Source: Lachnospiraceae bacterium V9D3004 (GTDB lineage Bacteria; Bacillota; Clostridia; Lachnospirales; Lachnospiraceae). From it: DNA of 64,000 nucleotides. Under the pieces are notes generated by a model. The model saw only the letters and a program-made list of their open reading frames with translations. It was not told where the DNA came from and did no database searches. Below are positions 1 to 64,000 of this stretch, one piece after another. The stretch lies in the NCBI GenBank assembly GCA_000621985.1, contig KK211381.1, positions 158,706 through 222,705 on the forward strand. The letters are read 5' to 3'. The position numbers and the translations under genes were made by a program. Every line of letters begins with the position of its first letter. Position 1 is the stretch's first letter.

Positions 1-1
1 T

Positions 2-352
2 GGTAAGCATAAGCTTCCGACAACACTGAGTCCCAAGAAAACAATCGAAGGATGTATCGGCGGTGTGGTAGGTTCTGTTGTGATCGCTTTCTTCTATGGA
101 CTGTATATATCCAATACACTTGATGAGAAGATTCCGTATTATATCGTGTTTCCGATAATATGCGGGATAGGTGCGTTAATGTCGCAGATAGGTGATCTTG
201 CAGCTTCCGCTGTTAAACGTAATATGGATATCAAAGATTACGGTAAACTGATCCCCGGACATGGCGGGGTTATGGACAGATTTGACAGTGTCATATATGT
301 CGCGCCGGTAGTATATTATCTTATGAAATTGTATACAGGAGGTATATTGTGA
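2..352 (+). CDS. cdsA: Phosphatidate cytidylyltransferase, C-terminal part
   Basis: Makes CDP-diacylglycerol from phosphatidate and CTP at the cytoplasmic membrane, the branch point of phospholipid synthesis. The 5' end lies outside the window; the open frame runs from base 2. The visible 116 residues contain the conserved C-terminal signature of the family (GDLAASAVKR, then KLIPGHGGVMDR with the metal-binding Asp) and two hydrophobic stretches. It is followed by dxr with a 4-base overlap (GTGA), and by rseP, ispG and polC, the usual clostridial order. The identification is firm; only the length is unknown. Confidence 0.93.
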   Translation, partial: GKHKLPTTLSPKKTIEGCIGGVVGSVVIAFFYGLYISNTLDEKIPYYIVFPIICGIGALMSQIGDLAASAVKRNMDIKDYGKLIPGHGGVMDRFDSVIYVAPVVYYLMKLYTGGIL

Positions 353-1494
353 ATAATATATCAATTCTCGGATCAACCGGTTCAATAGGCACACAAACAC
401 TTGATATTGTCAGGGATAACCCTGACGATTTTAATGTTGTTGCATTGGCGGTGAGATCTAACGCGGATATGCTTCTGAAACAGATTGAAGAATTCAAACC
501 GTCACTTGTATGTGTATATGATGAGGCAGTTGCCGTTGACATAAAAGATCGTATTAAGGAGGATGTTACACTTGTTACCGGAATGGACGGTCTAATTGAG
601 TGTGCCGTTATAGATTCGGCCGACATGGTAGTCGGAGCTGTGGTCGGAATGATAGGTGTAAGGCCGGTAATTGAAGCTATAAAAGCAGGTAAGGATATTG
701 CTCTTGCCAATAAGGAATCGCTCGTTACGGCGGGACATATAATCATGCCGCTTGCTGAAGAAAAAAATGTATCGATCCTTCCGGTGGACAGTGAACATTC
801 CGCAATCTATCAGGCACTTCACGGTGAGAACAGGAAAGCTTTGTCAAAGATACTTCTTACCGCATCGGGTGGACCTTTCAGGGGAAGAAAAAGAGAAGAA
901 CTTGTTAATGTGAAGGTAGAGGATGCCCTTAATCATCCCAACTGGTCCATGGGCAAAAAAATAACCATAGATTCCGCTACAATGGTTAATAAGGGACTTG
1001 AGGTTATGGAGGCCGGATGGCTGTTTGATACTGATATTGATAATATTCAGGTTCTTATACAACCGCAGAGTGTCATACATTCAATGGTGGAGTTTGTTGA
1101 CGGTTCCATAATCGCACAGCTTGGAACTCCTGACATGAGACTTCCGATCCAGTATGCGATGTATTATGGACAGAGAGTGTATCTGAAGGGTGACAGACTT
1201 GATTTTGCGGCAATATCGCATATTGATTTTGAGGAACCCGATCCCGAGACATTCGAGGGACTTAAGCTTGCGTTCGAGGCAGCAAAACTTGGGGGAACCA
1301 TGCCGACTGTATATAATGCGGCGAATGAATATGCGGTCGCGAAGTTCCTTAACAGAGAGATCGGATTCTTAGACATAACATCAACGATCCGTAATATGAT
1401 GGACAGACATATAGTTATCGCAGATCCTGACGTTGACACTATACTGTCGGTTGAGCAGGATGTTTATTCAATGATAAACAATATGAAAGGATAG
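349..1494 (+). CDS. dxr: 1-deoxy-D-xylulose 5-phosphate reductoisomerase
   Basis: Second step of the MEP isoprenoid pathway: NADPH-dependent rearrangement and reduction of DXP to MEP in the cytoplasm. The 381 residues match the usual family length. The nucleotide-binding motif GSTGSIG is at residues 8-14, LANKES near 119-124 and the metal/substrate motif DSEHSAI near 146. The start is GTG, chosen because an AGGAGGT site lies 5 bases upstream and the start overlaps the cdsA stop. It shares an operon with rseP (6-base gap) and with ispG, which acts later in the same pathway. Confidence 0.97.
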   Translation: MNNISILGSTGSIGTQTLDIVRDNPDDFNVVALAVRSNADMLLKQIEEFKPSLVCVYDEAVAVDIKDRIKEDVTLVTGMDGLIECAVIDSADMVVGAVVGMIGVRPVIEAIKAGKDIALANKESLVTAGHIIMPLAEEKNVSILPVDSEHSAIYQALHGENRKALSKILLTASGGPFRGRKREELVNVKVEDALNHPNWSMGKKITIDSATMVNKGLEVMEAGWLFDTDIDNIQVLIQPQSVIHSMVEFVDGSIIAQLGTPDMRLPIQYAMYYGQRVYLKGDRLDFAAISHIDFEEPDPETFEGLKLAFEAAKLGGTMPTVYNAANEYAVAKFLNREIGFLDITSTIRNMMDRHIVIADPDVDTILSVEQDVYSMINNMKG

Positions 1495-1500
1495 AGATAT

Positions 1501-2670
1501 ATGAACATAGTTTTAGCTTTATTGTTATTCAGTATAATCGTAATATTCCATGAGCTGGGACATTTTCTACTGGCGAGATATAACGGAGTATATGTAACTG
1601 AATTTTCACTTGGAATGGGTCCGAGGCTGATCACTTTCTGCAAGTCGGATAATGGAATGAGAGTAAAATTCTTCGCCTCGACCAATGCATGTAAAACAGC
1701 TCCGGGATGGGAAGGTCATACATTTTATTCGGTGAAGATACTTCCTTTCGGCGGATCATGTATCATGCTCGGTGAAGATGATATATCAGATTCGGATGAA
1801 GCATTCTGCAATAAAAGTGTATATGCGAGAATGTCCATAGTTTTTGCCGGACCTTTCTTCAATTTTATACTTGCTTTTGTGCTGGCACTTATCATCACGG
1901 GAGTTTCGGGAATAGACAGACCTGTGATCACTTCTGTTACAAGCGGTATGCCTATGGAGCAGGCCGGAGTAAAAGAAGGTGATGAGATCGTCGAGATCAA
2001 CGGTACGGGAATTCATATTGACAGAGAGATAGCAACATATTTTGCTTTTAATCCATTAAGTGAAGAAGATACTGTTGATATGACTTTAAGGCGCGGTGAT
2101 GAGACTTATGATGTTACCTTGAAACCGGTACTTACTGAGAATCTTGGCATATCAGACGGTTTTGCGAAAGGTGCCACGGCAGAACCGGTTGAACCCGATA
2201 AGTCATATAAGATAGGTTTCACTTATGGTTCTCCGAGACAGAAAGGAAACATTATTGAGGTAATTAATTTTTCGTTGTATGAAGTAAAATACTGGATCGT
2301 CACTACTATCAAGAGTCTGGGAATGCTTATAACCGGACAGCTTGGAACTGATGATATCGCAGGTCCTGTGGGAATTGTATCAACAGTAGGCGATCTTGTT
2401 GATGAATCGATGAGTTACGGTATACCTTCGGTAATACTTACACTGATATATTTCAGTATTCTGCTGTCGGCCAATCTCGGTGTCATGAACCTGCTGCCGA
2501 TCCCGGCTCTCGATGGTGGAAGACTGTTTTTCCAGATAATAGAGATCATCAGACGCAAACCTATCGACCCGGAAAAAGAAGGCGTTATCACAATGGTGGG
2601 ATTTGCGGCGCTGATGGTGCTGATGGTATTTATCATGTACAATGATATTGCAAAGTTGATCACAGGATAA
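1501..2670 (+). CDS. rseP: RIP metalloprotease RseP (site-2 protease family)
   Basis: Intramembrane zinc metalloprotease that cleaves membrane-embedded substrates such as anti-sigma factors and signal-peptide remnants. HELGH (residues 17-21) lies in the first membrane segment. A PDZ domain follows at about 140-195 (GVKEGDEIVEING), and the second metal motif NLLPIPALDGGRL is near residue 330-342 with further membrane segments. The length of 389 residues fits Gram-positive RseP proteins, which carry one PDZ domain. It lies between dxr and ispG, the widely conserved position. Substrates cannot be read from the sequence. Confidence 0.95.
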   Translation: MNIVLALLLFSIIVIFHELGHFLLARYNGVYVTEFSLGMGPRLITFCKSDNGMRVKFFASTNACKTAPGWEGHTFYSVKILPFGGSCIMLGEDDISDSDEAFCNKSVYARMSIVFAGPFFNFILAFVLALIITGVSGIDRPVITSVTSGMPMEQAGVKEGDEIVEINGTGIHIDREIATYFAFNPLSEEDTVDMTLRRGDETYDVTLKPVLTENLGISDGFAKGATAEPVEPDKSYKIGFTYGSPRQKGNIIEVINFSLYEVKYWIVTTIKSLGMLITGQLGTDDIAGPVGIVSTVGDLVDESMSYGIPSVILTLIYFSILLSANLGVMNLLPIPALDGGRLFFQIIEIIRRKPIDPEKEGVITMVGFAALMVLMVFIMYNDIAKLITG

Positions 2671-2688
2671 GCTTTGGGAGGAATGGTT

Positions 2689-3747
2689 ATGCACAGAGAA
2701 CATACAAAAGCAGTATCGGTCGGGGATGTAGTAATAGGCGGAAAAAACAATGTTGTAATACAGTCAATGACCAATACAAAGACCGAAGATGTTGAAGCTA
2801 CCGTAAAGCAGATCGCAAGACTTGAGGCTGCAGGTTGCGAACTTGTAAGATGCACGGTTCCTACATTAGAGGCTGCAAGGGCACTTGGAGAGATAAAAAA
2901 GCGTGTTCATATTCCGGTTGTTGCAGATATTCATTTTGATTACAGGCTTGCTATAGCCGCAATTGAAAACGGGGCTGATAAGATAAGGATCAATCCGGGT
3001 AATATCGGTTCAAAAGAACGTGTAAAAGCTGTTGTTGATGCTGCAAAGGAGAGAAATGTTCCGATAAGGATCGGTGTAAACAGCGGTTCGCTTGAAAAAG
3101 AAATGATCGAAAAATACGGCGGGGTAACGGCTGAAGGAATAACAGAGAGTGCCATGGATAAAGTGCGACTTATCGAAAGCATGGGTTATGATAATCTCGT
3201 AGTCAGCATAAAATCATCTGATGTACTCATGAGTGTCGAAGCTCACAAGATCATTGCAAAAATGACGGATCATCCTATACATGTGGGAATAACGGAAGCA
3301 GGAACGATCATATCCGGCAATATAAAATCAGCTATAGGAATCGGTCTGATCCTTAGTGAAGGAATCGGAGATACTGTAAGAGTATCGCTTACAGATGATC
3401 CTGTTCAGGAGATATATTCTGCGAAACTTATACTTCGAACACTCGGAATACGTAAATCAGGCGTTACCGTAGTGTCATGTCCGACATGCGGCAGAACCAA
3501 TATCGATATCATATCTCTTGCAGGACAGGTTGAAAATATGGTGAAAGATATAGACGCAGATATTAAAGTTGCGGTTATGGGATGCGTTGTAAACGGACCC
3601 GGTGAAGCAAAGGAAGCAGATATCGGAATTGCAGGGGGAATAGGTGAAGGACTGCTGTTCAGAAAAGGCGAGATACTTAAAAAGGTACCGGAAGATCAGT
3701 TGCTCTCCTCATTAAAAGAAGAGATAGACCGCATAATAATTTCATAA
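2689..3747 (+). CDS. ispG: 4-hydroxy-3-methylbut-2-enyl diphosphate synthase
   Basis: Penultimate step of the MEP pathway: a [4Fe-4S] enzyme that reduces MEcPP to HMBPP using flavodoxin or ferredoxin. The N-terminal TIM barrel is recognisable (VQSMTNTKTEDV, PVVADIHFD). The C-terminal cluster ligands are present in SCPTCGR (Cys about 263 and 266) and MGCVVNGPGE (about 297-306). A longer frame opens at a TTG at 2674, but GGGAGG at 2676-2681 fits the ATG at 2689 with a 7-base spacer, giving 352 residues, the usual length. It is the last gene of the isoprenoid group before polC. Confidence 0.95.
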   Translation: MHREHTKAVSVGDVVIGGKNNVVIQSMTNTKTEDVEATVKQIARLEAAGCELVRCTVPTLEAARALGEIKKRVHIPVVADIHFDYRLAIAAIENGADKIRINPGNIGSKERVKAVVDAAKERNVPIRIGVNSGSLEKEMIEKYGGVTAEGITESAMDKVRLIESMGYDNLVVSIKSSDVLMSVEAHKIIAKMTDHPIHVGITEAGTIISGNIKSAIGIGLILSEGIGDTVRVSLTDDPVQEIYSAKLILRTLGIRKSGVTVVSCPTCGRTNIDIISLAGQVENMVKDIDADIKVAVMGCVVNGPGEAKEADIGIAGGIGEGLLFRKGEILKKVPEDQLLSSLKEEIDRIIIS

Positions 3748-3830
3748 TTGTTCGCCTGCACATCTGTGTATTGCTACAGTGAATAATGTGTGTTTAAAAT
3801 AGTTATAAGATCAATGAAAAAACAACATAC

Positions 3831-3876
3831 CCGGACATATTAGATATATTAGATTATCCGGATATTTTTATATAAA
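3831..3876 (+). terminator. Weak possible terminator between ispG and polC
   Basis: A short inverted repeat, CCGGA at 3831-3835 and TCCGG at 3857-3861, encloses an AT-rich partly self-complementary loop and is followed by T-rich sequence. The outer stem is only five pairs, so this may merely be an imperfect hairpin. No clear promoter was seen in the 146-base gap. Confidence 0.3.
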
Positions 3877-3893
3877 TATTTTTTGGAGGATTT

Positions 3894-6800
3894 ATGAATA
3901 TTGTTGAAAGTTTTTCCGACTTCAAAATTGACAGGGAAATATCGGCTCTTTTTGAAAATGTAGAAGTAAAAAGAGTATTATATAATGAAAAAAATAAAAA
4001 TCTTACTGTGTACATAGACAGTCCGACGATCATATCATTTACCGCTAACAGAAAACTGGCAGAAAGTCTGAAGATTCATCTGTTTGGAAAAAGTACAAGC
4101 GAGGTGTGGATAGAGGAACATTTTTCGCTTCCGGGCACGTTCGAATTGTCGAGGATAATGTCATTGTACGAAGACAGTGTTCTTGAGGAATTGGAATTCA
4201 CCAATCCGATGCATTATCATCTCTTAAAATCTTCGAAAACCGACATTGATGATGAAGGTAATAATATTACGATCCATATGGAAAAAAGCTTCATATCTGA
4301 CAGATGTGCAAAAGATCTTTGTGAATGGCTCGAAGACATGTTATTGAACCGGTTTGATATTAAAGCCCATGTAAAACATGTATATGAAAATGAAGGAAGT
4401 TCAAAGAAAAGCGTATACAAAGACGGAATTGCACCTTATGAAATATTTGATATGACCACAATGAAAAAATATGAATTATCACCTTTTGATCATGATAAAG
4501 GTATAAGCGTCGATTTTGACGGGATCGATATGGAAGGTGATAAGGATTACATAATCACCGATTCGTCCGAAACCGATGTTATCGAAGGCAATTCCATGCA
4601 GACAGAGGATAACAGCGACACATTTGACACAGGCAAAGCCGGCAAAAAGGCGGATGGAAGTGAAGCTGCTAATAATAAAAAAGATGCTTATGTTGCATCT
4701 GCAGATAATAAATCCTCAGATAATAACGGATCACTTGGAGAAAAGAATGTTGCCGGAAGCAAAAAAACAGACAGCAGATTCTCGAATAAATATCGTAAAA
4801 AATCCGGCGATAATTCCTATACACGAAAATACGGACAGCAAAATAATGAGAATTCCAATGTGATCTACGGCAGGGAAAGCTGTGACGGTGATATTGTTAA
4901 GTTATCAGATATCGAAGATGAAGCCGGTGAAGTTATCGTATGCGGATGCATAATTTTTCAGGAAAAAACCGAGATAAAATCAGGTAATTATATTATAAAA
5001 CTGATCATTACCGATTATACTGATTCAATTGGTGTCAAATTCTTTATCAAACCTTCAGGGTATGAGATGATAAAGGAATATATTGAAGAGGGAAAATGCA
5101 TCAAAGTAAAAGGTAATGCCGAAATTGATAAATATGATCATGAACTTGAGATTGGCAGCATAAAAGGCATTGAACCGGCGCCTGAGATAAGGGCGAAGGT
5201 TAAGAGAATCGATACAGGTGAGAAAAAGAGAGTTGAGCTTCATCTTCATACGCAGTTCAGCGATATGGATGGTGTGTCTTCACCGAAAGATCTGGTAAAA
5301 CGTGCGATCGACTGGGGACATAAAGCGGTTGCGATCACCGATCATGGTGTTGTTCAGGCATTTCCTGTTGCCATGCATGCTCTTGAAGGCATTGCCGAAA
5401 AAAATGAAGCTGCAAAAGATTTTAAGATAATATACGGTCTTGAAGGTTATCTCGTAGATGATGAAAAGCTTCTTGTTGAAAATGAAAAAGGACAGACGCT
5501 CGATGATTCATATGTCATATTCGATATTGAAACAACGGGTCTTAATCCTTATGTTCATCATATTATTGAGATAGGCGCAGTTAAAGTTGAAAAGGGAATC
5601 ATTACAGACAGATTCTCGGAATTCATTAATCCGCTCGTATCAATACCTTATGAGATCGAAGAGCTTACAGGTATAAAAGATTCGATGTTAAAAGATGCCG
5701 GACTTTTAGAGGATGTGCTCCCGAGATTCCTTGAATTCTGCAAAGGAAGCGTGCTTGTTGCACATAATGCGGAATTCGATGTTAATTTTATACGCAACAA
5801 GTCGGTTCTTCTTGGAATCGAATCTGAATTTACGGTATGTGATACATTGACTATGGCAAGAGTCCTGTTAAATGATCTGAAGACATTTAAGCTTAATATT
5901 GTTGCCAAAGCATGCAATGTGATCCTTGATAATCATCACAGGGCTGTCAACGATGCCGAAGCTACTGCCGGGATATTCTTAAGATTCCGTGAGATGCTTA
6001 GGGAAAAAGATGTACATACACTTAAGGAGCTTAACGAGTTCGGAAAAATGACTCCGGATATTGTTAAGAAAAGTAACAGTTATCATATAATTCTTCTTGC
6101 TGCAAATGATACGGGAAGGATCAATATGTACAGGCTTGTATCCGAATCGCATATTAATTATTTTAATAAACAGCCAAGAATACCGAAAAGCCTCATAAGA
6201 AAGTACAGAGAAGGTTTGATAATCGGTTCGGCCTGTGAAGCCGGTGAGTTGTTCAGAGCGATGTTAAGAGGTGTGCCCGAAAGCGAGATCGCAAGTATTG
6301 TTGATTTTTATGATTATCTCGAGATTCAGCCGACCGGTAATAACGAATTCATGCTCAGAGATTCCAAGTACGGCATCAGGGATGTTGACGGCTTAAGGGA
6401 TCTCAACAGAAATATTGTGAATTACGGTGAAGCATATAATAAGCCGGTTGTTGCAACGTGCGATGTTCATTTCCTCGATCCTGAAGATGAATTGTACAGA
6501 CGCATCATTATGGCAGGAAAAGGATTTGAGGATGCCGACCAACAGGCACCGCTCTACCTGCATACAACCGATGAGATGCTTGAGGAATTTGCTTATCTCG
6601 GAGAAGAAAAAGCATTTGAGGTAGTTGTGACTAACCCGAATGCGATTGCTGATAGAATTGAGCGGATATCACCGGTACGACCCGATAAATGTCCGCCTGT
6701 GATCGAGAATTCCGACAATGATCTCAGAAATATATGTTATGAAAAGGCACATTCCATGTATGGCGAAACGCTGCCGAAGATAGTTGAAGACAGACTTGAA

Positions 6801-8591
6801 AGAGAACTTAATTCGATAATCAGTAACGGTTATTCCGTTATGTATATTATCGCACAGAAGCTTGTATGGAAGTCTGTGGAAGACGGATATCTGGTTGGCT
6901 CGAGAGGTTCGGTTGGATCTTCATTTGCGGCAACCATGTCGGGAATAACAGAGGTCAATCCGCTGCCGGCACATTATTACTGTCCGAAATGTCATTATTC
7001 CGACTTTGATTCGGATATTGTAAAGGAATACTCCGACAAATCGGGATTTGACATGCCCGATGCTTATTGTCCCGAATGCGGAGAGCTTATGATAAAAGAC
7101 GGACATAATATTCCTTTTGAAACATTTCTTGGGTTCAAGGGAGATAAAGAGCCGGATATCGATCTTAACTTTTCGGGTGAATATCAGAGTAATGCTCATA
7201 AATACACTGAAGTATTGTTCGGTGAAGGTCATACTTTCAGAGCGGGAACGATTGGAACGCTTGCTGATAAGACCGCTTACGGATTTGTATACAATTATTT
7301 TGAGGAACGCGGCATCAAAAAGAGACGCGCTGAGATGGAAAGGATCGCCAAGGGATGTACCGGTGTAAGAAGAACTACCGGACAGCATCCGGGAGGAATT
7401 GTCGTGCTTCCTCACGGTGAAGAGATCTATTCATTTACACCGATACAGAAACCGGCAAATGATATGACTGTTGATACGATCACAACACATTTTGAGTATC
7501 ATTCCATCGATCATAATCTGCTGAAGCTTGATATACTCGGACACGATGATCCGACCATGATAAGAGCGTTGCAGGATTATACGGGTATCAATATATTTGA
7601 TGTGCCGCTTGCAGATGAGAAGGTTATGTCGTTATTCAACAGTCTGGATGCTCTTGGTATAAGACCGGATGAGATAGACGGCTGTGATCTCGGAAGTCTT
7701 GGAATACCGGAATTCGGAACGGATTTTGCCATGGGAATGTTAAGAGATACATTACCTTCCACATTCTCGGAACTTGTAAGAATATCCGGATTGTCCCACG
7801 GAACCGACGTGTGGGCAGGTAATGCACAGGATCTTATCAAATCCGGTGAATGTACGTTGTCAACAGCAATATGTACCAGAGATGATATCATGACATATCT
7901 TATAGAAGCAGGCGTTGAGAGCAGTATGTCATTCAAGATCATGGAAAGTGTCCGTAAAGGTAAGGGCTTGAAACCTGATATGGAAGAAGCCATGAATGCA
8001 AGCAATATCCCGGAGTGGTATATGAACTCATGCCGCAAGATCCAGTACATGTTCCCAAAAGCACACGCAGTCGCGTATGTAATGATGGCAGTAAGGATCG
8101 CATGGTTCAAGGTGTATCATCCGTTAGCATATTATGCGGCATTTTTCAGTATCCGTGCCAAGACATTCGATTATGAGATAATGGCAATGGGCAAGAGTAA
8201 TCTTGAAAAACACATGAAAGCGATAAGAAGCCTTGACAAACCCACATCAAAAGATAAGGAAATGATCAAGGATATGAAGATCGTACAGGAGATGTATGCC
8301 AGAGGATTCAAGTTTGAACCTATCGATCTGTATAAAGTAAAGACCGACAGATTCCAGATCGTAGACGGGAAGCTTATGCCGGCGCTGAATACGATAGAAG
8401 GAATGGGTGGCATTGCTGCAGAAGCGATAGTGAGAGAAGCATCCAAAGGAAAGTTTTTCTCCATCGAAGACTTTAAACAGCGCACCAAAACAGGTGCGAA
8501 AACAATAGATAAAATGCGTGCTCTCGGATTGTTTGGTGAATTATCCGAATCAAATCAATTATCTATTATGGACTTTTTGAATAACATATGA
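3894..8591 (+). CDS. polC: DNA polymerase III subunit alpha, PolC type
   Basis: Main replicative polymerase of low-GC Gram-positives with built-in proofreading. The order of parts is an N-terminal domain; an OB-fold near residues 335-430; a PHP domain starting at HLHTQFSD (about 448) that is interrupted by a DEDDh exonuclease from FDIETTGL (about 542) to about 700; a zinc module with CPKC and CPEC (about 1030-1064); then palm, fingers and helix-hairpin-helix. At 1565 residues it is longer than many PolC proteins because of a low-complexity Asp/Asn/Ser/Lys-rich stretch at about 225-320 before the OB domain. A good Shine-Dalgarno site (TGGAGG) precedes the ATG. It follows ispG as in other Clostridia. 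Confidence 0.97.
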   Translation: MNIVESFSDFKIDREISALFENVEVKRVLYNEKNKNLTVYIDSPTIISFTANRKLAESLKIHLFGKSTSEVWIEEHFSLPGTFELSRIMSLYEDSVLEELEFTNPMHYHLLKSSKTDIDDEGNNITIHMEKSFISDRCAKDLCEWLEDMLLNRFDIKAHVKHVYENEGSSKKSVYKDGIAPYEIFDMTTMKKYELSPFDHDKGISVDFDGIDMEGDKDYIITDSSETDVIEGNSMQTEDNSDTFDTGKAGKKADGSEAANNKKDAYVASADNKSSDNNGSLGEKNVAGSKKTDSRFSNKYRKKSGDNSYTRKYGQQNNENSNVIYGRESCDGDIVKLSDIEDEAGEVIVCGCIIFQEKTEIKSGNYIIKLIITDYTDSIGVKFFIKPSGYEMIKEYIEEGKCIKVKGNAEIDKYDHELEIGSIKGIEPAPEIRAKVKRIDTGEKKRVELHLHTQFSDMDGVSSPKDLVKRAIDWGHKAVAITDHGVVQAFPVAMHALEGIAEKNEAAKDFKIIYGLEGYLVDDEKLLVENEKGQTLDDSYVIFDIETTGLNPYVHHIIEIGAVKVEKGIITDRFSEFINPLVSIPYEIEELTGIKDSMLKDAGLLEDVLPRFLEFCKGSVLVAHNAEFDVNFIRNKSVLLGIESEFTVCDTLTMARVLLNDLKTFKLNIVAKACNVILDNHHRAVNDAEATAGIFLRFREMLREKDVHTLKELNEFGKMTPDIVKKSNSYHIILLAANDTGRINMYRLVSESHINYFNKQPRIPKSLIRKYREGLIIGSACEAGELFRAMLRGVPESEIASIVDFYDYLEIQPTGNNEFMLRDSKYGIRDVDGLRDLNRNIVNYGEAYNKPVVATCDVHFLDPEDELYRRIIMAGKGFEDADQQAPLYLHTTDEMLEEFAYLGEEKAFEVVVTNPNAIADRIERISPVRPDKCPPVIENSDNDLRNICYEKAHSMYGETLPKIVEDRLERELNSIISNGYSVMYIIAQKLVWKSVEDGYLVGSRGSVGSSFAATMSGITEVNPLPAHYYCPKCHYSDFDSDIVKEYSDKSGFDMPDAYCPECGELMIKDGHNIPFETFLGFKGDKEPDIDLNFSGEYQSNAHKYTEVLFGEGHTFRAGTIGTLADKTAYGFVYNYFEERGIKKRRAEMERIAKGCTGVRRTTGQHPGGIVVLPHGEEIYSFTPIQKPANDMTVDTITTHFEYHSIDHNLLKLDILGHDDPTMIRALQDYTGINIFDVPLADEKVMSLFNSLDALGIRPDEIDGCDLGSLGIPEFGTDFAMGMLRDTLPSTFSELVRISGLSHGTDVWAGNAQDLIKSGECTLSTAICTRDDIMTYLIEAGVESSMSFKIMESVRKGKGLKPDMEEAMNASNIPEWYMNSCRKIQYMFPKAHAVAYVMMAVRIAWFKVYHPLAYYAAFFSIRAKTFDYEIMAMGKSNLEKHMKAIRSLDKPTSKDKEMIKDMKIVQEMYARGFKFEPIDLYKVKTDRFQIVDGKLMPALNTIEGMGGIAAEAIVREASKGKFFSIEDFKQRTKTGAKTIDKMRALGLFGELSESNQLSIMDFLNNI

Positions 8592-8634
8592 TATAATGAT
8601 AGGGATAGTCACAATACATTATGGAGGAAATGCA

Positions 8635-9300
8635 ATGAATCCAAAAGATATGCAGCCGGAACACAAAGTGTCCGTGTTAGTTAATAAACTGGATTTTAAT
8701 TCGGAGATACGCGTTATAAGAGACGAGTATCTGCTTATTGACCTCATTGTTGTAAATGAGAAGATTGTTAATTTCCCTAAGAATGTCAGTGTCAGTATTG
8801 TGTATTTTGATGAAGGTGAAAAGCTTTATGTCTGGAATGATGTGCAGATTGTTCCGGTCAAATTCAAGGATGGTAACAGATATCACAAGATAAGCATGCC
8901 TATTGAAGAGGGCAAAAAATATAACAGAAGAAGACATTTCAGATTGTATGTCGGCGAAGAGATGAGAGTTGATCTTATGAAAGGTATGGAAAAATTATCG
9001 ATCATGCCTATCATAAAGGATGTCAGTGCTTCGGGATTCTGTTTTATATATCAGGAAGATCTTGATATAGGCCACAGGGTTAAGCTGTTTTTTGAATCTG
9101 AAGAAGAAAAGAAACCTATCGAGTTCAGCGGTAAAGTAGTCAGGATTCAGCATAATGAGAATCTGAATTCCAATATGTACGGCTGCAGTATATTTGATCC
9201 GGCAGGTACTCTTGGAAAGATGATCAATGCAATACAGCAAAAGAAATTAAGCGAAAAGAGCGGGAGTGTAAAAGACAGGAACAAAGACAGGGATAGCTAG
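8635..9300 (+). CDS. PilZ-domain c-di-GMP binding protein (YcgR-like)
   Basis: Predicted cytoplasmic c-di-GMP effector of 221 residues. The N-terminal half resembles the YcgR N-terminal beta domain. The PilZ domain begins with RRRHFRL, which supplies the RxxxR motif, and continues with DVSASG, the D/NxSxxG motif, so both halves of the ligand site are intact. An in-frame ATG at 8596 exists, but GGAGG at 8623-8627 sits 7 bases before the ATG at 8635, so that start was chosen. No flagellar genes are nearby, so the target is unknown. It could receive signal from the GGDEF and EAL proteins elsewhere in the window. Confidence 0.85.
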   Translation: MNPKDMQPEHKVSVLVNKLDFNSEIRVIRDEYLLIDLIVVNEKIVNFPKNVSVSIVYFDEGEKLYVWNDVQIVPVKFKDGNRYHKISMPIEEGKKYNRRRHFRLYVGEEMRVDLMKGMEKLSIMPIIKDVSASGFCFIYQEDLDIGHRVKLFFESEEEKKPIEFSGKVVRIQHNENLNSNMYGCSIFDPAGTLGKMINAIQQKKLSEKSGSVKDRNKDRDS

Positions 9301-9344
9301 GATAGTGACGAATAGAAAAGAATACATCTTAAAGGAGAGCTTAT

Positions 9345-10226
9345 ATGCAGGAAAAAATCTTTGGTGGAGAATTATTTGAATCTATACTGGAAATATCGGA
9401 TGTTAGTTCTGTGTTTAATATTCTTCCGAAAACAGAATATATGATTCTTGGAAAACTGATCGGGATGGCAGAAGAGTCCGGTGCAGACGGAAAGATATAT
9501 CTTGAAAATCTCAAAAAAGAATTTGATGTACCCATGACCGTGGTTTCAGAGATGGTTCGTAATATGAGTGATGACGGTCTTGTGATATGGGAACTTGATA
9601 CAGCTAATAAGAAAACATATGTAGAGCTTTCAGCTAACGGAAAAGAGCAATACAGACTTCAGAATGAAGGGATCAATGATTTCACGAAGAAGATCGATAA
9701 GGTACTTGATGATAATGAAAAGAATGCTCTTAAAGTATCATTAAAGAAGGTTGCCGATCTTTTTAACGAGGAACGTGATAAGTCAGAGATGTTTTATCAG
9801 TTCTTCAGAGGAGATCTTGGAAAAGACTTTAATGTTGCAGGTCTCTTAAAACCTAAGAACTCCGTTACTTTTATTCTTAAAGACGATAATATCGGTAACG
9901 CCATAAAGATATTCAAGGAAAGCGGCTTTTCAACTATTCCCGTTATTGACAGTGAAGGAATGTATGTCGGTACGGTTAGTGAGGGCGAACTGCTGATGTA
10001 CATATGTGACAAAGGAATGGATGATCTGAATATCGACATTGTTAATACGATCGTAAATGTTAAAAGGAACCCGGCAGTTAATAATTTTGCCGACAGTAAG
10101 GAAGTTGTACAGGGACTCCTTTCACAGAACTTCTTAAGTCTTGTTGATGATGACGGATTCTTTATAGGTATCATCACCAGAAAGGACGTAATTAAGCTGC
10201 TCAGACAGAAAGCAGAAAAAAAATAA
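9345..10226 (+). CDS. Winged-helix and tandem CBS domain protein
   Basis: A 293-residue soluble protein. Residues about 25-100 look like a winged-helix DNA-binding domain (an MarR-like run followed by a beta wing, VIWELDTANKKTYVEL). Residues about 165-290 form a pair of CBS domains (FSTIPVIDSEGMYVGTVSEGE; FLSLVDDDGFFIGIITRKD), which usually bind adenine nucleotides. The arrangement suggests a transcription regulator or regulatory adaptor that senses adenylate or another nucleotide. That role is inference and no target site was found. A good AGGAG site precedes the ATG. It lies between the PilZ gene and tRNA-Glu, probably in the PilZ transcription unit. Confidence 0.75.
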   Translation: MQEKIFGGELFESILEISDVSSVFNILPKTEYMILGKLIGMAEESGADGKIYLENLKKEFDVPMTVVSEMVRNMSDDGLVIWELDTANKKTYVELSANGKEQYRLQNEGINDFTKKIDKVLDDNEKNALKVSLKKVADLFNEERDKSEMFYQFFRGDLGKDFNVAGLLKPKNSVTFILKDDNIGNAIKIFKESGFSTIPVIDSEGMYVGTVSEGELLMYICDKGMDDLNIDIVNTIVNVKRNPAVNNFADSKEVVQGLLSQNFLSLVDDDGFFIGIITRKDVIKLLRQKAEKK

Positions 10227-10234
10227 AAAAATGC

Positions 10235-10263
10235 TTGCATTTTGTTTTGAAGTAGTGTATTAT
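10235..10263 (+). promoter_or_regulatory. Promoter of tRNA-Glu
   Basis: TTGCAT at 10235-10240, a 17-base spacer, then TATTAT at 10258-10263, ending 13 bases before the mature tRNA. This is a strong sigma-A-type match in the right place. Confidence 0.7.
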
Positions 10264-10276
10264 AGCAAATGTTGAT

Positions 10277-10348
10277 GGTCCGTTGGTCAAGCGGCTAAGA
10301 CGTCGCCCTCTCACGGCGAAAACAGGGGTTCGATTCCCCTACGGACTG
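10277..10348 (+). tRNA. tRNA-Glu (anticodon CTC)
   Basis: A 72-base cloverleaf. The acceptor arm GGTCCGT pairs with ACGGACT, with a G-U first pair as is common in Gram-positive tRNA-Glu. The anticodon arm is TCGCC/GGCGA around loop CTCTCAC, giving CTC, which reads GAG. The T arm is CAGGG-GTTCGAT-CCCCT type. The discriminator is G and CCA is not encoded. Confidence 0.95.
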
Positions 10349-10381
10349 TTTCTATTATAGTTTGTAATAGCCCAACCCGAG

Positions 10382-10412
10382 AAACCACATTTTCGTATGA
10401 AATGTGGTTTTT
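10382..10412 (+). terminator. Terminator after tRNA-Glu
   Basis: AAACCACATTT and AAATGTGGTTT form a perfect stem around a short loop, followed by a run of T. It separates the tRNA unit from the rimP operon promoter. Confidence 0.8.
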
Positions 10413-10423
10413 AAAAAATCTTC

Positions 10424-10452
10424 TTGCATTATATCGTTGATTGTGATACTAT
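10424..10452 (+). promoter_or_regulatory. Promoter of the rimP-nusA-infB operon
   Basis: TTGCAT at 10424-10429, a 17-base spacer and TACTAT at 10447-10452. It lies directly after the tRNA-Glu terminator and upstream of the rimP leader. It shares its -35 hexamer with the tRNA-Glu promoter. Confidence 0.6.
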
Positions 10453-10479
10453 TATTAAGATGATATTGTAAGACTAGAT

Positions 10480-10510
10480 AAGAGTGAACGCAGGTTCACT
10501 CTTAAATTTT
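10480..10510 (+). terminator. Leader hairpin before rimP, possible attenuator
   Basis: AAGAGTGAAC at 10480-10489 and GTTCACTCTT at 10494-10503 form a perfect 10-pair stem with a GCAG tetraloop, followed by AAATTTTT. It lies in the untranslated leader between the predicted promoter and rimP, so it could terminate early and be regulated; nusA, two genes downstream, is known to be autoregulated in other bacteria. The regulatory role is inference. Confidence 0.5.
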
Positions 10511-10550
10511 TGGAACACCAACATTATTAATACGGCAATGAGGTGATCAC

Positions 10551-11039
10551 TTGAAGAAACAGGATGAATATGTGGCAAAAACCGAGAAGATCCTTGAACC
10601 CATGATGGATGAGCATGGATTTGAGCTTGTTGATGTTGAATATGTAAAAGAAGGCGGCAATTATATTCTGAGAGCATATATCGACAAAGAAGGCGGCATA
10701 ACTATCAATGATTGTGAACTTATAAACCGTGCGCTAAGTGATAAGCTTGATGAAGAGGATTTTATTGATGATGCCTATATACTTGAAGTAAGCTCGCCGG
10801 GACTCGGAAGACAGCTTAAGAAAGATAAGGATTACATAAGAAGTATCGGTAAGGATATCGATATTAAGCTGTATAAAGATATTGAACTGACCGAGAACGG
10901 TAAAAAGATAAAAGCCAAAGAATTTACCGGAAGACTTGACGGGTTTGATGAGGAAACCGTTACCGTGTTTCTTGGAGAGGAAACTGTTGTTTTCGACAGA
11001 AAAGACGTTGCTGTAATAAGATTATCAATAGATTTTTAA
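10551..11039 (+). CDS. rimP: Ribosome maturation factor RimP
   Basis: Cytoplasmic 30S assembly factor (DUF150 family) of 162 residues. The N-terminal domain carries LVDVEYVKEGGNYILRAYID and EVSSPGL, both typical of the family, followed by a C-terminal SH3-like domain. The start is TTG, preceded by GAGGTGATCAC as ribosome-binding site; no better start lies in frame. It opens the rimP-nusA-ylxR-ylxQ-infB operon, whose order is conserved across Firmicutes. Confidence 0.95.
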   Translation: MKKQDEYVAKTEKILEPMMDEHGFELVDVEYVKEGGNYILRAYIDKEGGITINDCELINRALSDKLDEEDFIDDAYILEVSSPGLGRQLKKDKDYIRSIGKDIDIKLYKDIELTENGKKIKAKEFTGRLDGFDEETVTVFLGEETVVFDRKDVAVIRLSIDF

Positions 11040-11073
11040 TATACTTATTGTAAACTGATAGGAGGATTATGTA

Positions 11074-12138
11074 ATGAGAAAAAAAGAACAGGTGGAAGAT
11101 CGTAATTCATTATTGATTGAGGCGCTTGACCAGATTGAAAGAGATAAGGGAATAAGCAAATCCGTATTAATAGATGCAATTGAGAATTCTTTATATGCTG
11201 CCTGCAAGAACCATTTTGGCAAAGCGGATAATATTAAAGTGACGATTGATGATATTACCGGCGAGGTTAATGTATATGCACAGAAGGAGATCGTGGATGT
11301 TGTTGAAGACAGCACTTCACAGATCAGTACAGCTCAGGCTGCACAGTTCTTCCCTGATAACGAACCCGGGGATATTGTTAATGTTGTAGTTACTCCGGAG
11401 AATTTCGGAAGGATCGCTGCACAGAAAGCAAAGCAGGTTGTTGTTCAGAAGATCCGTGAAGAAGAAAGAAAAGTATTGTATAACGAATATTATGAGAAAG
11501 AAAGAGATATTACTACAGGTACAGTACAGAGAATATCCGGTAATAATATATCTATCAATCTCGGAAGGGTAGATACGGATCTTACCGAGAACGAGCAGGT
11601 TAAAACAGAGCATTTTGTTCCGAATGAGAAGATCAAATTATATGTTGTTGAAGTAAGAGATACAACAAAAGGTCCGAAGATCACTGTATCAAGAACCCAT
11701 CCGGAACTTGTTAAAAGGTTGTTCGAACTCGAGGTTCCCGAAGTTCAGGACGGAACCGTTGAGATAAGGAATATTGCAAGGGAAGCAGGATCGAGAACAA
11801 AGATCGCAGTGCTTTCCAATAACCCTGATGTTGATCCGGTAAGTGCATGCGTCGGAACCAACGGAAACAGGGTTAATAAAGTTGTGGAAGAACTTCGAGG
11901 CGAGAAGATCGATATTGTTAACTGGAACGAGGATCCGGCTGTGTTCATCGAGAATGCACTGAGTCCTGCAAAAGTATTGTCGGTTACTGCCGATCCGGAA
12001 GAAAAGACAGCAAAGGTAGTTGTGCCGGATTACCAGTTATCACTTGCTATCGGTAAAGAAGGTCAGAATGCCCGTCTTGCCGCAAGACTTACGGGATATA
12101 AGATCGATATCAAGAGCGATATCGAAGAAATGCAGTAA
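11074..12138 (+). CDS. nusA: Transcription termination/antitermination factor NusA
   Basis: RNA polymerase-binding elongation factor that modulates pausing, termination and antitermination. In its 354 residues the N-terminal RNAP-binding domain is followed by an S1 domain (about 135-205) and two KH domains, ending in the conserved LSLAIGKEGQNARLAARLTGYKIDI-type helix region. It lacks the C-terminal acidic repeats of enterobacterial NusA, as is normal for Firmicutes. A strong GGAGG site lies 8 bases before the ATG. Confidence 0.96.
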   Translation: MRKKEQVEDRNSLLIEALDQIERDKGISKSVLIDAIENSLYAACKNHFGKADNIKVTIDDITGEVNVYAQKEIVDVVEDSTSQISTAQAAQFFPDNEPGDIVNVVVTPENFGRIAAQKAKQVVVQKIREEERKVLYNEYYEKERDITTGTVQRISGNNISINLGRVDTDLTENEQVKTEHFVPNEKIKLYVVEVRDTTKGPKITVSRTHPELVKRLFELEVPEVQDGTVEIRNIAREAGSRTKIAVLSNNPDVDPVSACVGTNGNRVNKVVEELRGEKIDIVNWNEDPAVFIENALSPAKVLSVTADPEEKTAKVVVPDYQLSLAIGKEGQNARLAARLTGYKIDIKSDIEEMQ

Positions 12139-12155
12139 TAAGAGGAGGTATCTTT

Positions 12156-12431
12156 TTGAAAACCAGGAAGATCCCTATGAGAAAATGTGTCGGATGTCAG
12201 GAATCAAAGAATAAAAACGAACTGATCAGAATTCTTAAAACACCTGAAGACGATGTGATCGTTGACGGTTCCGGAAAAATGAACGGACGCGGAGCATATA
12301 TCTGTCCGTCGGTTGAGTGCCTGAAAAAAGCTCAAAAGACCAAAGCCCTGTCTCGTTCGCTTAACATTATGATACCGGAAGAGGTTTATGCAGATATAGA
12401 AAGGAAGATGTTGGAGTTTGAAGCAGGATAA
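12156..12431 (+). CDS. ylxR: YlxR family RNA-binding protein
   Basis: Small basic protein of 91 residues (DUF448 family), conserved between nusA and infB. It begins with the diagnostic RKCVGCQ near residue 9 and contains GRGAYIC. The family is linked to nucleoid association and RNase P effects in Bacillus, but its general function is not settled. The start is TTG with AGAGGAGGT upstream. Its end overlaps the start of ylxQ. Confidence 0.93.
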   Translation: MKTRKIPMRKCVGCQESKNKNELIRILKTPEDDVIVDGSGKMNGRGAYICPSVECLKKAQKTKALSRSLNIMIPEEVYADIERKMLEFEAG

Positions 12432-12747
12432 AGTATTATCATACATCGGACTCGCGATGAAGTCCGGCAATGTTATGAGTGGTACTTATGCAACTGAAAA
12501 AGCTGTTAAGGAACAAAAAGCGTATGTTGTTATAGTTGCCGACGATGTGTCAGATAACACAAGAGAAAGATATTCGAAGATGAGTAAAAACTATCATGTT
12601 CCGGTTTATTTTTATTCAAGTAAAGAAGAGCTTGGACATGCGATCGGTAAGGAATATCGGGCATCTATGGCTATAGTTGACAAAGGGCTTGCAGATGCGA
12701 TAATACAGAATATAAACCGGGAGGTAGCGGATATATGGCAAAAATGA
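12418..12747 (+). CDS. ylxQ: L7Ae/L30e family ribosomal-type protein YlxQ
   Basis: A 109-residue L7Ae-fold protein of the kind found between ylxR and infB in Firmicutes, probably binding kink-turn RNA. Visible family features are the opening helix with [20 protein letters not shown], the strand [14 protein letters not shown] and the segment [18 protein letters not shown]. The proposed TTG start overlaps the end of ylxR by 14 bases, implying translational coupling. The 3' end overlaps infB by 13 bases. Confidence 0.9.
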
Positions 12748-15482
12748 GGATACATGAGATAGCAAAGAGTATTAAGAATACCATGCCTGACATAAAAAGC
12801 TCTGATCTTGTGCAGATGCTTAATGAGAATGGTTTCGATGTAAAGGGACCCAACAGTAACATAGAAGACGATGCCATAGCTTTTTTGTTAAAGGAATTCG
12901 GTAACAGAAAGGCTGTTGAAAAGGTAGAGGATAATAAGAAAAAGACTAAAAAGAAAACGACTGAGACCAATACAATCGAAGAAAAGAAAGAGGCAGTTAA
13001 AGAGACTGCTTCTGAAAGTGCGCCTTCAGGTCGGAATGAAGAAAAAGAACCGGCAAAAGAGATCGTTAAAGAAAAAACCGATGAACCCGCAAAGGAGAAA
13101 AAACCGGTTAAACAGGATGAAAAGACAGAGGAAAAGAAGGAAAGCAGATCAAAAGAAGAAAAGCCTGTTAAAGTAGCTACAGGAAGCTATACAAGTAACG
13201 GTAATTATTCCAGTGACAGTAATTTTAGGGGTAATCAAAATAATTCCGGTGAAGGCAGAAATAACAACTATCGCGGAAATGACAGAAATCGCGGTGAACG
13301 AGGTGATCGTGGAGACCGTAATGAACGCGGTGACAGAAATGACCGTAATGCAAAGGGTCGTACAGGCAGAGATTTCGGAAAAGACAATAACAACAGAGAC
13401 GGCGGTACCAAGGATTACGGTAAAGATAATAACAAAGGCGGCGGACGCGGACAAAGAAGCCAGGGCGGAAGAAGAGATTCAGGCGGTGGCAACAGAGTCC
13501 TTGAGAAGTTCGAAAAGAGCCAGAGTGGTTTTGACGGCATCAAGCAGGAACAGAAACAGGGAAGAAACCAGAGAGGCAATAAGAAGGATTACAGCAAGAA
13601 GTATGGTAAAGGAAGATTTGATTACGATCAGGATGATAATGTAAGGACAGGTAATAAGAAAAAAGATCCTAACCGTAAAGGTGCATTCATCAAACCTGAG
13701 GTTGTTGTCAAGGAAGAGCCTGAAGATTCAATCCGTACGATAATTCTTCCTGAAAAGATGACTATCAGGGATCTCGGAGATAAGATGAAAGTTGCTCCGG
13801 CTCAGATAGTTAAGAAGCTGTTCATGAAAGGACAGATGGTATCGATCAATCAGGAGATAAGCTTTGAAGAGGCTGAAGAGATCGCTCTTGAATATAATTG
13901 TATAGCTGAATTGGAAGAAAAAGTAGATATAATCGCAGAGCTTCTTAAAGAGGATGAAGAAGATGAAGCTAATCTTAAAAAACGTCCTCCGGTTGTATGC
14001 GTAATGGGACATGTAGATCATGGTAAGACATCACTTCTTGATGCTATCAGATCAACTAACGTGATATCAAAGGAAGCCGGCGGAATCACTCAGCAGATAG
14101 GTGCATATATGGTCAAGTCCGGTGGAGAAAAGATCACATTTCTTGATACTCCCGGTCACGAAGCATTTACCTCAATGCGTATGAGAGGTGCAAAATCAAC
14201 AGATATTGCAATTCTTGTTGTTGCAGCCGATGACGGTGTTATGCCTCAGACTATTGAAGCTATCAACCATGCAAAAGCAGCAGGCGTTGAGATCATCGTA
14301 GCCGTTAATAAGATTGATAAGCCGGGAGCCAATATCGAGCGTGTTAAACAGGAGCTCATTGAATATGAGCTTGTTGCCGAAGACTGGGGAGGAAGTACCG
14401 TATTCGTTCCGGTTTCCGCAAAAACTGGCGAGGGAATCGATACACTTCTTGAGATGATACTTCTTACTGCGGAAGTATGCGAACTTAAGGCTAATCCGAA
14501 CAGAAATGCAAGAGGTATCGTTATAGAAGCACAGCTTGATAAAGGAAGAGGACCTGTTGCGACTATACTTGTTCAGAAGGGTACTCTGCATGTCGGAGAT
14601 CATATTGTTATCGGAAGTTCTCATGGTAAAGTCCGTGCAATGGTTGACGATATAGGTAGAAGGATTAAGGAAGCAACACCTTCTACACCTGTAGAAATCC
14701 TCGGACTCAATGAAGTTCCGGATGCCGGCGAGATATTCCTTACTACCGAGAATGAAAAAGAGGCAAAGACGATCGTTAATGCATATATTGACCAGAGTAA
14801 AGCAAAACTTATTGAAGATACCAAGCAGACGATGTCTCTTGACGGATTGTTTGACCAGATACAGGCAGGTAATATAAAAGATCTTAATATCATTGTTAAA
14901 GCCGATGTTCAGGGTTCGGTTGAGGCGATCAAGCAGAGCCTTGCCAAGCTCAGCAACGATGAAGTTGCGATCAAGATCATACACGGCGGCGTAGGTGCCA
15001 TCAATGAATCCGACGTATCTCTTGCAATAGCTTCAAGCGCTATCATTATCGGATTCAATGTAAGACCTGATAACATTGCAAAACAGACTGCAGACCGTGA
15101 AAAAGTCGATCTGAGACTGTATAAGGTAATCTATGATGCGATTGCCGATATTGAAGCTGCAATGAAGGGAATGCTCGATCCGATATATGAGGAAAAAGTT
15201 ATCGGTCATGCAGAAGTAAGACAGACATTCAAAGCATCGGGTATCGGTGTTATTGCCGGTTCCTATGTTCTTGACGGAAAGATCGAGAGAGGTTGCAAAG
15301 CAAGAATATACAGAGGAGAAGACCTTATATTCGAAGGCAATCTTGCTTCACTTAAGAGATTTAAAGACGATGTCAAGGAAGTAGCTACGGGATATGAATG
15401 CGGTCTTGTATTCGACGGATTCAATGATATCCAGGTTGAAGACAGAGCAGAGTTATATATTATGGTTGAAGTTCCAAGGTAA
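12735..15482 (+). CDS. infB: Translation initiation factor IF-2
   Basis: GTPase that places initiator tRNA on the 30S subunit and promotes subunit joining. In 915 residues the N-terminal IF2N helices are followed by a long charged linker. The linker has Lys/Glu-rich repeats (about 60-150), then an Arg/Gly/Asn/Asp-rich stretch (about 155-290). The GTPase domain has G1 GHVDHGKT near 425, G3 DTPGHEAF near 471 and G4 NKID near 525, followed by domains II to IV. The RGG-like linker is compositionally extreme but normal in kind for clostridial IF-2. Confidence 0.97.
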
Positions 15483-15589
15483 TAACCGGATGTATATTAT
15501 TGTTTCCCGGTCAGAATCCTGATTCATTGTTGCTTCACGCCAATGGGCATATGGGGTTTAAATAGGAATTTTTTAAAATCAGAAGTTGT

Positions 15590-15655
15590 GTGTGTCACTT
15601 TTCGGTTGAATATATTATTTTATGTGAATGTATATACAATTGAGAAGTGACACAC
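15590..15655 (+). repeat. Long interrupted palindrome between infB and rbfA
   Basis: The 209-base gap holds GTGTGTCACTT at 15590-15600 and its exact complement AAGTGACACAC at 15645-15655, 11 pairs enclosing 44 AT-rich bases that can partly pair further (TTGAATATA with TATATACAA). There is no T run directly behind it, so it is not a standard terminator. It lies about 36 bases before the rbfA start, inside the presumed operon. It could be an RNA processing or regulatory structure; no known family was recognised. Confidence 0.6.
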
Positions 15656-15691
15656 TGTCATAAATCGGAGCACTGAAAGGAGGCTGTTCCT

Positions 15692-16054
15692 ATGGACAGA
15701 AAACATATTAAAGAAACAAGGATCAACAGTGAAGTGCAGAAAGAAATGAGCCGGATCATTCGTGAAGAGATAAAAGATCCAAGACTTCCGCAGATGACTT
15801 CCGTAACCAGCGTTTCGGTCACGGGAGATCTTAAATATGCAAAAATATATGTAAGTATGCTCGCGGATGACGAGCAGAAAGCAGAAGGAATGAAGGCATT
15901 AAAACATGCCACATCATTTATAAGGACCCTTCTGGCAAAAAATGTCAATCTTCGCAACACGCCCGAATTAACTTTCGTTCTTGATGATTCGATCGAATAC
16001 GGAGTTGAAATGTCAAAGAAGATTGAAGCACTCGGTGTAAAGCATGATGAATAA
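15692..16054 (+). CDS. rbfA: 30S ribosome-binding factor RbfA
   Basis: Cold-shock and 16S rRNA maturation factor that binds the 30S subunit in the cytoplasm. It has 120 residues, usual length. Family motifs include INSEVQKEMSRIIREEIKDPR near the N-terminus and LKYAKIYVSML (about 48-58), with the KH-like fold ending ELTFVLDDSIEYG. AAAGGAGG precedes the ATG. It lies between infB and nrnA as in most Firmicutes. Confidence 0.95.
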   Translation: MDRKHIKETRINSEVQKEMSRIIREEIKDPRLPQMTSVTSVSVTGDLKYAKIYVSMLADDEQKAEGMKALKHATSFIRTLLAKNVNLRNTPELTFVLDDSIEYGVEMSKKIEALGVKHDE

Positions 16055-16093
16055 TGCAGCTGAATAATTATCAAAAAAAGTGTGTGATGAAAT

Positions 16094-17101
16094 ATGAGAG
16101 AAAAGATATGGAATGCGGTAAATAATGCGGGTAAGATCGCGATATGCGGACATGTAAGACCTGACGGTGACTGTGTGGGCTCGTGTATGGCTCTCTATAT
16201 GTATGTAAAAAAAGCATATCCGGACAAAGAAGTATATGTATATATGGATGGTATTCCAAAGGTATTTGAAAGCATGTGCCGGGGATACGATGTTATAACC
16301 GATTACAGAGACGTTAGTCCTGATCTTTTTATAGCACTTGACTGCAGCGATTCCGAAAGGCTTGGGGATGCAAGAGAATATTTTGATAGGGCTGATGTTA
16401 CGATCAATATAGATCATCATATAAGCAATCTGTCTTATGCCGATATCAATCATTTTATGGCAAAAAGCAGTTCTACGTCGGAAGTGATATACGAGCTTTT
16501 GGATGAGAATCTGATAGATAAAGCTATTGCTGCGGCTCTGTATACCGGAATAATTCATGATACAGGTGTACTTCAGTATTCCAATACTTCTAAAAGAACA
16601 TTGGAGATCGTAGGTAATCTGCTTGATCATGGAATTCCTTCCGATAAGATCATTGATGAGACATTTTATCAGAAAACATATTCTCAGAATCTGTTAATGG
16701 CAAGATGTGTACTTGAGAGCAGAATGTATCTGGGTAACAGATGTATCATGTCAGTTGCCACTAAGGATATACTTGAAGAATATAATGCAACGACCGAAGA
16801 TCTGGACGGTATTGTTAATATATTAAGGATTACAAAAGGCGTTGAATGCGCTGTATTGATGCATGAGACAAAGATTATCTCTGAAGGTGAAGATATATCG
16901 GAGAATTCAGGAGTCAGTGAATATAAGGTCAGTATGAGAGCCAATAATGATATGGATGTAAGCAGGGTAGCCCTCATGTACGGCGGAGGCGGGCATATTA
17001 AAGCTGCGGGCTGTACAATGACCGGTACTCTTGAAGAAGTAACCAAGAAGCTTCTCAGTTCGATAAATGAGGTGATGTCATCAATATATCAGATGGTATA
17101 A
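16094..17101 (+). CDS. nrnA: DHH phosphoesterase, NrnA (oligoribonuclease/pAp phosphatase)
   Basis: Degrades short oligoribonucleotides and dephosphorylates 3'-phosphoadenosine 5'-phosphate in the cytoplasm. It is also a candidate pGpG-degrading enzyme, which matters in a c-di-GMP-rich genome (inference). Metal ligands are visible in GHVRPDGDCVG (about 19-29), LDCSDSERLG (about 81) and the DHH signature DHHISN (about 106). The DHHA1 domain ends with GGGGHIKAAG (about 296). It has 335 residues. Its last bases overlap truB. Confidence 0.93.
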   Translation: MREKIWNAVNNAGKIAICGHVRPDGDCVGSCMALYMYVKKAYPDKEVYVYMDGIPKVFESMCRGYDVITDYRDVSPDLFIALDCSDSERLGDAREYFDRADVTINIDHHISNLSYADINHFMAKSSSTSEVIYELLDENLIDKAIAAALYTGIIHDTGVLQYSNTSKRTLEIVGNLLDHGIPSDKIIDETFYQKTYSQNLLMARCVLESRMYLGNRCIMSVATKDILEEYNATTEDLDGIVNILRITKGVECAVLMHETKIISEGEDISENSGVSEYKVSMRANNDMDVSRVALMYGGGGHIKAAGCTMTGTLEEVTKKLLSSINEVMSSIYQMV

Positions 17102-18015
17102 TAAATATATATAAAGAAAAGGGATATACTTCCCATGATGTTGTTGCAAAACTGCGCGGTATACTTGGAATAAGGCGAATCGGACATACAGGAACTCTTG
17201 ATCCGGATGCGGAAGGTGTTCTTCCCGTATGCATCGGTAAGGCAACTTCTCTGTGTGAGTACCTTACGGATAAGGATAAGGAATATGTGGCCGAAGTAAA
17301 GTTTGGTATCGTTACGGACACACTTGATCTGACAGGAACGGTTATTAAAGAAACAGCCTGTGATCATTCGCTTGAAGAGATAGAGAATGTACTCAGTTCA
17401 TTTCGCGGAGAGATCGATCAGATACCTCCGATGTATTCGGCAATAAAAGTTAACGGCAAAAAGTTATATGAGCTTGCAAGAAAAGGAAAAGAGATCGAAA
17501 GAAAACCACGAAGAGTCAATATAAAAGAACTGGAGATCATATCTTTTGACCGGGCAGAGCAGTTGTTAAAGATAAGGACAGTCGTATCAAAAGGTACTTA
17601 CATACGTTCACTGTGTGACGATATCGGAAAAAAACTGGGTTCGGGAGCCTGTATGGGAGAGCTTATAAGGACCCGTTCGGGTACATTCGGTATTAGGGAC
17701 TCTGTTACTCTAAAACAGCTTGACGAGACAAAAGAAGAAGAACGGGATCAGCATATTATTCCCATAGATTCGGTATTCAGTATGAAATGCATGAAGAGCC
17801 TTAAGACATCAGACAGACTGATAGATAACGGTAATGCCGTAAAGGCTGATATGCTTGAAGAATATAATAGGATCCCATCGGATCATGACTGTGATTCATT
17901 CATTAATACCGGAGAAAATGATATATGCGTATACCTGTCTGACGGCAGATTTGCCGCAGTGTACAGATATGATCCAGATAAAAAAATATATAAACCGCTT
18001 AAGATGTTTCTGTAA
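17086..18015 (+). CDS. truB: tRNA pseudouridine(55) synthase TruB, non-canonical start
   Basis: Isomerises U55 in the T loop of tRNAs. The catalytic motif GHTGTLDPDAEG is intact with its nucleophilic Asp, as are TSHDVV, KGTYIRSL and the C-terminal PUA-like part. The frame is closed upstream by TGA at 17068, and there is no ATG, GTG or TTG before the catalytic motif. The next such codon, GTG at 17287, would delete the active site. By homology the first residue should be the ATA at 17086, giving ISDGIINIYKEKG where related proteins have M-x-x-GII. ATC at 17080 is the alternative, closer to the AGGTGA site at 17070-17075. It overlaps nrnA, so coupled re-initiation is plausible. About 309 residues. 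Confidence 0.85.
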   Translation: MSDGIINIYKEKGYTSHDVVAKLRGILGIRRIGHTGTLDPDAEGVLPVCIGKATSLCEYLTDKDKEYVAEVKFGIVTDTLDLTGTVIKETACDHSLEEIENVLSSFRGEIDQIPPMYSAIKVNGKKLYELARKGKEIERKPRRVNIKELEIISFDRAEQLLKIRTVVSKGTYIRSLCDDIGKKLGSGACMGELIRTRSGTFGIRDSVTLKQLDETKEEERDQHIIPIDSVFSMKCMKSLKTSDRLIDNGNAVKADMLEEYNRIPSDHDCDSFINTGENDICVYLSDGRFAAVYRYDPDKKIYKPLKMFL

Positions 18016-18073
18016 TATTTTCCGATCTTGTGTTTCTTAAGTGGTCAGATTCAGAACAAAAGGAAGTATTCTA

Positions 18074-18991
18074 ATGGAAATTATACATGGAAGTGATTTT
18101 GAGATAAAAAAGCCCGTTGCGGTCACTATCGGTAAGTTTGAAACCATTCATGTCGGACATCAGATATTGATACAACATACGGAACAATACAGGAAAAAAG
18201 GATATTCACCTGTGCTTTTTACATTTGATACACATCCGCTTGAACAATTCGGTAATAAGGATACCAGATATGTGTACAGTAACAGCGAGAAAGAGATGAT
18301 ATTATCTACTTACAATCTTGATTATATTATCGAGTATCCTTTTTCGGAGACTCTTATCAATATGACTCCAAGACAGTTTTTTGAGGATATTCTTATAAAA
18401 AAAATCAATTCCAGGGCAATAGTTGTCGGAGAGGATTTCAGATTCGGACACAAAAGATCCGGTGACGTTGTATTACTGGAACAGATGACAGACGAATATA
18501 ATATTAATCTTGATGTTGTGAGCAGAAGATGTATTGATAACAGCAAGATAAGCAGCAGCTCAATCAGAGATGTGATCAAAAACGGCAATATGGAGCTTGC
18601 AGCCGAGATGCTTGGAAGACCGTACTGCGTATACGGAGAAGTTGTTCACGGAAGACAGCTTGGAAGAACAATAGGGATGCCTACGATCAACGTATATCCC
18701 AAAGATGATAAACTTCTTCCTCCGAGAGGCGTATATTCTTCTAAGGTTTATCTTAGCGGTAAGGACTATCTTGCAGTTACCAATATAGGATATAAACCGA
18801 CTGTAAAAGGAGATAAAAAGATCAATATAGAATCTTATATATTTGATTTTGATAAAAATGTCTACGGGGAAAATGTATGTATAGAGCTCCTTCATTTCCA
18901 GCGTCCGGAGAAAAAGTTTGAAAGCATTGACAAGCTTAGAGAACAGATGGATCATGATAAAAAACAGGCGTATAAGAATCTACGGAGATAG
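18074..18991 (+). CDS. ribF: Bifunctional riboflavin kinase/FAD synthetase
   Basis: Phosphorylates riboflavin to FMN and adenylates it to FAD. The N-terminal nucleotidyltransferase carries HVGH at residues 26-29; the preceding segment is GKFETIH, where most family members have G-x-FDG-x-H, a mild deviation. The C-terminal flavokinase begins near 185 and has GMPTIN (the PTxN metal motif) and RGVYSSKV. In 305 residues both domains are complete. The ATG at 18074 was chosen because AGGAAG lies 7 bases upstream; the frame is open from 18041. It closes the conserved translation operon. Confidence 0.92.
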   Translation: MEIIHGSDFEIKKPVAVTIGKFETIHVGHQILIQHTEQYRKKGYSPVLFTFDTHPLEQFGNKDTRYVYSNSEKEMILSTYNLDYIIEYPFSETLINMTPRQFFEDILIKKINSRAIVVGEDFRFGHKRSGDVVLLEQMTDEYNINLDVVSRRCIDNSKISSSSIRDVIKNGNMELAAEMLGRPYCVYGEVVHGRQLGRTIGMPTINVYPKDDKLLPPRGVYSSKVYLSGKDYLAVTNIGYKPTVKGDKKINIESYIFDFDKNVYGENVCIELLHFQRPEKKFESIDKLREQMDHDKKQAYKNLRR

Positions 18992-19011
18992 TATTTTTTG
19001 ACAGGTGTAAT

Positions 19012-20079
19012 ATGGCAACAGACAATTTTTTTAATAAGCGTTTTGACGGGGTTCAGCTTCTTCGTGCCCTGGCAGCTTTCAGCGTAGTGATCAATCATAT
19101 ATCTTTTATTGAAAACGGGGCATTCGGCGTGGATATATTTTTCTGCATCAGTGGCTTCATTATGATGTACGTTACCGAAAAGGGCGCCGATTCATTTATC
19201 AAAAAAAGAATTATAAGGATCGTTCCTTTATATTATCTTATGACGATATTTACATATGTGTGTTCAATTATCATTCCGTCATTATTTGAAAAAACAAAGC
19301 TTGAACCTGTCCACCTGATAAAATCTTTATTATTCATTCCTTTCGATATAGGAGGTAATATTCAACCTGTTGTAAGAGTCGGATGGACACTTAACTATGA
19401 AGTATTCTTTTATGTCATTCTGTGGATATCACTGCATATCAGCCACAAATACAGAGGGTTTATAGCTTCAGGAGTAATAATGATTCTTGTTGCCATGGGA
19501 TTAATACTTAACGGTACCGGTTATCTTGCCGCAAACGGACAGGAATTGTATGAGGGTGGCGGACACGGACTGTTATTCGGACTTGATGAAGCGGTTGACT
19601 TCTGGACCAACAGTATAATGATAGAATTCATATTCGGAATGGCAGCTTATGAGATATTAAGAAGAATATCCGAAAAAGTTCATCAGAGCACTGCGATCAC
19701 ATGTATTCTTATCGCGGTTTCTGTTGTCTGTTACTGTCTGATGTGGAGCGCAAGATACGATTCATGGGCTAATGATATTCCAAGATTTATCGTTGATGGA
19801 ATTCCTGCACTTATCATATTTCTTGCGGTATTTTTGATGACATACGGAAAGAAATTACCGGCATTTCCGGTGTTTCTCGGTGATATAAGCTATTCGGTAT
19901 ATTTGATCCATTACTTTATAGTAAGATTATTCAACCACTATGTATGTCCTGACGGGGTAGCGGATGTAAAAGCGGTAGCGGGCGCAGTGGTTCTTATAGT
20001 GATCGTTACGCTTTTAAGCGCATTGAGCTATAGAATTATTGAGATGAGATCAGCGAGATTTTTAAAGAAAATATTATAA
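19012..20079 (+). CDS. Membrane acyltransferase, acyltransferase-3 family
   Basis: A 355-residue polytopic membrane protein of the OafA/acyltransferase-3 family, which O-acylates cell-surface sugars or exopolysaccharide. The N-terminus has the typical LRALAAFSVVINH with the conserved catalytic His, followed by FGVDIFFCISGF and RIVPLYYL, then about ten hydrophobic segments. The substrate is unknown. It starts 20 bases after ribF, so it may be read with that operon. It ends 3 bases from the stop of the convergent ABC-F gene, leaving no room for a terminator between them. Confidence 0.88.
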   Translation: MATDNFFNKRFDGVQLLRALAAFSVVINHISFIENGAFGVDIFFCISGFIMMYVTEKGADSFIKKRIIRIVPLYYLMTIFTYVCSIIIPSLFEKTKLEPVHLIKSLLFIPFDIGGNIQPVVRVGWTLNYEVFFYVILWISLHISHKYRGFIASGVIMILVAMGLILNGTGYLAANGQELYEGGGHGLLFGLDEAVDFWTNSIMIEFIFGMAAYEILRRISEKVHQSTAITCILIAVSVVCYCLMWSARYDSWANDIPRFIVDGIPALIIFLAVFLMTYGKKLPAFPVFLGDISYSVYLIHYFIVRLFNHYVCPDGVADVKAVAGAVVLIVIVTLLSALSYRIIEMRSARFLKKIL

Positions 20080-20082
20080 CTG

Positions 20083-22065
20083 TCAGCTGCTGAGCTCTTC
20101 CCATTTTTCCATTAGTTCTTCAAGTTTTTTTTCAAGGTCTTCGCGTTCGTTTGTAAGTTCAAGTAATTTATTCACATCACAGGCAATATCGGGCTTTTGG
20201 ACTTCGTCATCAATTTCCGACAAACGGTTTTCGATTTCTTCAATCTCATTTTCGGTTTTTGCAAGAGCTGCTTTAAGTTTTCTTTGTGCGGCTTTTTCTT
20301 CTTTTTGCTTATTCCAATCGGATCTTCCCGAACCGGTATTGTTATCGGAAGCAGAATTGCCGGTCGCATTATAACCGGCAGTAAGATCGTTCGATGCGAT
20401 ACCTCGACTGTCACCGGTCGCCGAACCGGTGTCTGAATTCTTTAGGTAAGCAAGCTCCGTAGCTTCTTTTTTTTCAAGATAATAATCATAATTTCCTATA
20501 TATTTGTTGATGTGCCTGTCGGTAAGATGGATTATCCCGGTTGCGGTTTTGTTGATAAAATATCTGTCGTGAGATACGTAAAGAACCGTGCCTGAATAAT
20601 TGTTTATGGCATTTTCAAGCAATTCTTTTGATACGATATCAAGATGGTTCGTAGGCTCATCAAGTATAAGGAAGTTGGAAGTGGACAGCATGAGTTTTAA
20701 AAGAGATATCCTTCCGCGTTCACCTCCGCTAAGATCGTGTATCATTTTGAATGCATCATCGCCAGTGAATAAAAAAGCGGCAAGGACATTCCTTATGGCA
20801 GTAACAGTCATGTCGGGAAATGCATCATGGATCTCTTCAAATAATGTGTTGTCTTCGGTCAAGAGCTGCTGTTCCTGATCGTAATAACCGATATGAACAT
20901 TCGTACCGAGTTTTACGATGCCGGAATCAGCTGGAATAAGTCTGTTTAAGATCTTCAGTATCGTTGTTTTTCCGGTGCCGTTATCGCCGATGATCGCAAT
21001 CTTTTCGCCTCTTTTAATATCAAAACTAAGGCCTGAGAACAATCTGTTGTTTCCGAATGCTTTGGAGAGATTTTCAACGTGAAGAACATCTTCACCGCTT
21101 TCCACACACGGCTTAAAAGTAAGCTTCATCGAAGCATTGATCTCATAAGGTTTCTCTATCCTTTCGATCTTTCCGAGCATTTTTTCACGACTTTCGGCTC
21201 TCTTTATAGACTTTTCACGGTTGAACTGCTTTAACTTCGCGATAACTTCTTCCTGATGTTTTATATCCTGTTGCTGGTTCATATAAGCTTTTAACATGTT
21301 CTCGCGCATTATGGCTTTTTTTGCGGCATAAGCAGTATAATTACCGGAAAATACATTGCAATGACCGTTATCAAGTTCAACGATCTTATCAGCTATCCTG
21401 TCAATGAAATATCTGTCGTGAGCAACGATAAGAACGGCTCCCCTGTAACTTTTCAAAAATCCCTCAAGCCAGGCGATCGAATTCATGTCAAGATGATTGG
21501 TCGGCTCATCAAGTATAATAAGATCGGGAGAAGAAAGAAGCAGTCTTCCGAGGGCAATGCGGGTTTTCTGACCGCCTGAAAGAGTACCTATCATTTTACC
21601 GAATTCTTCTTCAGAGAATCCGAGACCTTTTATAACGCCTGTGATCTCACTTTCACAGGCATATCCGCCCTGATTTTCAAAAGAAGTCATAAGAGTATTA
21701 TACAAGGCCAGTTTTCTTTCAAGTTCATCGCTTTCAAGAGACTTCATGCTTATCTCAAGTTCTCTGATATTTTCTTCAAGTTCATATATATGTTTTTTGG
21801 CGGACTTCATCTCTTCATATATACTCAGATCCGAATCATAATTCTGATTCTGTCTCAGGTAACCGATAGTTTTATCCTTTGATATTATGATCTCGCCTGA
21901 ATCGGGGCTTTCTTCGCCCATAATTATCTTAAGAAGAGTTGTTTTGCCAACGCCGTTTATGCCAACGACGGCACATTTTTCATTATCGTTAACATGAAAT
22001 GAAACGTCCTTAAGAATGTCATTATCGCCAAAGGACTTATCAATATGACTGCAACTTAATATCAT
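20083..22065 (-). CDS. ABC-F family ATPase (YdiF-like)
   Basis: Cytoplasmic ribosome-associated ATPase with two ABC domains and no membrane part. Walker A motifs are GINGVGKTT and GDNGTGKTT, and the signatures are LSGGQKTRIAL and LSGGERGRISL. A charged linker rich in Lys/Arg/Gln lies between the domains (about 235-310), and a C-terminal coiled coil (about 590-660) follows a Gly/Ser/Asn-rich hinge. The ATG at 22065 fits AGGAGAT upstream; the frame also opens at 22104. The ABC-F family includes translation factors and ribosome-protection resistance proteins; this one looks like the housekeeping YdiF type rather than a resistance protein (inference). Confidence 0.9.
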   Translation of the reverse strand: MILSCSHIDKSFGDNDILKDVSFHVNDNEKCAVVGINGVGKTTLLKIIMGEESPDSGEIIISKDKTIGYLRQNQNYDSDLSIYEEMKSAKKHIYELEENIRELEISMKSLESDELERKLALYNTLMTSFENQGGYACESEITGVIKGLGFSEEEFGKMIGTLSGGQKTRIALGRLLLSSPDLIILDEPTNHLDMNSIAWLEGFLKSYRGAVLIVAHDRYFIDRIADKIVELDNGHCNVFSGNYTAYAAKKAIMRENMLKAYMNQQQDIKHQEEVIAKLKQFNREKSIKRAESREKMLGKIERIEKPYEINASMKLTFKPCVESGEDVLHVENLSKAFGNNRLFSGLSFDIKRGEKIAIIGDNGTGKTTILKILNRLIPADSGIVKLGTNVHIGYYDQEQQLLTEDNTLFEEIHDAFPDMTVTAIRNVLAAFLFTGDDAFKMIHDLSGGERGRISLLKLMLSTSNFLILDEPTNHLDIVSKELLENAINNYSGTVLYVSHDRYFINKTATGIIHLTDRHINKYIGNYDYYLEKKEATELAYLKNSDTGSATGDSRGIASNDLTAGYNATGNSASDNNTGSGRSDWNKQKEEKAAQRKLKAALAKTENEIEEIENRLSEIDDEVQKPDIACDVNKLLELTNEREDLEKKLEELMEKWEELSS

Positions 22066-22097
22066 GATTATCTCCTGCACTACAATTGTAGAATAGA

Positions 22098-22126
22098 TTG
22101 ACATATCTTTAACAATTGATTATAAT
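22098..22126 (+). promoter_or_regulatory. rex promoter overlapped by a Rex-type operator
   Basis: A perfect TTGACA (22098-22103), 17-base spacer and TATAAT (22121-22126). The 18 bases at 22098-22115 match the Firmicute Rex operator TTGTTAA-N4-TTAACAA in all 7 bases of the right half and in 4 of 7 of the left half. The site covers the -35 box and most of the spacer, so Rex binding would block RNA polymerase; rex is the downstream gene. Confidence 0.65.
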
Positions 22127-22197
22127 GAACATATAATAACATAATAATTGGAACATGGCAAATTCACGGATGTATTGTCATGTTTTGGAGGGATAAA

Positions 22198-22830
22198 ATG
22201 ACACATAAAGGAATATCAAGGGCTGTTATCAAAAGACTGCCGAGATACTACAGATACCTTGGCGAACTTATGGAGAACGGTATAGATAGAATTTCCTCTA
22301 TGGAACTCAGCGAGAGAATGAAAGTCACTGCTTCACAGATAAGGCAGGATTTTAATAATTTTGGTGGTTTCGGTCAGCAGGGTTACGGATATAATGTGGA
22401 ATATCTGTACAAAGAGATCGGGCTTATCCTCGGACTTGAACACACTCATAACGTTATAATCATCGGAGCCGGTAATGTATGCCGGGCAATCGCCAATTAT
22501 CCGGATTTCAAAAAGAGAGGTTTTGTATTCACGGCAATATTCGATAATGATCCTTCGCTTGAAGGAACGACTATAGGCAATTGTGTTGTGAGATCCGTGG
22601 ATGATCTGGAAGATTATATAAAAGAAAACGATGTCGAGATAGCTGCCCTAACGCTGCCAAAAAGCGCAGCGCCGACAGTAGCTGCAAAGATGGTGGCTCT
22701 CGGTGTGAACGCCATATGGAATTTTGCACCGACGGATCTTAATCTTCCGGATGATGTTATTGTTGAGAATGTTCATCTTGCTGAGAGCCTTATGAGGCTT
22801 TCGTACAGGATTAAAGAAAAAAACAAATGA
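22198..22830 (+). CDS. rex: Redox-sensing transcriptional repressor Rex
   Basis: NADH/NAD+ ratio sensor that represses fermentation and electron-transport genes when NADH is low. The N-terminal winged helix (SSMELSERMKVTASQIRQDF near 36-55) is followed by a Rossmann domain with IIGAGNVCRAI near 86-96. The ATG at 22198 fits GGAGGG upstream, giving 210 residues, the usual length. It is transcribed divergently from the ABC-F gene, behind a promoter that carries a Rex-like site, so autoregulation is likely. Confidence 0.96.
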   Translation: MTHKGISRAVIKRLPRYYRYLGELMENGIDRISSMELSERMKVTASQIRQDFNNFGGFGQQGYGYNVEYLYKEIGLILGLEHTHNVIIIGAGNVCRAIANYPDFKKRGFVFTAIFDNDPSLEGTTIGNCVVRSVDDLEDYIKENDVEIAALTLPKSAAPTVAAKMVALGVNAIWNFAPTDLNLPDDVIVENVHLAESLMRLSYRIKEKNK

Positions 22831-22869
22831 TCGTTAGAGAGGGTATAATACTATAAGGAGGGGTGGCTT

Positions 22870-23514
22870 ATGGCATTTGGAAAGAAAACTTCTAAATTCA
22901 GGGAAAGTATAGACAGAGAAACTATCAGTGAACTGATCAAAGACTGTAAAATACCTATTCTTACATTGGATACCAGATGGATCACATTATTCGAGTCGGA
23001 GCGTAAGAATCCGGAGATAAAAAAACGCATTAAAAAGCTTAATAACCTTCTTAAAGAACAGGGTGGCACCGTTAATGAAGTTAAAGACATGAAAAAGCTT
23101 AAGAAAAAGCTTATGAATAATATTGTTGATAATATGGAGCCGGCGGCAACTGATGAGGAAGACAGGATCAGAGATAAAAAGCAGATGTCCAATCAGAAGC
23201 TTATCGGTGATATTAACGAAAAACTGAAGGTTGCCGAAGACAGGCTTATGCAGCTTCCTTATGAGATCATGAAGGTAAACAGGGAACTCCTTGTTGAAAG
23301 CATGGCTCTTTGCTATGAAAGAATATATGATCAGACACAGGAATCAAGAGAACTCGAACAATGGATAGCAGAAGTAACTGTGGAGCTTAAGGAAAAGCAG
23401 AGAAAAAAGGAAGAGATAGACAGGCAGATCAATCAGATATATAGTTTTATGCATGATATTGTGGGAAGTTCGGTTATTGAGAGATTTGATTACACACTTG
23501 GCAGGATCGAATAG
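22870..23514 (+). CDS. Conserved coiled-coil protein of unknown function
   Basis: A 214-residue, highly charged, mostly helical soluble protein with no signal peptide or membrane segment. Residues about 40-80 and 150-195 are rich in Lys/Glu heptad-like patterns (KEKQRKKEEIDRQINQIY). I do not recognise a characterised family; it resembles the short helical proteins found beside nnrD/alr genes in Lachnospiraceae. A very strong AAGGAGGGG site precedes the ATG, so it is well translated. It lies between rex and the NAD(P)HX repair gene, with short gaps on both sides, which suggests a joint operon. Confidence 0.75.
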   Translation: MAFGKKTSKFRESIDRETISELIKDCKIPILTLDTRWITLFESERKNPEIKKRIKKLNNLLKEQGGTVNEVKDMKKLKKKLMNNIVDNMEPAATDEEDRIRDKKQMSNQKLIGDINEKLKVAEDRLMQLPYEIMKVNRELLVESMALCYERIYDQTQESRELEQWIAEVTVELKEKQRKKEEIDRQINQIYSFMHDIVGSSVIERFDYTLGRIE

Positions 23515-23565
23515 TATTTGGCGGGAATGTGAAGACGATCTTGTATTATTGAAGGTGGATATGTT

Positions 23566-25080
23566 ATGAAATTCATTGCTGATGCCTTATTGGCAAAAAG
23601 TATTGATGATATAGCCATTAATAGGCTGAAAGTAGAGTCAGTTGTTCTTATGGAGCGTGCTGCCAAAGCTTCAGCTGATATAATCGACAGGAATATTGAT
23701 AACCGGGCAAAGGTAGCATCTGTATGCGGGAAAGGCAATAACGGCGGTGACGCAATAGGAATTGCATGTATTCTCTCTGACAGAGGTTATAATGTTGATA
23801 TATATATGTTCAGTGAAAAAGATCAGCTGTCACCCGAATCACGCATCCAGTATGAAAAGGCCGCTTGGCGCGGAATCAAGATAATCCGAATTGATAACAG
23901 GGGATTATTTGATGCTAATGCTTATGATGTGATAATTGACGGAATATTCGGAATAGGACTCAGTAAACCCGTCAGTGGATTATATTATGACATCATTCAT
24001 ATGATAAATGAATCACATGCTACGATATTTTCGGTCGATGTGCCTTCCGGTATTCATTCTACATACGGTTCTGTACTTGGAATCGCTATAGAAGCTGATA
24101 TTACAATTACGTTCGGACTTAATAAAGCAGGACTGATATTATATCCGGGTGCATTACATGCCGGACGTGTGATCGTCTGTAAAGAAGTTTTTCCACAGGA
24201 AGCATATAATTTAATACATCCATCCATGTATATATATGACATGACAGATCTGTGCCTGGTTCCGGAAAGAAGTGCGGTATCCAACAAAGGTACATACGGT
24301 CATGTCCTTATTATTGCCGGTTCAAAAGGTATGAGCGGTGCTGCATATCTGTCAGCAAAAGCTGCATACAGAACAGGATGCGGACTTGTTAAGATCATTA
24401 CTCATGAAGATAATCGCATTATACTTCAGACACAGCTACCTGAAGCGATAATTAACACATACGATAAAATTGATGATATTGATATACTTATAGATGATAA
24501 TATGTCATGGGCCGATTGTGTTGTGGCGGGTCCGGGGATAGGTATGTCGGATATATCCGAACGGATTGTAAAAAGAGTGATCGATTCGTTCAAAGTGCCG
24601 GTTATTCTTGATGCCGATGCACTCAATATCCTTGCGAAGAATAATATGTATACCGATTCCGGATATGATCATTCCAATATTATTCTGACGCCTCATCTTA
24701 AAGAAATGAGCCGTTTGCTACAGGGTAGTATGACACCTGAATACATTCATGATCATATTATTGATATTGCGAGAGAATATACTTATAATGACGTAGTTAT
24801 TGTACTTAAAGATGCGAGAACGGTTGTATGTGACGGCAGAATGATATATATCAACACATCCGGTAATGACGGAATGGCTACAGGTGGAAGCGGTGATGTG
24901 CTTACGGGAGTCATAGCAGGTCTTATCGCACAGGGGGCAGACCGTTTTGATGCCGCAAAAAGCGGAGTTCAGATTCATGGGCTTGCAGGTGATCATGCCG
25001 CAGCCGTACATGGCAGATATTCAATGACAGCCGGTGATATAACAGATTGTATTGAATGTGTATTAAGAGAAATAGAATGA
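23566..25080 (+). CDS. nnr: Bifunctional NAD(P)HX epimerase/dehydratase
   Basis: Repairs hydrated NADH and NADPH: the N-terminal YjeF domain epimerises R- to S-NAD(P)HX and the C-terminal ribokinase-like domain dehydrates it using ADP or ATP. The N-terminal part shows GKGNNGGDAIG near 55-65 and SVDVPSGI; the C-terminal part shows GSKGMSGAAYLS, LTPHLKEMSRL and the catalytic GGSGDVLTG near 441-449. At 504 residues both domains are complete. Its place behind rex and before alr is consistent with general metabolism. Confidence 0.94.
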   Translation: MKFIADALLAKSIDDIAINRLKVESVVLMERAAKASADIIDRNIDNRAKVASVCGKGNNGGDAIGIACILSDRGYNVDIYMFSEKDQLSPESRIQYEKAAWRGIKIIRIDNRGLFDANAYDVIIDGIFGIGLSKPVSGLYYDIIHMINESHATIFSVDVPSGIHSTYGSVLGIAIEADITITFGLNKAGLILYPGALHAGRVIVCKEVFPQEAYNLIHPSMYIYDMTDLCLVPERSAVSNKGTYGHVLIIAGSKGMSGAAYLSAKAAYRTGCGLVKIITHEDNRIILQTQLPEAIINTYDKIDDIDILIDDNMSWADCVVAGPGIGMSDISERIVKRVIDSFKVPVILDADALNILAKNNMYTDSGYDHSNIILTPHLKEMSRLLQGSMTPEYIHDHIIDIAREYTYNDVVIVLKDARTVVCDGRMIYINTSGNDGMATGGSGDVLTGVIAGLIAQGADRFDAAKSGVQIHGLAGDHAAAVHGRYSMTAGDITDCIECVLREIE

Positions 25081-25096
25081 AAAGAGGTAATATGAA

Positions 25097-26224
25097 ATGG
25101 TTGAATATGACAGAGTATATGCGGAGATTAATCTCGATAATATAAGAGATAATATAATTAATCTTAAGAAGCTTGTAAAAAAGGACGCCCGTGCCATGGC
25201 AATAATCAAAGCCGACGGATACGGACACGGAGCTAATGAGATTGCCGATCATATAGCAGATGTTACCGATGCATACGGTGTTGCCATGATAGATGAAGCG
25301 CTTAATCTAAGAGAACACGGCATAGATAAAATGATACTTATCCTCGGATATACTCCTGAATCATGTCTTGAAAGAGTTGTGCTTAATGATGTGTCTCAGA
25401 CTGTATATGATCATGAAACAGCTGTATTGTTGTCAGAATATGCAATAAAACATAATAAAAAAGCAAGAGTACATATAAAGCTTGATACAGGCATGGGAAG
25501 GATAGGATTTCCATGTAATGAAAAAGGAATTGAAGAGATCGTTAAGATCGCGGGTCTTGAAGGAATAATACTTGAAGGATGTTTTTCTCATTTTTCAAAA
25601 GCTGATGAGACGGATCTCACATATACAAGAAAACAATTCGAACGTTATATGTATATGATAAATGAACTTGAAAAGAGAGGCATTACCTTCGAAGTAAAAC
25701 ATATATGCAACAGTGCGGCAGCCATGCAGTTCCCCGAAGCGTCCCTTGATATGGTCAGATACGGAATTGCATTATATGGGCTGTATCCTTCGGAAGATGT
25801 AGATAAGAATATTGTCGAATTAAAACCGGCCATGTCATTAAGGTCTGTGATAAGCTTTGTAAAAACCGTTGAAGACGGAACTCTTATAAGTTACGGAGGA
25901 ACATATAAGGCAGACGGAGCAAGAAAAATCGCAACAATACCGGTAGGATATGCGGACGGATATCCCAGAGCACAATCAGGTATAGGAAAAGTGATCATAA
26001 ACGGTTGCTATGCGCCGATAACCGGAAGAGTATGTATGGATCAGATGATGGTGGATGTTACAGACATTCCTGACGTGAAAAAGGGCGACAAAGTTACGCT
26101 TGTAGGAACAGACGGGAATTGCAATATCAGTGTTGAAGAAGTTGCAGATTCATCGTCATCATTCAATTATGAATTTGTTTGCGGCATCAGTAAGAGAGTA
26201 CCGCGCGTGTATATTAAGAACTGA
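25097..26224 (+). CDS. alr: Alanine racemase
   Basis: PLP enzyme that converts L- to D-alanine for peptidoglycan. The PLP lysine is K38 in IIKADGYGHG. The C-terminal catalytic tyrosine lies in ISYGGTYKA near residue 266, and CMDQMMVDVT is the conserved substrate-contact region. 375 residues, usual length. AAGAGGTAA precedes the ATG, with a 16-base gap from the nnr gene. A strong terminator follows. Confidence 0.96.
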   Translation: MVEYDRVYAEINLDNIRDNIINLKKLVKKDARAMAIIKADGYGHGANEIADHIADVTDAYGVAMIDEALNLREHGIDKMILILGYTPESCLERVVLNDVSQTVYDHETAVLLSEYAIKHNKKARVHIKLDTGMGRIGFPCNEKGIEEIVKIAGLEGIILEGCFSHFSKADETDLTYTRKQFERYMYMINELEKRGITFEVKHICNSAAAMQFPEASLDMVRYGIALYGLYPSEDVDKNIVELKPAMSLRSVISFVKTVEDGTLISYGGTYKADGARKIATIPVGYADGYPRAQSGIGKVIINGCYAPITGRVCMDQMMVDVTDIPDVKKGDKVTLVGTDGNCNISVEEVADSSSSFNYEFVCGISKRVPRVYIKN

Positions 26225-26230
26225 TCTTGG

Positions 26231-26274
26231 ACCGGTCGTAGTTCCGAACAGGGAGAATTACGACCGGTTTTTTT
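26231..26274 (+). terminator. Terminator after alr
   Basis: ACCGGTCGTA (26231-26240) pairs perfectly with TACGACCGGT (26259-26268), followed by a run of seven T. It ends the rex-nnr-alr unit. Confidence 0.88.
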
Positions 26275-26300
26275 GCTTTTGCCGGGGACAGACTAAAAAA

Positions 26301-26462
26301 GTAACTGTTCAGCACCCCATTCGCATGCGTTTCACGCATGCTCATGTGGGCGGTCAGAGACGCTTCGCGTCTTGTCCGCCCCATAAAATTATGAGAATTC
26401 TATCTGAAAAGCAAGCTTTCCGACTATAATTCTCATAATTTTATGGGGTGCTGAACATTTAC
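26301..26462. mobile_element. MITE-like palindromic element, copy A
   Basis: A 162-base non-coding element bounded by 20-base inverted repeats with one mismatch, whose core is TGTTCAGCACCCCAT (26306-26320) and ATGGGGTGCTGAACA (26443-26457). Inside are further hairpins: GCATGCGT/ACGCATGC, GAGACGC/GCGTCT, and a 17-base pair arm ATAAAATTATGAGAATT/AATTCTCATAATTTTAT. A related copy lies at about 48790-48951 and a short degenerate one near 61122-61183. No transposase is encoded, so any mobility would need an enzyme in trans (inference). Confidence 0.75.
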
Positions 26463-26470
26463 AAAAAAAA

Positions 26471-26500
26471 ACAAACCGACAGGGAAATCGGTTTGTTTTT
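26471..26500 (+). terminator. Bidirectional-type hairpin before rlmH
   Basis: ACAAACCGA (26471-26479) and TCGGTTTGT (26488-26496) form a perfect stem with an A run before and a T run after. The rest of the gap to rlmH (26501-26693) is AT-rich and holds a TATAAT at 26525-26530 but no convincing -35 box. Confidence 0.65.
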
Positions 26501-26693
26501 CTGGTAAATATTATTACCAAAGCGTATAATAGGGTGGGAGTAGAAAGTGCTTTTTAATTCACTATCCATAAAAGATTATAACTATATTTAGTGAACAAAA
26601 TATGAACGCACACAAAATATATCATAAATTTAATCTTATTAAATAACGCTTGGTGTATAAACGTATTATAAATTTACGAAAGGTAAAATAATA

Positions 26694-27176
26694 ATGAAAA
26701 AAATATCAATTCTATGTGTTGGAAAGGTCAAAGAAAGGTATTTTAATGATCTAATTAATGAATATGTAAAAAGACTTGGCAGATATTGTAAAATTACAAT
26801 CTGTGAAGTCCCGGATGAAGCAACACCCGCCGGAGCATCCGAAACAGTGGAAAATAACATAAAAATGACAGAAGGAAAGCGGCTTGAACATTATATAACA
26901 GATGATGCATATGTAATCGCACTCGTGATCGACGGTAAGATGAAATCGTCAACAGAGTTTGCGGATATGATACAGGATCTGGGCATTAACGGAAAAAGTA
27001 ATATACAATTCATTATCGGAGGGTCGCTGGGGTTGTCGGATGAGATAATAAAAAGAGCCGATTACAGGCTCAGTTTTTCTAAAATGACGTTCCCTCACCA
27101 GTTGATGAGGGGAATACTTCTTGAACAGATATACAGGGCATTCAGGATCATCAATAATGAACCGTATCATAAATGA
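26694..27176 (+). CDS. rlmH: 23S rRNA (pseudouridine1915-N3)-methyltransferase RlmH
   Basis: SPOUT methyltransferase acting on helix 69 of 23S rRNA in the 70S ribosome. 160 residues, the family size. Family motifs are VGKVKERY at the N-terminus, FIIGGSLGLSDE near 105-116 (the knot that binds SAM) and the closing run MTFPHQLMRGILLEQIYRAF. It is a single-gene unit between the repeat element and a strong terminator. Confidence 0.97.
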   Translation: MKKISILCVGKVKERYFNDLINEYVKRLGRYCKITICEVPDEATPAGASETVENNIKMTEGKRLEHYITDDAYVIALVIDGKMKSSTEFADMIQDLGINGKSNIQFIIGGSLGLSDEIIKRADYRLSFSKMTFPHQLMRGILLEQIYRAFRIINNEPYHK

Positions 27177-27193
27177 TCATCCTCAGAGGAGCG

Positions 27194-27241
27194 TTTTTTA
27201 TTACATAGGAAATGCATCGCAATTTCCTATGTAATAAAAAA
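27194..27241. terminator. Strong bidirectional terminator after rlmH
   Basis: A perfect 20-pair stem (27194-27213 with 27222-27241) with an 8-base loop carries T runs on one flank and A runs on the other, so it can serve rlmH on the plus strand and the 27290-27532 gene on the minus strand. A second perfect hairpin GGCAGGGAT/ATCCCTGCC follows at 27242-27262. Confidence 0.88.
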
Positions 27242-27289
27242 GGCAGGGATCAAATCCCTGCCTGTAAATGATCAATTATGAAATTGCTT

Positions 27290-27532
27290 TTAATTGTCTG
27301 AATCATCATCAAATATATCATCGTAGTACTCATCATCATCGAAATCGTCATATTTATCTGATGAGAAGAAAAATTTGTAAACAGCTACACATATTCCGGC
27401 GATAAGAGCAACGCAACCGATTATGGCAAGAACTGTTGTCCAACGCTTTTTGGTTCTTTCTTCCTCCGCGGTCTTGTTGAATAATTCGCTAAGTTTGAGT
27501 GAATTGGTAAGTTCATCGATTCTATTAGACAT
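27290..27532 (-). CDS. Small single-pass membrane protein with acidic tail
   Basis: An 80-residue protein of unknown function. About 30 N-terminal polar residues are followed by one hydrophobic helix (TVLAIIGCVALIAGICVAVYKFFF, about 32-55) and a strongly acidic Asp/Tyr/Phe C-terminus. AGGAGAT lies just upstream of the ATG, supporting translation. It is separated from pcrA by 91 bases. No characterised family was recognised. Confidence 0.7.
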   Translation of the reverse strand: MSNRIDELTNSLKLSELFNKTAEEERTKKRWTTVLAIIGCVALIAGICVAVYKFFFSSDKYDDFDDDEYYDDIFDDDSDN

Positions 27533-27623
27533 AACAATATCTCCTTTCTTTATGCTTAAATAATAATTCGTCTATTATTATATCACAAATTCTTTCGCTC
27601 TACTACATTTTTTTTGGAAATAA

Positions 27624-29933
27624 TTAAAAAAACTTTGCAAAAGCACTTTTCATTTTACGGATACCGAAATTCTCGAAATCAACGGAAATGTAGTAATCAT
27701 CATCTTTCTTTTCGATACTCTTTACTACTCCGGTGCCGAACTTGACATGCTTTACCGTATCACCGGGTTTGTACGCGGGAGCAGAAGCAGTAGAACCTTT
27801 TATAGAAGAGGCTTTTGTTATATAAGGATTATCTGCAAACAGGTTGCCTTTCTTATTCCTGCTGCCATACGGTTTGTACGACATCGGGGTGTTGTTGGTA
27901 TTACGGACAGGTACATTAGCCGGTTCCTGTTTCATAAAGCTTTGTGAATGTCCGGGTGCAGGTGCTTCCGTGATCAGATAACGTGGGATCTCGCTAATGA
28001 ATCTTGATGGCGGATTGAACTGCATCTCACCGTTTTTCATCCTTCTTGAAGCGCAGGATATTGTAAGGTTACTTTTTGCTCTCGTTATTCCGACATAACA
28101 GAGTCTTCGTTCTTCTTCAATGTCAGATGGATCATTTGAGTATAATATCATTGCAGAAGGGAAGAGATTCTCTTCCAGACCACACATATATACGTTAGGG
28201 AATTCAAGTCCTTTTGCGCTGTGAAGCGTCATAAGAAGAACAACATCGGAATCGGGATCGACAGTATCTATATCTGCAACAAGTGCGATATTTTCAAGGA
28301 ATTCCGACAGAAGAGATGAGTAATCATCGCCGTCAGGAATATCAATGGTTTCTTCAAATGATGCAGCTTTGCTTATCAATTCTTCGATATTCTCAATTCT
28401 TGCTTTGGCTTCGTCGGTTCCTTCAAGCCTGAGTTCGGACAGATAACCAGTATCGTCAAGGATTGTATTGATCAACCTGACAACAGTGTACCCTTCAAGT
28501 TTTAAAAGAGCTCTGTAATGCTCTATCATTGATACAAATGAATCAAGTTTACCGACAGAACGTCCGATACCGTCGATATATTTTGAATCTTTTAACGCGG
28601 CATAAAATGACATGCCGTGCATCGAAGCATGATCACTGATCTTTCCTATAGTGGTTGCACCGATACCTCTTTTAGGAACATTTATAATTCTTTTTGCGGC
28701 AACATCGTCAGAACCGTTATCAATGGTCTTAAGATATGCGATTATGTCTTTGATCTCTTTTCTGGAATAAAAATTGAGTCCGCCGACAATCTTATAAGGG
28801 ATGTTCATTCTTATGAATGATTCCTCGATCGCTCTTGACTGGGCATTGGTTCTGTATAGTACGGCATGTTCACTGTATGAAGCACCGTTATTGATGTTGG
28901 TTCGTATCGATGAAGCGATTCCGTCGGCTTCATCAAAGTCACTGTTGTATCTTATATATTTTATCGGGGAACCTTCAGGCTTGTCACTCCACAATTCCTT
29001 GACTTTTCTCATGGAATTATTGGCGATCACGTTGTTGGCAGCATTAAGAATATTACCGGTAGAACGATAATTTTGTTCAAGTCTGATCACTTCGGTTCCG
29101 GGGAAAGATTTTTCAAAATTAAGAATATTATATATATTGGCACCCCTGAACTTATATATGGACTGGTCATCATCGCCGACAACACACAGATTGTGGGGCG
29201 AATCGGGATCATTGGCACCTGACAGGTAACTTAAGAGTCTGAACTGGGCGGTATTGGTATCCTGATATTCGTCAACGAGTATATAACTGAAACGTCTTCT
29301 GTAATAATCAAGGGCTTCCTTATCACATTCAAATAATTCGACGGTCTTCATGATAAGGTCGTCAAAGTCGAGTGCATTGCTTGTCTTAAGTCTTTCCTGA
29401 TAAGCGGAATATAATTTTGTATAGCGGGAGAGAAGAAAATCCCTGCCGGCTTCTTCGGAAGCACTTTCGGGTGTTATCAGATCATTTTTCTGTGATGATA
29501 TATAAGAGAGAGCTTTTCTGTCATTGATCTGCTTGGTATCGTAATTGAATTGCTTTATAAGCTCTTTCATTACGACACGCTGATCATCGGTATCGTATAT
29601 TGAAAAATTCCTGTTATATCCGAGAGATTCTATGAATCTTCTGAGAATTCTTACGCACATCGAATGAAAGGTGCTGATCCATACGTTCTCAGCACCATAA
29701 CCGACAATATTATTAACTCTTTCTCTCATCTCATTAGCTGCTTTGTTTGTAAATGTAACAGCTAATATATTCCATGGTTCAACATGTTTTGACGCAATAA
29801 GGTGCGCGATGCGGTGGGTGATAACTCTTGTCTTTCCCGAACCGGCACCGGCAAGTATAAGAAGAGGACCATCTTCGTGCATAACAGCTTTTAACTGCAT
29901 ATCGTTTAGTCCGTCATATATTGAATTGTTCAT
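27624..29933 (-). CDS. pcrA: ATP-dependent DNA helicase PcrA/UvrD
   Basis: SF1A 3'-5' helicase used in excision repair, replication restart and removal of RecA. Walker A is AGAGSGKTR (residues 28-36); motif II is VDEYQD, motif IV region LEQNYRST, and motif VI VGITRAK. The C-terminus carries the PcrA-type Tudor-like tail (YKPGDTVKHVKFGTG) that binds RNA polymerase. 769 residues is normal. Its ATG overlaps the stop of the upstream small gene as TAATG, so the two are translationally coupled. Confidence 0.97.
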   Translation of the reverse strand: MNNSIYDGLNDMQLKAVMHEDGPLLILAGAGSGKTRVITHRIAHLIASKHVEPWNILAVTFTNKAANEMRERVNNIVGYGAENVWISTFHSMCVRILRRFIESLGYNRNFSIYDTDDQRVVMKELIKQFNYDTKQINDRKALSYISSQKNDLITPESASEEAGRDFLLSRYTKLYSAYQERLKTSNALDFDDLIMKTVELFECDKEALDYYRRRFSYILVDEYQDTNTAQFRLLSYLSGANDPDSPHNLCVVGDDDQSIYKFRGANIYNILNFEKSFPGTEVIRLEQNYRSTGNILNAANNVIANNSMRKVKELWSDKPEGSPIKYIRYNSDFDEADGIASSIRTNINNGASYSEHAVLYRTNAQSRAIEESFIRMNIPYKIVGGLNFYSRKEIKDIIAYLKTIDNGSDDVAAKRIINVPKRGIGATTIGKISDHASMHGMSFYAALKDSKYIDGIGRSVGKLDSFVSMIEHYRALLKLEGYTVVRLINTILDDTGYLSELRLEGTDEAKARIENIEELISKAASFEETIDIPDGDDYSSLLSEFLENIALVADIDTVDPDSDVVLLMTLHSAKGLEFPNVYMCGLEENLFPSAMILYSNDPSDIEEERRLCYVGITRAKSNLTISCASRRMKNGEMQFNPPSRFISEIPRYLITEAPAPGHSQSFMKQEPANVPVRNTNNTPMSYKPYGSRNKKGNLFADNPYITKASSIKGSTASAPAYKPGDTVKHVKFGTGVVKSIEKKDDDYYISVDFENFGIRKMKSAFAKFF

Positions 29934-30427
29934 TATTTGTATTTCTCTCCTATGGCAACGTTGAAATTAGCGCCTGCAACGGCATCATAATCAATGATTT
30001 TTCTGTTCTGATCGTAAGGATTGCTTGTATTATACTGAATCCTGGTACGCGTAAGACCACCGGCAACATAAGTTTTACCGCATTCGGGACATACCGCAGT
30101 CTTGAGTGACACGCTTGCCTGAAGAATGCGACCGTTATTCTTGGATGCCTTTTCCACGGCATTGGCAACATGTTCACGTTCATGAGCCATGACACGTGAA
30201 GCTGAAGCTTCCGGACTGATATGACCGGGAGCTTTAAAAGATACCATCTCATCGGAACCGTCCTGATACTTGCGGGCGGCACAGGTGGCACATTTTATCT
30301 TGCCGGAACTTTCCATGCTTTTGATCGCAGACTGATCAAACCCTTCAATCTTTGCCTGGGCAACTGTGTGGGGTTCCGGTTTGTCGGTAATATTGTAATT
30401 ACTTAATCCCATTGTCTGTATATCCAT
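29933..30427 (-). CDS. Putative zinc metalloprotease-like protein (HExxH, CxxC)
   Basis: A 164-residue soluble protein. It contains HEREH in VMAHEREHVANA (about 84-95), the HExxH pattern of zinc metallopeptidases, plus two Cys pairs, CATC near 46 and CPEC near 120, that may bind a metal. The layout resembles the SprA-related putative metalloprotease family (inference). No signal peptide is visible. The ATG at 30427 was chosen because GGGAGATG precedes it; the frame opens at 30451. It lies directly upstream of pcrA on the same strand with a TAATG overlap. Its function is not known. Confidence 0.7.
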   Translation of the reverse strand: MDIQTMGLSNYNITDKPEPHTVAQAKIEGFDQSAIKSMESSGKIKCATCAARKYQDGSDEMVSFKAPGHISPEASASRVMAHEREHVANAVEKASKNNGRILQASVSLKTAVCPECGKTYVAGGLTRTRIQYNTSNPYDQNRKIIDYDAVAGANFNVAIGEKYK

Positions 30428-30515
30428 ATTATCATCTCCCTGAACCAACATATATACAGGAAACGGTTAACAGTCCTGTACGATCAAGAGCATAATGGTT
30501 TATATAGATAATCAT

Positions 30516-30557
30516 ATTATATCATAAACAATCATAAAATAAAACAATTATTTTATG
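30516..30557 (-). promoter_or_regulatory. Possible promoter and AT-rich operator for the pcrA unit
   Basis: On the minus strand a TATAAT (30516-30521) has a weak -35 box 17 bases upstream (30539-30544). A perfect 10-pair inverted repeat, CATAAAATAA and TTATTTTATG (30533-30542 and 30548-30557), covers that -35 box. The repeat lies between divergent genes, so it is not a terminator; operator function is inference. Nothing else firm was seen in the 30428-30811 gap. Confidence 0.35.
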
Positions 30558-30811
30558 CATTTTGGTATTTTTTTAAAGGTTTATTGAGAGCATTGAAAAC
30601 CAATCGGAAACATTTGTATATAGAAGCATTTTCATTTTAATGATATCGTGATATAATAATCGTGAATCATCTGACAGAAACTAAAGCAATCTCTCTGACT
30701 TAAATGGCAAGTTCGGATGTGATACTCCAACGACGACATCTTATAAAGGAAACACAAAAGAATATTGGGGTGTTTTACAGTAAAATTATTATATATGGAG
30801 ATAACAAATAT

Positions 30812-32182
30812 ATGGAACAAATGCCGTATTGGATAGTAGTAGTTGATGACGAAGAGTTGAGTCTGAAGAATACGAAAAACATGCTTGGAGAGGAAAATAT
30901 GCGTGTAAGTTGTATGCGTTCGGGAAAAGACCTTCTGAAATTCATTGAAAAAAACACTAAAACGCCGGATCTTATCCTGCTTGATATTATGATGCCTGAT
31001 ATGAATGGTTTTGATACCTTCAGTGCTCTTCGTGAGCTTGAAGACCATGAAGGTAAACCACATATTCCGGTTATTTTCCTGACCGGTGAGAATGATAATG
31101 CAAGCGAAAAACAGGGACTTGAGCTTGGAGCATCCGATTATGTACGAAAGCCGTTCAATAAGGAAGTCATAGTTAAGCGTATCGAGAACATAATTAAGAA
31201 CAGTAAGACTATTGAGAATCTCACTGAAGAAGCCATGTTTGATATGCTTACGGGATTCCTTAACAAATCTCGGGGAACAGAGAGGATATCAAAGCTTTGT
31301 AACAGAAAAACAGGCGCTCTCATGATCATGGATCTGGATAATTTTAAGCTTGTGAATGATCTGTTCGGTCACGATATGGGAGATAAGATACTTGTGGCAT
31401 TTTCCGATATCATCAGGAACAACATAAGAGAAACCGACACGATCAGCCGTATAGGCGGAGATGAGTTTATGGCGTTCTATGAAGATATTACAGAAGAAAG
31501 TGCGATCGCTTCGATCACGCTCAGACTTAATTCTCAGTTACAGGATGCCAGTGCACGTCTTATGGGAGATGATCATGGAATTCCGCTCGGAATCTCAATT
31601 GGAGTTGTAATGATACCCGGACAGGGAAGAGATTATGATGAGTTGTTTGCCAAGGCAGACAGTGCCTTATATATAGTCAAGCAGAATGGAAAACACGGTT
31701 ACAGTTTATATGATCAGTCGGAAGACGGTTCCGGTGCGCCTGACATTACTCCCGAACAGAAGCTTGAGCGTATTATGAAGATCATTCGGGAACGTAATGA
31801 TCTCGATGGTGCGCTTATGCTCGGAAGCAATTCATTTGCACTTATTTACAGATTCGTAATGCGATTCTATAAAAGATACGGCGGATCGGCAGCACTTGTT
31901 TTATTTTCATTGGATTATGACGGTGAGGTTAATAATTTAAATCTTTTGGAGACATGCTCTTCATTTTCAAATATTCTTCAAAAGAATCTCAGATCGAGTG
32001 ATATTATCATGCAGAGCGGTTCAAGTGATTTTTTTGTCATGCTGACCGAACAGACAAGGTCAGAAGCCGAGAGTGCTACAGACAGGATAATGCAGGAATG
32101 GGAAGAGACCGATCATAAGGAAGATGTAAAGGTCGGGTATGTAATCAAGTATATAGATCATATTGGAGAATCAATGGAATGA
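30812..32182 (+). CDS. Response regulator with GGDEF diguanylate cyclase and degenerate second GGDEF
   Basis: A phosphorylation-controlled c-di-GMP synthase of 456 residues. The receiver domain covers about 5-125 with acidic residues D12, D13 and the phospho-Asp in LLDIMMPD near 57. The cyclase domain (about 145-305) has an intact RIGGDEF at about 213-219 and an inhibitory RxxD site (RETD) five residues before it, so it is likely active and product-inhibited. The remaining residues resemble a second, degenerate GGDEF fold with GSSDF in place of GGDEF. The start at 30812 follows a GGAG site; the frame opens at 30704. It overlaps the first BMP gene by 4 bases. Confidence 0.88.
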   Translation: MEQMPYWIVVVDDEELSLKNTKNMLGEENMRVSCMRSGKDLLKFIEKNTKTPDLILLDIMMPDMNGFDTFSALRELEDHEGKPHIPVIFLTGENDNASEKQGLELGASDYVRKPFNKEVIVKRIENIIKNSKTIENLTEEAMFDMLTGFLNKSRGTERISKLCNRKTGALMIMDLDNFKLVNDLFGHDMGDKILVAFSDIIRNNIRETDTISRIGGDEFMAFYEDITEESAIASITLRLNSQLQDASARLMGDDHGIPLGISIGVVMIPGQGRDYDELFAKADSALYIVKQNGKHGYSLYDQSEDGSGAPDITPEQKLERIMKIIRERNDLDGALMLGSNSFALIYRFVMRFYKRYGGSAALVLFSLDYDGEVNNLNLLETCSSFSNILQKNLRSSDIIMQSGSSDFFVMLTEQTRSEAESATDRIMQEWEETDHKEDVKVGYVIKYIDHIGESME

Positions 32183-33324
32183 AAGATATTAATTCTCATA
32201 ATAAAAAAAATTCATTGGGCAGTCTCATGTTATTGCTTCATATCGTCGGGGCAATATTATTGGCAGGCATTATCGGTATGCTTTTAATAAGAGATGTAGG
32301 TATCGATACGGATGTAACGTCGAAGACCACCAATGTAGGTCTCGTACTGACAGGAACAAAAGATGATGCCAATTATTGTCAGGTTCACTATGACTCTCTG
32401 AAGAATATCAAAGACGAGTTGAATCTTTCAATCATATGCAAAGAGAATATTAAAGAAGATAAAAGCAGTTATGATGCCATGAAAGAATTGATCGAAAAAG
32501 ACGGTTGTAAGGTTATTGTAGCTACTTCTTTCGGATACGAGGAATATGTGGTGAAGTTGGCCGCCATGTATCATGATATATGCTTTTTGCATCCGGTAGG
32601 CAGGGATTCGATGTCTAATCTTGAATCATGTATGGGAAGAATGTATCAGGCAAGATATCTGGCGGGAATAGTTGCAGGTATGAGGACAGATACTAAGGAG
32701 ATAGGATATGTTGCTTCATTTCCAATCTCTGAGGTAATCTGTCAGATCAATGCATTTACGCTGGGACTTCGATCTGTGGCCCCCGATGCTAATGTGCATG
32801 TTATATATGACAATTCTTGGGTGGATGATGATCTTGCCCGGACTGCCAGCGAAGAATTGCTTGATGCACATCCTGATATTGATATCCTTACAATGCATAT
32901 GAATTCTTTGATGCCTGATCGCACCGCGGCCAAGAGGAGAATATGGTCCATAGGAATCAACAAGGATAACGCCGATCTTTTCCCTGACAGTTATCTTACT
33001 GCGTGTGTATGGTCATGGGATGATTACTACAGAGATACTATCTTAAGCTTTCTTCAGGGCAAGTTTCATGGCAGGCATGAGTGGGTAGGTATGGAGAATG
33101 GTATAGTCGGCTTATCTGACCTTACATCTAATTGTGCACCGGGAACTAAGGAAGCTGTTGAAGCGGCTGAAAAGCGTTTTAAAGATAGGAGTTTTGATGT
33201 GTTTTACGGTCCGGTAACCGATAATAAAGGAAATATTCGTATTCCGGAAGGAGAATCCATGTCAGATGAAGAGATGCTGAATCACTTTGAATGGTATGTG
33301 GAGGGTGTTACTGTTGAAGAATGA
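32179..33324 (+). CDS. Membrane-anchored BMP/PnrA-like binding protein, first copy
   Basis: A 381-residue protein with one N-terminal membrane helix (about 15-37) and no lipobox Cys, then a periplasmic-binding-type domain of the BMP/PnrA family (NVGLVLTGTKDDANY, RMYQARYLAGIVAG, IGYVASFPI, DILTMHMN). Characterised family members bind purine nucleosides for ABC import. Here there is no permease or ATPase gene nearby, and it overlaps the REC-GGDEF gene (ATGA) and the next BMP gene. A role as extracytoplasmic sensor for the downstream kinase is inference. The ligand is unknown. Confidence 0.82.
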   Translation: MKDINSHNKKNSLGSLMLLLHIVGAILLAGIIGMLLIRDVGIDTDVTSKTTNVGLVLTGTKDDANYCQVHYDSLKNIKDELNLSIICKENIKEDKSSYDAMKELIEKDGCKVIVATSFGYEEYVVKLAAMYHDICFLHPVGRDSMSNLESCMGRMYQARYLAGIVAGMRTDTKEIGYVASFPISEVICQINAFTLGLRSVAPDANVHVIYDNSWVDDDLARTASEELLDAHPDIDILTMHMNSLMPDRTAAKRRIWSIGINKDNADLFPDSYLTACVWSWDDYYRDTILSFLQGKFHGRHEWVGMENGIVGLSDLTSNCAPGTKEAVEAAEKRFKDRSFDVFYGPVTDNKGNIRIPEGESMSDEEMLNHFEWYVEGVTVEE

Positions 33325-34414
33325 TGATATGTTTATAAGGATTACGTTCCTTCTGTCGGCAATACTCGTTGTAGCCGGAACCGTTCTGTTTATAAATAAT
33401 TATCGCCTCGACAAGAATGACAGTGTTGTATCGGTAGGTGCTGTATTTATAGGAACATCAGATGACAACGGATGGAATGAGAGCCATTATGAAGGAATTC
33501 TTAAGGCATGTGAGGATAATTCCTGCAAGTATTATTCAAAAATGAATGTGCCGGAAGAAGAAGAGCCGTTAAAAGAGGCAATAGCGGAACTTGCTAAGAA
33601 AGGCTGTTCCTGTGTGTTCCTTACAAGCTACGGATATGGTGAGTATCTTGAAGATATTGCGGAAACTTATCCAAAGATCGCTTTCTATTCTATATCCGGA
33701 GAGGAAGAAGCGGATAACTGTATGACATATTTTGCCAGGATGTATCAGGTAAGATATCTGGCGGGTATCGTTGCAGGAGCTGCGACAAAAAGCAATGTTC
33801 TTGGATATATAACGGCAATGCCTATTCCTGAGACTATTCGTTCCGTTAATGCGTATGCAATGGGAGTTCGAAGATCCAATCCTTCGGCTAAAGTATATGT
33901 CAAATATACCGGAAGCTGGGATGACCGGAAGAAAGAGGAACAGGCGGTCAAAGAACTAAAAGAAGCTGGAGCCGACGTGATGACATATCATGAAGACAGA
34001 CCATATGCCATAGATCTTGCTGACGAGATGGGATTATATACTACCGGTTATGATTATGTTGCAAAGGAATATTCGGACAGATTTCTTACGGCTGCCGTGA
34101 TCAACTGGGATATGCTGTATACAGTGGTTTTACACGATTATATAAGCGGCAGAGCCAATTTTTCAAAGAATTACCGGCTCGGACTCTCCGAAGGAGCTGT
34201 GTCGCTGTACCCTTATTCCGATATGGTGACGGAAGATACCAAGAATCTTGTGTCCTCTGAAGAACAGAGAATTAAGACAGTAAGAGACGTATTCTCAGGG
34301 GCTATCTATGATAATGAGGGATTCTTAAGATGCCAAGAAGACGAGCGGATAAGTGATGATGAGCTGTTTAATCATATTAATTGGTATGTGGAAGGCGTAG
34401 AGATATATGAGTAA
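33314..34414 (+). CDS. Membrane-anchored BMP/PnrA-like binding protein, second copy
   Basis: A paralogue of the preceding gene, with the same layout: an N-terminal hydrophobic anchor (FIRITFLLSAILVVAGTVLF) and a BMP/PnrA-like domain (VGAVFIGTSDDNGWNE, RMYQVRYLAGIVAG, GYITAMPIPETIRS). The two share the RMYQ-RYLAGIVAG core and the closing sequence HxxWYVEGV. The TTG at 33314 is proposed as the start because GGAGGGTG lies about 8 bases upstream; an ATG at 33329 is the alternative. It overlaps both neighbours, which indicates tight stoichiometry with the kinase. 366 residues from the TTG. Confidence 0.8.
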   Translation: MKNDDMFIRITFLLSAILVVAGTVLFINNYRLDKNDSVVSVGAVFIGTSDDNGWNESHYEGILKACEDNSCKYYSKMNVPEEEEPLKEAIAELAKKGCSCVFLTSYGYGEYLEDIAETYPKIAFYSISGEEEADNCMTYFARMYQVRYLAGIVAGAATKSNVLGYITAMPIPETIRSVNAYAMGVRRSNPSAKVYVKYTGSWDDRKKEEQAVKELKEAGADVMTYHEDRPYAIDLADEMGLYTTGYDYVAKEYSDRFLTAAVINWDMLYTVVLHDYISGRANFSKNYRLGLSEGAVSLYPYSDMVTEDTKNLVSSEEQRIKTVRDVFSGAIYDNEGFLRCQEDERISDDELFNHINWYVEGVEIYE

Positions 34415-37145
34415 AAAAACTTTTTCGGAAAGATACAGAACAATATTTGTACTGTCATTTTTTGCTTTGGCATTAGTGATCGTTGGAATCGTATTGAGAA
34501 GTCGTATTGGTATATTACTTGATTCTTATACTGAAAAGCAGACGGAAAAACAGACTAAGACCATAGCACTTTTGATGGAGGAAAAACTTGATACGGAGAT
34601 TGAGAACCTTGAATATATAGCTTCCAAACTTGAATCTTCTTTAGATAATATGGACGGTTTTATGCATCGCATATACAGTGATCATGATGTTAAGCAGGGA
34701 CTTCTTGGAATCGATGGGAAAGCTCTTTTCGGAGAGGATCTTGATGCATCGGTATTTGACGGGATTCAGTCTTCGTTCAGAGGTAATAAGGCAATAACTT
34801 ATGTAGAAGATAAAGGACTGCTTTTTACATATCCTGTATTTCATGGGCCGAATATCAGGTACGTCCTGTACCGGATGTGTCCGTCATCTTCCCTGGAGGA
34901 ATATTTTGCTACAGATATATATGATGATCTTGGGAAGGTCTGTGTAATGACGAGAGACGGACATATGGTCATTCCGTTCCATGATTACGATGAAAATGAT
35001 CTTACATGGTATAACAGTGATGAAAATAAGCGTAATTATGAGTCCATGCATATGGAAATGGAGGTTTCCGTTGCCGTTGCCAAAATATTTCCCACCGATA
35101 GGGGAGATATGGTCCTTTTTGAAGCAGAGATACCCGGGACTGATTTTCTTGTGTCGGGATATGTACCTAAATCAGTGGCATCGGAAGGAATCGGCAATAT
35201 TACTCTGCTTGTCGTATGGGTGTTCGGTCTTCTTATGTTACTGGTTATGATAGGTGCATTTTATCTGTCAAAGGTGATCACCAAGGCAAGAGAAAGTGAT
35301 GAACTGAGGAAGGCTAAGGCCATGGCTGAAGAGGCTTCAAAGGCTAAGGGGGATTTCCTTGCCAATATGTCGCATGAGATTCGTACTCCGATCAATGCAA
35401 TTCTTGGTATGAACGAGATGGTACTAAGGGAATCGGATGACGATACGATTCTTGAATATTCCAAGAATATCAAGGTTTCCGGCAGCACTCTTCTGGGACT
35501 TATCAATGATATTCTTGATTTTTCCAAGATTGAATCAGGCAAGATAGATATCATTCCGGTAGACTATGATCTGTCAACGGTTCTGGGAGATCTTGTGAAT
35601 ATGATATACACACGCGCAGAGAAAAAAGGATTGTTACTTAAGACCGAGTTTGACAGTAATATTCCGAAAATGTTGAATGGTGATGAGATACGAATAAAGC
35701 AGATCATTACCAATATTCTTACCAATGCCGTCAAGTATACCGAAAAAGGAAGCGTGACTTTCAAAGTAGCCTATGAAAAGTCGGAAGATGAACCTGATAT
35801 CATACTCTTAAAAGTAAGCGTTGAGGATACCGGAATCGGAATACGTGAAGAAGATATGGATAAGCTTTTCGGTGAATTTGAAAGGATTGAGGAAAACCGC
35901 AACAGATATGTTGAAGGAACCGGTCTTGGCATGAGTATTACAAGAAATCTCCTTGATATGATGGGGTCATCATTGGATGTTGACAGTCGTTATGGAGAAG
36001 GATCCGTATTCTCGTTTACACTGAGACAGAAGGTAGTAAGTGATGAACCGCTCGGTGATTATGCCGTATCATACAGAGAGCATATGCTTAAGCAGCAGTC
36101 ATACCGTGAAAGATTCACTGCACCGGATGCCCGTATCCTCGTTGTGGATGACAACAGTATGAACCTTACTGTATTTAAGGGGCTTGTAAAACAGACATTG
36201 ATGAAGGTGGATACGGCAGAGGATGGAGATACAGGGTTGTCACTTGCAGCAGATACGACATATGATATGATATTTTTTGATCATATGATGCCGGGTAAGG
36301 ATGGAATAGAGACTCTGAAAGAACTCAGAAGTCAGACGGACGGTCCAAATGACGGTACACCTGTTATATGTCTTACTGCCAATGCTGTATCGGGAGCACG
36401 TGAGATGTATATTAATGCGGGATTTGATGATTACCTCACAAAACCTGTAGATGCTGACAGACTCGAAGCGTTACTTCTTGCTTATCTGCCTGAGGACAAG
36501 GTCATAAAAACATTAATATCTGAGGATGAAGAAAATAATAAGAAGAGTGACAGTATTCCTGTTCAGCTTGAAGAGCTTGACAAAGAAGAGTGGATAGATG
36601 TTAAAGCGGGAATTCAAAACAGCGGTTCTGTAAGTGCATATATGCCTCTTCTTGAGATATTCTATAATGCCCATGAACAGAAGATGGAGGAACTTAACGG
36701 GTTCTATGAAAAGAAGGATATAGAGAATTATACGATCAAGATACATGCGCTTAAAAGCTCATTAAGGCTCATCGGGGCGTATGGTTCCGGTGAGAAGGCG
36801 CAGCTTCTTGAGGATGCAGGTAAAAGCGGAGACTTTGATTATATAAAAGAACATCACGCCTCGTTTATTGAAGAGTATGCTGCATTTAAGGAGCCTCTTT
36901 CCGTATTATTCGTTGAAGAAGATGATCCGGATAAACCGGAGGCGGACAAAGAGCTTTTGAAGAAAGTATATAAAGAGTTGTTTGATGCTGCTGATGACAT
37001 GGATTGTGACAGGCTGCAGGAAATATTCGATGATATGGATAAGTACAGGATACCTGATGACAGTACCCGGTTATGGAACAGCCTGAAGGATGCGGCTGGA
37101 AGATTTGATTATGATGGAGTACTTGAGCTGCTTAAAGAAGTCTGA
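34407..37145 (+). CDS. Hybrid sensor histidine kinase with receiver and HPt domains
   Basis: A 912-residue membrane sensor. A first helix (about 12-30) and a second (about 270-292) bracket a roughly 235-residue extracytoplasmic domain of dCACHE type. The cytoplasmic part has HisKA with SHEIRTPIN (His near 322), HATPase with EDTGIGI and GTGLGMSI, a receiver with FFDHMMP (Asp near 624), and an HPt domain with IHALKSS (His near 781). It starts inside the end of the second BMP gene. Because no DNA-binding regulator is in the cluster, the upstream REC-GGDEF protein is the natural output (inference). Confidence 0.9.
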   Translation: MSKKTFSERYRTIFVLSFFALALVIVGIVLRSRIGILLDSYTEKQTEKQTKTIALLMEEKLDTEIENLEYIASKLESSLDNMDGFMHRIYSDHDVKQGLLGIDGKALFGEDLDASVFDGIQSSFRGNKAITYVEDKGLLFTYPVFHGPNIRYVLYRMCPSSSLEEYFATDIYDDLGKVCVMTRDGHMVIPFHDYDENDLTWYNSDENKRNYESMHMEMEVSVAVAKIFPTDRGDMVLFEAEIPGTDFLVSGYVPKSVASEGIGNITLLVVWVFGLLMLLVMIGAFYLSKVITKARESDELRKAKAMAEEASKAKGDFLANMSHEIRTPINAILGMNEMVLRESDDDTILEYSKNIKVSGSTLLGLINDILDFSKIESGKIDIIPVDYDLSTVLGDLVNMIYTRAEKKGLLLKTEFDSNIPKMLNGDEIRIKQIITNILTNAVKYTEKGSVTFKVAYEKSEDEPDIILLKVSVEDTGIGIREEDMDKLFGEFERIEENRNRYVEGTGLGMSITRNLLDMMGSSLDVDSRYGEGSVFSFTLRQKVVSDEPLGDYAVSYREHMLKQQSYRERFTAPDARILVVDDNSMNLTVFKGLVKQTLMKVDTAEDGDTGLSLAADTTYDMIFFDHMMPGKDGIETLKELRSQTDGPNDGTPVICLTANAVSGAREMYINAGFDDYLTKPVDADRLEALLLAYLPEDKVIKTLISEDEENNKKSDSIPVQLEELDKEEWIDVKAGIQNSGSVSAYMPLLEIFYNAHEQKMEELNGFYEKKDIENYTIKIHALKSSLRLIGAYGSGEKAQLLEDAGKSGDFDYIKEHHASFIEEYAAFKEPLSVLFVEEDDPDKPEADKELLKKVYKELFDAADDMDCDRLQEIFDDMDKYRIPDDSTRLWNSLKDAAGRFDYDGVLELLKEV

Positions 37146-37276
37146 TGTTACTTTACAAATGCTTATTCTTTGCAGGATATTTCTTTCTCCTTGAAAATAT
37201 TTCTAAAATGTTATATATTATATATTAACAGCGTATAAAGAATTTATGATAGGGATTTTCAGGGGGTATTTCATAT

Positions 37277-39376
37277 ATGAATAAAAAGAGTAAATTTAAC
37301 CGGGCCATTCACTGGGCGGAAAACCTGATCATCACACGGGCTATAAGAAACGGACTGGTTAATCTTATACCGATCCTGATTATTGGTGCATTTGCATTAA
37401 TACTCAAGACATTGCCAATTCCCGGATATGTCGGTTTTTTGGAGAATTTTGCGGGAGGAATGTTGTTATCGATATTTGATTTTGTGTTTACTGCAACTTT
37501 CGGGGTTCTTTCCGTATATATGACAATATCTATCAGCAGGGCATATATGAGTCTTAAAGCAGATCTTAAGGCTACGGATATAGGTGCTGTTATCGCATCT
37601 TTGGTATGTTTTTTCATGCTTGCGGGCGTATATCTTCCTGACTTCAAATATGACTTTATCGGTCCCAAATCCATGTTTCTTGCATTGATCACCGGTTTGG
37701 GCGCTTCTTCAATGTATCTTTCATTTCACCGATTCTTCAGAAAAAGAACGAAACATCTGTATTCTGCCGGTGCAGACAAGGAATTCAACCATACGCTTGG
37801 TACAATTTTGCCAATTACATGTGTTGTTTTAATATTTGCAGGAATTAATACAATTATTATGTATGTTTTTGAGGTGGATTCGTTCCGCATGTTCCTCGCA
37901 ATGATATTCAATAATCTGTTTTCACTTGGTGAGACCGGATTTATTAAAGGATTCTTCTTTGTTCTTTTGTCTTCGATACTCTGGTTTTTCGGTATTCATG
38001 GAAGCGATACGCTTGAGAATGTCATGGAGACATATTTTACACCGGGAATTCAGGAGAATATCGCCATGGTTGCGGGAGGAAATGAACCAACCAATATTCT
38101 GACGAAACAGTTCTTTGACTGCTTTGTACTTATGGGTGGCTGCGGTGCAACGATTTGTCTTTTGATCACGATATTGATCTTTTCACGTAATCATGCCAGA
38201 AGAAGTCTGGGAATTGCTGCCGCATTTCCAATGATATTCAATATAAATGAGCTGATGGTATTCGGGCTTCCGATCATATTTAATCCGATCATGCTCATAC
38301 CGTTCATTACCGTTCCGCTTGTAAGTTATTCCGTGGCATATATTGCAACGGTATCCGGTCTTGTTCCCATGATAACCAGCGATATTGTGTGGACTACGCC
38401 TATATTTATCGGAGGATATCAGGCAACCGGTTCGATCGCGGGAAGTATTCTTCAGCTTGTTAATGTAGTTATCGGAGTTCTTATATATCTGCCATTTGTT
38501 AAGATGCTTGATAAGGAATCTGAGGAAAACAGCCGCAGTGAATATAATTATTTTATGGAATATTTTAAGAATAATGAGCAGGGACTTATTAATGTCAGAC
38601 TGACCGAACAGAAGAATATGTACGGTGAATTTGCAAAAGGATTGTGTTCTGAGATAAGGCATGGTATGAAGAAGAATATGGTGATCGCATATCAGCCTCA
38701 ATATAATTATGACGGTTCATGTATCGGAGTTGAAGCGCTTCTTAGGTGGAAGCATCCGCTTCATGGAATTATATATCCGCCTCTTGTTGTAAAGATGGCC
38801 GAAGAAGGCGGATTCCTTGCCGAACTTGAGGAAACCGTTCTTGATATTGCATTAAAAGACAGAGACGCCATACTTGTTAGCTTCGGAGAGAATATCAAAA
38901 TGTCGATCAATGTCACCGGCACTACCATTGTGACGCCAAGATTTGCGGAATACTGCAAGTTCATTGATTCACAGTCGCCTTTTAAAGGTAAGAATATATG
39001 CTTTGAAGTAACTGAACAGACTGCAATAACATTTAATGAAGAAACGATCGATATTCTGAAGACTTTCAGAAAGATAGGTATTATTCTTGCGATCGACGAT
39101 TTCTCGATGGGTCAGACTTCGTTGAATTATCTTAAAAATAATCTGTTTGATATCATTAAGCTTGATGGTTCTCTTATAAACGGACTGTTTGATTTTAATA
39201 ACAGCAGGGAGATCATTTCTTCCATAACACAGCTTGCCGACAATCTTAACCTTACTGTTCTTTCGGAATATGTTGAAACCGAAGAACAACGGGCTGTGCT
39301 TCATGAGATAGGATGTGACAATTATCAGGGTTATCTGTTCTCACCTGCGGTATATCTGAACGAGGAAGGGGATTAA
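37277..39376 (+). CDS. PTS EIIC permease domain fused to EAL phosphodiesterase
   Basis: A 699-residue fusion. Residues 1 to about 415 are a polytopic PTS EIIC of the lactose/cellobiose type, with WFFGIHGSDTLENV and FNINELMVFGLPIIFNP, the conserved sugar-binding segments. Residues about 455-690 are an EAL domain with VEALLRW (about 484), the Asn in SINVTG, the Glu in EVTEQT, IDDFS, IKLDGS and the Glu in SEYVETEEQ, so it looks catalytically competent. No EIIA or EIIB is nearby. A sugar-responsive c-di-GMP phosphodiesterase is the likely role (inference). CAGGGGG precedes the ATG. Confidence 0.88.
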   Translation: MNKKSKFNRAIHWAENLIITRAIRNGLVNLIPILIIGAFALILKTLPIPGYVGFLENFAGGMLLSIFDFVFTATFGVLSVYMTISISRAYMSLKADLKATDIGAVIASLVCFFMLAGVYLPDFKYDFIGPKSMFLALITGLGASSMYLSFHRFFRKRTKHLYSAGADKEFNHTLGTILPITCVVLIFAGINTIIMYVFEVDSFRMFLAMIFNNLFSLGETGFIKGFFFVLLSSILWFFGIHGSDTLENVMETYFTPGIQENIAMVAGGNEPTNILTKQFFDCFVLMGGCGATICLLITILIFSRNHARRSLGIAAAFPMIFNINELMVFGLPIIFNPIMLIPFITVPLVSYSVAYIATVSGLVPMITSDIVWTTPIFIGGYQATGSIAGSILQLVNVVIGVLIYLPFVKMLDKESEENSRSEYNYFMEYFKNNEQGLINVRLTEQKNMYGEFAKGLCSEIRHGMKKNMVIAYQPQYNYDGSCIGVEALLRWKHPLHGIIYPPLVVKMAEEGGFLAELEETVLDIALKDRDAILVSFGENIKMSINVTGTTIVTPRFAEYCKFIDSQSPFKGKNICFEVTEQTAITFNEETIDILKTFRKIGIILAIDDFSMGQTSLNYLKNNLFDIIKLDGSLINGLFDFNNSREIISSITQLADNLNLTVLSEYVETEEQRAVLHEIGCDNYQGYLFSPAVYLNEEGD

Positions 39377-39381
39377 GTCAA

Positions 39382-41235
39382 TTGCATAAAAGGATAGTAC
39401 TGACCGCGCTTAATACCAAATATGTTCATATGAATCTTGCAGTATATGATCTGTGTACATATTCTGATAACAGGCTGAATCTCAATACTCCCTGCATATC
39501 CGTCAGGGAGTTTACCATCAATCATAATCTGGATATAATCCTGCGCGAACTGTATCTTGAGAATGCATATGTGTATGCATTTTCATGCTATATATGGAAC
39601 ATCCGTGAAGTATTATCGGTGGCAAAAGAACTTCATAAAGTAAGACCTGATTCGTATATCTGGCTCGGCGGACCGGAAGTCAGTTATAATTCCGTCAAAG
39701 TGCTTGAAGATAATGAATATATATCGGGAGTGATCGTAGGAGAAGGAGAACAGACATTTTACGAGCTTTCACGTGTGTGGCTTGATATTGAAAATGAAGA
39801 GGATGTTGATGATTCGGTATATAAGGATCAGGCTTATTCGGTGATCAGGGGAATAACGTACAGAACTAAAGATGGCAGTATAATAACCAATCCGGCAAGA
39901 GATCTGATACCTGCCGATGATATTCCTTTCATATATAACGAAGACAATATTAAAGGAATATTCGACAATAAGATATTGTATTATGAAACCAGCAGAGGAT
40001 GTCCTTTTTCTTGCAGTTATTGTCTGTCGTCAATTGATAAAACCGTCAGATTCAGAGATTTTTGGATCGTGAAAAAAGAGATTGATTTCTTCCTGCGTCA
40101 TAAAGTACGACAGGTCAAGTTTGTGGACAGGACATTCAATTGTAACAAAAAGCATGCAAATGATATATGGAATTATATTGCGGATAACGACAACGGTATT
40201 ACCAATTTTCATTTTGAGATCGCTGCGGATCTTATAGGTGATGAAGAATTCGGGATATTCAAAATGATGCGCCCGGGGTTGATTCAGCTCGAGGTTGGTC
40301 TGCAATCGGTTAATCCCGATACGATAAAAGAAATAAGGCGATCTACAAGCGTAGAAAGAATCGCAGATGTATTGTGCAAAATCAAATTGCTTAACAATAT
40401 TCATTGTCATCTTGATCTGATCGCAGGGCTGCCGCATGAGGATTATGAGTCATTTGTCAATTCATTTAACACAGCGTATAACATGAAACCGGAGCAGCTC
40501 CAATTAGGTTTTTTAAAAGTACTCAAAGGTTCCTATATGGAAGAAAAAGCAGGTGATTACGAACTCATATACAGTGAATCCCAGCCATATGAAGTCCTTT
40601 CAACAAAATGGATAGGTTACGATGAATTGCTGCAATTAAAACTGACGGAAGAAATGGTTGAAGAATATTATAACAGCGGACAATATGTCAATACACTTGA
40701 ATATGTCACGGGGCTATCGGATTCACCGTATGAATTCTATCATGCATTAGGGAAATATTATTCAGAGAACGGATTATCGGATATTGGATTCAAACGTGAG
40801 AACAGATATAATGTGTTAAAAGAATTCTGTCTCGAATGTTTTAAAAATATGATAAATCCCGGGTTGTTAACAGATCTTCTTACATTTGATTACTATCTTC
40901 GTGAGAATGCAAAGAACAGACCCGGATGGGCAAAAAAATTACTTATCAGCAAAGAGGCATATAATACATTTTTTAAAAACGGTGGAAATGAATATATTGA
41001 CCTGAAACATGACGGTTATGATTCAAAAACAGCGGCAAGGTCAATGCATATTGAAGCGATCAGTAAGGAAGCTTATGAAAGACTGGTAACGGACAATTCT
41101 CGTTTTATTGAGAAGTTAAAGATAAGTGTGACTTCTGATCTGATATATTCCGACATACTGATATGCTGTCTGTTTGATTACGAAAAAAGAGATCCGCTTA
41201 CACATAACGCATATGTTAGATTCATGCTGTTATAA
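39382..41235 (+). CDS. B12-binding radical SAM protein with DUF4080-type C-terminus
   Basis: A 617-residue protein. The N-terminus (about 1-130) is a cobalamin-binding-like Rossmann domain (YIWLGGPEVSY, VIVGEGEQTF). The radical SAM core has the cluster motif RGCPFSCSYC (CxxxCxxC, about 208-217), followed by QLEVGLQSVN and HLDLIAGLPHED. The C-terminal 200 residues are typical of DUF4080 proteins. The substrate is unknown; such proteins often act on RNA, cofactors or lipids. The proposed start is TTG at 39382, 5 bases after the EIIC-EAL stop, with a purine-rich site upstream. Confidence 0.85.
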   Translation: MHKRIVLTALNTKYVHMNLAVYDLCTYSDNRLNLNTPCISVREFTINHNLDIILRELYLENAYVYAFSCYIWNIREVLSVAKELHKVRPDSYIWLGGPEVSYNSVKVLEDNEYISGVIVGEGEQTFYELSRVWLDIENEEDVDDSVYKDQAYSVIRGITYRTKDGSIITNPARDLIPADDIPFIYNEDNIKGIFDNKILYYETSRGCPFSCSYCLSSIDKTVRFRDFWIVKKEIDFFLRHKVRQVKFVDRTFNCNKKHANDIWNYIADNDNGITNFHFEIAADLIGDEEFGIFKMMRPGLIQLEVGLQSVNPDTIKEIRRSTSVERIADVLCKIKLLNNIHCHLDLIAGLPHEDYESFVNSFNTAYNMKPEQLQLGFLKVLKGSYMEEKAGDYELIYSESQPYEVLSTKWIGYDELLQLKLTEEMVEEYYNSGQYVNTLEYVTGLSDSPYEFYHALGKYYSENGLSDIGFKRENRYNVLKEFCLECFKNMINPGLLTDLLTFDYYLRENAKNRPGWAKKLLISKEAYNTFFKNGGNEYIDLKHDGYDSKTAARSMHIEAISKEAYERLVTDNSRFIEKLKISVTSDLIYSDILICCLFDYEKRDPLTHNAYVRFMLL

Positions 41236-41337
41236 CAGTATTAATATGACATTCCTCACTTGAATTTTTCATCAAAATGGATTATTGTATTATATAAGGG
41301 GTTAAACAGATAATATTTGACTGTGGAGGAGTAACAG

Positions 41338-42141
41338 ATGAGTTTTGATATTGATAATGAGATTGAAAATGAGCAGGCAGGCAAAGGACTTGTTGTTATT
41401 GCCGGCACATCGGAAGGATTTCTTACGAGAGGACTTGAAACCAAGCTTAAAGATATAGGAGTAGAATCGCAGTTTGCCGGAACTAACTTGAAAAAGATTG
41501 ACAGTCTCCGTAACGAAACCGAACTGTATGTGATCTATGTTAATGATGATATAGAAGCCATAACCGAATGTATGGTATTTATAAAAGACATTACCAATGA
41601 AACAGACCGTAAGATCATTGTAATAAGTGAAAAAGAATACCATGATGCTATTGAAAAGCTTATATCGGGTTCCAATATACTGAAACATTTTGACAGACCG
41701 CTCGATATGGAAGATTTTGTAAAAACGGTAGAAGACTATTATAAGAATGTTGCGGGTGAAAACAGAAAGAAGAGCGTTCTTATAGTTGATGATGATATTA
41801 CTTATATGAGGATGATATATGAGTGGCTTAAAGGATATTACCATGTCGGAATGGCATCTTCAGGTGTACAGGCAATAAGCTGGCTTGCGAAGAATAAAGC
41901 CGACCTTGTGTTGCTTGACTATGAGATGCCGGTTGCCAACGGTCCTCAGGTTCTCGAGATGTTAAAAAATGATTCGGAGATGGATTCGATCCCCGTTATG
42001 TTCCTAACCGGCAAGAGTGACAGACAGAGTGTTATGAGTGTTATCAATCTTAAGCCTGTGGATTATCTGCTGAAGACGATAGACAAAGAATCTCTGGTGA
42101 AAAAGTTGAAGGAATTCTTCGACAGTCAGAGGTTTAAATAA
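41338..42141 (+). CDS. Response regulator with pseudo-receiver N-terminus
   Basis: A 267-residue protein without an output domain. Residues about 15-130 look like a receiver fold that lacks the usual acidic pocket (LVVIAGTSEGFLTRGLETKL). Residues about 145-262 are a complete receiver with VLIVDDD, phospho-Asp in LVLLDYEMP (near 196), a Thr in MFLTGKS and a Lys in DYLLKT. It probably signals by protein contact. It lies near the hybrid kinase cluster but is separated by a radical SAM gene, so pairing with that kinase is only a possibility. TGGAGGAG precedes the ATG. Confidence 0.83.
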   Translation: MSFDIDNEIENEQAGKGLVVIAGTSEGFLTRGLETKLKDIGVESQFAGTNLKKIDSLRNETELYVIYVNDDIEAITECMVFIKDITNETDRKIIVISEKEYHDAIEKLISGSNILKHFDRPLDMEDFVKTVEDYYKNVAGENRKKSVLIVDDDITYMRMIYEWLKGYYHVGMASSGVQAISWLAKNKADLVLLDYEMPVANGPQVLEMLKNDSEMDSIPVMFLTGKSDRQSVMSVINLKPVDYLLKTIDKESLVKKLKEFFDSQRFK

Positions 42142-42175
42142 TTTTATAAAAATATATGAAAGAGAGGTATGTGTT

Positions 42176-42487
42176 ATGTTAGTTGTTACTACAGAAACTA
42201 TCCCGGGAAAGGATTATGAAGTTCTTGGTATTGTTCAGGGAAGTACGGTTCAGACCGTAAATGCATTCAAAGATATAGGTGCAGGCCTTAAAAACCTTAT
42301 CGGCGGAGAGCTTACAAAGTATAATGATATGATGGCAAAAGCAAGAGATCTTGCAACAAACCGTATGGTTGACCAGGCAAACGGAATGGGCGCCGATGCT
42401 ATTATCGCAATGAGATATGCATCATCAGAGCTTGCACAGGGCGCAGCTGAGATGATGGCATACGGAACAGCTGTAAAGTTTAAGTAA
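42176..42487 (+). CDS. YbjQ family protein (DUF74)
   Basis: A 103-residue cytoplasmic protein of the YbjQ/UPF0145 family, which forms a pentameric ring in solved structures; function uncertain, often listed as heavy-metal-binding. Signature segments are YEVLGIVQGSTV, the GGEL-x-KY segment and ANGMGADAIIAMRY. GAGAGGT precedes the ATG. A terminator follows. Confidence 0.92.
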   Translation: MLVVTTETIPGKDYEVLGIVQGSTVQTVNAFKDIGAGLKNLIGGELTKYNDMMAKARDLATNRMVDQANGMGADAIIAMRYASSELAQGAAEMMAYGTAVKFK

Positions 42488-42528
42488 GACGATTTGTGTT
42501 TGTAGAGTTATGTTTATGATTAAAGAAT

Positions 42529-42575
42529 GGGGGTTGTTGCAAAGACTATTGCTTATGTTGCAGCTCCCATTTTTG
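42529..42575 (+). terminator. Terminator after the YbjQ gene; rest of the 346-base gap
   Basis: ATGGGGG...TTGCA pairs imperfectly with TGCAGCTCCCAT, followed by TTTTT at 42570-42574. The remainder of the gap to the methyltransferase at 42834 is AT-rich and shows no gene, recognisable RNA or convincing promoter. Confidence 0.6.
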
Positions 42576-42833
42576 ATATTTTGCTAATTCCCTACATATA
42601 TTATCTCTGTTATAAGTCATTCTGCTCCGTATATCAATTCCATGAATTGCATAATAATGTATTAATGTCAATAATAAGGTTTTAAGTATTGGCATTTTTT
42701 TTCTGTATATGATAAACTCTTACTGTTCATATATGCGTACTTCTGTATCCTCACTTAGCGTTCGGGCAAACAGGGAATACACTGTCAATATATTTTGAAT
42801 TCAATTAAACCAGCAAATAAAGGATGAATCATT

Positions 42834-44294
42834 ATGAAAAAAGGCGAAATATACACCGGAACCGTAAGCAGTTACGAATTCCCTAACAAAGGGATCGTAA
42901 TTCTTGAAGATATGAAAATAACTGTGAAGAATACGCTTCCGGGTCAAAAGATAAGTTTCAGACTGACAAAGAAAAGACAGGGGCGAGGTACCGGTCAGGT
43001 AGTTGAGATCATAGAACATGGATCATTCGAAGACGGCGATGCTTTCTGTGATATATACGGCAGATGCGGCAGCTGTCTCTATCAGACGCTTTCATATGAA
43101 ACCCAGGCCGAGCACAAAAAAGATATGGTTCTTTCACTTATTGACAAAGTGTGTACCGATTATACTTTCGATGGCATCAAATCAAGTCCCGACATATACG
43201 GATACCGCAATAAGATGGAATTCACTTTTGGGGATGAAGAAAAAGGCGGCCCTCTTACACTTGGACTTCATAAGCGTGGAAGCTTTTATGACATTCTTGA
43301 CGCAGACTGCTGTAAGCTTGTTCACAGAGATTACGGACTGATACTTAAAGCAGTAAGATCATTTTGCAAGGATAATGCCCTGCCGTATTATCATCGCATG
43401 TCACACGAAGGATATCTGAGGCACCTTCTTATCAGAAGAGCCGCTGTTACCGGTGAGATGCTTATAGATATAGTAACAACATCAAAGATCGATCAGGACT
43501 TTAGCGAACTTGTAAGTACGATAACAGGACTTAAAAATGAACTTGAAGGCACTGTAACAGGTATTCTTCATACTGTAAATGACAACGTTGCAGATACGAT
43601 CACAGACGAAGGTACGACAATACTGTATGGAAAAGATTATTTCTTTGAAGAAATCCTCGGGTTGCGATTCAGAATATCTCCGTTCTCATTCTTCCAGACC
43701 AATTCTCTCGGTGCTGAAGTCCTATATTCTACAGCAAGAGAATATATTAAAGATCTGATAAAAGACAAAATTATATACGATCTTTACAGCGGAACCGGAA
43801 CCATCGCGCAGCTTCTCGCCCCTGTTGCAAAGAAAGTGATCGGTGTCGAGATAGTTGCCGAAGCAGTAGAAGCCGCAAAAGAAAACGCTGCACTAAATGA
43901 TATTCATAATTGTGAATTCATTGCAGGCGACGTATTAAAAGTACTCGATTCCATAGATGGATCATCGGAAAAACCTGATCTCATCGTTCTCGACCCCCCA
44001 CGCGATGGAGTTCATCCAAAAGCTCTTAAGCATATTATCGACTATGGAGTTGAGAATATACTTTACATCTCCTGTAAAACCACCAGTCTTGTAAGAGACT
44101 TAGAAGTAATGCAGGAAAACGGTTATGCACTCAAAAGAGTGAGTGTAGTCGATATGTTTCCATGGACGGCGCACGTGGAGACCTGTTGTTTGCTCGAACG
44201 ACTTCGAAATGCAAAGGATCATGTCACGTTTACGCTTGAGATGGAAGACTATTATCGGATTAAGGACGCAGAGGCAGATAAAGAAAAACGATAA
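42834..44294 (+). CDS. 23S rRNA (uracil-5-)-methyltransferase, RumA/RlmD family
   Basis: SAM-dependent enzyme that makes 5-methyluridine in 23S rRNA (or tRNA; the substrate within the family cannot be fixed here). A TRAM domain covers about 1-60. Fe-S ligands lie in CDIYGRCGSC (about 71-80) with a further Cys in DADCCKLV (about 160). The SAM motif is DLYSGTGT near 315 and the catalytic Cys is in YISCKTT near 411. 486 residues. It ends 6 bases from the convergent XRE repressor gene and is the last core gene before the island. Confidence 0.92.
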   Translation: MKKGEIYTGTVSSYEFPNKGIVILEDMKITVKNTLPGQKISFRLTKKRQGRGTGQVVEIIEHGSFEDGDAFCDIYGRCGSCLYQTLSYETQAEHKKDMVLSLIDKVCTDYTFDGIKSSPDIYGYRNKMEFTFGDEEKGGPLTLGLHKRGSFYDILDADCCKLVHRDYGLILKAVRSFCKDNALPYYHRMSHEGYLRHLLIRRAAVTGEMLIDIVTTSKIDQDFSELVSTITGLKNELEGTVTGILHTVNDNVADTITDEGTTILYGKDYFFEEILGLRFRISPFSFFQTNSLGAEVLYSTAREYIKDLIKDKIIYDLYSGTGTIAQLLAPVAKKVIGVEIVAEAVEAAKENAALNDIHNCEFIAGDVLKVLDSIDGSSEKPDLIVLDPPRDGVHPKALKHIIDYGVENILYISCKTTSLVRDLEVMQENGYALKRVSVVDMFPWTAHVETCCLLERLRNAKDHVTFTLEMEDYYRIKDAEADKEKR

Positions 44295-44300
44295 TACAAA

Positions 44301-44666
44301 CTAATCGTTTTTGGTCAGCTGATGGTAATAACTAAGCAAGCGTTGCAAAGTTGCATCATCTGCGCTTTGAGTGTTCTTTATCAGTTCAAATAAGATGGGA
44401 TCACTATTTTTATGAATGTTTATTACATCAGGGGAAATATCATCTGTCTCTCCTGATAAATAGGCAACTGATGTATTCATTTTCTCCGCTATCGATATTA
44501 TGACCTGTGGAGAAGGCCTGCGGTCACCTGCTTCATATCTAACGTAGGATGCAGCTGTTAATCCAATCCGCCGTGCAGCTTCAGCTTTGGAAAGGTTAAG
44601 CCTTTCTCTTGCTGATTTGAGGCGTTCAGGAATAAGAGTATTGTTCGTATTGTTCGTATGGTTCAT
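44301..44666 (-). CDS. XRE-family transcriptional repressor
   Basis: A 121-residue protein with a Cro/CI-type helix-turn-helix at about 14-70 (LKSARERLNLSKAEAARRIG, then TAASYVRYEAGDRRPSP) and a short C-terminal part. The ATG at 44666 was chosen because AGGAGG lies 6 bases upstream. It is divergent from the 44765 gene, and two palindromic sites lie between them, so it very probably represses both itself and the KilA-N unit. It has the look of a prophage or island control gene. Confidence 0.9.
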   Translation of the reverse strand: MNHTNNTNNTLIPERLKSARERLNLSKAEAARRIGLTAASYVRYEAGDRRPSPQVIISIAEKMNTSVAYLSGETDDISPDVINIHKNSDPILFELIKNTQSADDATLQRLLSYYHQLTKND

Positions 44667-44676
44667 AATAACCTCC

Positions 44677-44719
44677 TTGACAATTACCAATGGTAACACT
44701 ATAATATTACCATTGGTAA
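44677..44719 (+). promoter_or_regulatory. Promoter with two embedded palindromic operators
   Basis: TTGACA (44677-44682), a 17-base spacer and TATAAT (44700-44705) form a perfect sigma-A promoter for the 44765 gene. Palindrome 1, TTACCAATGGTAA (44684-44696), fills the spacer. Palindrome 2, TTACCATTGGTAA (44707-44719), sits at the start point and is the exact reverse complement of the first. Their centres are 23 bases apart, about two helical turns, so dimers could bind the same face. The XRE protein encoded next door is the probable ligand. Confidence 0.85.
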
Positions 44720-44764
44720 TATTATATAAATCCAGACTTTGAATGTCAAGGAAGGTGACGGATT

Positions 44765-45175
44765 ATGAAATTGGAAGTAGAGATGACGGAAGAACAGCTA
44801 AACTTGCTGATTTTGTCTACGGAAATATATGGACGTATTCTGATGAATCAACCAGATCTGGTTGCTGACATTATTGCTGAAGACAGGTTTTTCTATGATA
44901 AAAATGATCCTGAGAATGACAGGCGATTTTATGAATGGATTAAAGATAGAGATGAAATGACGGAGAAGCTGAGAATGGCGCTGAACGTAATGTTTCATGA
45001 TTCCTATAAAAGCGACACTTGCCGGAACCTTATTGATATTTGGCGTGTTCTCAGGCATCTTCAATATAATATTTCTGACAGTATTGATAAGAGTCTTTAT
45101 GATGTGAGAGCTTCCGAACCATACCACGGTGGAACCGAACCGCCTATTAAGGTCAAAGTAATATATAAAGACTGA
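44765..45175 (+). CDS. Hypothetical protein, first gene of the XRE-controlled unit
   Basis: A 136-residue, acidic, predominantly helical soluble protein that I cannot assign to a family. It has no signal peptide or membrane segment. The first 75 residues are rich in Glu/Asp/Arg (AEDRFFYDKNDPENDRRFYEWIKDRDEM), and the C-terminal tail ends PPIKVKVIYKD. AAGGAAGGTGA precedes the ATG, a good site. It is 29 bases from the KilA-N gene and under the operator-bearing promoter, so it probably belongs to the same function. Confidence 0.7.
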   Translation: MKLEVEMTEEQLNLLILSTEIYGRILMNQPDLVADIIAEDRFFYDKNDPENDRRFYEWIKDRDEMTEKLRMALNVMFHDSYKSDTCRNLIDIWRVLRHLQYNISDSIDKSLYDVRASEPYHGGTEPPIKVKVIYKD

Positions 45176-45204
45176 AATATGGAAGAAAGAAGGTGGTCTG
45201 CAAT

Positions 45205-46050
45205 ATGTCAAAAACATTAAAAAAAGAGATTATACACGCAGATGGTATAGACATTGGTATTTATACAAGTGATTATGAAAATGAGTATATTTCTCTAACA
45301 GATATAGCAAAGAGGAGAGAAGGGGAATATCCGGGTTATGTTATTCAAAACTGGATGAGGAACCGAAGTACAGTCTCTTTTATAGGTCTTTGGGAGCTTT
45401 TACACAACCCCGAATTTAATTGCCTCGAATTCGAGGCAATTAAAAAGGAATCAGGGGATAACGGTTTTGTAATGACACCTAAACGATGGATAGAAGTTAC
45501 CGGAGCGGTGGGATTTGTCAGTAAACAAGGACGTTATGCAGCAACATATGCTCACAGAGATATTGCATTTGAGTTTGCTTCTTGGATTTCTCCGGAATTT
45601 AAATTGTATATCATAGAGGATTATCAGAGGCTTAAAAATGATGAGAATAGTAGATTATCCCTTAATTGGAACCTAAATCGTGAAATAGCCAAATTGAATT
45701 ATCGCATACATACCGATGCAATCAAGAATCATTTGATACCGCCCGAACTGACTCAGGAACAAATCTCATATAAGTATGCTAATGAAGCGGATATGCTTAA
45801 TGTTGTTCTTTTCGGTAAGACTGCGAAGCAGTGGAGAGATGAGAATCCGGAAAAGAAGGGGAATATTCGCGACGAAGCGGAACTGAAACAACTTCTCATA
45901 TTGGCAAATATGGAGAGTTATAACGCAATACTTATTGGGCAAGGGAAAAATATGTCTGATAGAATAGTGTTACTTAGAGAACTTGCTGTTAAACAGATGG
46001 AGACATTGTCGCAGATTGGCACAGAAGGACTTGGTCAACTTCATGAATAG
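45205..46050 (+). CDS. KilA-N domain protein
   Basis: A 281-residue phage-type DNA-binding protein. The KilA-N domain covers about 10-140 (EYISLTDIAKR, VIQNWMRNRSTVSFIGLWELLHNPEFN, GRYAATYAHRDIAFEFASWISPEFKLYIIEDYQRL), followed by a helical domain of the type found in antirepressor-like proteins (AELKQLLILANMESYNAILIGQG). The ATG at 45205 was chosen over 45193 because AGGTGG precedes it. A perfect 30-base palindrome lies within the coding sequence at 45415-45444. It overlaps the next gene by 8 bases. Its role in the island is unknown. Confidence 0.88.
   Translation: MSKTLKKEIIHADGIDIGIYTSDYENEYISLTDIAKRREGEYPGYVIQNWMRNRSTVSFIGLWELLHNPEFNCLEFEAIKKESGDNGFVMTPKRWIEVTGAVGFVSKQGRYAATYAHRDIAFEFASWISPEFKLYIIEDYQRLKNDENSRLSLNWNLNREIAKLNYRIHTDAIKNHLIPPELTQEQISYKYANEADMLNVVLFGKTAKQWRDENPEKKGNIRDEAELKQLLILANMESYNAILIGQGKNMSDRIVLLRELAVKQMETLSQIGTEGLGQLHE
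45415..45444. repeat. Perfect 30-base palindrome inside the KilA-N gene
   Basis: Fifteen bases are followed directly by their exact reverse complement, centred on CGAATTCG (inner part GCCTCGAATTCGAGGC). It encodes FNCLEFEAIK, a part of the KilA-N domain that is conserved in other members (NP-x-FN-x-x-EF). It could be an extra protein-binding site or an RNA hairpin. Confidence 0.9.
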
Positions 46051-46990
46051 AATTAGTTTATTCAAAACAAGAATAGTTATTGAAGATAAGGTATATTTAT
46101 TAGCAAAGGATGTCAGGAAAGCACTTGGATGCAAAAGTATAGAACAGTTACAAGGTGAATATCCTGAAATAGTTAAACATATTAAAGATTTACCGGCCTT
46201 GGTTTTGGAAAGCGATTTTAATACTATCTTAACGTCCGACATAGAAGCGATGAAAAAGCTTAAACATATAGAGATTACGCGCGTTGAGACTTTGCGAAAT
46301 AACACAGAAGCGATAAAGAGTATCTATCCGCTCAAGTTTATAGTAGCCGGAAAAATGTTTGAGAGTGAAGCTAGGATGGCCGGTTATCAGAGTGTTAACG
46401 AGTATATGGAAGAGGTTGACTATGTTAAGGAAATCAATAATGAAAAAGAAAAAATGATTTCAAAGAGAGATTTGATAGAGAGTATAAGTCTAAGCAGAGT
46501 TAAACTTTTCGAATTGATTGACGCTGATGTTCTTGGCAAGAACGACCTTCAAATTCAACAGTATATCCATATCAATAATGGAACTCCTTATATTGAAAGT
46601 TTTATTGTTGGACGGGGCATATTTTTTTCTGTGTATGATGATGGCTATGCATTTGATGAATTGAGGATTGAGAACAACGACCTGATCATTCCAACATATG
46701 ATTATGATGAAGATAATCCTAATAAGAATTACGGTCATGATCCGGAATTGAGAGACTACAGAGAGTATAGTTGTATGGAGAACATTTTATATCTGATCAA
46801 GCATAAAGATGTTGAGGATGCCGGTGTAGATCTATTGAGTTGCAATGCTCCGGGGATTAGTTTTTATATATCACAGGCTGAGGTGATAAAACTTCTTAAT
46901 CCTAATATGTACAGAGATATAGTTCTTATAGATGGAGATATGGATTTTGCTTATTCAAAAACAGTTACAAAAGACTCTTTTATAGAATAA
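46043..46990 (+). CDS. Unknown protein, last intact gene of the XRE/KilA-N unit
   Basis: A 315-residue soluble protein of no family I recognise. The first 70 residues (VYLLAKDVRKALGCKSIEQLQGEYPEIVKHI) recall the N-terminus of BRO/antirepressor-like proteins, a weak resemblance only. The middle (about 130-165) is charged and helical, and the C-terminal half is acidic with many Tyr and Asp residues (IPTYDYDEDNPNKNYGHDPE). The ATG at 46043 overlaps the KilA-N stop, showing coupling. The frame also opens at 45983. Behind it the sequence turns into broken genes. Confidence 0.7.
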   Translation: MNRISLFKTRIVIEDKVYLLAKDVRKALGCKSIEQLQGEYPEIVKHIKDLPALVLESDFNTILTSDIEAMKKLKHIEITRVETLRNNTEAIKSIYPLKFIVAGKMFESEARMAGYQSVNEYMEEVDYVKEINNEKEKMISKRDLIESISLSRVKLFELIDADVLGKNDLQIQQYIHINNGTPYIESFIVGRGIFFSVYDDGYAFDELRIENNDLIIPTYDYDEDNPNKNYGHDPELRDYREYSCMENILYLIKHKDVEDAGVDLLSCNAPGISFYISQAEVIKLLNPNMYRDIVLIDGDMDFAYSKTVTKDSFIE

Positions 46991-47181
46991 AGAATGTTGT
47001 TGAGGTAGCCACTCTATGTCATTATGATATTCGGTTGCTCAGTCGGACAACGGTCGAGACGGTTGTATTGCTCACAAAGATGAAGTGATAGAAAACGCCG
47101 TAAGCCCATAAAACAAAGGCTTTTTGCTGATATGGCGATGTTGGGCAGATCCTGGCCGGATCAAATGCAACCATTTAACAC

Positions 47182-47758
47182 GATCGGCGTGTAGAGACTT
47201 ATCCTTTTGCGCGGAACGCCATCCGCAAAGCGATTTACAACGCCATCGCTCATAACTGTTACATGTATGGTACTCCGATACAGATAAGGATCGAGGAAGA
47301 GCAGATTATTATAAGCAATCGCTGTATCCTTCCTGAGGGGTGGACTGCGGAGACCTTGATGCAGCCACATGATTCCATCACGTATAATCCTGACATAGCC
47401 AATGTTTTTTTCAGTGCGGGATATATAGAAACCTGGGAACAGGGAATTCAAAAAATCTGTGATGAGTGCATAGCGCTTGGTGCGGAGCTTCCCAGATACG
47501 ATACTTGGAACCGGAATCAGAGTGTATTTCCCGGCTCTAAAGAGTGCTCTTATAGATCAGCCCAAAACGCCAAACCGCCACGGTGGCGGATTGAGTGGCG
47601 GAATAGATGATACTATTACGGTTTCTGCAATAGCTGAATCGTTGGGGATTCCTAAAAGAACCATTGAGAGAGAAATGAAGAGACTTCGTGACAGTGAACA
47701 TATTATCCGTGAAGGTGGTAACAGATATGGGCATTTGAAGATCAATAAGAAGGATTGA
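47182..47758 (+). pseudogene. Broken HATPase_c_4/AlbA-type ATP-binding regulator
   Basis: The 3' part of a divergent-AAA/HATPase_c_4 regulator. One frame gives ARNAIRKAIYNAIAHNCYMYG, then ISNRCILPEGW and NPDIANVFFSAGYIETW, up to LPRYD at about 47500. The reading then moves to the next frame, LGTGIRVYFPALK, and continues through a winged-helix end (AIAESLGIPKRTIEREMKRLRDSEHIIREGGNRYG) to the stop at 47756-47758. The 5' two thirds, including the AlbA_2 domain, are missing. The 46991-47181 stretch before it shows only short fragments with stops. Confidence 0.75.
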
Positions 47759-47766
47759 GTAATAGA

Positions 47767-48078
47767 ATGAAGAGAATCATTGTGATCGGCAGTCCCGGAG
47801 CAGGTAAAAGCACATTTGCACGACGGCTTAGGGATGTAACGGGACTCCCGTTGTATTATCTTGATATGATCTGGCATTTGCCGGACAGGACGACCATTAC
47901 TGAGGACGAGTTTGATCAGAAACTAATGGACATCCTGAAGACTGATACTTGGATTATAGATTTCCCTGAAACAAAGCTGCCTCAGATATATGAGTTGCTG
48001 GAACAGTATGGCGAGGGAAAGGAAATCCATGTTTTCCGAACAAGAGAAGATGCGAATAAGTATTTGGAGAGTATGTAG
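47767..48078 (+). pseudogene. P-loop kinase-like gene with internal deletion
   Basis: The ATG at 47767 opens a 103-residue frame with a good Walker A motif, IGSPGAGKSTFARRL, and the adenylate-kinase-like run LPLYYLDMIWHLPDRTT. After WIID the sequence jumps directly to FPETKLPQIYELLEQYG, which in full-length relatives lies some 60 residues further on. The lid and core are thus gone, apparently by an in-frame deletion. It can still be translated, but activity is unlikely. The comparison with relatives rests on memory of the family. Confidence 0.65.
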
Positions 48079-48480
48079 ATGGCAAAAACAGAAAATGTTG
48101 AATTGACCGTGCTTTGTCTCATTCAAGATCATCGGTGTTCTTCGGTATAATCTTTTTTTGGATAATACGCCGTTCTGTAAGAAGAGGATGCTCGAAAAAT
48201 ACAAATATCCTTATGTTTCAATCGATCATCTGAAGATGGGGCTGATCAGAAGTGGGAATACGGATCTTACGCCGCAGGATATTTGTAGATACCAACATAT
48301 CAATAGAACCGCTTAAAAAAAATATCTGATACAGACCATGTGCTGGTGATGCTTTCTGATCAGATGATTTCCGTCAACAGATTCTTTGAGAGACCTGACA
48401 GAGAAAAACAATTCCTTTACCAGCTATAGATGCAGGAACCCGATCCGGATGCGGCGATGGCTAACTTCAGAGAAATGCTT
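48079..48480 (+). pseudogene. NUDIX and kinase gene fragments
   Basis: ATG at 48079 starts MAKTENVELTVLCLIQD, which resembles the N-terminus of NUDIX 8-oxo-dGTP hydrolases, and then stops. From about 48150 another frame gives FCKKRMLEKYKYPYVSIDHLKMGLIRSGN, the start of a P-loop phosphotransferase without its Walker motif. About 48340-48490 gives LVMLSDQMISVNRFFERPDREKQFLYQL, stop, MQEPDPDAAMANFREMLLRVN, the end of a related small kinase. All are broken by stops and shifts. Confidence 0.6.
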
Positions 48481-48489
48481 TTGCGGGTT

Positions 48490-48760
48490 AATTTTCAAAA
48501 GATGAGAGCAGAAACATCGGCTATGTTCAGCTGGTTCCTATTGGAGATGGCAAATGGGAAATCGCATATCATGACGGAGTTTATGAAATTAGTAAAGGTG
48601 TCTGGAAGTCGTGAATGTCCTTTCGACAGAATATCAATAGAGAGACTCTTGAATTCTTGGGTTTATGGGTTAGAAGTGAAGCAGGACTGCATGCGTTTAC
48701 AATGTCACCAACAAAGTAGATAGAAAGTGTTAACGCTATCGGGATTGTATCAAAAATTTC
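48490..48760 (+). pseudogene. Unrecognised gene debris
   Basis: A 97-codon frame at 48430-48723 is open but its second half reads as junk. Another frame gives VQLVPIGDGKWEIAYHDGVYEI, which looks like a real protein fragment ending at a stop near 48617. I see no intact gene between 48490 and the repeat at about 48790. Confidence 0.4.
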
Positions 48761-48789
48761 GTATAAGTATGGAAATATCAATATTTGTA

Positions 48790-48951
48790 TTACGATGCCG
48801 TTCGGCGCCTATGTTCTTTGTCGCTAGGCGCCAATGAACATAGGCGCGTCCGAGACGTTTCGCGTCTTGTCCGCCCCATAAAATCATAACAATTCCATCC
48901 GGAAAGCAAGCTTTACGTCTGAAATCCTTATGATTTCATGGGGTGCTGAAC
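48790..48951. mobile_element. MITE-like palindromic element, copy B
   Basis: The right two thirds match copy A closely: GAGACG-TTTCGCGTCTTGTCCG-type hairpin, then CCCCATAAAATCATAA, a GGAAAGCAAGCTTT core and the terminal ATGGGGTGCTGAAC at 48938-48951. The left third differs and carries its own long hairpin, GGCGCCTATGTTC with GAACATAGGCGC. It marks the right edge of the decayed island. From 48952 to 49056 there is a possible hairpin GAGGGGCATG/CATGCCCCTC (48999-49023) but no gene. Confidence 0.7.
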
Positions 48952-49056
48952 TGTAATATTTTTATTGCAACTTATTAACATAGATAGTACAATAATATGA
49001 GGGGCATGCTTCCATGCCCCTCATAATTGATCATACATAATAAGGGGGAGTATACA

Positions 49057-51234
49057 TTGTACAAAAATCATCTCAAAAGAATCGTTTCGATAGTAGCCGT
49101 ATCTGCGCTTGCTATCACCGGACTTTTTGCCGGAAGTGTTGTATTAAATGAAGGAAAGGAAGCAAAAGCAATGAATCCATATCTTCCAATGTGGGAACAT
49201 ATTCCAGACGGTGAACCTTATGTATTTGAGGATCCGGATAATCCGGGTAAGATGAGAGTATATGTATACGGCTCGCATGATGTATACAGAACGAAATATT
49301 GCGGAGACGATCTTGTTGTATGGTCAGCACCGGTAGAAGATCTTACCGACTGGCGATATGATGGTGTTATATTTGAATCGGAAGTGAACGGAAGCAGGGA
49401 TACGCTGTATGCACCAGATATAGCTGTTAAGACTGAAGATGACGGTTCAAAAACTTATTATCTGTATCCGAACAACCAGTCGGGCGGAAGGAACGGAATG
49501 ATCGCAAAGTCAAAGTCACCTGTAGGACCATTTGAAGTATGTAACTGGAAATCAGGCAGTTCTACAGCTGTAGATGGAGTGCTCGGCTTTGATCCTGCCG
49601 TATTCGTTGATGATGACGGAAGAGTATACGGATACTGGGGATTTCAGGAATCAAGTATGGCAGAACTTGATCCTGATACTATGGCAACAATAAAAGACGG
49701 CTGTAAGGAGCTTAAGGAAGCAGATACAGGTATCAATTCATGTAATAATACCAATGACGTATTTAGATTCTTTGAAGCTTCGTCAATGAGAAAGATCACT
49801 ATGAATAATCAGACAAAGTATGTATTCGTATACAGTCGTATGACCAATAATAATGAATTCGGACTCGGAGCGTCTAACGATACACTTGCTTACGCTTATT
49901 CCGACAATCCACTCGGACCGTGGACTTACGGCGGAACTATAGTTGATGCAAGAGGACGTTATGAGAATAAGGACGGTAAGACTACTGTATCATATTCAGG
50001 CGGTAATACTCACGGAAGTATTATTGAGATCAACGGCCAGTGGTATATTTTCTATCACAGATGTATAAATGAAGATCAGCATTCAAGGCAGGGAACCGCA
50101 GAGGCTATCACAGTTGACATAACCGATGACGGTAAGGTTGTTATTCCCGAGGCTGAACTTACTTCACAGGGACTTGAGGTCAACGGACTTGATCCGTATA
50201 AAAAATATTCTGCAGGTATAATGTGCATGAGAAGCGGTTCGTCATATGTCAAGGCAACATATCTTAATGACAATTATGATCCTTACGATTATTATGACAC
50301 TTATTTTGATGACAGTGTTGACAGGGATAAGCATGCTCCTGTAGTCAATAATAAGAAGGGCAATATTATCGGTTACAAATATTTTAATTTTGATTTATTG
50401 GATTGGAAGACTCTTAACGGATTCGACCTTTCATATATGGGCAAAGGCGTTAACGGAAGTATAGAACTTGTACTTGATAATCCTTATACCGGTAAGAGTA
50501 TCGGAAAGATTGATGTAAGAGCTGATGATCCTACAGATGCACTTAAGACTGCTCATATCGATCTGAGTTCTGATATCAAAGGAAAACATGCATTATATCT
50601 TATATTCGATGCTTCTTCATCGGGTGAGATAGCAGATCTGTATACAATGCAGTTTACGGGAGACGGCGTTGAGCCTACACCGGAGCCTACGGCAGTTCCA
50701 ACTGCAACGGCATCACCATCATCCGGTAATTCACAAAGTAACTCACGTACTTCAACTGCAGTACAGGCAACGCCGGCACCGACACAGGCAACAGGTTCAG
50801 ACACAGTAGTTTCTGTGAACGGTTTTATAAGTCTGTTTACTGTAAAAGGGATACAATATCGCGTTACCAAGGCACCGACAATGGATGCGACAGTAAGTGT
50901 TGTTAAGGTGAAGTCTTCAAAATCAGGCATAACCATTCCTGCAACTGTAGTTTCTGAAGACAATAATACTTATAAAGTTACAGCAATTGAAAAGGGTGCA
51001 TTCAACAATCTCAAAAAGCTTAAGAAGGTTGTAGTCGGATCCAATGTTCAGGTTATTAAGAACAGTGCATTTGTAAAATGTCCCAAGCTTAAGACTATTG
51101 TGATCAAGTCAAAGAAGCTTAAAAAAGCAAGTAAAAAATCATTCAAGGATATAAGCAAAAAATATACTGTTAAAGTGCCGAAGAGTAAGAAGGCTGATTA
51201 TAAGAAATTATTCGGCAAGAATGTAAAAGCGTGA
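49057..51234 (+). CDS. Secreted GH43 glycosidase with CBM-like and BspA-like domains
   Basis: Extracellular enzyme of about 725 residues, probably a xylosidase or arabinofuranosidase acting on plant arabinoxylan (inference from family). A signal peptide (about 1-40, IVSIVAVSALAITGLFAG) precedes the GH43 five-bladed domain (GEPYVFEDPDNPG, LYAPDIA, NTHGSIIEINGQWYIFYHR). A beta-sandwich resembling CBM6 follows (about 390-545), then a Pro/Thr/Ser linker and a C-terminal module with BspA-like leucine-rich repeat (AIEKGAFNNLKKLKKVVVG) and a Lys-rich end. The TTG at 49057 fits GGGGGAG upstream and directly yields a signal peptide. Confidence 0.88.
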   Translation: MYKNHLKRIVSIVAVSALAITGLFAGSVVLNEGKEAKAMNPYLPMWEHIPDGEPYVFEDPDNPGKMRVYVYGSHDVYRTKYCGDDLVVWSAPVEDLTDWRYDGVIFESEVNGSRDTLYAPDIAVKTEDDGSKTYYLYPNNQSGGRNGMIAKSKSPVGPFEVCNWKSGSSTAVDGVLGFDPAVFVDDDGRVYGYWGFQESSMAELDPDTMATIKDGCKELKEADTGINSCNNTNDVFRFFEASSMRKITMNNQTKYVFVYSRMTNNNEFGLGASNDTLAYAYSDNPLGPWTYGGTIVDARGRYENKDGKTTVSYSGGNTHGSIIEINGQWYIFYHRCINEDQHSRQGTAEAITVDITDDGKVVIPEAELTSQGLEVNGLDPYKKYSAGIMCMRSGSSYVKATYLNDNYDPYDYYDTYFDDSVDRDKHAPVVNNKKGNIIGYKYFNFDLLDWKTLNGFDLSYMGKGVNGSIELVLDNPYTGKSIGKIDVRADDPTDALKTAHIDLSSDIKGKHALYLIFDASSSGEIADLYTMQFTGDGVEPTPEPTAVPTATASPSSGNSQSNSRTSTAVQATPAPTQATGSDTVVSVNGFISLFTVKGIQYRVTKAPTMDATVSVVKVKSSKSGITIPATVVSEDNNTYKVTAIEKGAFNNLKKLKKVVVGSNVQVIKNSAFVKCPKLKTIVIKSKKLKKASKKSFKDISKKYTVKVPKSKKADYKKLFGKNVKA

Positions 51235-51248
51235 GGAGGATCTGTCCA

Positions 51249-51863
51249 ATGGCAGATAAAGAAGAAAGCAGTGAGAAAAAAGGTAAACGTTCCGATCTGC
51301 GTATGATATTGGAATCGATCACAAAGCTTAATTATCTTAATCCGAATGATATTCCCGATATTCCGTTATATATGGATCAGGTTTTATCATTTATGGATGA
51401 ACAGTTGATGTCTTACAAAAGGTTTGAGGATGATAAGATTCTTACGAAAACTATGATCAATAATTACACAAAGAATAATCTTATCCCTCCGCCTGAGAAG
51501 AAGAAATATTCCAAGAATCATATGATATTGCTGATATTTATATATTATTTTAAGAATTTTCTGTCTATCAGTGATATACAAAAGATATTCGGTCCTCTTG
51601 CGGAACGTTTCTTTGATGATGAATCTGATATCGACCTTGAAGATATATACCAGTATGTATTCGATATGGAATATAACAGTATGGAAACACTGATGAAAGA
51701 GGTCATATCAAAATACAAACTGTCCGGTGATGCATTTCCCGCAACCGGCAATAAAGAAGATGATGATGTACTGTCCACATTTGCTTTTATATGTATGCTG
51801 AGTTTTGATGTATATGTTAAAAAACTGATCATTGAAAAACTCGTGGACTCAAAATCATCGTAG
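51249..51863 (+). CDS. DUF1836 family protein
   Basis: A 204-residue soluble protein of the DUF1836 family, found in Firmicutes and predicted to be MerR-like or regulatory. The core has LTKTMINNYTKNNLIPPPEKKKYSKNHMILL-type helices, which look like a winged helix with a helix-turn-helix (TKTMINNYTKNNLI), and SISDIQKIF. GAGGAGG lies 8 bases before the ATG at 51249. It starts 15 bases after the secreted GH43 stop and could regulate the neighbouring glycosidases, which is inference. Confidence 0.82.
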   Translation: MADKEESSEKKGKRSDLRMILESITKLNYLNPNDIPDIPLYMDQVLSFMDEQLMSYKRFEDDKILTKTMINNYTKNNLIPPPEKKKYSKNHMILLIFIYYFKNFLSISDIQKIFGPLAERFFDDESDIDLEDIYQYVFDMEYNSMETLMKEVISKYKLSGDAFPATGNKEDDDVLSTFAFICMLSFDVYVKKLIIEKLVDSKSS

Positions 51864-51945
51864 GACTCCAATTGGTATTATAGTGCAACAATTAACAGGA
51901 ACGTTTGAACATTTTCAAAACATACGATCAAAAGGAGAATTATAA

Positions 51946-53685
51946 ATGGCATATATCAAGCTGTTCACTAAAGAACCGTCAGGAGAAGAATATCCTTCGG
52001 CACTTGCTTACAGTGTTCATATGGCTTACAGCAATGACGGTAATGAATATAAGGTGTTTAATCAGGATTATGGCATGCTTTTTACGAAAGGTGTAGTAAA
52101 AAGTGATAATACAATTGTAGAAAAAGGCGTGAAATATCCTGCAATATTCAAAAAGCATAATTCCTGTGACGGAAATACTGCATACGGTATTGTTGCTGTA
52201 CGTGTAGGTGCTGATGGTGCCGTAGATGATTCGGCAGATGGAACATATCAGTATTGGACAACCGAAGATATGGTTCGTTTTGAGGATGACGGAATGTGTT
52301 CTCTCGAAAGTATAGCTGCTGACTCGGGGTTAGATATCAATGAAATTAATGATCTGTTGTCTCATTTGACTGAAAATGAAGAATATATAACAGAGATTCC
52401 ATATGAAGATATCGATAAGATGATCAAGATATGGATGCCGGTTCATAATGTCGGAATTGTTGGTAATTCAGGAGAAGAGGATACAGTTCATATCCATTCG
52501 GTATCCGAATTGAACGATATACGTGTGACTGCAATGTATTCTGACGGTTCAACCCATGAGAAAAAAGTGATATGGGACGAATCTGATGTTGAGAAACTTC
52601 GTGATATCATGAAGTCCGGAAAAAATGAAAGTGTCGGTGGTACAGATTCAGAGCCCGTCGTGATTCACGGTACTGTTGAGAACAGGATATATCCGTTCCC
52701 GTTGGCAAAAGGCTATGCAGATCCTGTAATATTCAGATATGAAGATTCATGGTATTTTATCGCAACGAATGATAATACGGACGATGTCGGACTTTTTGTC
52801 CGTAAAGCCGATAATATTGAAGATCTGTTTGCTGAAGGACATAAGGAATATCTTATACTCGATAAAGATGAGGACAGGGATCTTATCCAGACATTCTGGG
52901 CGCCTGAATTTCATATGATCGGTGGTGAACTCTATATTCTCTTTGCAGTCGGACCAAAAGACTGGGGACCGCAGTGCCATATGATGAAACTGAAAAAAGG
53001 TGGCAGTATTACAGATGCAGACTCATGGGAAGATCCTGTCAGAGTGCGAAAGATGGATGGAAGCTTCTTGTGTGAAAATGGTATAACTCTTGACATGACA
53101 TATGCAAAGGCTTGTGGTCGTTCTTATGTCATATGGTCCGAAAGATATCATATCGGAACCCCCCTTGATTCGGGTTCAATGATATATATCGGTGAGATTG
53201 ACGAAAATGATCCGTATCAACTCATATCCGAACCGGTTCTTTTAACAAGACCGTTCTACGGATGGGAGAATCAGTATGGAACGATCAATAATGAAGGCCC
53301 CTATGCACTATATACAAAAGATCGCCTGTATATAGCTTATTCAGGCGGCTCTGCAGGCGGATATTCATATTCCGTTGGATTCTTATCGATCGAATATGAT
53401 AAGAATCTTCTTGATACGGTTGAGTGGAATAAGGATATTACCCCTTCTCTTACCGCTCATTCCGTTGACGGTGAATACGGTCCAGGTCACAACAGTTTCT
53501 TTACGGATGAAAACGGAGATATATGGATAGCATATCATGCGAAAGAAACGATCGGATTCACTACAAGGTGTACTGCAATACGAAGAGTTCATTTTGATGT
53601 GGACGGGGTTCCCGTTCTTAATATGGATCCGGCCAGAGATGTTGATGAGAAGTATGCGAAGATAAGTATTAAAGTCAATATGTGA
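51946..53685 (+). CDS. Intracellular GH43-like glycosidase with N-terminal extension
   Basis: A 579-residue protein without signal peptide. Residues about 1-105 and 250-575 form a split GH43 beta-propeller. The first part has ALAYSVHMAYSNDG and the second has YADPVIFRYEDSWYF (catalytic base Asp), FWAPEFHMI, NNEGPYAL (likely catalytic acid) and GPGHNSFFTDENGDIWIAYHA. Between them lies an inserted segment (about 110-245) with an HTH-like stretch and an Ig-like strand pattern. It probably cleaves imported arabino- or xylo-oligosaccharides. AAAGGAG precedes the ATG. Confidence 0.83.
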   Translation: MAYIKLFTKEPSGEEYPSALAYSVHMAYSNDGNEYKVFNQDYGMLFTKGVVKSDNTIVEKGVKYPAIFKKHNSCDGNTAYGIVAVRVGADGAVDDSADGTYQYWTTEDMVRFEDDGMCSLESIAADSGLDINEINDLLSHLTENEEYITEIPYEDIDKMIKIWMPVHNVGIVGNSGEEDTVHIHSVSELNDIRVTAMYSDGSTHEKKVIWDESDVEKLRDIMKSGKNESVGGTDSEPVVIHGTVENRIYPFPLAKGYADPVIFRYEDSWYFIATNDNTDDVGLFVRKADNIEDLFAEGHKEYLILDKDEDRDLIQTFWAPEFHMIGGELYILFAVGPKDWGPQCHMMKLKKGGSITDADSWEDPVRVRKMDGSFLCENGITLDMTYAKACGRSYVIWSERYHIGTPLDSGSMIYIGEIDENDPYQLISEPVLLTRPFYGWENQYGTINNEGPYALYTKDRLYIAYSGGSAGGYSYSVGFLSIEYDKNLLDTVEWNKDITPSLTAHSVDGEYGPGHNSFFTDENGDIWIAYHAKETIGFTTRCTAIRRVHFDVDGVPVLNMDPARDVDEKYAKISIKVNM

Positions 53686-53728
53686 TCTTGCAAGCACGAC
53701 ACACGCTTGTTTTGTTGGTGAAAAAAAT

Positions 53729-53779
53729 ATGCCGTCATATGACCTGAAAAAAAGGTTATCTGACGGCATGTGTTTTTGT
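53729..53779. terminator. Terminator after the second GH43 gene
   Basis: ATGCCGTCA (53729-53737) pairs perfectly with TGACGGCAT (53761-53769), flanked by an A run and followed by GTGTTTTTG. A shorter hairpin CAAGC/GCTTG with TTTTG lies just before it at 53691-53714. The rest of the gap to 53890 holds nothing clear. Confidence 0.75.
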
Positions 53780-53890
53780 GTACAACATAAAAAATCCGGC
53801 AATTATTGATCATAAATAAAAATACGATATATGATCAGTAATTATACATTCACTATATATAGTTGATGTAAAGAAATTAACACCGGAATA

Positions 53891-54427
53891 TTACGCTCTG
53901 TCCGGAAGTGCCTCGGGCGCATCATATTCAACGCCGAACAATTCAACCGTAACAGATTTCATAACCTGAGGTTCAAGCGGTTTGTCGCTGTAATCGGTTG
54001 CGGTTTCGGCAATCTCATTCACAACTTCAATGCCTTCCGTTACTTTGCCGAATGCAGCGTATTGTCCGTCAAGATGCGGCGAATCCCTATGCATAATGAA
54101 GAACTGTGAACCGGCGGAGTCAGGCATCTGTGAGCGTGCCATAGATATTACTCCGGCAGTGTGCTTAAGATCATTTTTAAAACCGTTTGATAAGAATTCT
54201 CCGGGGATCGAATAGCCGGGACCACCGATTCCAATACCTTCGGGATCACCGCCCTGGATCATGAAGTTCTTAATAACCCTGTGGAATATTAGACCGTTAT
54301 AGAAGCCTTTATTAACCAGGGATATGAAGTTTTTAACCGTGTTCGGAGCAACATCCGGATACAGTTCAATTTTAATTTCTTTATCGTTTTCCATTGTGAT
54401 CGTAACAATAGGGTTTTTGTTATCCAT
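53891..54427 (-). CDS. Peptidyl-prolyl cis-trans isomerase, cyclophilin type
   Basis: Cytoplasmic cyclophilin-like prolyl isomerase of 178 residues. Conserved residues are in FHRVIKNFMIQGGDPEGIG (Arg and Phe of the active site), GVISMARS and SAGSQFFI. No signal peptide is present, so it acts inside the cell. It ends the minus-strand group with the GH13 gene upstream (15-base gap). AGAGGTG precedes the ATG. Confidence 0.95.
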   Translation of the reverse strand: MDNKNPIVTITMENDKEIKIELYPDVAPNTVKNFISLVNKGFYNGLIFHRVIKNFMIQGGDPEGIGIGGPGYSIPGEFLSNGFKNDLKHTAGVISMARSQMPDSAGSQFFIMHRDSPHLDGQYAAFGKVTEGIEVVNEIAETATDYSDKPLEPQVMKSVTVELFGVEYDAPEALPDRA

Positions 54428-54442
54428 TATTTTTCACCTCTT

Positions 54443-55750
54443 TCATAGTGCTTTGAGATACATTGTTCCGTAAGCGGGAATCTCAATACTGCCGTTATAA
54501 TCATATTCTTTACCGGTCAGAATATCAACAAGTCTGTTGGTGCCGGCATCAAAATGCACGGTAACAGGAACTCCATCGGCATTAACGGCAACATATACAC
54601 GTTCTTCATCAAGATAGCGTTCAAATACGCAATATTTGTTCTGGAGTACTTTGTTGAACAATGCACCGTAGCATAATGCTTTGCTTTCTTTGTGTGCATG
54701 AGCGAGTGAACAGACATGGTCGGTAAGATCATTCCATTCGGGCTTGTCAAATGATGGCCTTAATGCCGGGTCACCATCGTTCTTATGAGCTTTTGTGCCC
54801 CATTCGCTTCCGTAATATACACATGGTACGCCGGGCATTCCAAAGAGCATTCCGTACACGGGCCTTATATGATTCTCATTGGTAAGATTGCTTGCGATCC
54901 TGGTTACGTCGTGATTGTCTACAAAACAAAGAAGATGTTTGCCTTTGTATAATGTCCATTGCTCCGGACCGAACTGCCTTAACAGTGAATGAACGATCTC
55001 AAACATATTCATGGAATTGAAACTTGAGAACAAGCCCTTGAAGCATTCGTAATTGGTGCAGCTGTTAAGCATCTCATTGTTAACGAATATATTGTAGTCA
55101 CCATGTAACAGTTCACCGACAAGGACAAAATCTTCTTTCAGAGATCCGGCATAAGAACGGAGTCGTCTTAAAAAATCCCTGTCAAGACAATACGCAACAT
55201 CGAGTCTTAATCCGTCAATATCGAATTCGTCAACCCACATTTTGATCGCATCGAATATATGGGAGATGACAGCTTCGTTACGAAGATTAAGTTTAACAAG
55301 ATCGAAATTGCCTTCCCAGCCTTCATACCACAATCCGTCATTGTAATGGGAATTGCCGCCAAAGTCTATATGGAACCAGTCACGATATTGTGAATTCTCT
55401 CTGTGTTGAAGTACATCCTGAAAAGCAAAAAAACCGCGTCCGACATGATTGAACACACCGTCAAGCACTACTTTAATACCTTCTTCATGTAATGATCTGA
55501 CGAGCTTTTTAAAATCTTCGTTAGTGCCGAGACGACAGTCTATCTTTTTGTAATCCCTTGTATTATAACCGTGCGTATCCGATTCGAATACCGGCGAAAA
55601 ATATATCGCATTCACGCCCAGTTTCTTAATATGGGGAATCCAGTCGTATATTTTACCTATCCTTGAAACGGGAACGCCGTCATTTTCAAACGGCGCTCCA
55701 CAGAAACCAAGGGGGTATATCTGATAAAAAACACTTGTATCAAACCACAT
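54443..55750 (-). CDS. GH13 alpha-amylase family enzyme, intracellular
   Basis: A 435-residue (alpha/beta)8 glycosidase without signal peptide. The four GH13 regions are visible: DGVFNHVG (I), GLRLDVAYCL with the nucleophile Asp near 182 (II), LVGELLHGD with the acid Glu near 210 (III) and FVDNHDVTRI with the transition-state Asp (IV). A short C-terminal beta domain follows. It most likely degrades intracellular maltodextrin or glycogen; specificity within GH13 (neopullulanase/cyclomaltodextrinase-like) is inference. It lies 12 bases from trpB2. Confidence 0.93.
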   Translation of the reverse strand: MWFDTSVFYQIYPLGFCGAPFENDGVPVSRIGKIYDWIPHIKKLGVNAIYFSPVFESDTHGYNTRDYKKIDCRLGTNEDFKKLVRSLHEEGIKVVLDGVFNHVGRGFFAFQDVLQHRENSQYRDWFHIDFGGNSHYNDGLWYEGWEGNFDLVKLNLRNEAVISHIFDAIKMWVDEFDIDGLRLDVAYCLDRDFLRRLRSYAGSLKEDFVLVGELLHGDYNIFVNNEMLNSCTNYECFKGLFSSFNSMNMFEIVHSLLRQFGPEQWTLYKGKHLLCFVDNHDVTRIASNLTNENHIRPVYGMLFGMPGVPCVYYGSEWGTKAHKNDGDPALRPSFDKPEWNDLTDHVCSLAHAHKESKALCYGALFNKVLQNKYCVFERYLDEERVYVAVNADGVPVTVHFDAGTNRLVDILTGKEYDYNGSIEIPAYGTMYLKAL

Positions 55751-55762
55751 AATAATCCCTCT

Positions 55763-57136
55763 TTATTTGTCAACTTTAGGAAGTTTTGAAAGGCTCTTCT
55801 CAAGGTCGGCATCGGTAGGAATATAATCGGACATTGAGCCTTCGTTATATTTTTCATAAGCAACAAGATCAAAATAACCTGTTCCGGTAAGACCGAAGAG
55901 GATGGTCTTTTCTTCGCCGGTCTCCTTGCACTTAAGAGCTTCATCGATCGCTGCACGGATTGCATGGCTGCTTTCAGGAGCAGGAAGGATACCTTCAACT
56001 CTTGCAAATTGAGTTGCTGCTTCGAATACGGAAGTCTGCTCAACCGAACGTGCTTCCATAAGTCCGTCATCATATAACTGTGAAAGAATAGAACTCATTC
56101 CATGATATCTTAAGCCGCCTGCGTGGTTGGCTGAAGGAATGAAATCGCTTCCGAGAGTGTACATCTTTGCAAGCGGACATACCATTCCGGTATCGCAGAA
56201 GTCATAAGCATATTTACCGCGTGTTAAGCTCGGGCAGGATGCGGGTTCAATAGCAATGATCTGATAATCAGCTTCACCGCGAAGCTTTTCGCCCATGAAC
56301 GGTGAGATGAGTCCGCCGAGATTTGAACCGCCGCCGGCACAACCAATGATCATATCAGGCTTAACACCTAATTTATCAAATGCAGCCTTGGCTTCAAGAC
56401 CGATAACCGACTGATGTAAGAGTACCTGTGATAATACGGAACCGAGTACATAACGGTATCCTTCGGAACCTACAGCTACTTCAACAGCTTCGGATATGGC
56501 GCAGCCGAGACTTCCTGTTGTTCCCGGATGCTCTTTTAAGATCTTCTGACCGATCTGTGTTGTCATTGACGGAGAAGGAGTAACTTTTGCTCCGTATGTT
56601 CTCATAACTTCACGACGGAAAGGTTTTTGTTCATAGGAACATTTTACCATATATACCTGACAGTCAAGGTCAAAATATGCACATGCCATAGACAGTGCGG
56701 TTCCCCACTGGCCGGCACCGGTTTCGGTTGTCACACCTTTAAGTCCCTGTTTCTTTGCATAATAAGCCTGAGCGATAGCAGAATTAAGTTTGTGACTTCC
56801 CGAAGTGTTATTTCCTTCGAACTTATAATAAATCTTTGCAGGTGTATCAAGTGCCTTCTCAAGAAAATATGCACGTACGAGCGGTGACGGACGATACATG
56901 TAATAGAAATCAAGTATCTCCTGTGGAATGTCAAAGAACGGTGTATCATTGTCAAGCTCCTGTTTAACAAGCTCTTCGCAGAATACCGGATACAGTTCTT
57001 CAGCTTTCATTGGCTCAAGTGTCCCCGGATTGAGAAGCGGAGCCGGTTTGTTTTTCATGTCGGCACGTACATTATACCATTGTGTAGGTATCTCGTTTTC
57101 AGCAAGGTAGGTTTTGTAGGGTACGTCTCTTTTCAT
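55763..57136 (-). CDS. Tryptophan synthase beta-like protein, TrpB2 type
   Basis: PLP enzyme of 457 residues, longer than classical TrpB and carrying the TrpB2 N-terminal extension (IPTQWYNVRADM). The PLP lysine is in GSHKLNSA near residue 113; ETGAGQWG and CAGGGSNLGGL bind substrate and phosphate. No trpA or other trp gene is nearby, as is common for TrpB2, which can act alone on indole or serine-derived substrates. AAAGGAAAG precedes the ATG. The link to the GH13 gene downstream seems to be positional only. Confidence 0.92.
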   Translation of the reverse strand: MKRDVPYKTYLAENEIPTQWYNVRADMKNKPAPLLNPGTLEPMKAEELYPVFCEELVKQELDNDTPFFDIPQEILDFYYMYRPSPLVRAYFLEKALDTPAKIYYKFEGNNTSGSHKLNSAIAQAYYAKKQGLKGVTTETGAGQWGTALSMACAYFDLDCQVYMVKCSYEQKPFRREVMRTYGAKVTPSPSMTTQIGQKILKEHPGTTGSLGCAISEAVEVAVGSEGYRYVLGSVLSQVLLHQSVIGLEAKAAFDKLGVKPDMIIGCAGGGSNLGGLISPFMGEKLRGEADYQIIAIEPASCPSLTRGKYAYDFCDTGMVCPLAKMYTLGSDFIPSANHAGGLRYHGMSSILSQLYDDGLMEARSVEQTSVFEAATQFARVEGILPAPESSHAIRAAIDEALKCKETGEEKTILFGLTGTGYFDLVAYEKYNEGSMSDYIPTDADLEKSLSKLPKVDK

Positions 57137-57187
57137 AGTTGTCTTTCCTTTCTGGGTAATTATTTTTTTGCTTACTGCAAATAAACC

Positions 57188-57216
57188 TTTAATATTATAA
57201 CAGATTATAGTATAAT
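57188..57216 (+). promoter_or_regulatory. Possible promoter of the hydrogenase-EAL gene
   Basis: TTTAAT (57188-57193), a 17-base spacer and TATAAT (57211-57216) on the plus strand. This would give an untranslated leader of about 170 bases before 57392. The leader contains TCATGGGGACAGAC (57324-57337) but no RNA family I recognise. The same AT-rich block may also serve trpB2 on the other strand. Confidence 0.45.
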
Positions 57217-57391
57217 AGTGTAGTGTTAATTTTCAAAAATCACATTAACTGTTCAAACACCATTTATAATAATATGTATTAATGACTGACAGACCGCTTT
57301 TTTCGAAAGAAAAACTAATTATGTCATGGGGACAGACAAGATGTGAAGTGTATAGGATGTTGACTTATCAATCTCAGGGAGGAGTTAATAT

Positions 57392-60028
57392 ATGTCTGTA
57401 GTTGGGGGAAGAACTGTAACGGAAGGGCTTGTATACACAAACGAAAAATGTATCGGCTGCAACAAGTGTATCCGCGCGTGCAGTTGTATCGGCGCATGTA
57501 TATCCACTGATCCGGATGAAAACGGGGTTTCAAGGATTGAAGTGGATGGCAGTCTTTGTGTGGGCTGCGGGGCATGCTTTGATGTGTGTGAGCATGAAGC
57601 ACGTGTGTTTCGTGATGATACGGAACGTTTCTTTGAAGATCTTAAGAAAGGTGAGAAGATATCGCTTCTTATCGCACCTGCATTCCCTGCCAACTATCCG
57701 GATCAGTATGAACAGATACTCGGAGGACTTAAAAGACTCGGTGTCAACCGTATGATCAGTGTGTCTTTCGGAGCTGACATTACAACATGGGGATATATTA
57801 ATTATATTAAGGATCATGATTTTACAGGCGGTATTTCACAGCCATGTCCGGCTGTTGTAGGCTATATTGAAAGATATCTTCCCGAATTGCTCCCTAAGCT
57901 TTTTCCTGTCCAAAGTCCCCTTATGTGCGCTGCCATATATGCGAGAAAAGAGCTTGGGATTACAGACAGACTGGCATTTATAAGTCCATGTATTGCAAAA
58001 AAACTTGAGATAGATGACCCCAACAATCATGGTTATATTAATTATAATGTCACTTTTGATCATTTGATAAGATATGTAAAAGAGAATGATATATACGGTG
58101 AACCATGTAAAGATGAGATAGAATACGGTCTCGGTTCTATCTATCCGATGCCCGGCGGTTTAAAGGAGAATGTAGTTTGGCTTCTCGGAAATGATGTGTT
58201 CATTCGTCAGGTTGAAGGCGAGAAGAGATTGTATCATTTTCTTGAAAAAAACAGCAAAAGGATAGATGACGGTATGACTCCGTATCTTTTTATTGATGCA
58301 CTTAATTGTGAGAACGGATGCATATGCGGTACCGCTACGGAACTTGCAAAGTCAGCTACCGATGATGCTTTGTATCATATGTTTGATATTAAAGAAAATG
58401 TAATGAAGGATTCGACGGGAAGTCCGTGGTCCAAAGATGCATCGCCGGAAGAAAGACTTGAAAGCCTTAACAGACAGTTCGCGAATCTTAAGCTTGAAGA
58501 TTATCTTCGTGAATATACAGATCTTTCGGGTCAGTGTAACATGAAGATCCCTAATGAAAAGCAGCTTGATAAGATATTCAGGGATATGAACAAGAAGGAT
58601 GAAGAGTCTCGTCATATCAACTGTTCCTGTTGCGGATATGATACTTGTAAGGATATGGCGATCGCAATATACAATAAGATCAATCATAAGGATAATTGTA
58701 TTCATTATTTAAAAGACATGGTCGCACAAAAAGCTGCAGAGACCGACTACATGACGGGACTTCCGAATGCTGCAGGTTTCCGCATGTATGTAAAACAGCT
58801 TCAAAAAGAAGGCATACTGACGAATTACAACACATTTTATCTTAACCTGAAGAATTTTGGGCTGTTAAACCGCAGATACGGAAAACGTGCTGCGGACAAG
58901 ATACTTCTTCAATATGCTGCATACTGGAGTGAATTTATCGATTCGGATGAATTCGTGGGAAGACCGACAGGCGATAATTTCATTATTATGCTGCATAAGG
59001 AAAAAACCGAAGAACTGTTAAAATTGCTTGATGGAATCGAAACCCGTATTGTAGTTAACAGACAGAATATAACAGTGATGGTTCAGGCTGTTGCCGGCTG
59101 TATGGATATTGACGATCCCACACTTGACAGTGAGACAATACTCGGAAGATGTTCGACGGCTCTTAATGTAGCTAAACATGAATCAAGAACTCCTTACGTG
59201 TTCTCAACCATCGAGCTTCATGAACAGGTGATCCGTCAGAAACAGCTCCTTGAGATATTCCCGCAGGCTCTTCTTGACGGTGAATTCAGACCATATTACC
59301 AGCCGAAAGTCAATACCGAGACCAATACGCTTATAGGTGCTGAGGCTCTTGTAAGATGGGTAAGAGACGGGAAAGTTGTATCTCCGGGTGAATTCATTCC
59401 GATACTTGAGTCCGACAACAGTATATGCAAACTGGATTTCTATATATTCGAGAGAGTATGTAAGGACATCAGACAATGGATAGATGACGGTATCTCACCT
59501 GTAAGGATATCATCGAATTTTTCGAGAAAGAATCTGGCTATGCCCGATTTTTCCGACAGGATCAATGAGATAATCGAAAGATTCGACATACCGAAAGAAT
59601 ATATTGAGATAGAACTCACCGAAACGATGAATGAAGCCGAAGACGAGAATCTGAGCAGATTTATTAAAGATATGCATGATGCAAGGATAGTAATGGCTAT
59701 AGACGATTTCGGAACAGGATATTCATCGCTTAATATGCTCCGTGATTTTCCTGCGGATGTATTAAAACTGGACAAATCATTTATTGACAAACACACCAAC
59801 ACCGAACGTGACAGTGTTGTTGTTGCCAATATTGCCAAGATGGCAAAAGAACTCAATATGAGTGTTATCACGGAGGGTGTTGAAAATCGTGAACAGGTTG
59901 ATTTCTTAAAAGGTGTTGACATAAAATATGTACAGGGTTATTTGTATGACAGGCCGATGTCAAAGGATGATTTTGAGCAAAGGCTGATCAATAAATTATA
60001 TAAAGAACAGGAGGATCATATATCATGA
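57392..60028 (+). CDS. [FeFe]-hydrogenase-like sensor fused to GGDEF/EAL domains
   Basis: An 878-residue cytoplasmic protein. Two [4Fe-4S] ferredoxin motifs come first (CIGCNKCIRAC at 20-30; CVGCGACFDVC near 56-66). The hydrogenase-like domain has all three H-cluster motifs in the divergent form of sensory hydrogenases: SQPCPAVV near 149, SPCIAKK near 198 and NCENGCICG near 305. An FeS motif CSCCGYDTC lies near 410. A degenerate GGDEF domain (GRPTGDNF near 524) precedes an EAL domain with intact EALVRW, ELTETM, IDDFGTGYS, LKLDKSF and EGVENREQ. It likely adjusts c-di-GMP breakdown to hydrogen or redox state. GGGAGGAG precedes the ATG. Confidence 0.88.
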   Translation: MSVVGGRTVTEGLVYTNEKCIGCNKCIRACSCIGACISTDPDENGVSRIEVDGSLCVGCGACFDVCEHEARVFRDDTERFFEDLKKGEKISLLIAPAFPANYPDQYEQILGGLKRLGVNRMISVSFGADITTWGYINYIKDHDFTGGISQPCPAVVGYIERYLPELLPKLFPVQSPLMCAAIYARKELGITDRLAFISPCIAKKLEIDDPNNHGYINYNVTFDHLIRYVKENDIYGEPCKDEIEYGLGSIYPMPGGLKENVVWLLGNDVFIRQVEGEKRLYHFLEKNSKRIDDGMTPYLFIDALNCENGCICGTATELAKSATDDALYHMFDIKENVMKDSTGSPWSKDASPEERLESLNRQFANLKLEDYLREYTDLSGQCNMKIPNEKQLDKIFRDMNKKDEESRHINCSCCGYDTCKDMAIAIYNKINHKDNCIHYLKDMVAQKAAETDYMTGLPNAAGFRMYVKQLQKEGILTNYNTFYLNLKNFGLLNRRYGKRAADKILLQYAAYWSEFIDSDEFVGRPTGDNFIIMLHKEKTEELLKLLDGIETRIVVNRQNITVMVQAVAGCMDIDDPTLDSETILGRCSTALNVAKHESRTPYVFSTIELHEQVIRQKQLLEIFPQALLDGEFRPYYQPKVNTETNTLIGAEALVRWVRDGKVVSPGEFIPILESDNSICKLDFYIFERVCKDIRQWIDDGISPVRISSNFSRKNLAMPDFSDRINEIIERFDIPKEYIEIELTETMNEAEDENLSRFIKDMHDARIVMAIDDFGTGYSSLNMLRDFPADVLKLDKSFIDKHTNTERDSVVVANIAKMAKELNMSVITEGVENREQVDFLKGVDIKYVQGYLYDRPMSKDDFEQRLINKLYKEQEDHIS

Positions 60029-61086
60029 TAATGACATTTCGCTGGTATGGCGAAGGAAATGACAGCGTAACACTCGATCAGATCAAACAGATTCCCGGTG
60101 TTGAAGGGATAGTATGGGCACTTCACAACAAGATGCCCGGAGAGGTGTGGGAAAAAGAGGAGATCGCTGAAGTAAAAAAGCAGCTTGACGAATACGGCTT
60201 TAATATGGATGTTGTCGAGTCGGTGAATGTACATGATGACATTAAGACCGGTGCACCCACCCGTGATAAATATATTGAAAATTATATTCAGACTATCCGT
60301 AATCTTAAGGAATTCGGTGTAAAAGTAATATGTTATAATTTCATGCCGGTATTCGACTGGACAAGGACAGATCTGTTCCACCCGGTAGGAGACGGTTCAA
60401 CGGCACTGTATTACGAAAAGGATAAGATCATTGATGATCCCGAAGAAATGGCAGCTTATATTCTTGAGAAATGCGAAGGATACACGATGCCCGGCTGGGA
60501 GCCTGAAAGAATGGCGAAGCTTAAAGAGTTATTTGCCATGTACAGTGATGTTACAAAAGAAAAGTTATGGGAGAATCTCAAATATTTTCTGGAAGCGATC
60601 ATGCCTGTATGTCATGAGTGCGATATTAAGATGGCGATCCATTCGGATGATCCGCCGTGGGATATATTCGGACTTCCGAGACTTCTCGTAGATGAAGAAT
60701 CTGTTGATCATTTTCTGAAACTGGTTGATGATCCTTATAACTGTCTCACATTATGTTCGGGTTCACTTGGCAGCAATCCGAAGAACAATGTTGCTGATAT
60801 CGTTAGAAAACATTGTGACAGGATCGCATTTGCCCATGTACGTAATGTTAAGCATTTTCCGAACGGAGACTTCAGTGAGGCTTCACATCGTGACTGCGAT
60901 GGTGATATAGGAATACTTGATATTATGAAAGCTTATCATGACAATGGCTTTAAGGGATATATGAGACCGGATCACGGAAGACATATATGGGGCGAAAAAT
61001 GCAGACCGGGTTACGGTTTGTACGACAGAGCGCTCGGTATAATGTATCTTCTCGGTTGTTGGGATATGCTTGATCACATTTCATGA
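60025..61086 (+). CDS. uxuA: Mannonate dehydratase
   Basis: Dehydrates D-mannonate to 2-keto-3-deoxygluconate in the glucuronate branch of pectin and xylan side-chain use. In 353 residues the TIM barrel carries MTFRWYGEGNDSV at the N-terminus, CYNFMPVFDWTRT, AIHSDDPPW, CSGSLGSNP and FAHVRNVK, the metal- and substrate-binding segments of the family. The ATG overlaps the EAL gene stop (ATGA), with AGGAGG upstream, so it is cotranscribed with that sensor. No other uxu gene is in the window. Confidence 0.96.
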   Translation: MIMTFRWYGEGNDSVTLDQIKQIPGVEGIVWALHNKMPGEVWEKEEIAEVKKQLDEYGFNMDVVESVNVHDDIKTGAPTRDKYIENYIQTIRNLKEFGVKVICYNFMPVFDWTRTDLFHPVGDGSTALYYEKDKIIDDPEEMAAYILEKCEGYTMPGWEPERMAKLKELFAMYSDVTKEKLWENLKYFLEAIMPVCHECDIKMAIHSDDPPWDIFGLPRLLVDEESVDHFLKLVDDPYNCLTLCSGSLGSNPKNNVADIVRKHCDRIAFAHVRNVKHFPNGDFSEASHRDCDGDIGILDIMKAYHDNGFKGYMRPDHGRHIWGEKCRPGYGLYDRALGIMYLLGCWDMLDHIS

Positions 61087-61092
61087 TATTAA

Positions 61093-61121
61093 TTGACAAC
61101 CATCACATTTGAATATATAAT
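61093..61121 (+). promoter_or_regulatory. Promoter of tRNA-Arg
   Basis: A perfect TTGACA (61093-61098), 17-base spacer and TATAAT (61116-61121). It is about 80 bases before the mature tRNA-Arg; the leader holds the degenerate repeat copy C. Confidence 0.75.
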
Positions 61122-61183
61122 CGTAACTATTCAGCATCCCCATACGGCATTATAATAATGACTGTGTGCGGGATGTCGAACGG
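61122..61183. repeat. Short degenerate copy of the MITE-like element, copy C
   Basis: CGTAACTATTCAGCATCCCC at 61122-61141 matches the left end of copy A (GTAACTGTTCAGCACCCC) with two differences. An inverted partner, GTGCGGGATGTCGAAC, ends at 61181. Only about 20 bases separate the two ends, so the internal hairpins are missing. It lies in the untranslated leader of tRNA-Arg. Confidence 0.5.
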
Positions 61184-61202
61184 TTTGCGATATTGTGTAC
61201 AG

Positions 61203-61275
61203 GCACCTGTAGCTCAGTGGATAGAGCAGTGGTTTCCGGAACCATGTCGCGGGGGTTCGAGTCCCTTCAGGTGCG
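61203..61275 (+). tRNA. tRNA-Arg (anticodon CCG)
   Basis: A 73-base cloverleaf. Acceptor GCACCTG pairs with CAGGTGC. The D arm is AGCTCAGTGGATAGAGC. The anticodon stem GTGGT/ACCAT has loop TTCCGGA, giving anticodon CCG, which reads CGG. The T arm GGGGGTTCGAGTCCCTT is of usual form. The discriminator is G, CCA is not encoded, and a T run follows as a simple terminator. Confidence 0.95.
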
Positions 61276-61315
61276 TTTTTTATAATCAGTAATACATATG
61301 GAGATATGATCAGTT

Positions 61316-62239
61316 ATGAAAACAACTTACAGATATACATACGGAACAATAAGGATATTAAGGGTATTATTGTTCTTTTCAATTATAATATTAAGTGCGG
61401 TTCCTTCGTGGAATATGCTGAATAAGAATGTGTTGGCTTCACCCGGCTTTATGGAAATTACGCTTGACACGGAAAAGGAGGAAGTAAAAGAGCTTGTGGA
61501 TCCGGTCAATACGTTTGACTACGAGGGAACGGATTATCTTCGGAAGAATGCTGTTGAGGAGATCAATGTGCTTGTAGGTGATTATTTTGATGCATGGCTT
61601 AAGCTTGACATGGATACGATGGAATCACTTGTAAGTGATATCGACGGAGTCAACTTTGAAAAGATGCAGGCTATGCTCGAATATATTGAAAGTATAGATA
61701 ATATAATATGCTATTCCGTTGCAGGTGATCTTGAAGGCACTTACAGGGTATATGTATATTATGATATGAAGATTCGGGGAATTGATACTCCGGCGCCTGC
61801 TCTTACGGCACTTTATGTTACTATGTCTTCTGACGGTAATTATATCGTATATCTCAGTGAACTTGACAGTGAAATGATGGAATTCATTGAAGAAGCCGAT
61901 GAAAGTGAAGATGTGATCATCCTCAAAGCACTTGTTAACGAGCGTCTGCAGAGTGTAGCCGAAAGTGATCAGAAACTTAAGGAATTCTATGACCTTATAG
62001 CTGAAAAGACAGCAACTGCCGAAAGTAAGATCAATTCCGAAAAAGAGAATGCGGGAGATTCTACCGATAATGAATCGGTTGATACGGATGATGCCGATAC
62101 GTCTGATTCTGTTACAACAGATACGGATAACAGTAATGCAGATACGACAACAGATACCGATGATACGACAGTTACCGATGAAGCTCAGGATGAATCCGAT
62201 GCTTCAGCAGTAAGTGACAGCGCGATCACTACCGAATAA
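61316..62239 (+). CDS. Secreted or membrane-anchored acidic protein of unknown function
   Basis: A 307-residue protein. An N-terminal hydrophobic segment (about 14-30, RVLLFFSIIILSAVPSW) is a signal peptide or anchor. Residues about 65-205 form a globular domain (NVLVGDYFDAWLKLDMDTMESLV, then IICYSVAGDLEGTYRVYVYYDMKI) that resembles NTF2-like or lumazine-type secreted domains only vaguely. The last 70 residues are a low-complexity Asp/Thr/Ser tail (TDTDNSNADTTTDTDD). A role at the cell envelope is likely; the function is unknown. It follows tRNA-Arg and precedes rluF. Confidence 0.75.
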   Translation: MKTTYRYTYGTIRILRVLLFFSIIILSAVPSWNMLNKNVLASPGFMEITLDTEKEEVKELVDPVNTFDYEGTDYLRKNAVEEINVLVGDYFDAWLKLDMDTMESLVSDIDGVNFEKMQAMLEYIESIDNIICYSVAGDLEGTYRVYVYYDMKIRGIDTPAPALTALYVTMSSDGNYIVYLSELDSEMMEFIEEADESEDVIILKALVNERLQSVAESDQKLKEFYDLIAEKTATAESKINSEKENAGDSTDNESVDTDDADTSDSVTTDTDNSNADTTTDTDDTTVTDEAQDESDASAVSDSAITTE

Positions 62240-62273
62240 TATTTGACACGTTCCGAAAGGTTGATATGACTGT

Positions 62274-62978
62274 ATGAGTGAAGGAATTAGAATCAACAGA
62301 TTCCTGAGTGAAGCAGGATATTGCTCAAGAAGACAGGCCGACAGATATATTGAAGCCGGAATTGTGTGCATTAACGGCAATCCGGCTGTATGCGGCTCCA
62401 AGGTTAATGATAATGATATTGTCAGTGTAAACGGTGAAATCATCAACAGGAATGAATTGCCTGTTGTTCTTGCATATAATAAACCTCTGGGAGTAGTCTG
62501 CTCCACGAAAGAGAAGTTCAATATAATTGATCATATCGATTATCCCGTCAGAATATATCCGGTAGGTCGTCTTGACAAGAATTCAGAAGGACTAATTCTG
62601 CTTACCAATCAGGGAGACATTACAGATTCTATATTAAGGGCATCCAATTATCATGAAAAAGAATATGTTGTCAGAGTCAATAAAGATATTGACGACAGAT
62701 TTGTTAAAGGCATGGAAAGCGGAGTGCCGATCCTTGATACCGTCACAAGACCGTGTAAGATCGAGGTCAAAGACAAGAGAAGGTTTCACATTACGATCAC
62801 ACAGGGACTCAACAGACAGATCAGAAGAATGTGTGAATATTTTGATTACAGAGTGATATCGCTAAAGAGAATAAGAATAATGAATATAAAGCTTGGTACC
62901 CTTAAGACAGGAGAATACAGAGAATTAACCGGTGAAGAGATAGAAAAACTACGTAAGGATCTCGGACTGGGTATATAG
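62274..62978 (+). CDS. rluF: Pseudouridine synthase, RsuA/RluB/RluF family
   Basis: Isomerises uridine in rRNA or tRNA. An S4 RNA-binding domain (INRFLSEAGYCSRRQADRYIEAG, about 6-28) is followed by the catalytic domain with VGRLDKNSEGLILLT (nucleophilic Asp near 101). The closing part GLNRQIRRMCEYF and LKRIRIMNI is closest to the RluF branch, though exact specificity is inference. 234 residues. It is 36 bases upstream of ligA. Confidence 0.9.
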   Translation: MSEGIRINRFLSEAGYCSRRQADRYIEAGIVCINGNPAVCGSKVNDNDIVSVNGEIINRNELPVVLAYNKPLGVVCSTKEKFNIIDHIDYPVRIYPVGRLDKNSEGLILLTNQGDITDSILRASNYHEKEYVVRVNKDIDDRFVKGMESGVPILDTVTRPCKIEVKDKRRFHITITQGLNRQIRRMCEYFDYRVISLKRIRIMNIKLGTLKTGEYRELTGEEIEKLRKDLGLGI

Positions 62979-63013
62979 AAAGATCAACATCGGAATTGTA
63001 AGAGGTGAAAATG

Positions 63014-64000
63014 ATGGGCGATAATGTTAAAGCGGATCGCATGGCACGAATGAAAGAACTTACTGATATACTTAATAAAGCAGCTTCCGTATATTATCAG
63101 GGTCATGATGAGATAATGAGCAATTTTGAATATGATAAATTGTATGATGAATTGCAGGAACTGGAACATACTACAGGAGTAGTATTGTCCGGCAGTCCTA
63201 CAGTAAGAGTAGGATATGAAGTGCTTAGTGAACTCCCTAAAGAAAATCACGGTTATCCCATATTGTCACTCGATAAGACAAAAGATGTTGAAGCCTTAAG
63301 AGCATGGCTTGGAGATCATAACGGTGTATTGTCATGGAAACTTGACGGACTGACTGTTGTTGTGACTTATGAAAACGGTCAGCTTGTTAAAGCGGTTACA
63401 AGAGGTAATGGAACAGTCGGTGAAGTAATAACCAATAATGCAAAAACATTTGTTAACATACCGGTTACGATCCCATATAAAGAAAGGATCGTGCTTCGAG
63501 GTGAGGCATTGATCAGATACAGTGATTTTGAGAGGATCAATGCCATGATAAGCAATCCGGATGACAGATACAAGAATCCGAGAAACTTATGCAGCGGAAG
63601 CGTAAGACAGCTGAATAATAAGATCACGGCCGAAAGAAGTGTGTATTTTCTTGTATACAGCATAATTGACGGCGGGATCTCATTTGAACTTCAAAGCGAG
63701 CAGCTTGACTGGATAAAGGAGCAGGGATTCGGTGTTGTCGGTCATGATATAGTAAGCGGCGATAATATCTCAGACATTGTAAGCGAGTATTCTGAAAGAA
63801 TTCAGACCAATGATTTCCCGTCTGACGGACTTGTATTAACTTATGACAATATAGAATACGGACGTTCACTTGGAAGAACAGCCAAATTCCCAAGACACTC
63901 CATTGCATTTAAATGGTCCGATGATCTTGCAGAGACTACTTTGAAAGAGATCGAGTGGAGTGCATCAAGAACCGGACTTATTAATCCGGTAGCAATATTT
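63014..64000 (+). CDS. ligA: NAD-dependent DNA ligase, N-terminal part
   Basis: Seals nicks with 5'-phosphate and 3'-hydroxyl using NAD+, essential in replication. The gene runs off the window after 329 codons. The N-terminal Ia domain that binds NMN is at about 1-65 (YYQGHDEIMSNFEYDKLYDEL), and the adenylation domain has the active lysine in WKLDG near residue 109, RGEAL near 163, and GLVLTYD (the family's DGxV motif) near 275. The OB, zinc and BRCT domains are outside. ATG at 63014 fits AGAGGTG with a 6-base spacer; ATG at 63011 is the alternative. Confidence 0.95.
   Translation, partial: MGDNVKADRMARMKELTDILNKAASVYYQGHDEIMSNFEYDKLYDELQELEHTTGVVLSGSPTVRVGYEVLSELPKENHGYPILSLDKTKDVEALRAWLGDHNGVLSWKLDGLTVVVTYENGQLVKAVTRGNGTVGEVITNNAKTFVNIPVTIPYKERIVLRGEALIRYSDFERINAMISNPDDRYKNPRNLCSGSVRQLNNKITAERSVYFLVYSIIDGGISFELQSEQLDWIKEQGFGVVGHDIVSGDNISDIVSEYSERIQTNDFPSDGLVLTYDNIEYGRSLGRTAKFPRHSIAFKWSDDLAETTLKEIEWSASRTGLINPVAIF

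Follow-up and report, generated by a model that had tools for sequence, protein, structure and literature searches.

Does a protein that joins an [FeFe]-hydrogenase module to a c-di-GMP phosphodiesterase read the hydrogen or redox state of its cell? Hydrogen perception by fermenting gut bacteria is still unproved, and a 2022 review, in the excerpt available, describes the sensory role of HydS proteins as putative because it lacks physiological support (PMC8924675). The question is raised by one open reading frame with an ATG start in the window, by which we mean the whole 64,000-nucleotide stretch of DNA analysed here (Table 1).

Architecture and predicted activity of the fusion protein

A first, sequence-only reading of this frame had proposed two ferredoxin clusters, H-cluster motifs, an extra FeS motif, a degenerate GGDEF and an EAL domain, and Pfam matches and motif reading agree on this layout. 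Pfam scores were 33.5 bits for Fer4, 105.5 bits for Fe_hyd_lg_C (E 4.5e-30; cut-off 22.1), 57.9 bits for GGDEF and 201.4 bits for EAL (E 1.9e-59). The FeS match at residues 409-437 reached 22.5 bits, slightly under its cut-off of 23, and an exact Cx2Cx4Cx16C motif is present within it. In an AlphaFold2 model, the predicted fold matches hydrogenases and EAL enzymes by structure comparison, and a helix runs unbroken from the last FeS cysteine into the GGDEF domain; with a pTM of 0.63, the relative placement of the domains in this model is unsure. A prediction of the sensor part alone, made without an alignment, gave a pLDDT of 33.9 and was discarded.

Table 1. Features of the fusion gene and its immediate surroundings (window coordinates)
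Feature	Position	Strand	Description or basis
Shine-Dalgarno GGGAGGAG	57377..57384	+	Direct reading; AGGAG at 57380-57384
Fusion gene	57392..60028	+	878 aa; two ferredoxin motifs, hydrogenase H-domain, FeS, degenerate GGDEF, EAL
Two [4Fe-4S] motifs, residues 20-30 and 56-66	57449..57589	+	Sequence reading
[FeFe]-hydrogenase H-domain, residues 90-313	57659..58330	+	Pfam
L1 SQPCPA, C152	57836..57853	+	Sequence reading, profile alignment
L2 PCIAKKLE, C200	57986..58009	+	Sequence reading, profile alignment
L3 CENGC, C306 and C310	58307..58321	+	Sequence reading, profile alignment
C-terminal cluster motif Cx2Cx4Cx16C, residues 411-436	58622..58699	+	Sequence reading
Predicted continuous helix, residues 437-455	58700..58756	+	AlphaFold2 model; last FeS cysteine to GGDEF
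Degenerate GGDEF (TGDNF), residues 449-599	58736..59188	+	Pfam, motif
EAL domain, residues 623-855	59258..59956	+	Pfam, catalytic residues
uxuA (mannonate dehydratase)	60025..61086	+	4-bp overlap with fusion-gene stop; local neighbour only

The GGDEF domain reads TGDNF and departs from the GG[DE]EF signature of diguanylate cyclases, which was found in none of the seven nearest relatives of the fusion protein; among all 26 EAL fusions described below, three carry GGDEY (L109, L122, L131). The EAL domain holds E651, N709, E741, E744, D771, D772, K792, E828 and Q848 (ENEEDDKEQ), which we take, after RocR, to be the complete catalytic set, and this assignment is consistent with the solved EAL enzymes aligned here. 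The same set is kept in 25/26 EAL fusions and lost in L143. With a complete EAL set beside a degenerate GGDEF, c-di-GMP hydrolysis rather than synthesis is therefore expected. Judged from its residues, the protein is very probably a regulated c-di-GMP phosphodiesterase; that it is regulated, and that the signal is H2 or redox state, we infer. The opposite c-di-GMP output may occur elsewhere: at L171 (1411-3246, +), a related hydrogenase-like sensor is joined to GGDEF alone, which has the sequence WGGDEF, and EAL is absent.

Recurrence of the fusion and other outputs of the module

A search for the same domain order elsewhere found the hydrogenase module followed by EAL in 25 other loci, so the fusion is not a chance event. 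The frames are of 857-902 aa in 23 of the 25 and of 1153 and 1196 aa in the other two, and a seed search recovered the GGDEF part in 17 of the 26 EAL fusions. The fusion architecture is real and recurrent.

A profile scan of named genomes returned at least 578 stretches with a relative, the best 80 of which were taken further; the classified loci are these 80 together with 30 others, all of them top hits of a profile with the window protein at its head, four loci of the window's own genome, with the window, and 20 picked by frame length. By seed-based classification, 142 matching ORFs comprised 83 fusions to a chemoreceptor output (MCP), 26 to EAL, 23 to a kinase and 10 without an output (mostly reference hydrogenases, one truncated), counts that reflect how the loci were chosen, with duplicates kept, and are not population frequencies. 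Among ten longer relatives from the phylum that were scanned, seven had a sigma-54 activator as their end, one HATPase-CheX, one a PAS kinase and one GGDEF.

The window genome itself has five Fe_hyd_lg_C genes: one group B1 hydrogenase (TIGR04105, 624.9 bits) and four sensor modules, whose outputs are GGDEF-EAL (the window gene), MCP (L007) and two HisKA-HATPase-receiver-Hpt kinases (L008, L009). It also has 14 EAL and 2 PilZ matches. Downstream of the chemoreceptor-type module, L007 1444-4828 (-) encodes a PAS kinase, a receiver-HD protein and CheR, possibly a dedicated chemosensory operon. Each kinase-type module is immediately preceded by a receiver-domain protein of 252-267 aa (L008 4057-4860, +; L009 9146-9904, -), and another in this size range (L006 10431-11207, -) is separated from the group B1 hydrogenase by about 3 kb.

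Conservation of the cluster ligands

The three Cys motifs align with the H-cluster motifs of solved [FeFe]-hydrogenases in profile A1, which consists of the four sensor modules of the window genome; conservation and the predicted fold agree with the profile alignment that these cysteines correspond to H-cluster ligands, as the sensor idea supposes. The ferredoxin motifs read CIGCNKCIRAC and CVGCGACFDVC, and all eight of their cysteines are kept in 25/26 EAL fusions. The four H-cluster cysteines are complete in 25/26 EAL fusions (L134 lacks one), 82/83 MCP and 22/23 kinase fusions, the exceptions in the last two classes (L044, L151) being incomplete rows, and the four cysteines of the C-terminal cluster are present in all 132 fusions of the three classes. 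In L2, K203 and E206 correspond to K358 and E361 of CpI, pocket residues of the diiron site.

The hydrogenase part might be a vestige or scaffold, with the EAL domain constitutive or controlled by expression or by GTP at the degenerate GGDEF. The pocket is indeed changed in some distant EAL fusions (L133, L134, L135, L143), for example in L134 with CCSC, K358M and E361F. We nevertheless consider this reading very improbable: the ligands are near-invariant across EAL, MCP and kinase fusions, 14 of the 16 cluster cysteines are invariant among 60 aligned proteins with C26 and C306 at least 90% conserved, and output domains unrelated to one another carry the same module. The direct fusion proposed in the earlier reading is supported: the hydrogenase-derived module has every H-cluster ligand, a degenerate GGDEF follows it, and the EAL phosphodiesterase after that is probably active.

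Relation to known sensory hydrogenases

Proline (P151) replaces C299, the proton-relay cysteine of CpI, and serine and leucine replace M353 and M497 (CpI numbering after the excerpt of PMC8163306). The proline recurs in 21/26 EAL, 82/83 MCP and 21/23 kinase fusions. Group C sensory [FeFe]-hydrogenases such as TmHydS, as excerpts of PMC8163306 and PMC5037454 describe them, share with the fusion protein the two ferredoxin clusters, the H-domain, the Cx2Cx4Cx16C motif and the loss of the relay cysteine, which in TmHydS is replaced by alanine rather than proline (PMC10407848, excerpt). Unlike group C, the fusion protein has a c-di-GMP phosphodiesterase output and lacks PAS: a Pfam scan found no PAS domain up to E = 1, and helix 437-455 leads directly into GGDEF. 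In having the FeS motif and no PAS it shows group D features. The group D protein TamHydS (M2e) likewise has no PAS and has serine and leucine at the M353 and M497 positions (PMC8163306, excerpt), but it differs in having alanine at the relay position (PMC10407848, excerpt) and no fused output.

A quick tree of 88 rows separated the 79 that are sensors from the references, which belong to group A, group B and the PAS-type HydS-like kind (SH-aLRT 100), a split at which long branches meet. When phylum members were included in another quick tree, a clade of 67 rows (99) brought the module rows together with some of the sigma-54 and CheX relatives, likewise apart from the same three kinds of reference; several longer phylum relatives fell outside the main clade, and in this tree L173, L175, L176, L178, L181 and L186 were labelled by likeness rather than by a scan. 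In these trees, built without TmHydS and TamHydS, the fusion module groups separately from the three PAS-HydS-like rows sampled, and the sole row that is M2e-like by architecture (L146_444) sits on a long branch apart from it. The likeness to HydS put forward in the earlier reading is partial: the cysteine layout agrees, but PAS is absent and the module does not group with the PAS-type rows sampled.

Origin of the EAL fusion

The EAL fusions formed two groups in the 88-row tree, and three changes of output were needed in the second tree and in a 60-row tree; the starred branches alone, however, force only one change in the 60-row tree and two in the 88-row tree. A single origin was rejected (AU p 0.006; 0/200 bootstrap trees) in a test on 60 rows with 22 of the 26 EAL fusions, from which the long-branched L133, L134, L140 and L143 and the reference L146_444 had been dropped and in which MCP rows were thinned to 16/30 and kinase rows to 14/23. 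The tree grouping and the AU test both speak against one clade, so that repeated gain, or exchange, of the EAL output is probable.

Maturases and the nature of the signal

The window genome has HydE (567 bits), HydF (542) and HydG (924), all above cut-off, and a complete H-cluster is therefore possible in this host. Among 80 family genomes picked for strong module matches, a census confined to sensor-bearing genomes, HydG was above cut-off in 37 and HydF in 43 (with a partial HydF also in G395). All 37 HydG genomes also had HydF, and neither protein was found in 36 of the 80 (for example G357, G206 and G290; loci L222, L224, L225). In another, partly overlapping set of 19 genomes, HydG was found in 12. 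In the 36, the known route of H-cluster assembly would therefore be expected to fail, and because the module persists there H2 is no more than a candidate signal. Assembly gaps are unlikely as a general cause, since the listed completeness is 90% or more for 31 of these genomes.

Does a hydrogenase fold then sense without a diiron site, or is there another maturation route? In the first case the four cysteines would hold only a [4Fe-4S] cluster, as in Nar1, a hydrogenase-like protein of eukaryotes, and the protein would read ferredoxin potential, not H2. The proline at the relay position fits such a sensor, as does the absence of HydF and HydG from so many sensor-bearing genomes. The best Fe_hyd_lg_C match was weaker than 1e-40 in six of the 36 (G355, G233, G277, G344, G255, G249), and no hydrogenase of group A/B strength was seen in these six, four of which are at least 98% complete. 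In G233, G344 and G255 (99-100% complete), the single Fe_hyd_lg_C match is the sensor module, in which K358 and E361 as well as the four cysteines are intact. Against a diiron-free sensor, however, K358 and E361 are kept in 14/14 chemoreceptor modules of genomes lacking HydF and HydG, the genes for HydF and HydG frequently lie side by side, where a single assembly gap could remove both from view, and the window genome has all three maturases. Moreover, group-B-size enzymes persist in the lacking genomes, where all 15 ORFs read, classed by size and motif and not by profile, keep TSCCP, GPC and CPGGC; another maturation route is therefore possible, which weakens the absence of HydF and HydG as proof of a diiron-free sensor. 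On this evidence we regard a diiron-free site in the fusion protein as unlikely, yet deserving of serious attention.

Group-A-size ORFs, classed in the same way, had TSCCP in 4/10 and TSCSP in 6/10 cases in genomes lacking HydF and HydG, and 12/20 and 8/20 in the others. Across these 30 ORFs (L192-L221), TSCSP, with serine at an H-cluster ligand position, occurs in 14 and TSCCP in 16.

A nine-residue pocket consensus was kept in genomes lacking HydF and HydG by 14/14 MCP, 3/4 kinase (the fourth truncated) and 1/5 EAL modules, and where both genes are present by 11/12 MCP (one truncated), 4/7 kinase and 4/5 EAL modules. Pocket change as a correlate of maturase absence in EAL fusions (deviating in 4/5 against 1/5) was set aside, the proteins being too few and too related; one of the four deviating fusions, L140, departs only at the relay position. 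Modules in genomes without detected HydF and HydG may have either another maturation route or plain iron-sulfur redox sensing, or else the absence is overcounted. A broader proposal is that the former hydrogenase is a general anaerobic redox sensor that Bacillota plug into outputs as varied as chemotaxis, kinases, c-di-GMP and sigma-54, and that in many hosts it lacks a diiron site made by HydF and HydG and reads ferredoxin potential or another cofactor, not H2; we advance it tentatively and think it somewhat doubtful.

Proposed mechanism and parallels

The reading we favour, and consider reasonably probable from the sequence and the model, is that an iron-sulfur input module derived from a hydrogenase controls the output of a c-di-GMP phosphodiesterase. 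Its basis is that the sequence and predicted fold show ligands for both ferredoxin clusters, for an H-cluster-type site and for the C-terminal cluster. In the window host, which has maturases, H2 or electrons would change the state of the H-cluster site, which the ferredoxin clusters would equilibrate with cellular ferredoxin. The C-terminal cluster may relay the change along helix 437-455 to GGDEF and EAL, where a shift in EAL activity or in dimer state would alter local c-di-GMP, with either sign of response. Given the proline at the relay position, a slow, non-metabolic site suited to sensing is to be expected. Because sensor and enzyme lie on one polypeptide, c-di-GMP hydrolysis would be a direct read-out of the hydrogenase-like site, and since the genome has four modules (one on EAL, one on a chemoreceptor and two on hybrid kinases), chemotaxis, phosphorelay and c-di-GMP level could all answer to the same signal. 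Counting against this mechanism are the 36 sensor-bearing genomes in which neither HydF nor HydG was found, although 14/14 chemoreceptor-type modules read there keep the pocket whole, the changed pockets of distant EAL fusions, the loss of EAL residues in L143 and the modest pTM. A retired hydrogenase in a gut-type anaerobe probably senses hydrogen or redox state.

DosP is an oxygen-sensing phosphodiesterase with a heme PAS input. It resembles the fusion protein over residues 448-860 (E 2.9e-41) and likewise has a cofactor sensor feeding GGDEF-EAL, but the heme PAS takes the place of the hydrogenase module. As a sensor the module is of a known kind; what is new is its c-di-GMP phosphodiesterase output. 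In the excerpt of HydDB available, group C comprises kinase-linked C1, chemotactic C2 and phosphatase-linked C3, all putative, and a diguanylate-cyclase link is given only for [NiFe] group 2c (PMC5037454). The latter shares a proposed H2 input to c-di-GMP signalling; it differs in being an unrelated enzyme class with the opposite output, synthesis, and is itself listed as putative (PMC5037454). EAL/GGDEF proteins have been tabulated as neighbours of [NiFe]-hydrogenase genes (PMC12727194, excerpt). In the open-access literature, among the matches listed and in the excerpts they offer, no [FeFe] module fused to EAL or GGDEF is described.

Gene neighbourhood

The overlap with uxuA (PF03786, 518 bits; own Shine-Dalgarno AGGAGG) had been read as a link to sugar-acid catabolism. 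When six neighbouring window proteins were compared by tblastn with the 25 other EAL-fusion loci, uxuA was absent from the examined flanks of all 25 (some under 1 kb on one side), and the one match was a weak glycoside-hydrolase match with 27% identity. The coupling was accordingly rejected as a functional link beyond the window genome. In five of eight divergent EAL fusions (L132, L133, L134, L135, L143), a same-strand protein of 370-376 aa, grouped by BLAST clustering, lies directly upstream; the four scanned of the five have FIST, and some of these loci have changed H-cluster pockets. Within the window, a 699-aa protein at 37277-39376 (+) joins a PTS EIIC sugar-permease domain to EAL, another unusual c-di-GMP input, and a 234-aa PilZ-domain protein at 8596-9300 (+), one of the two PilZ matches of the genome, is a possible c-di-GMP effector.
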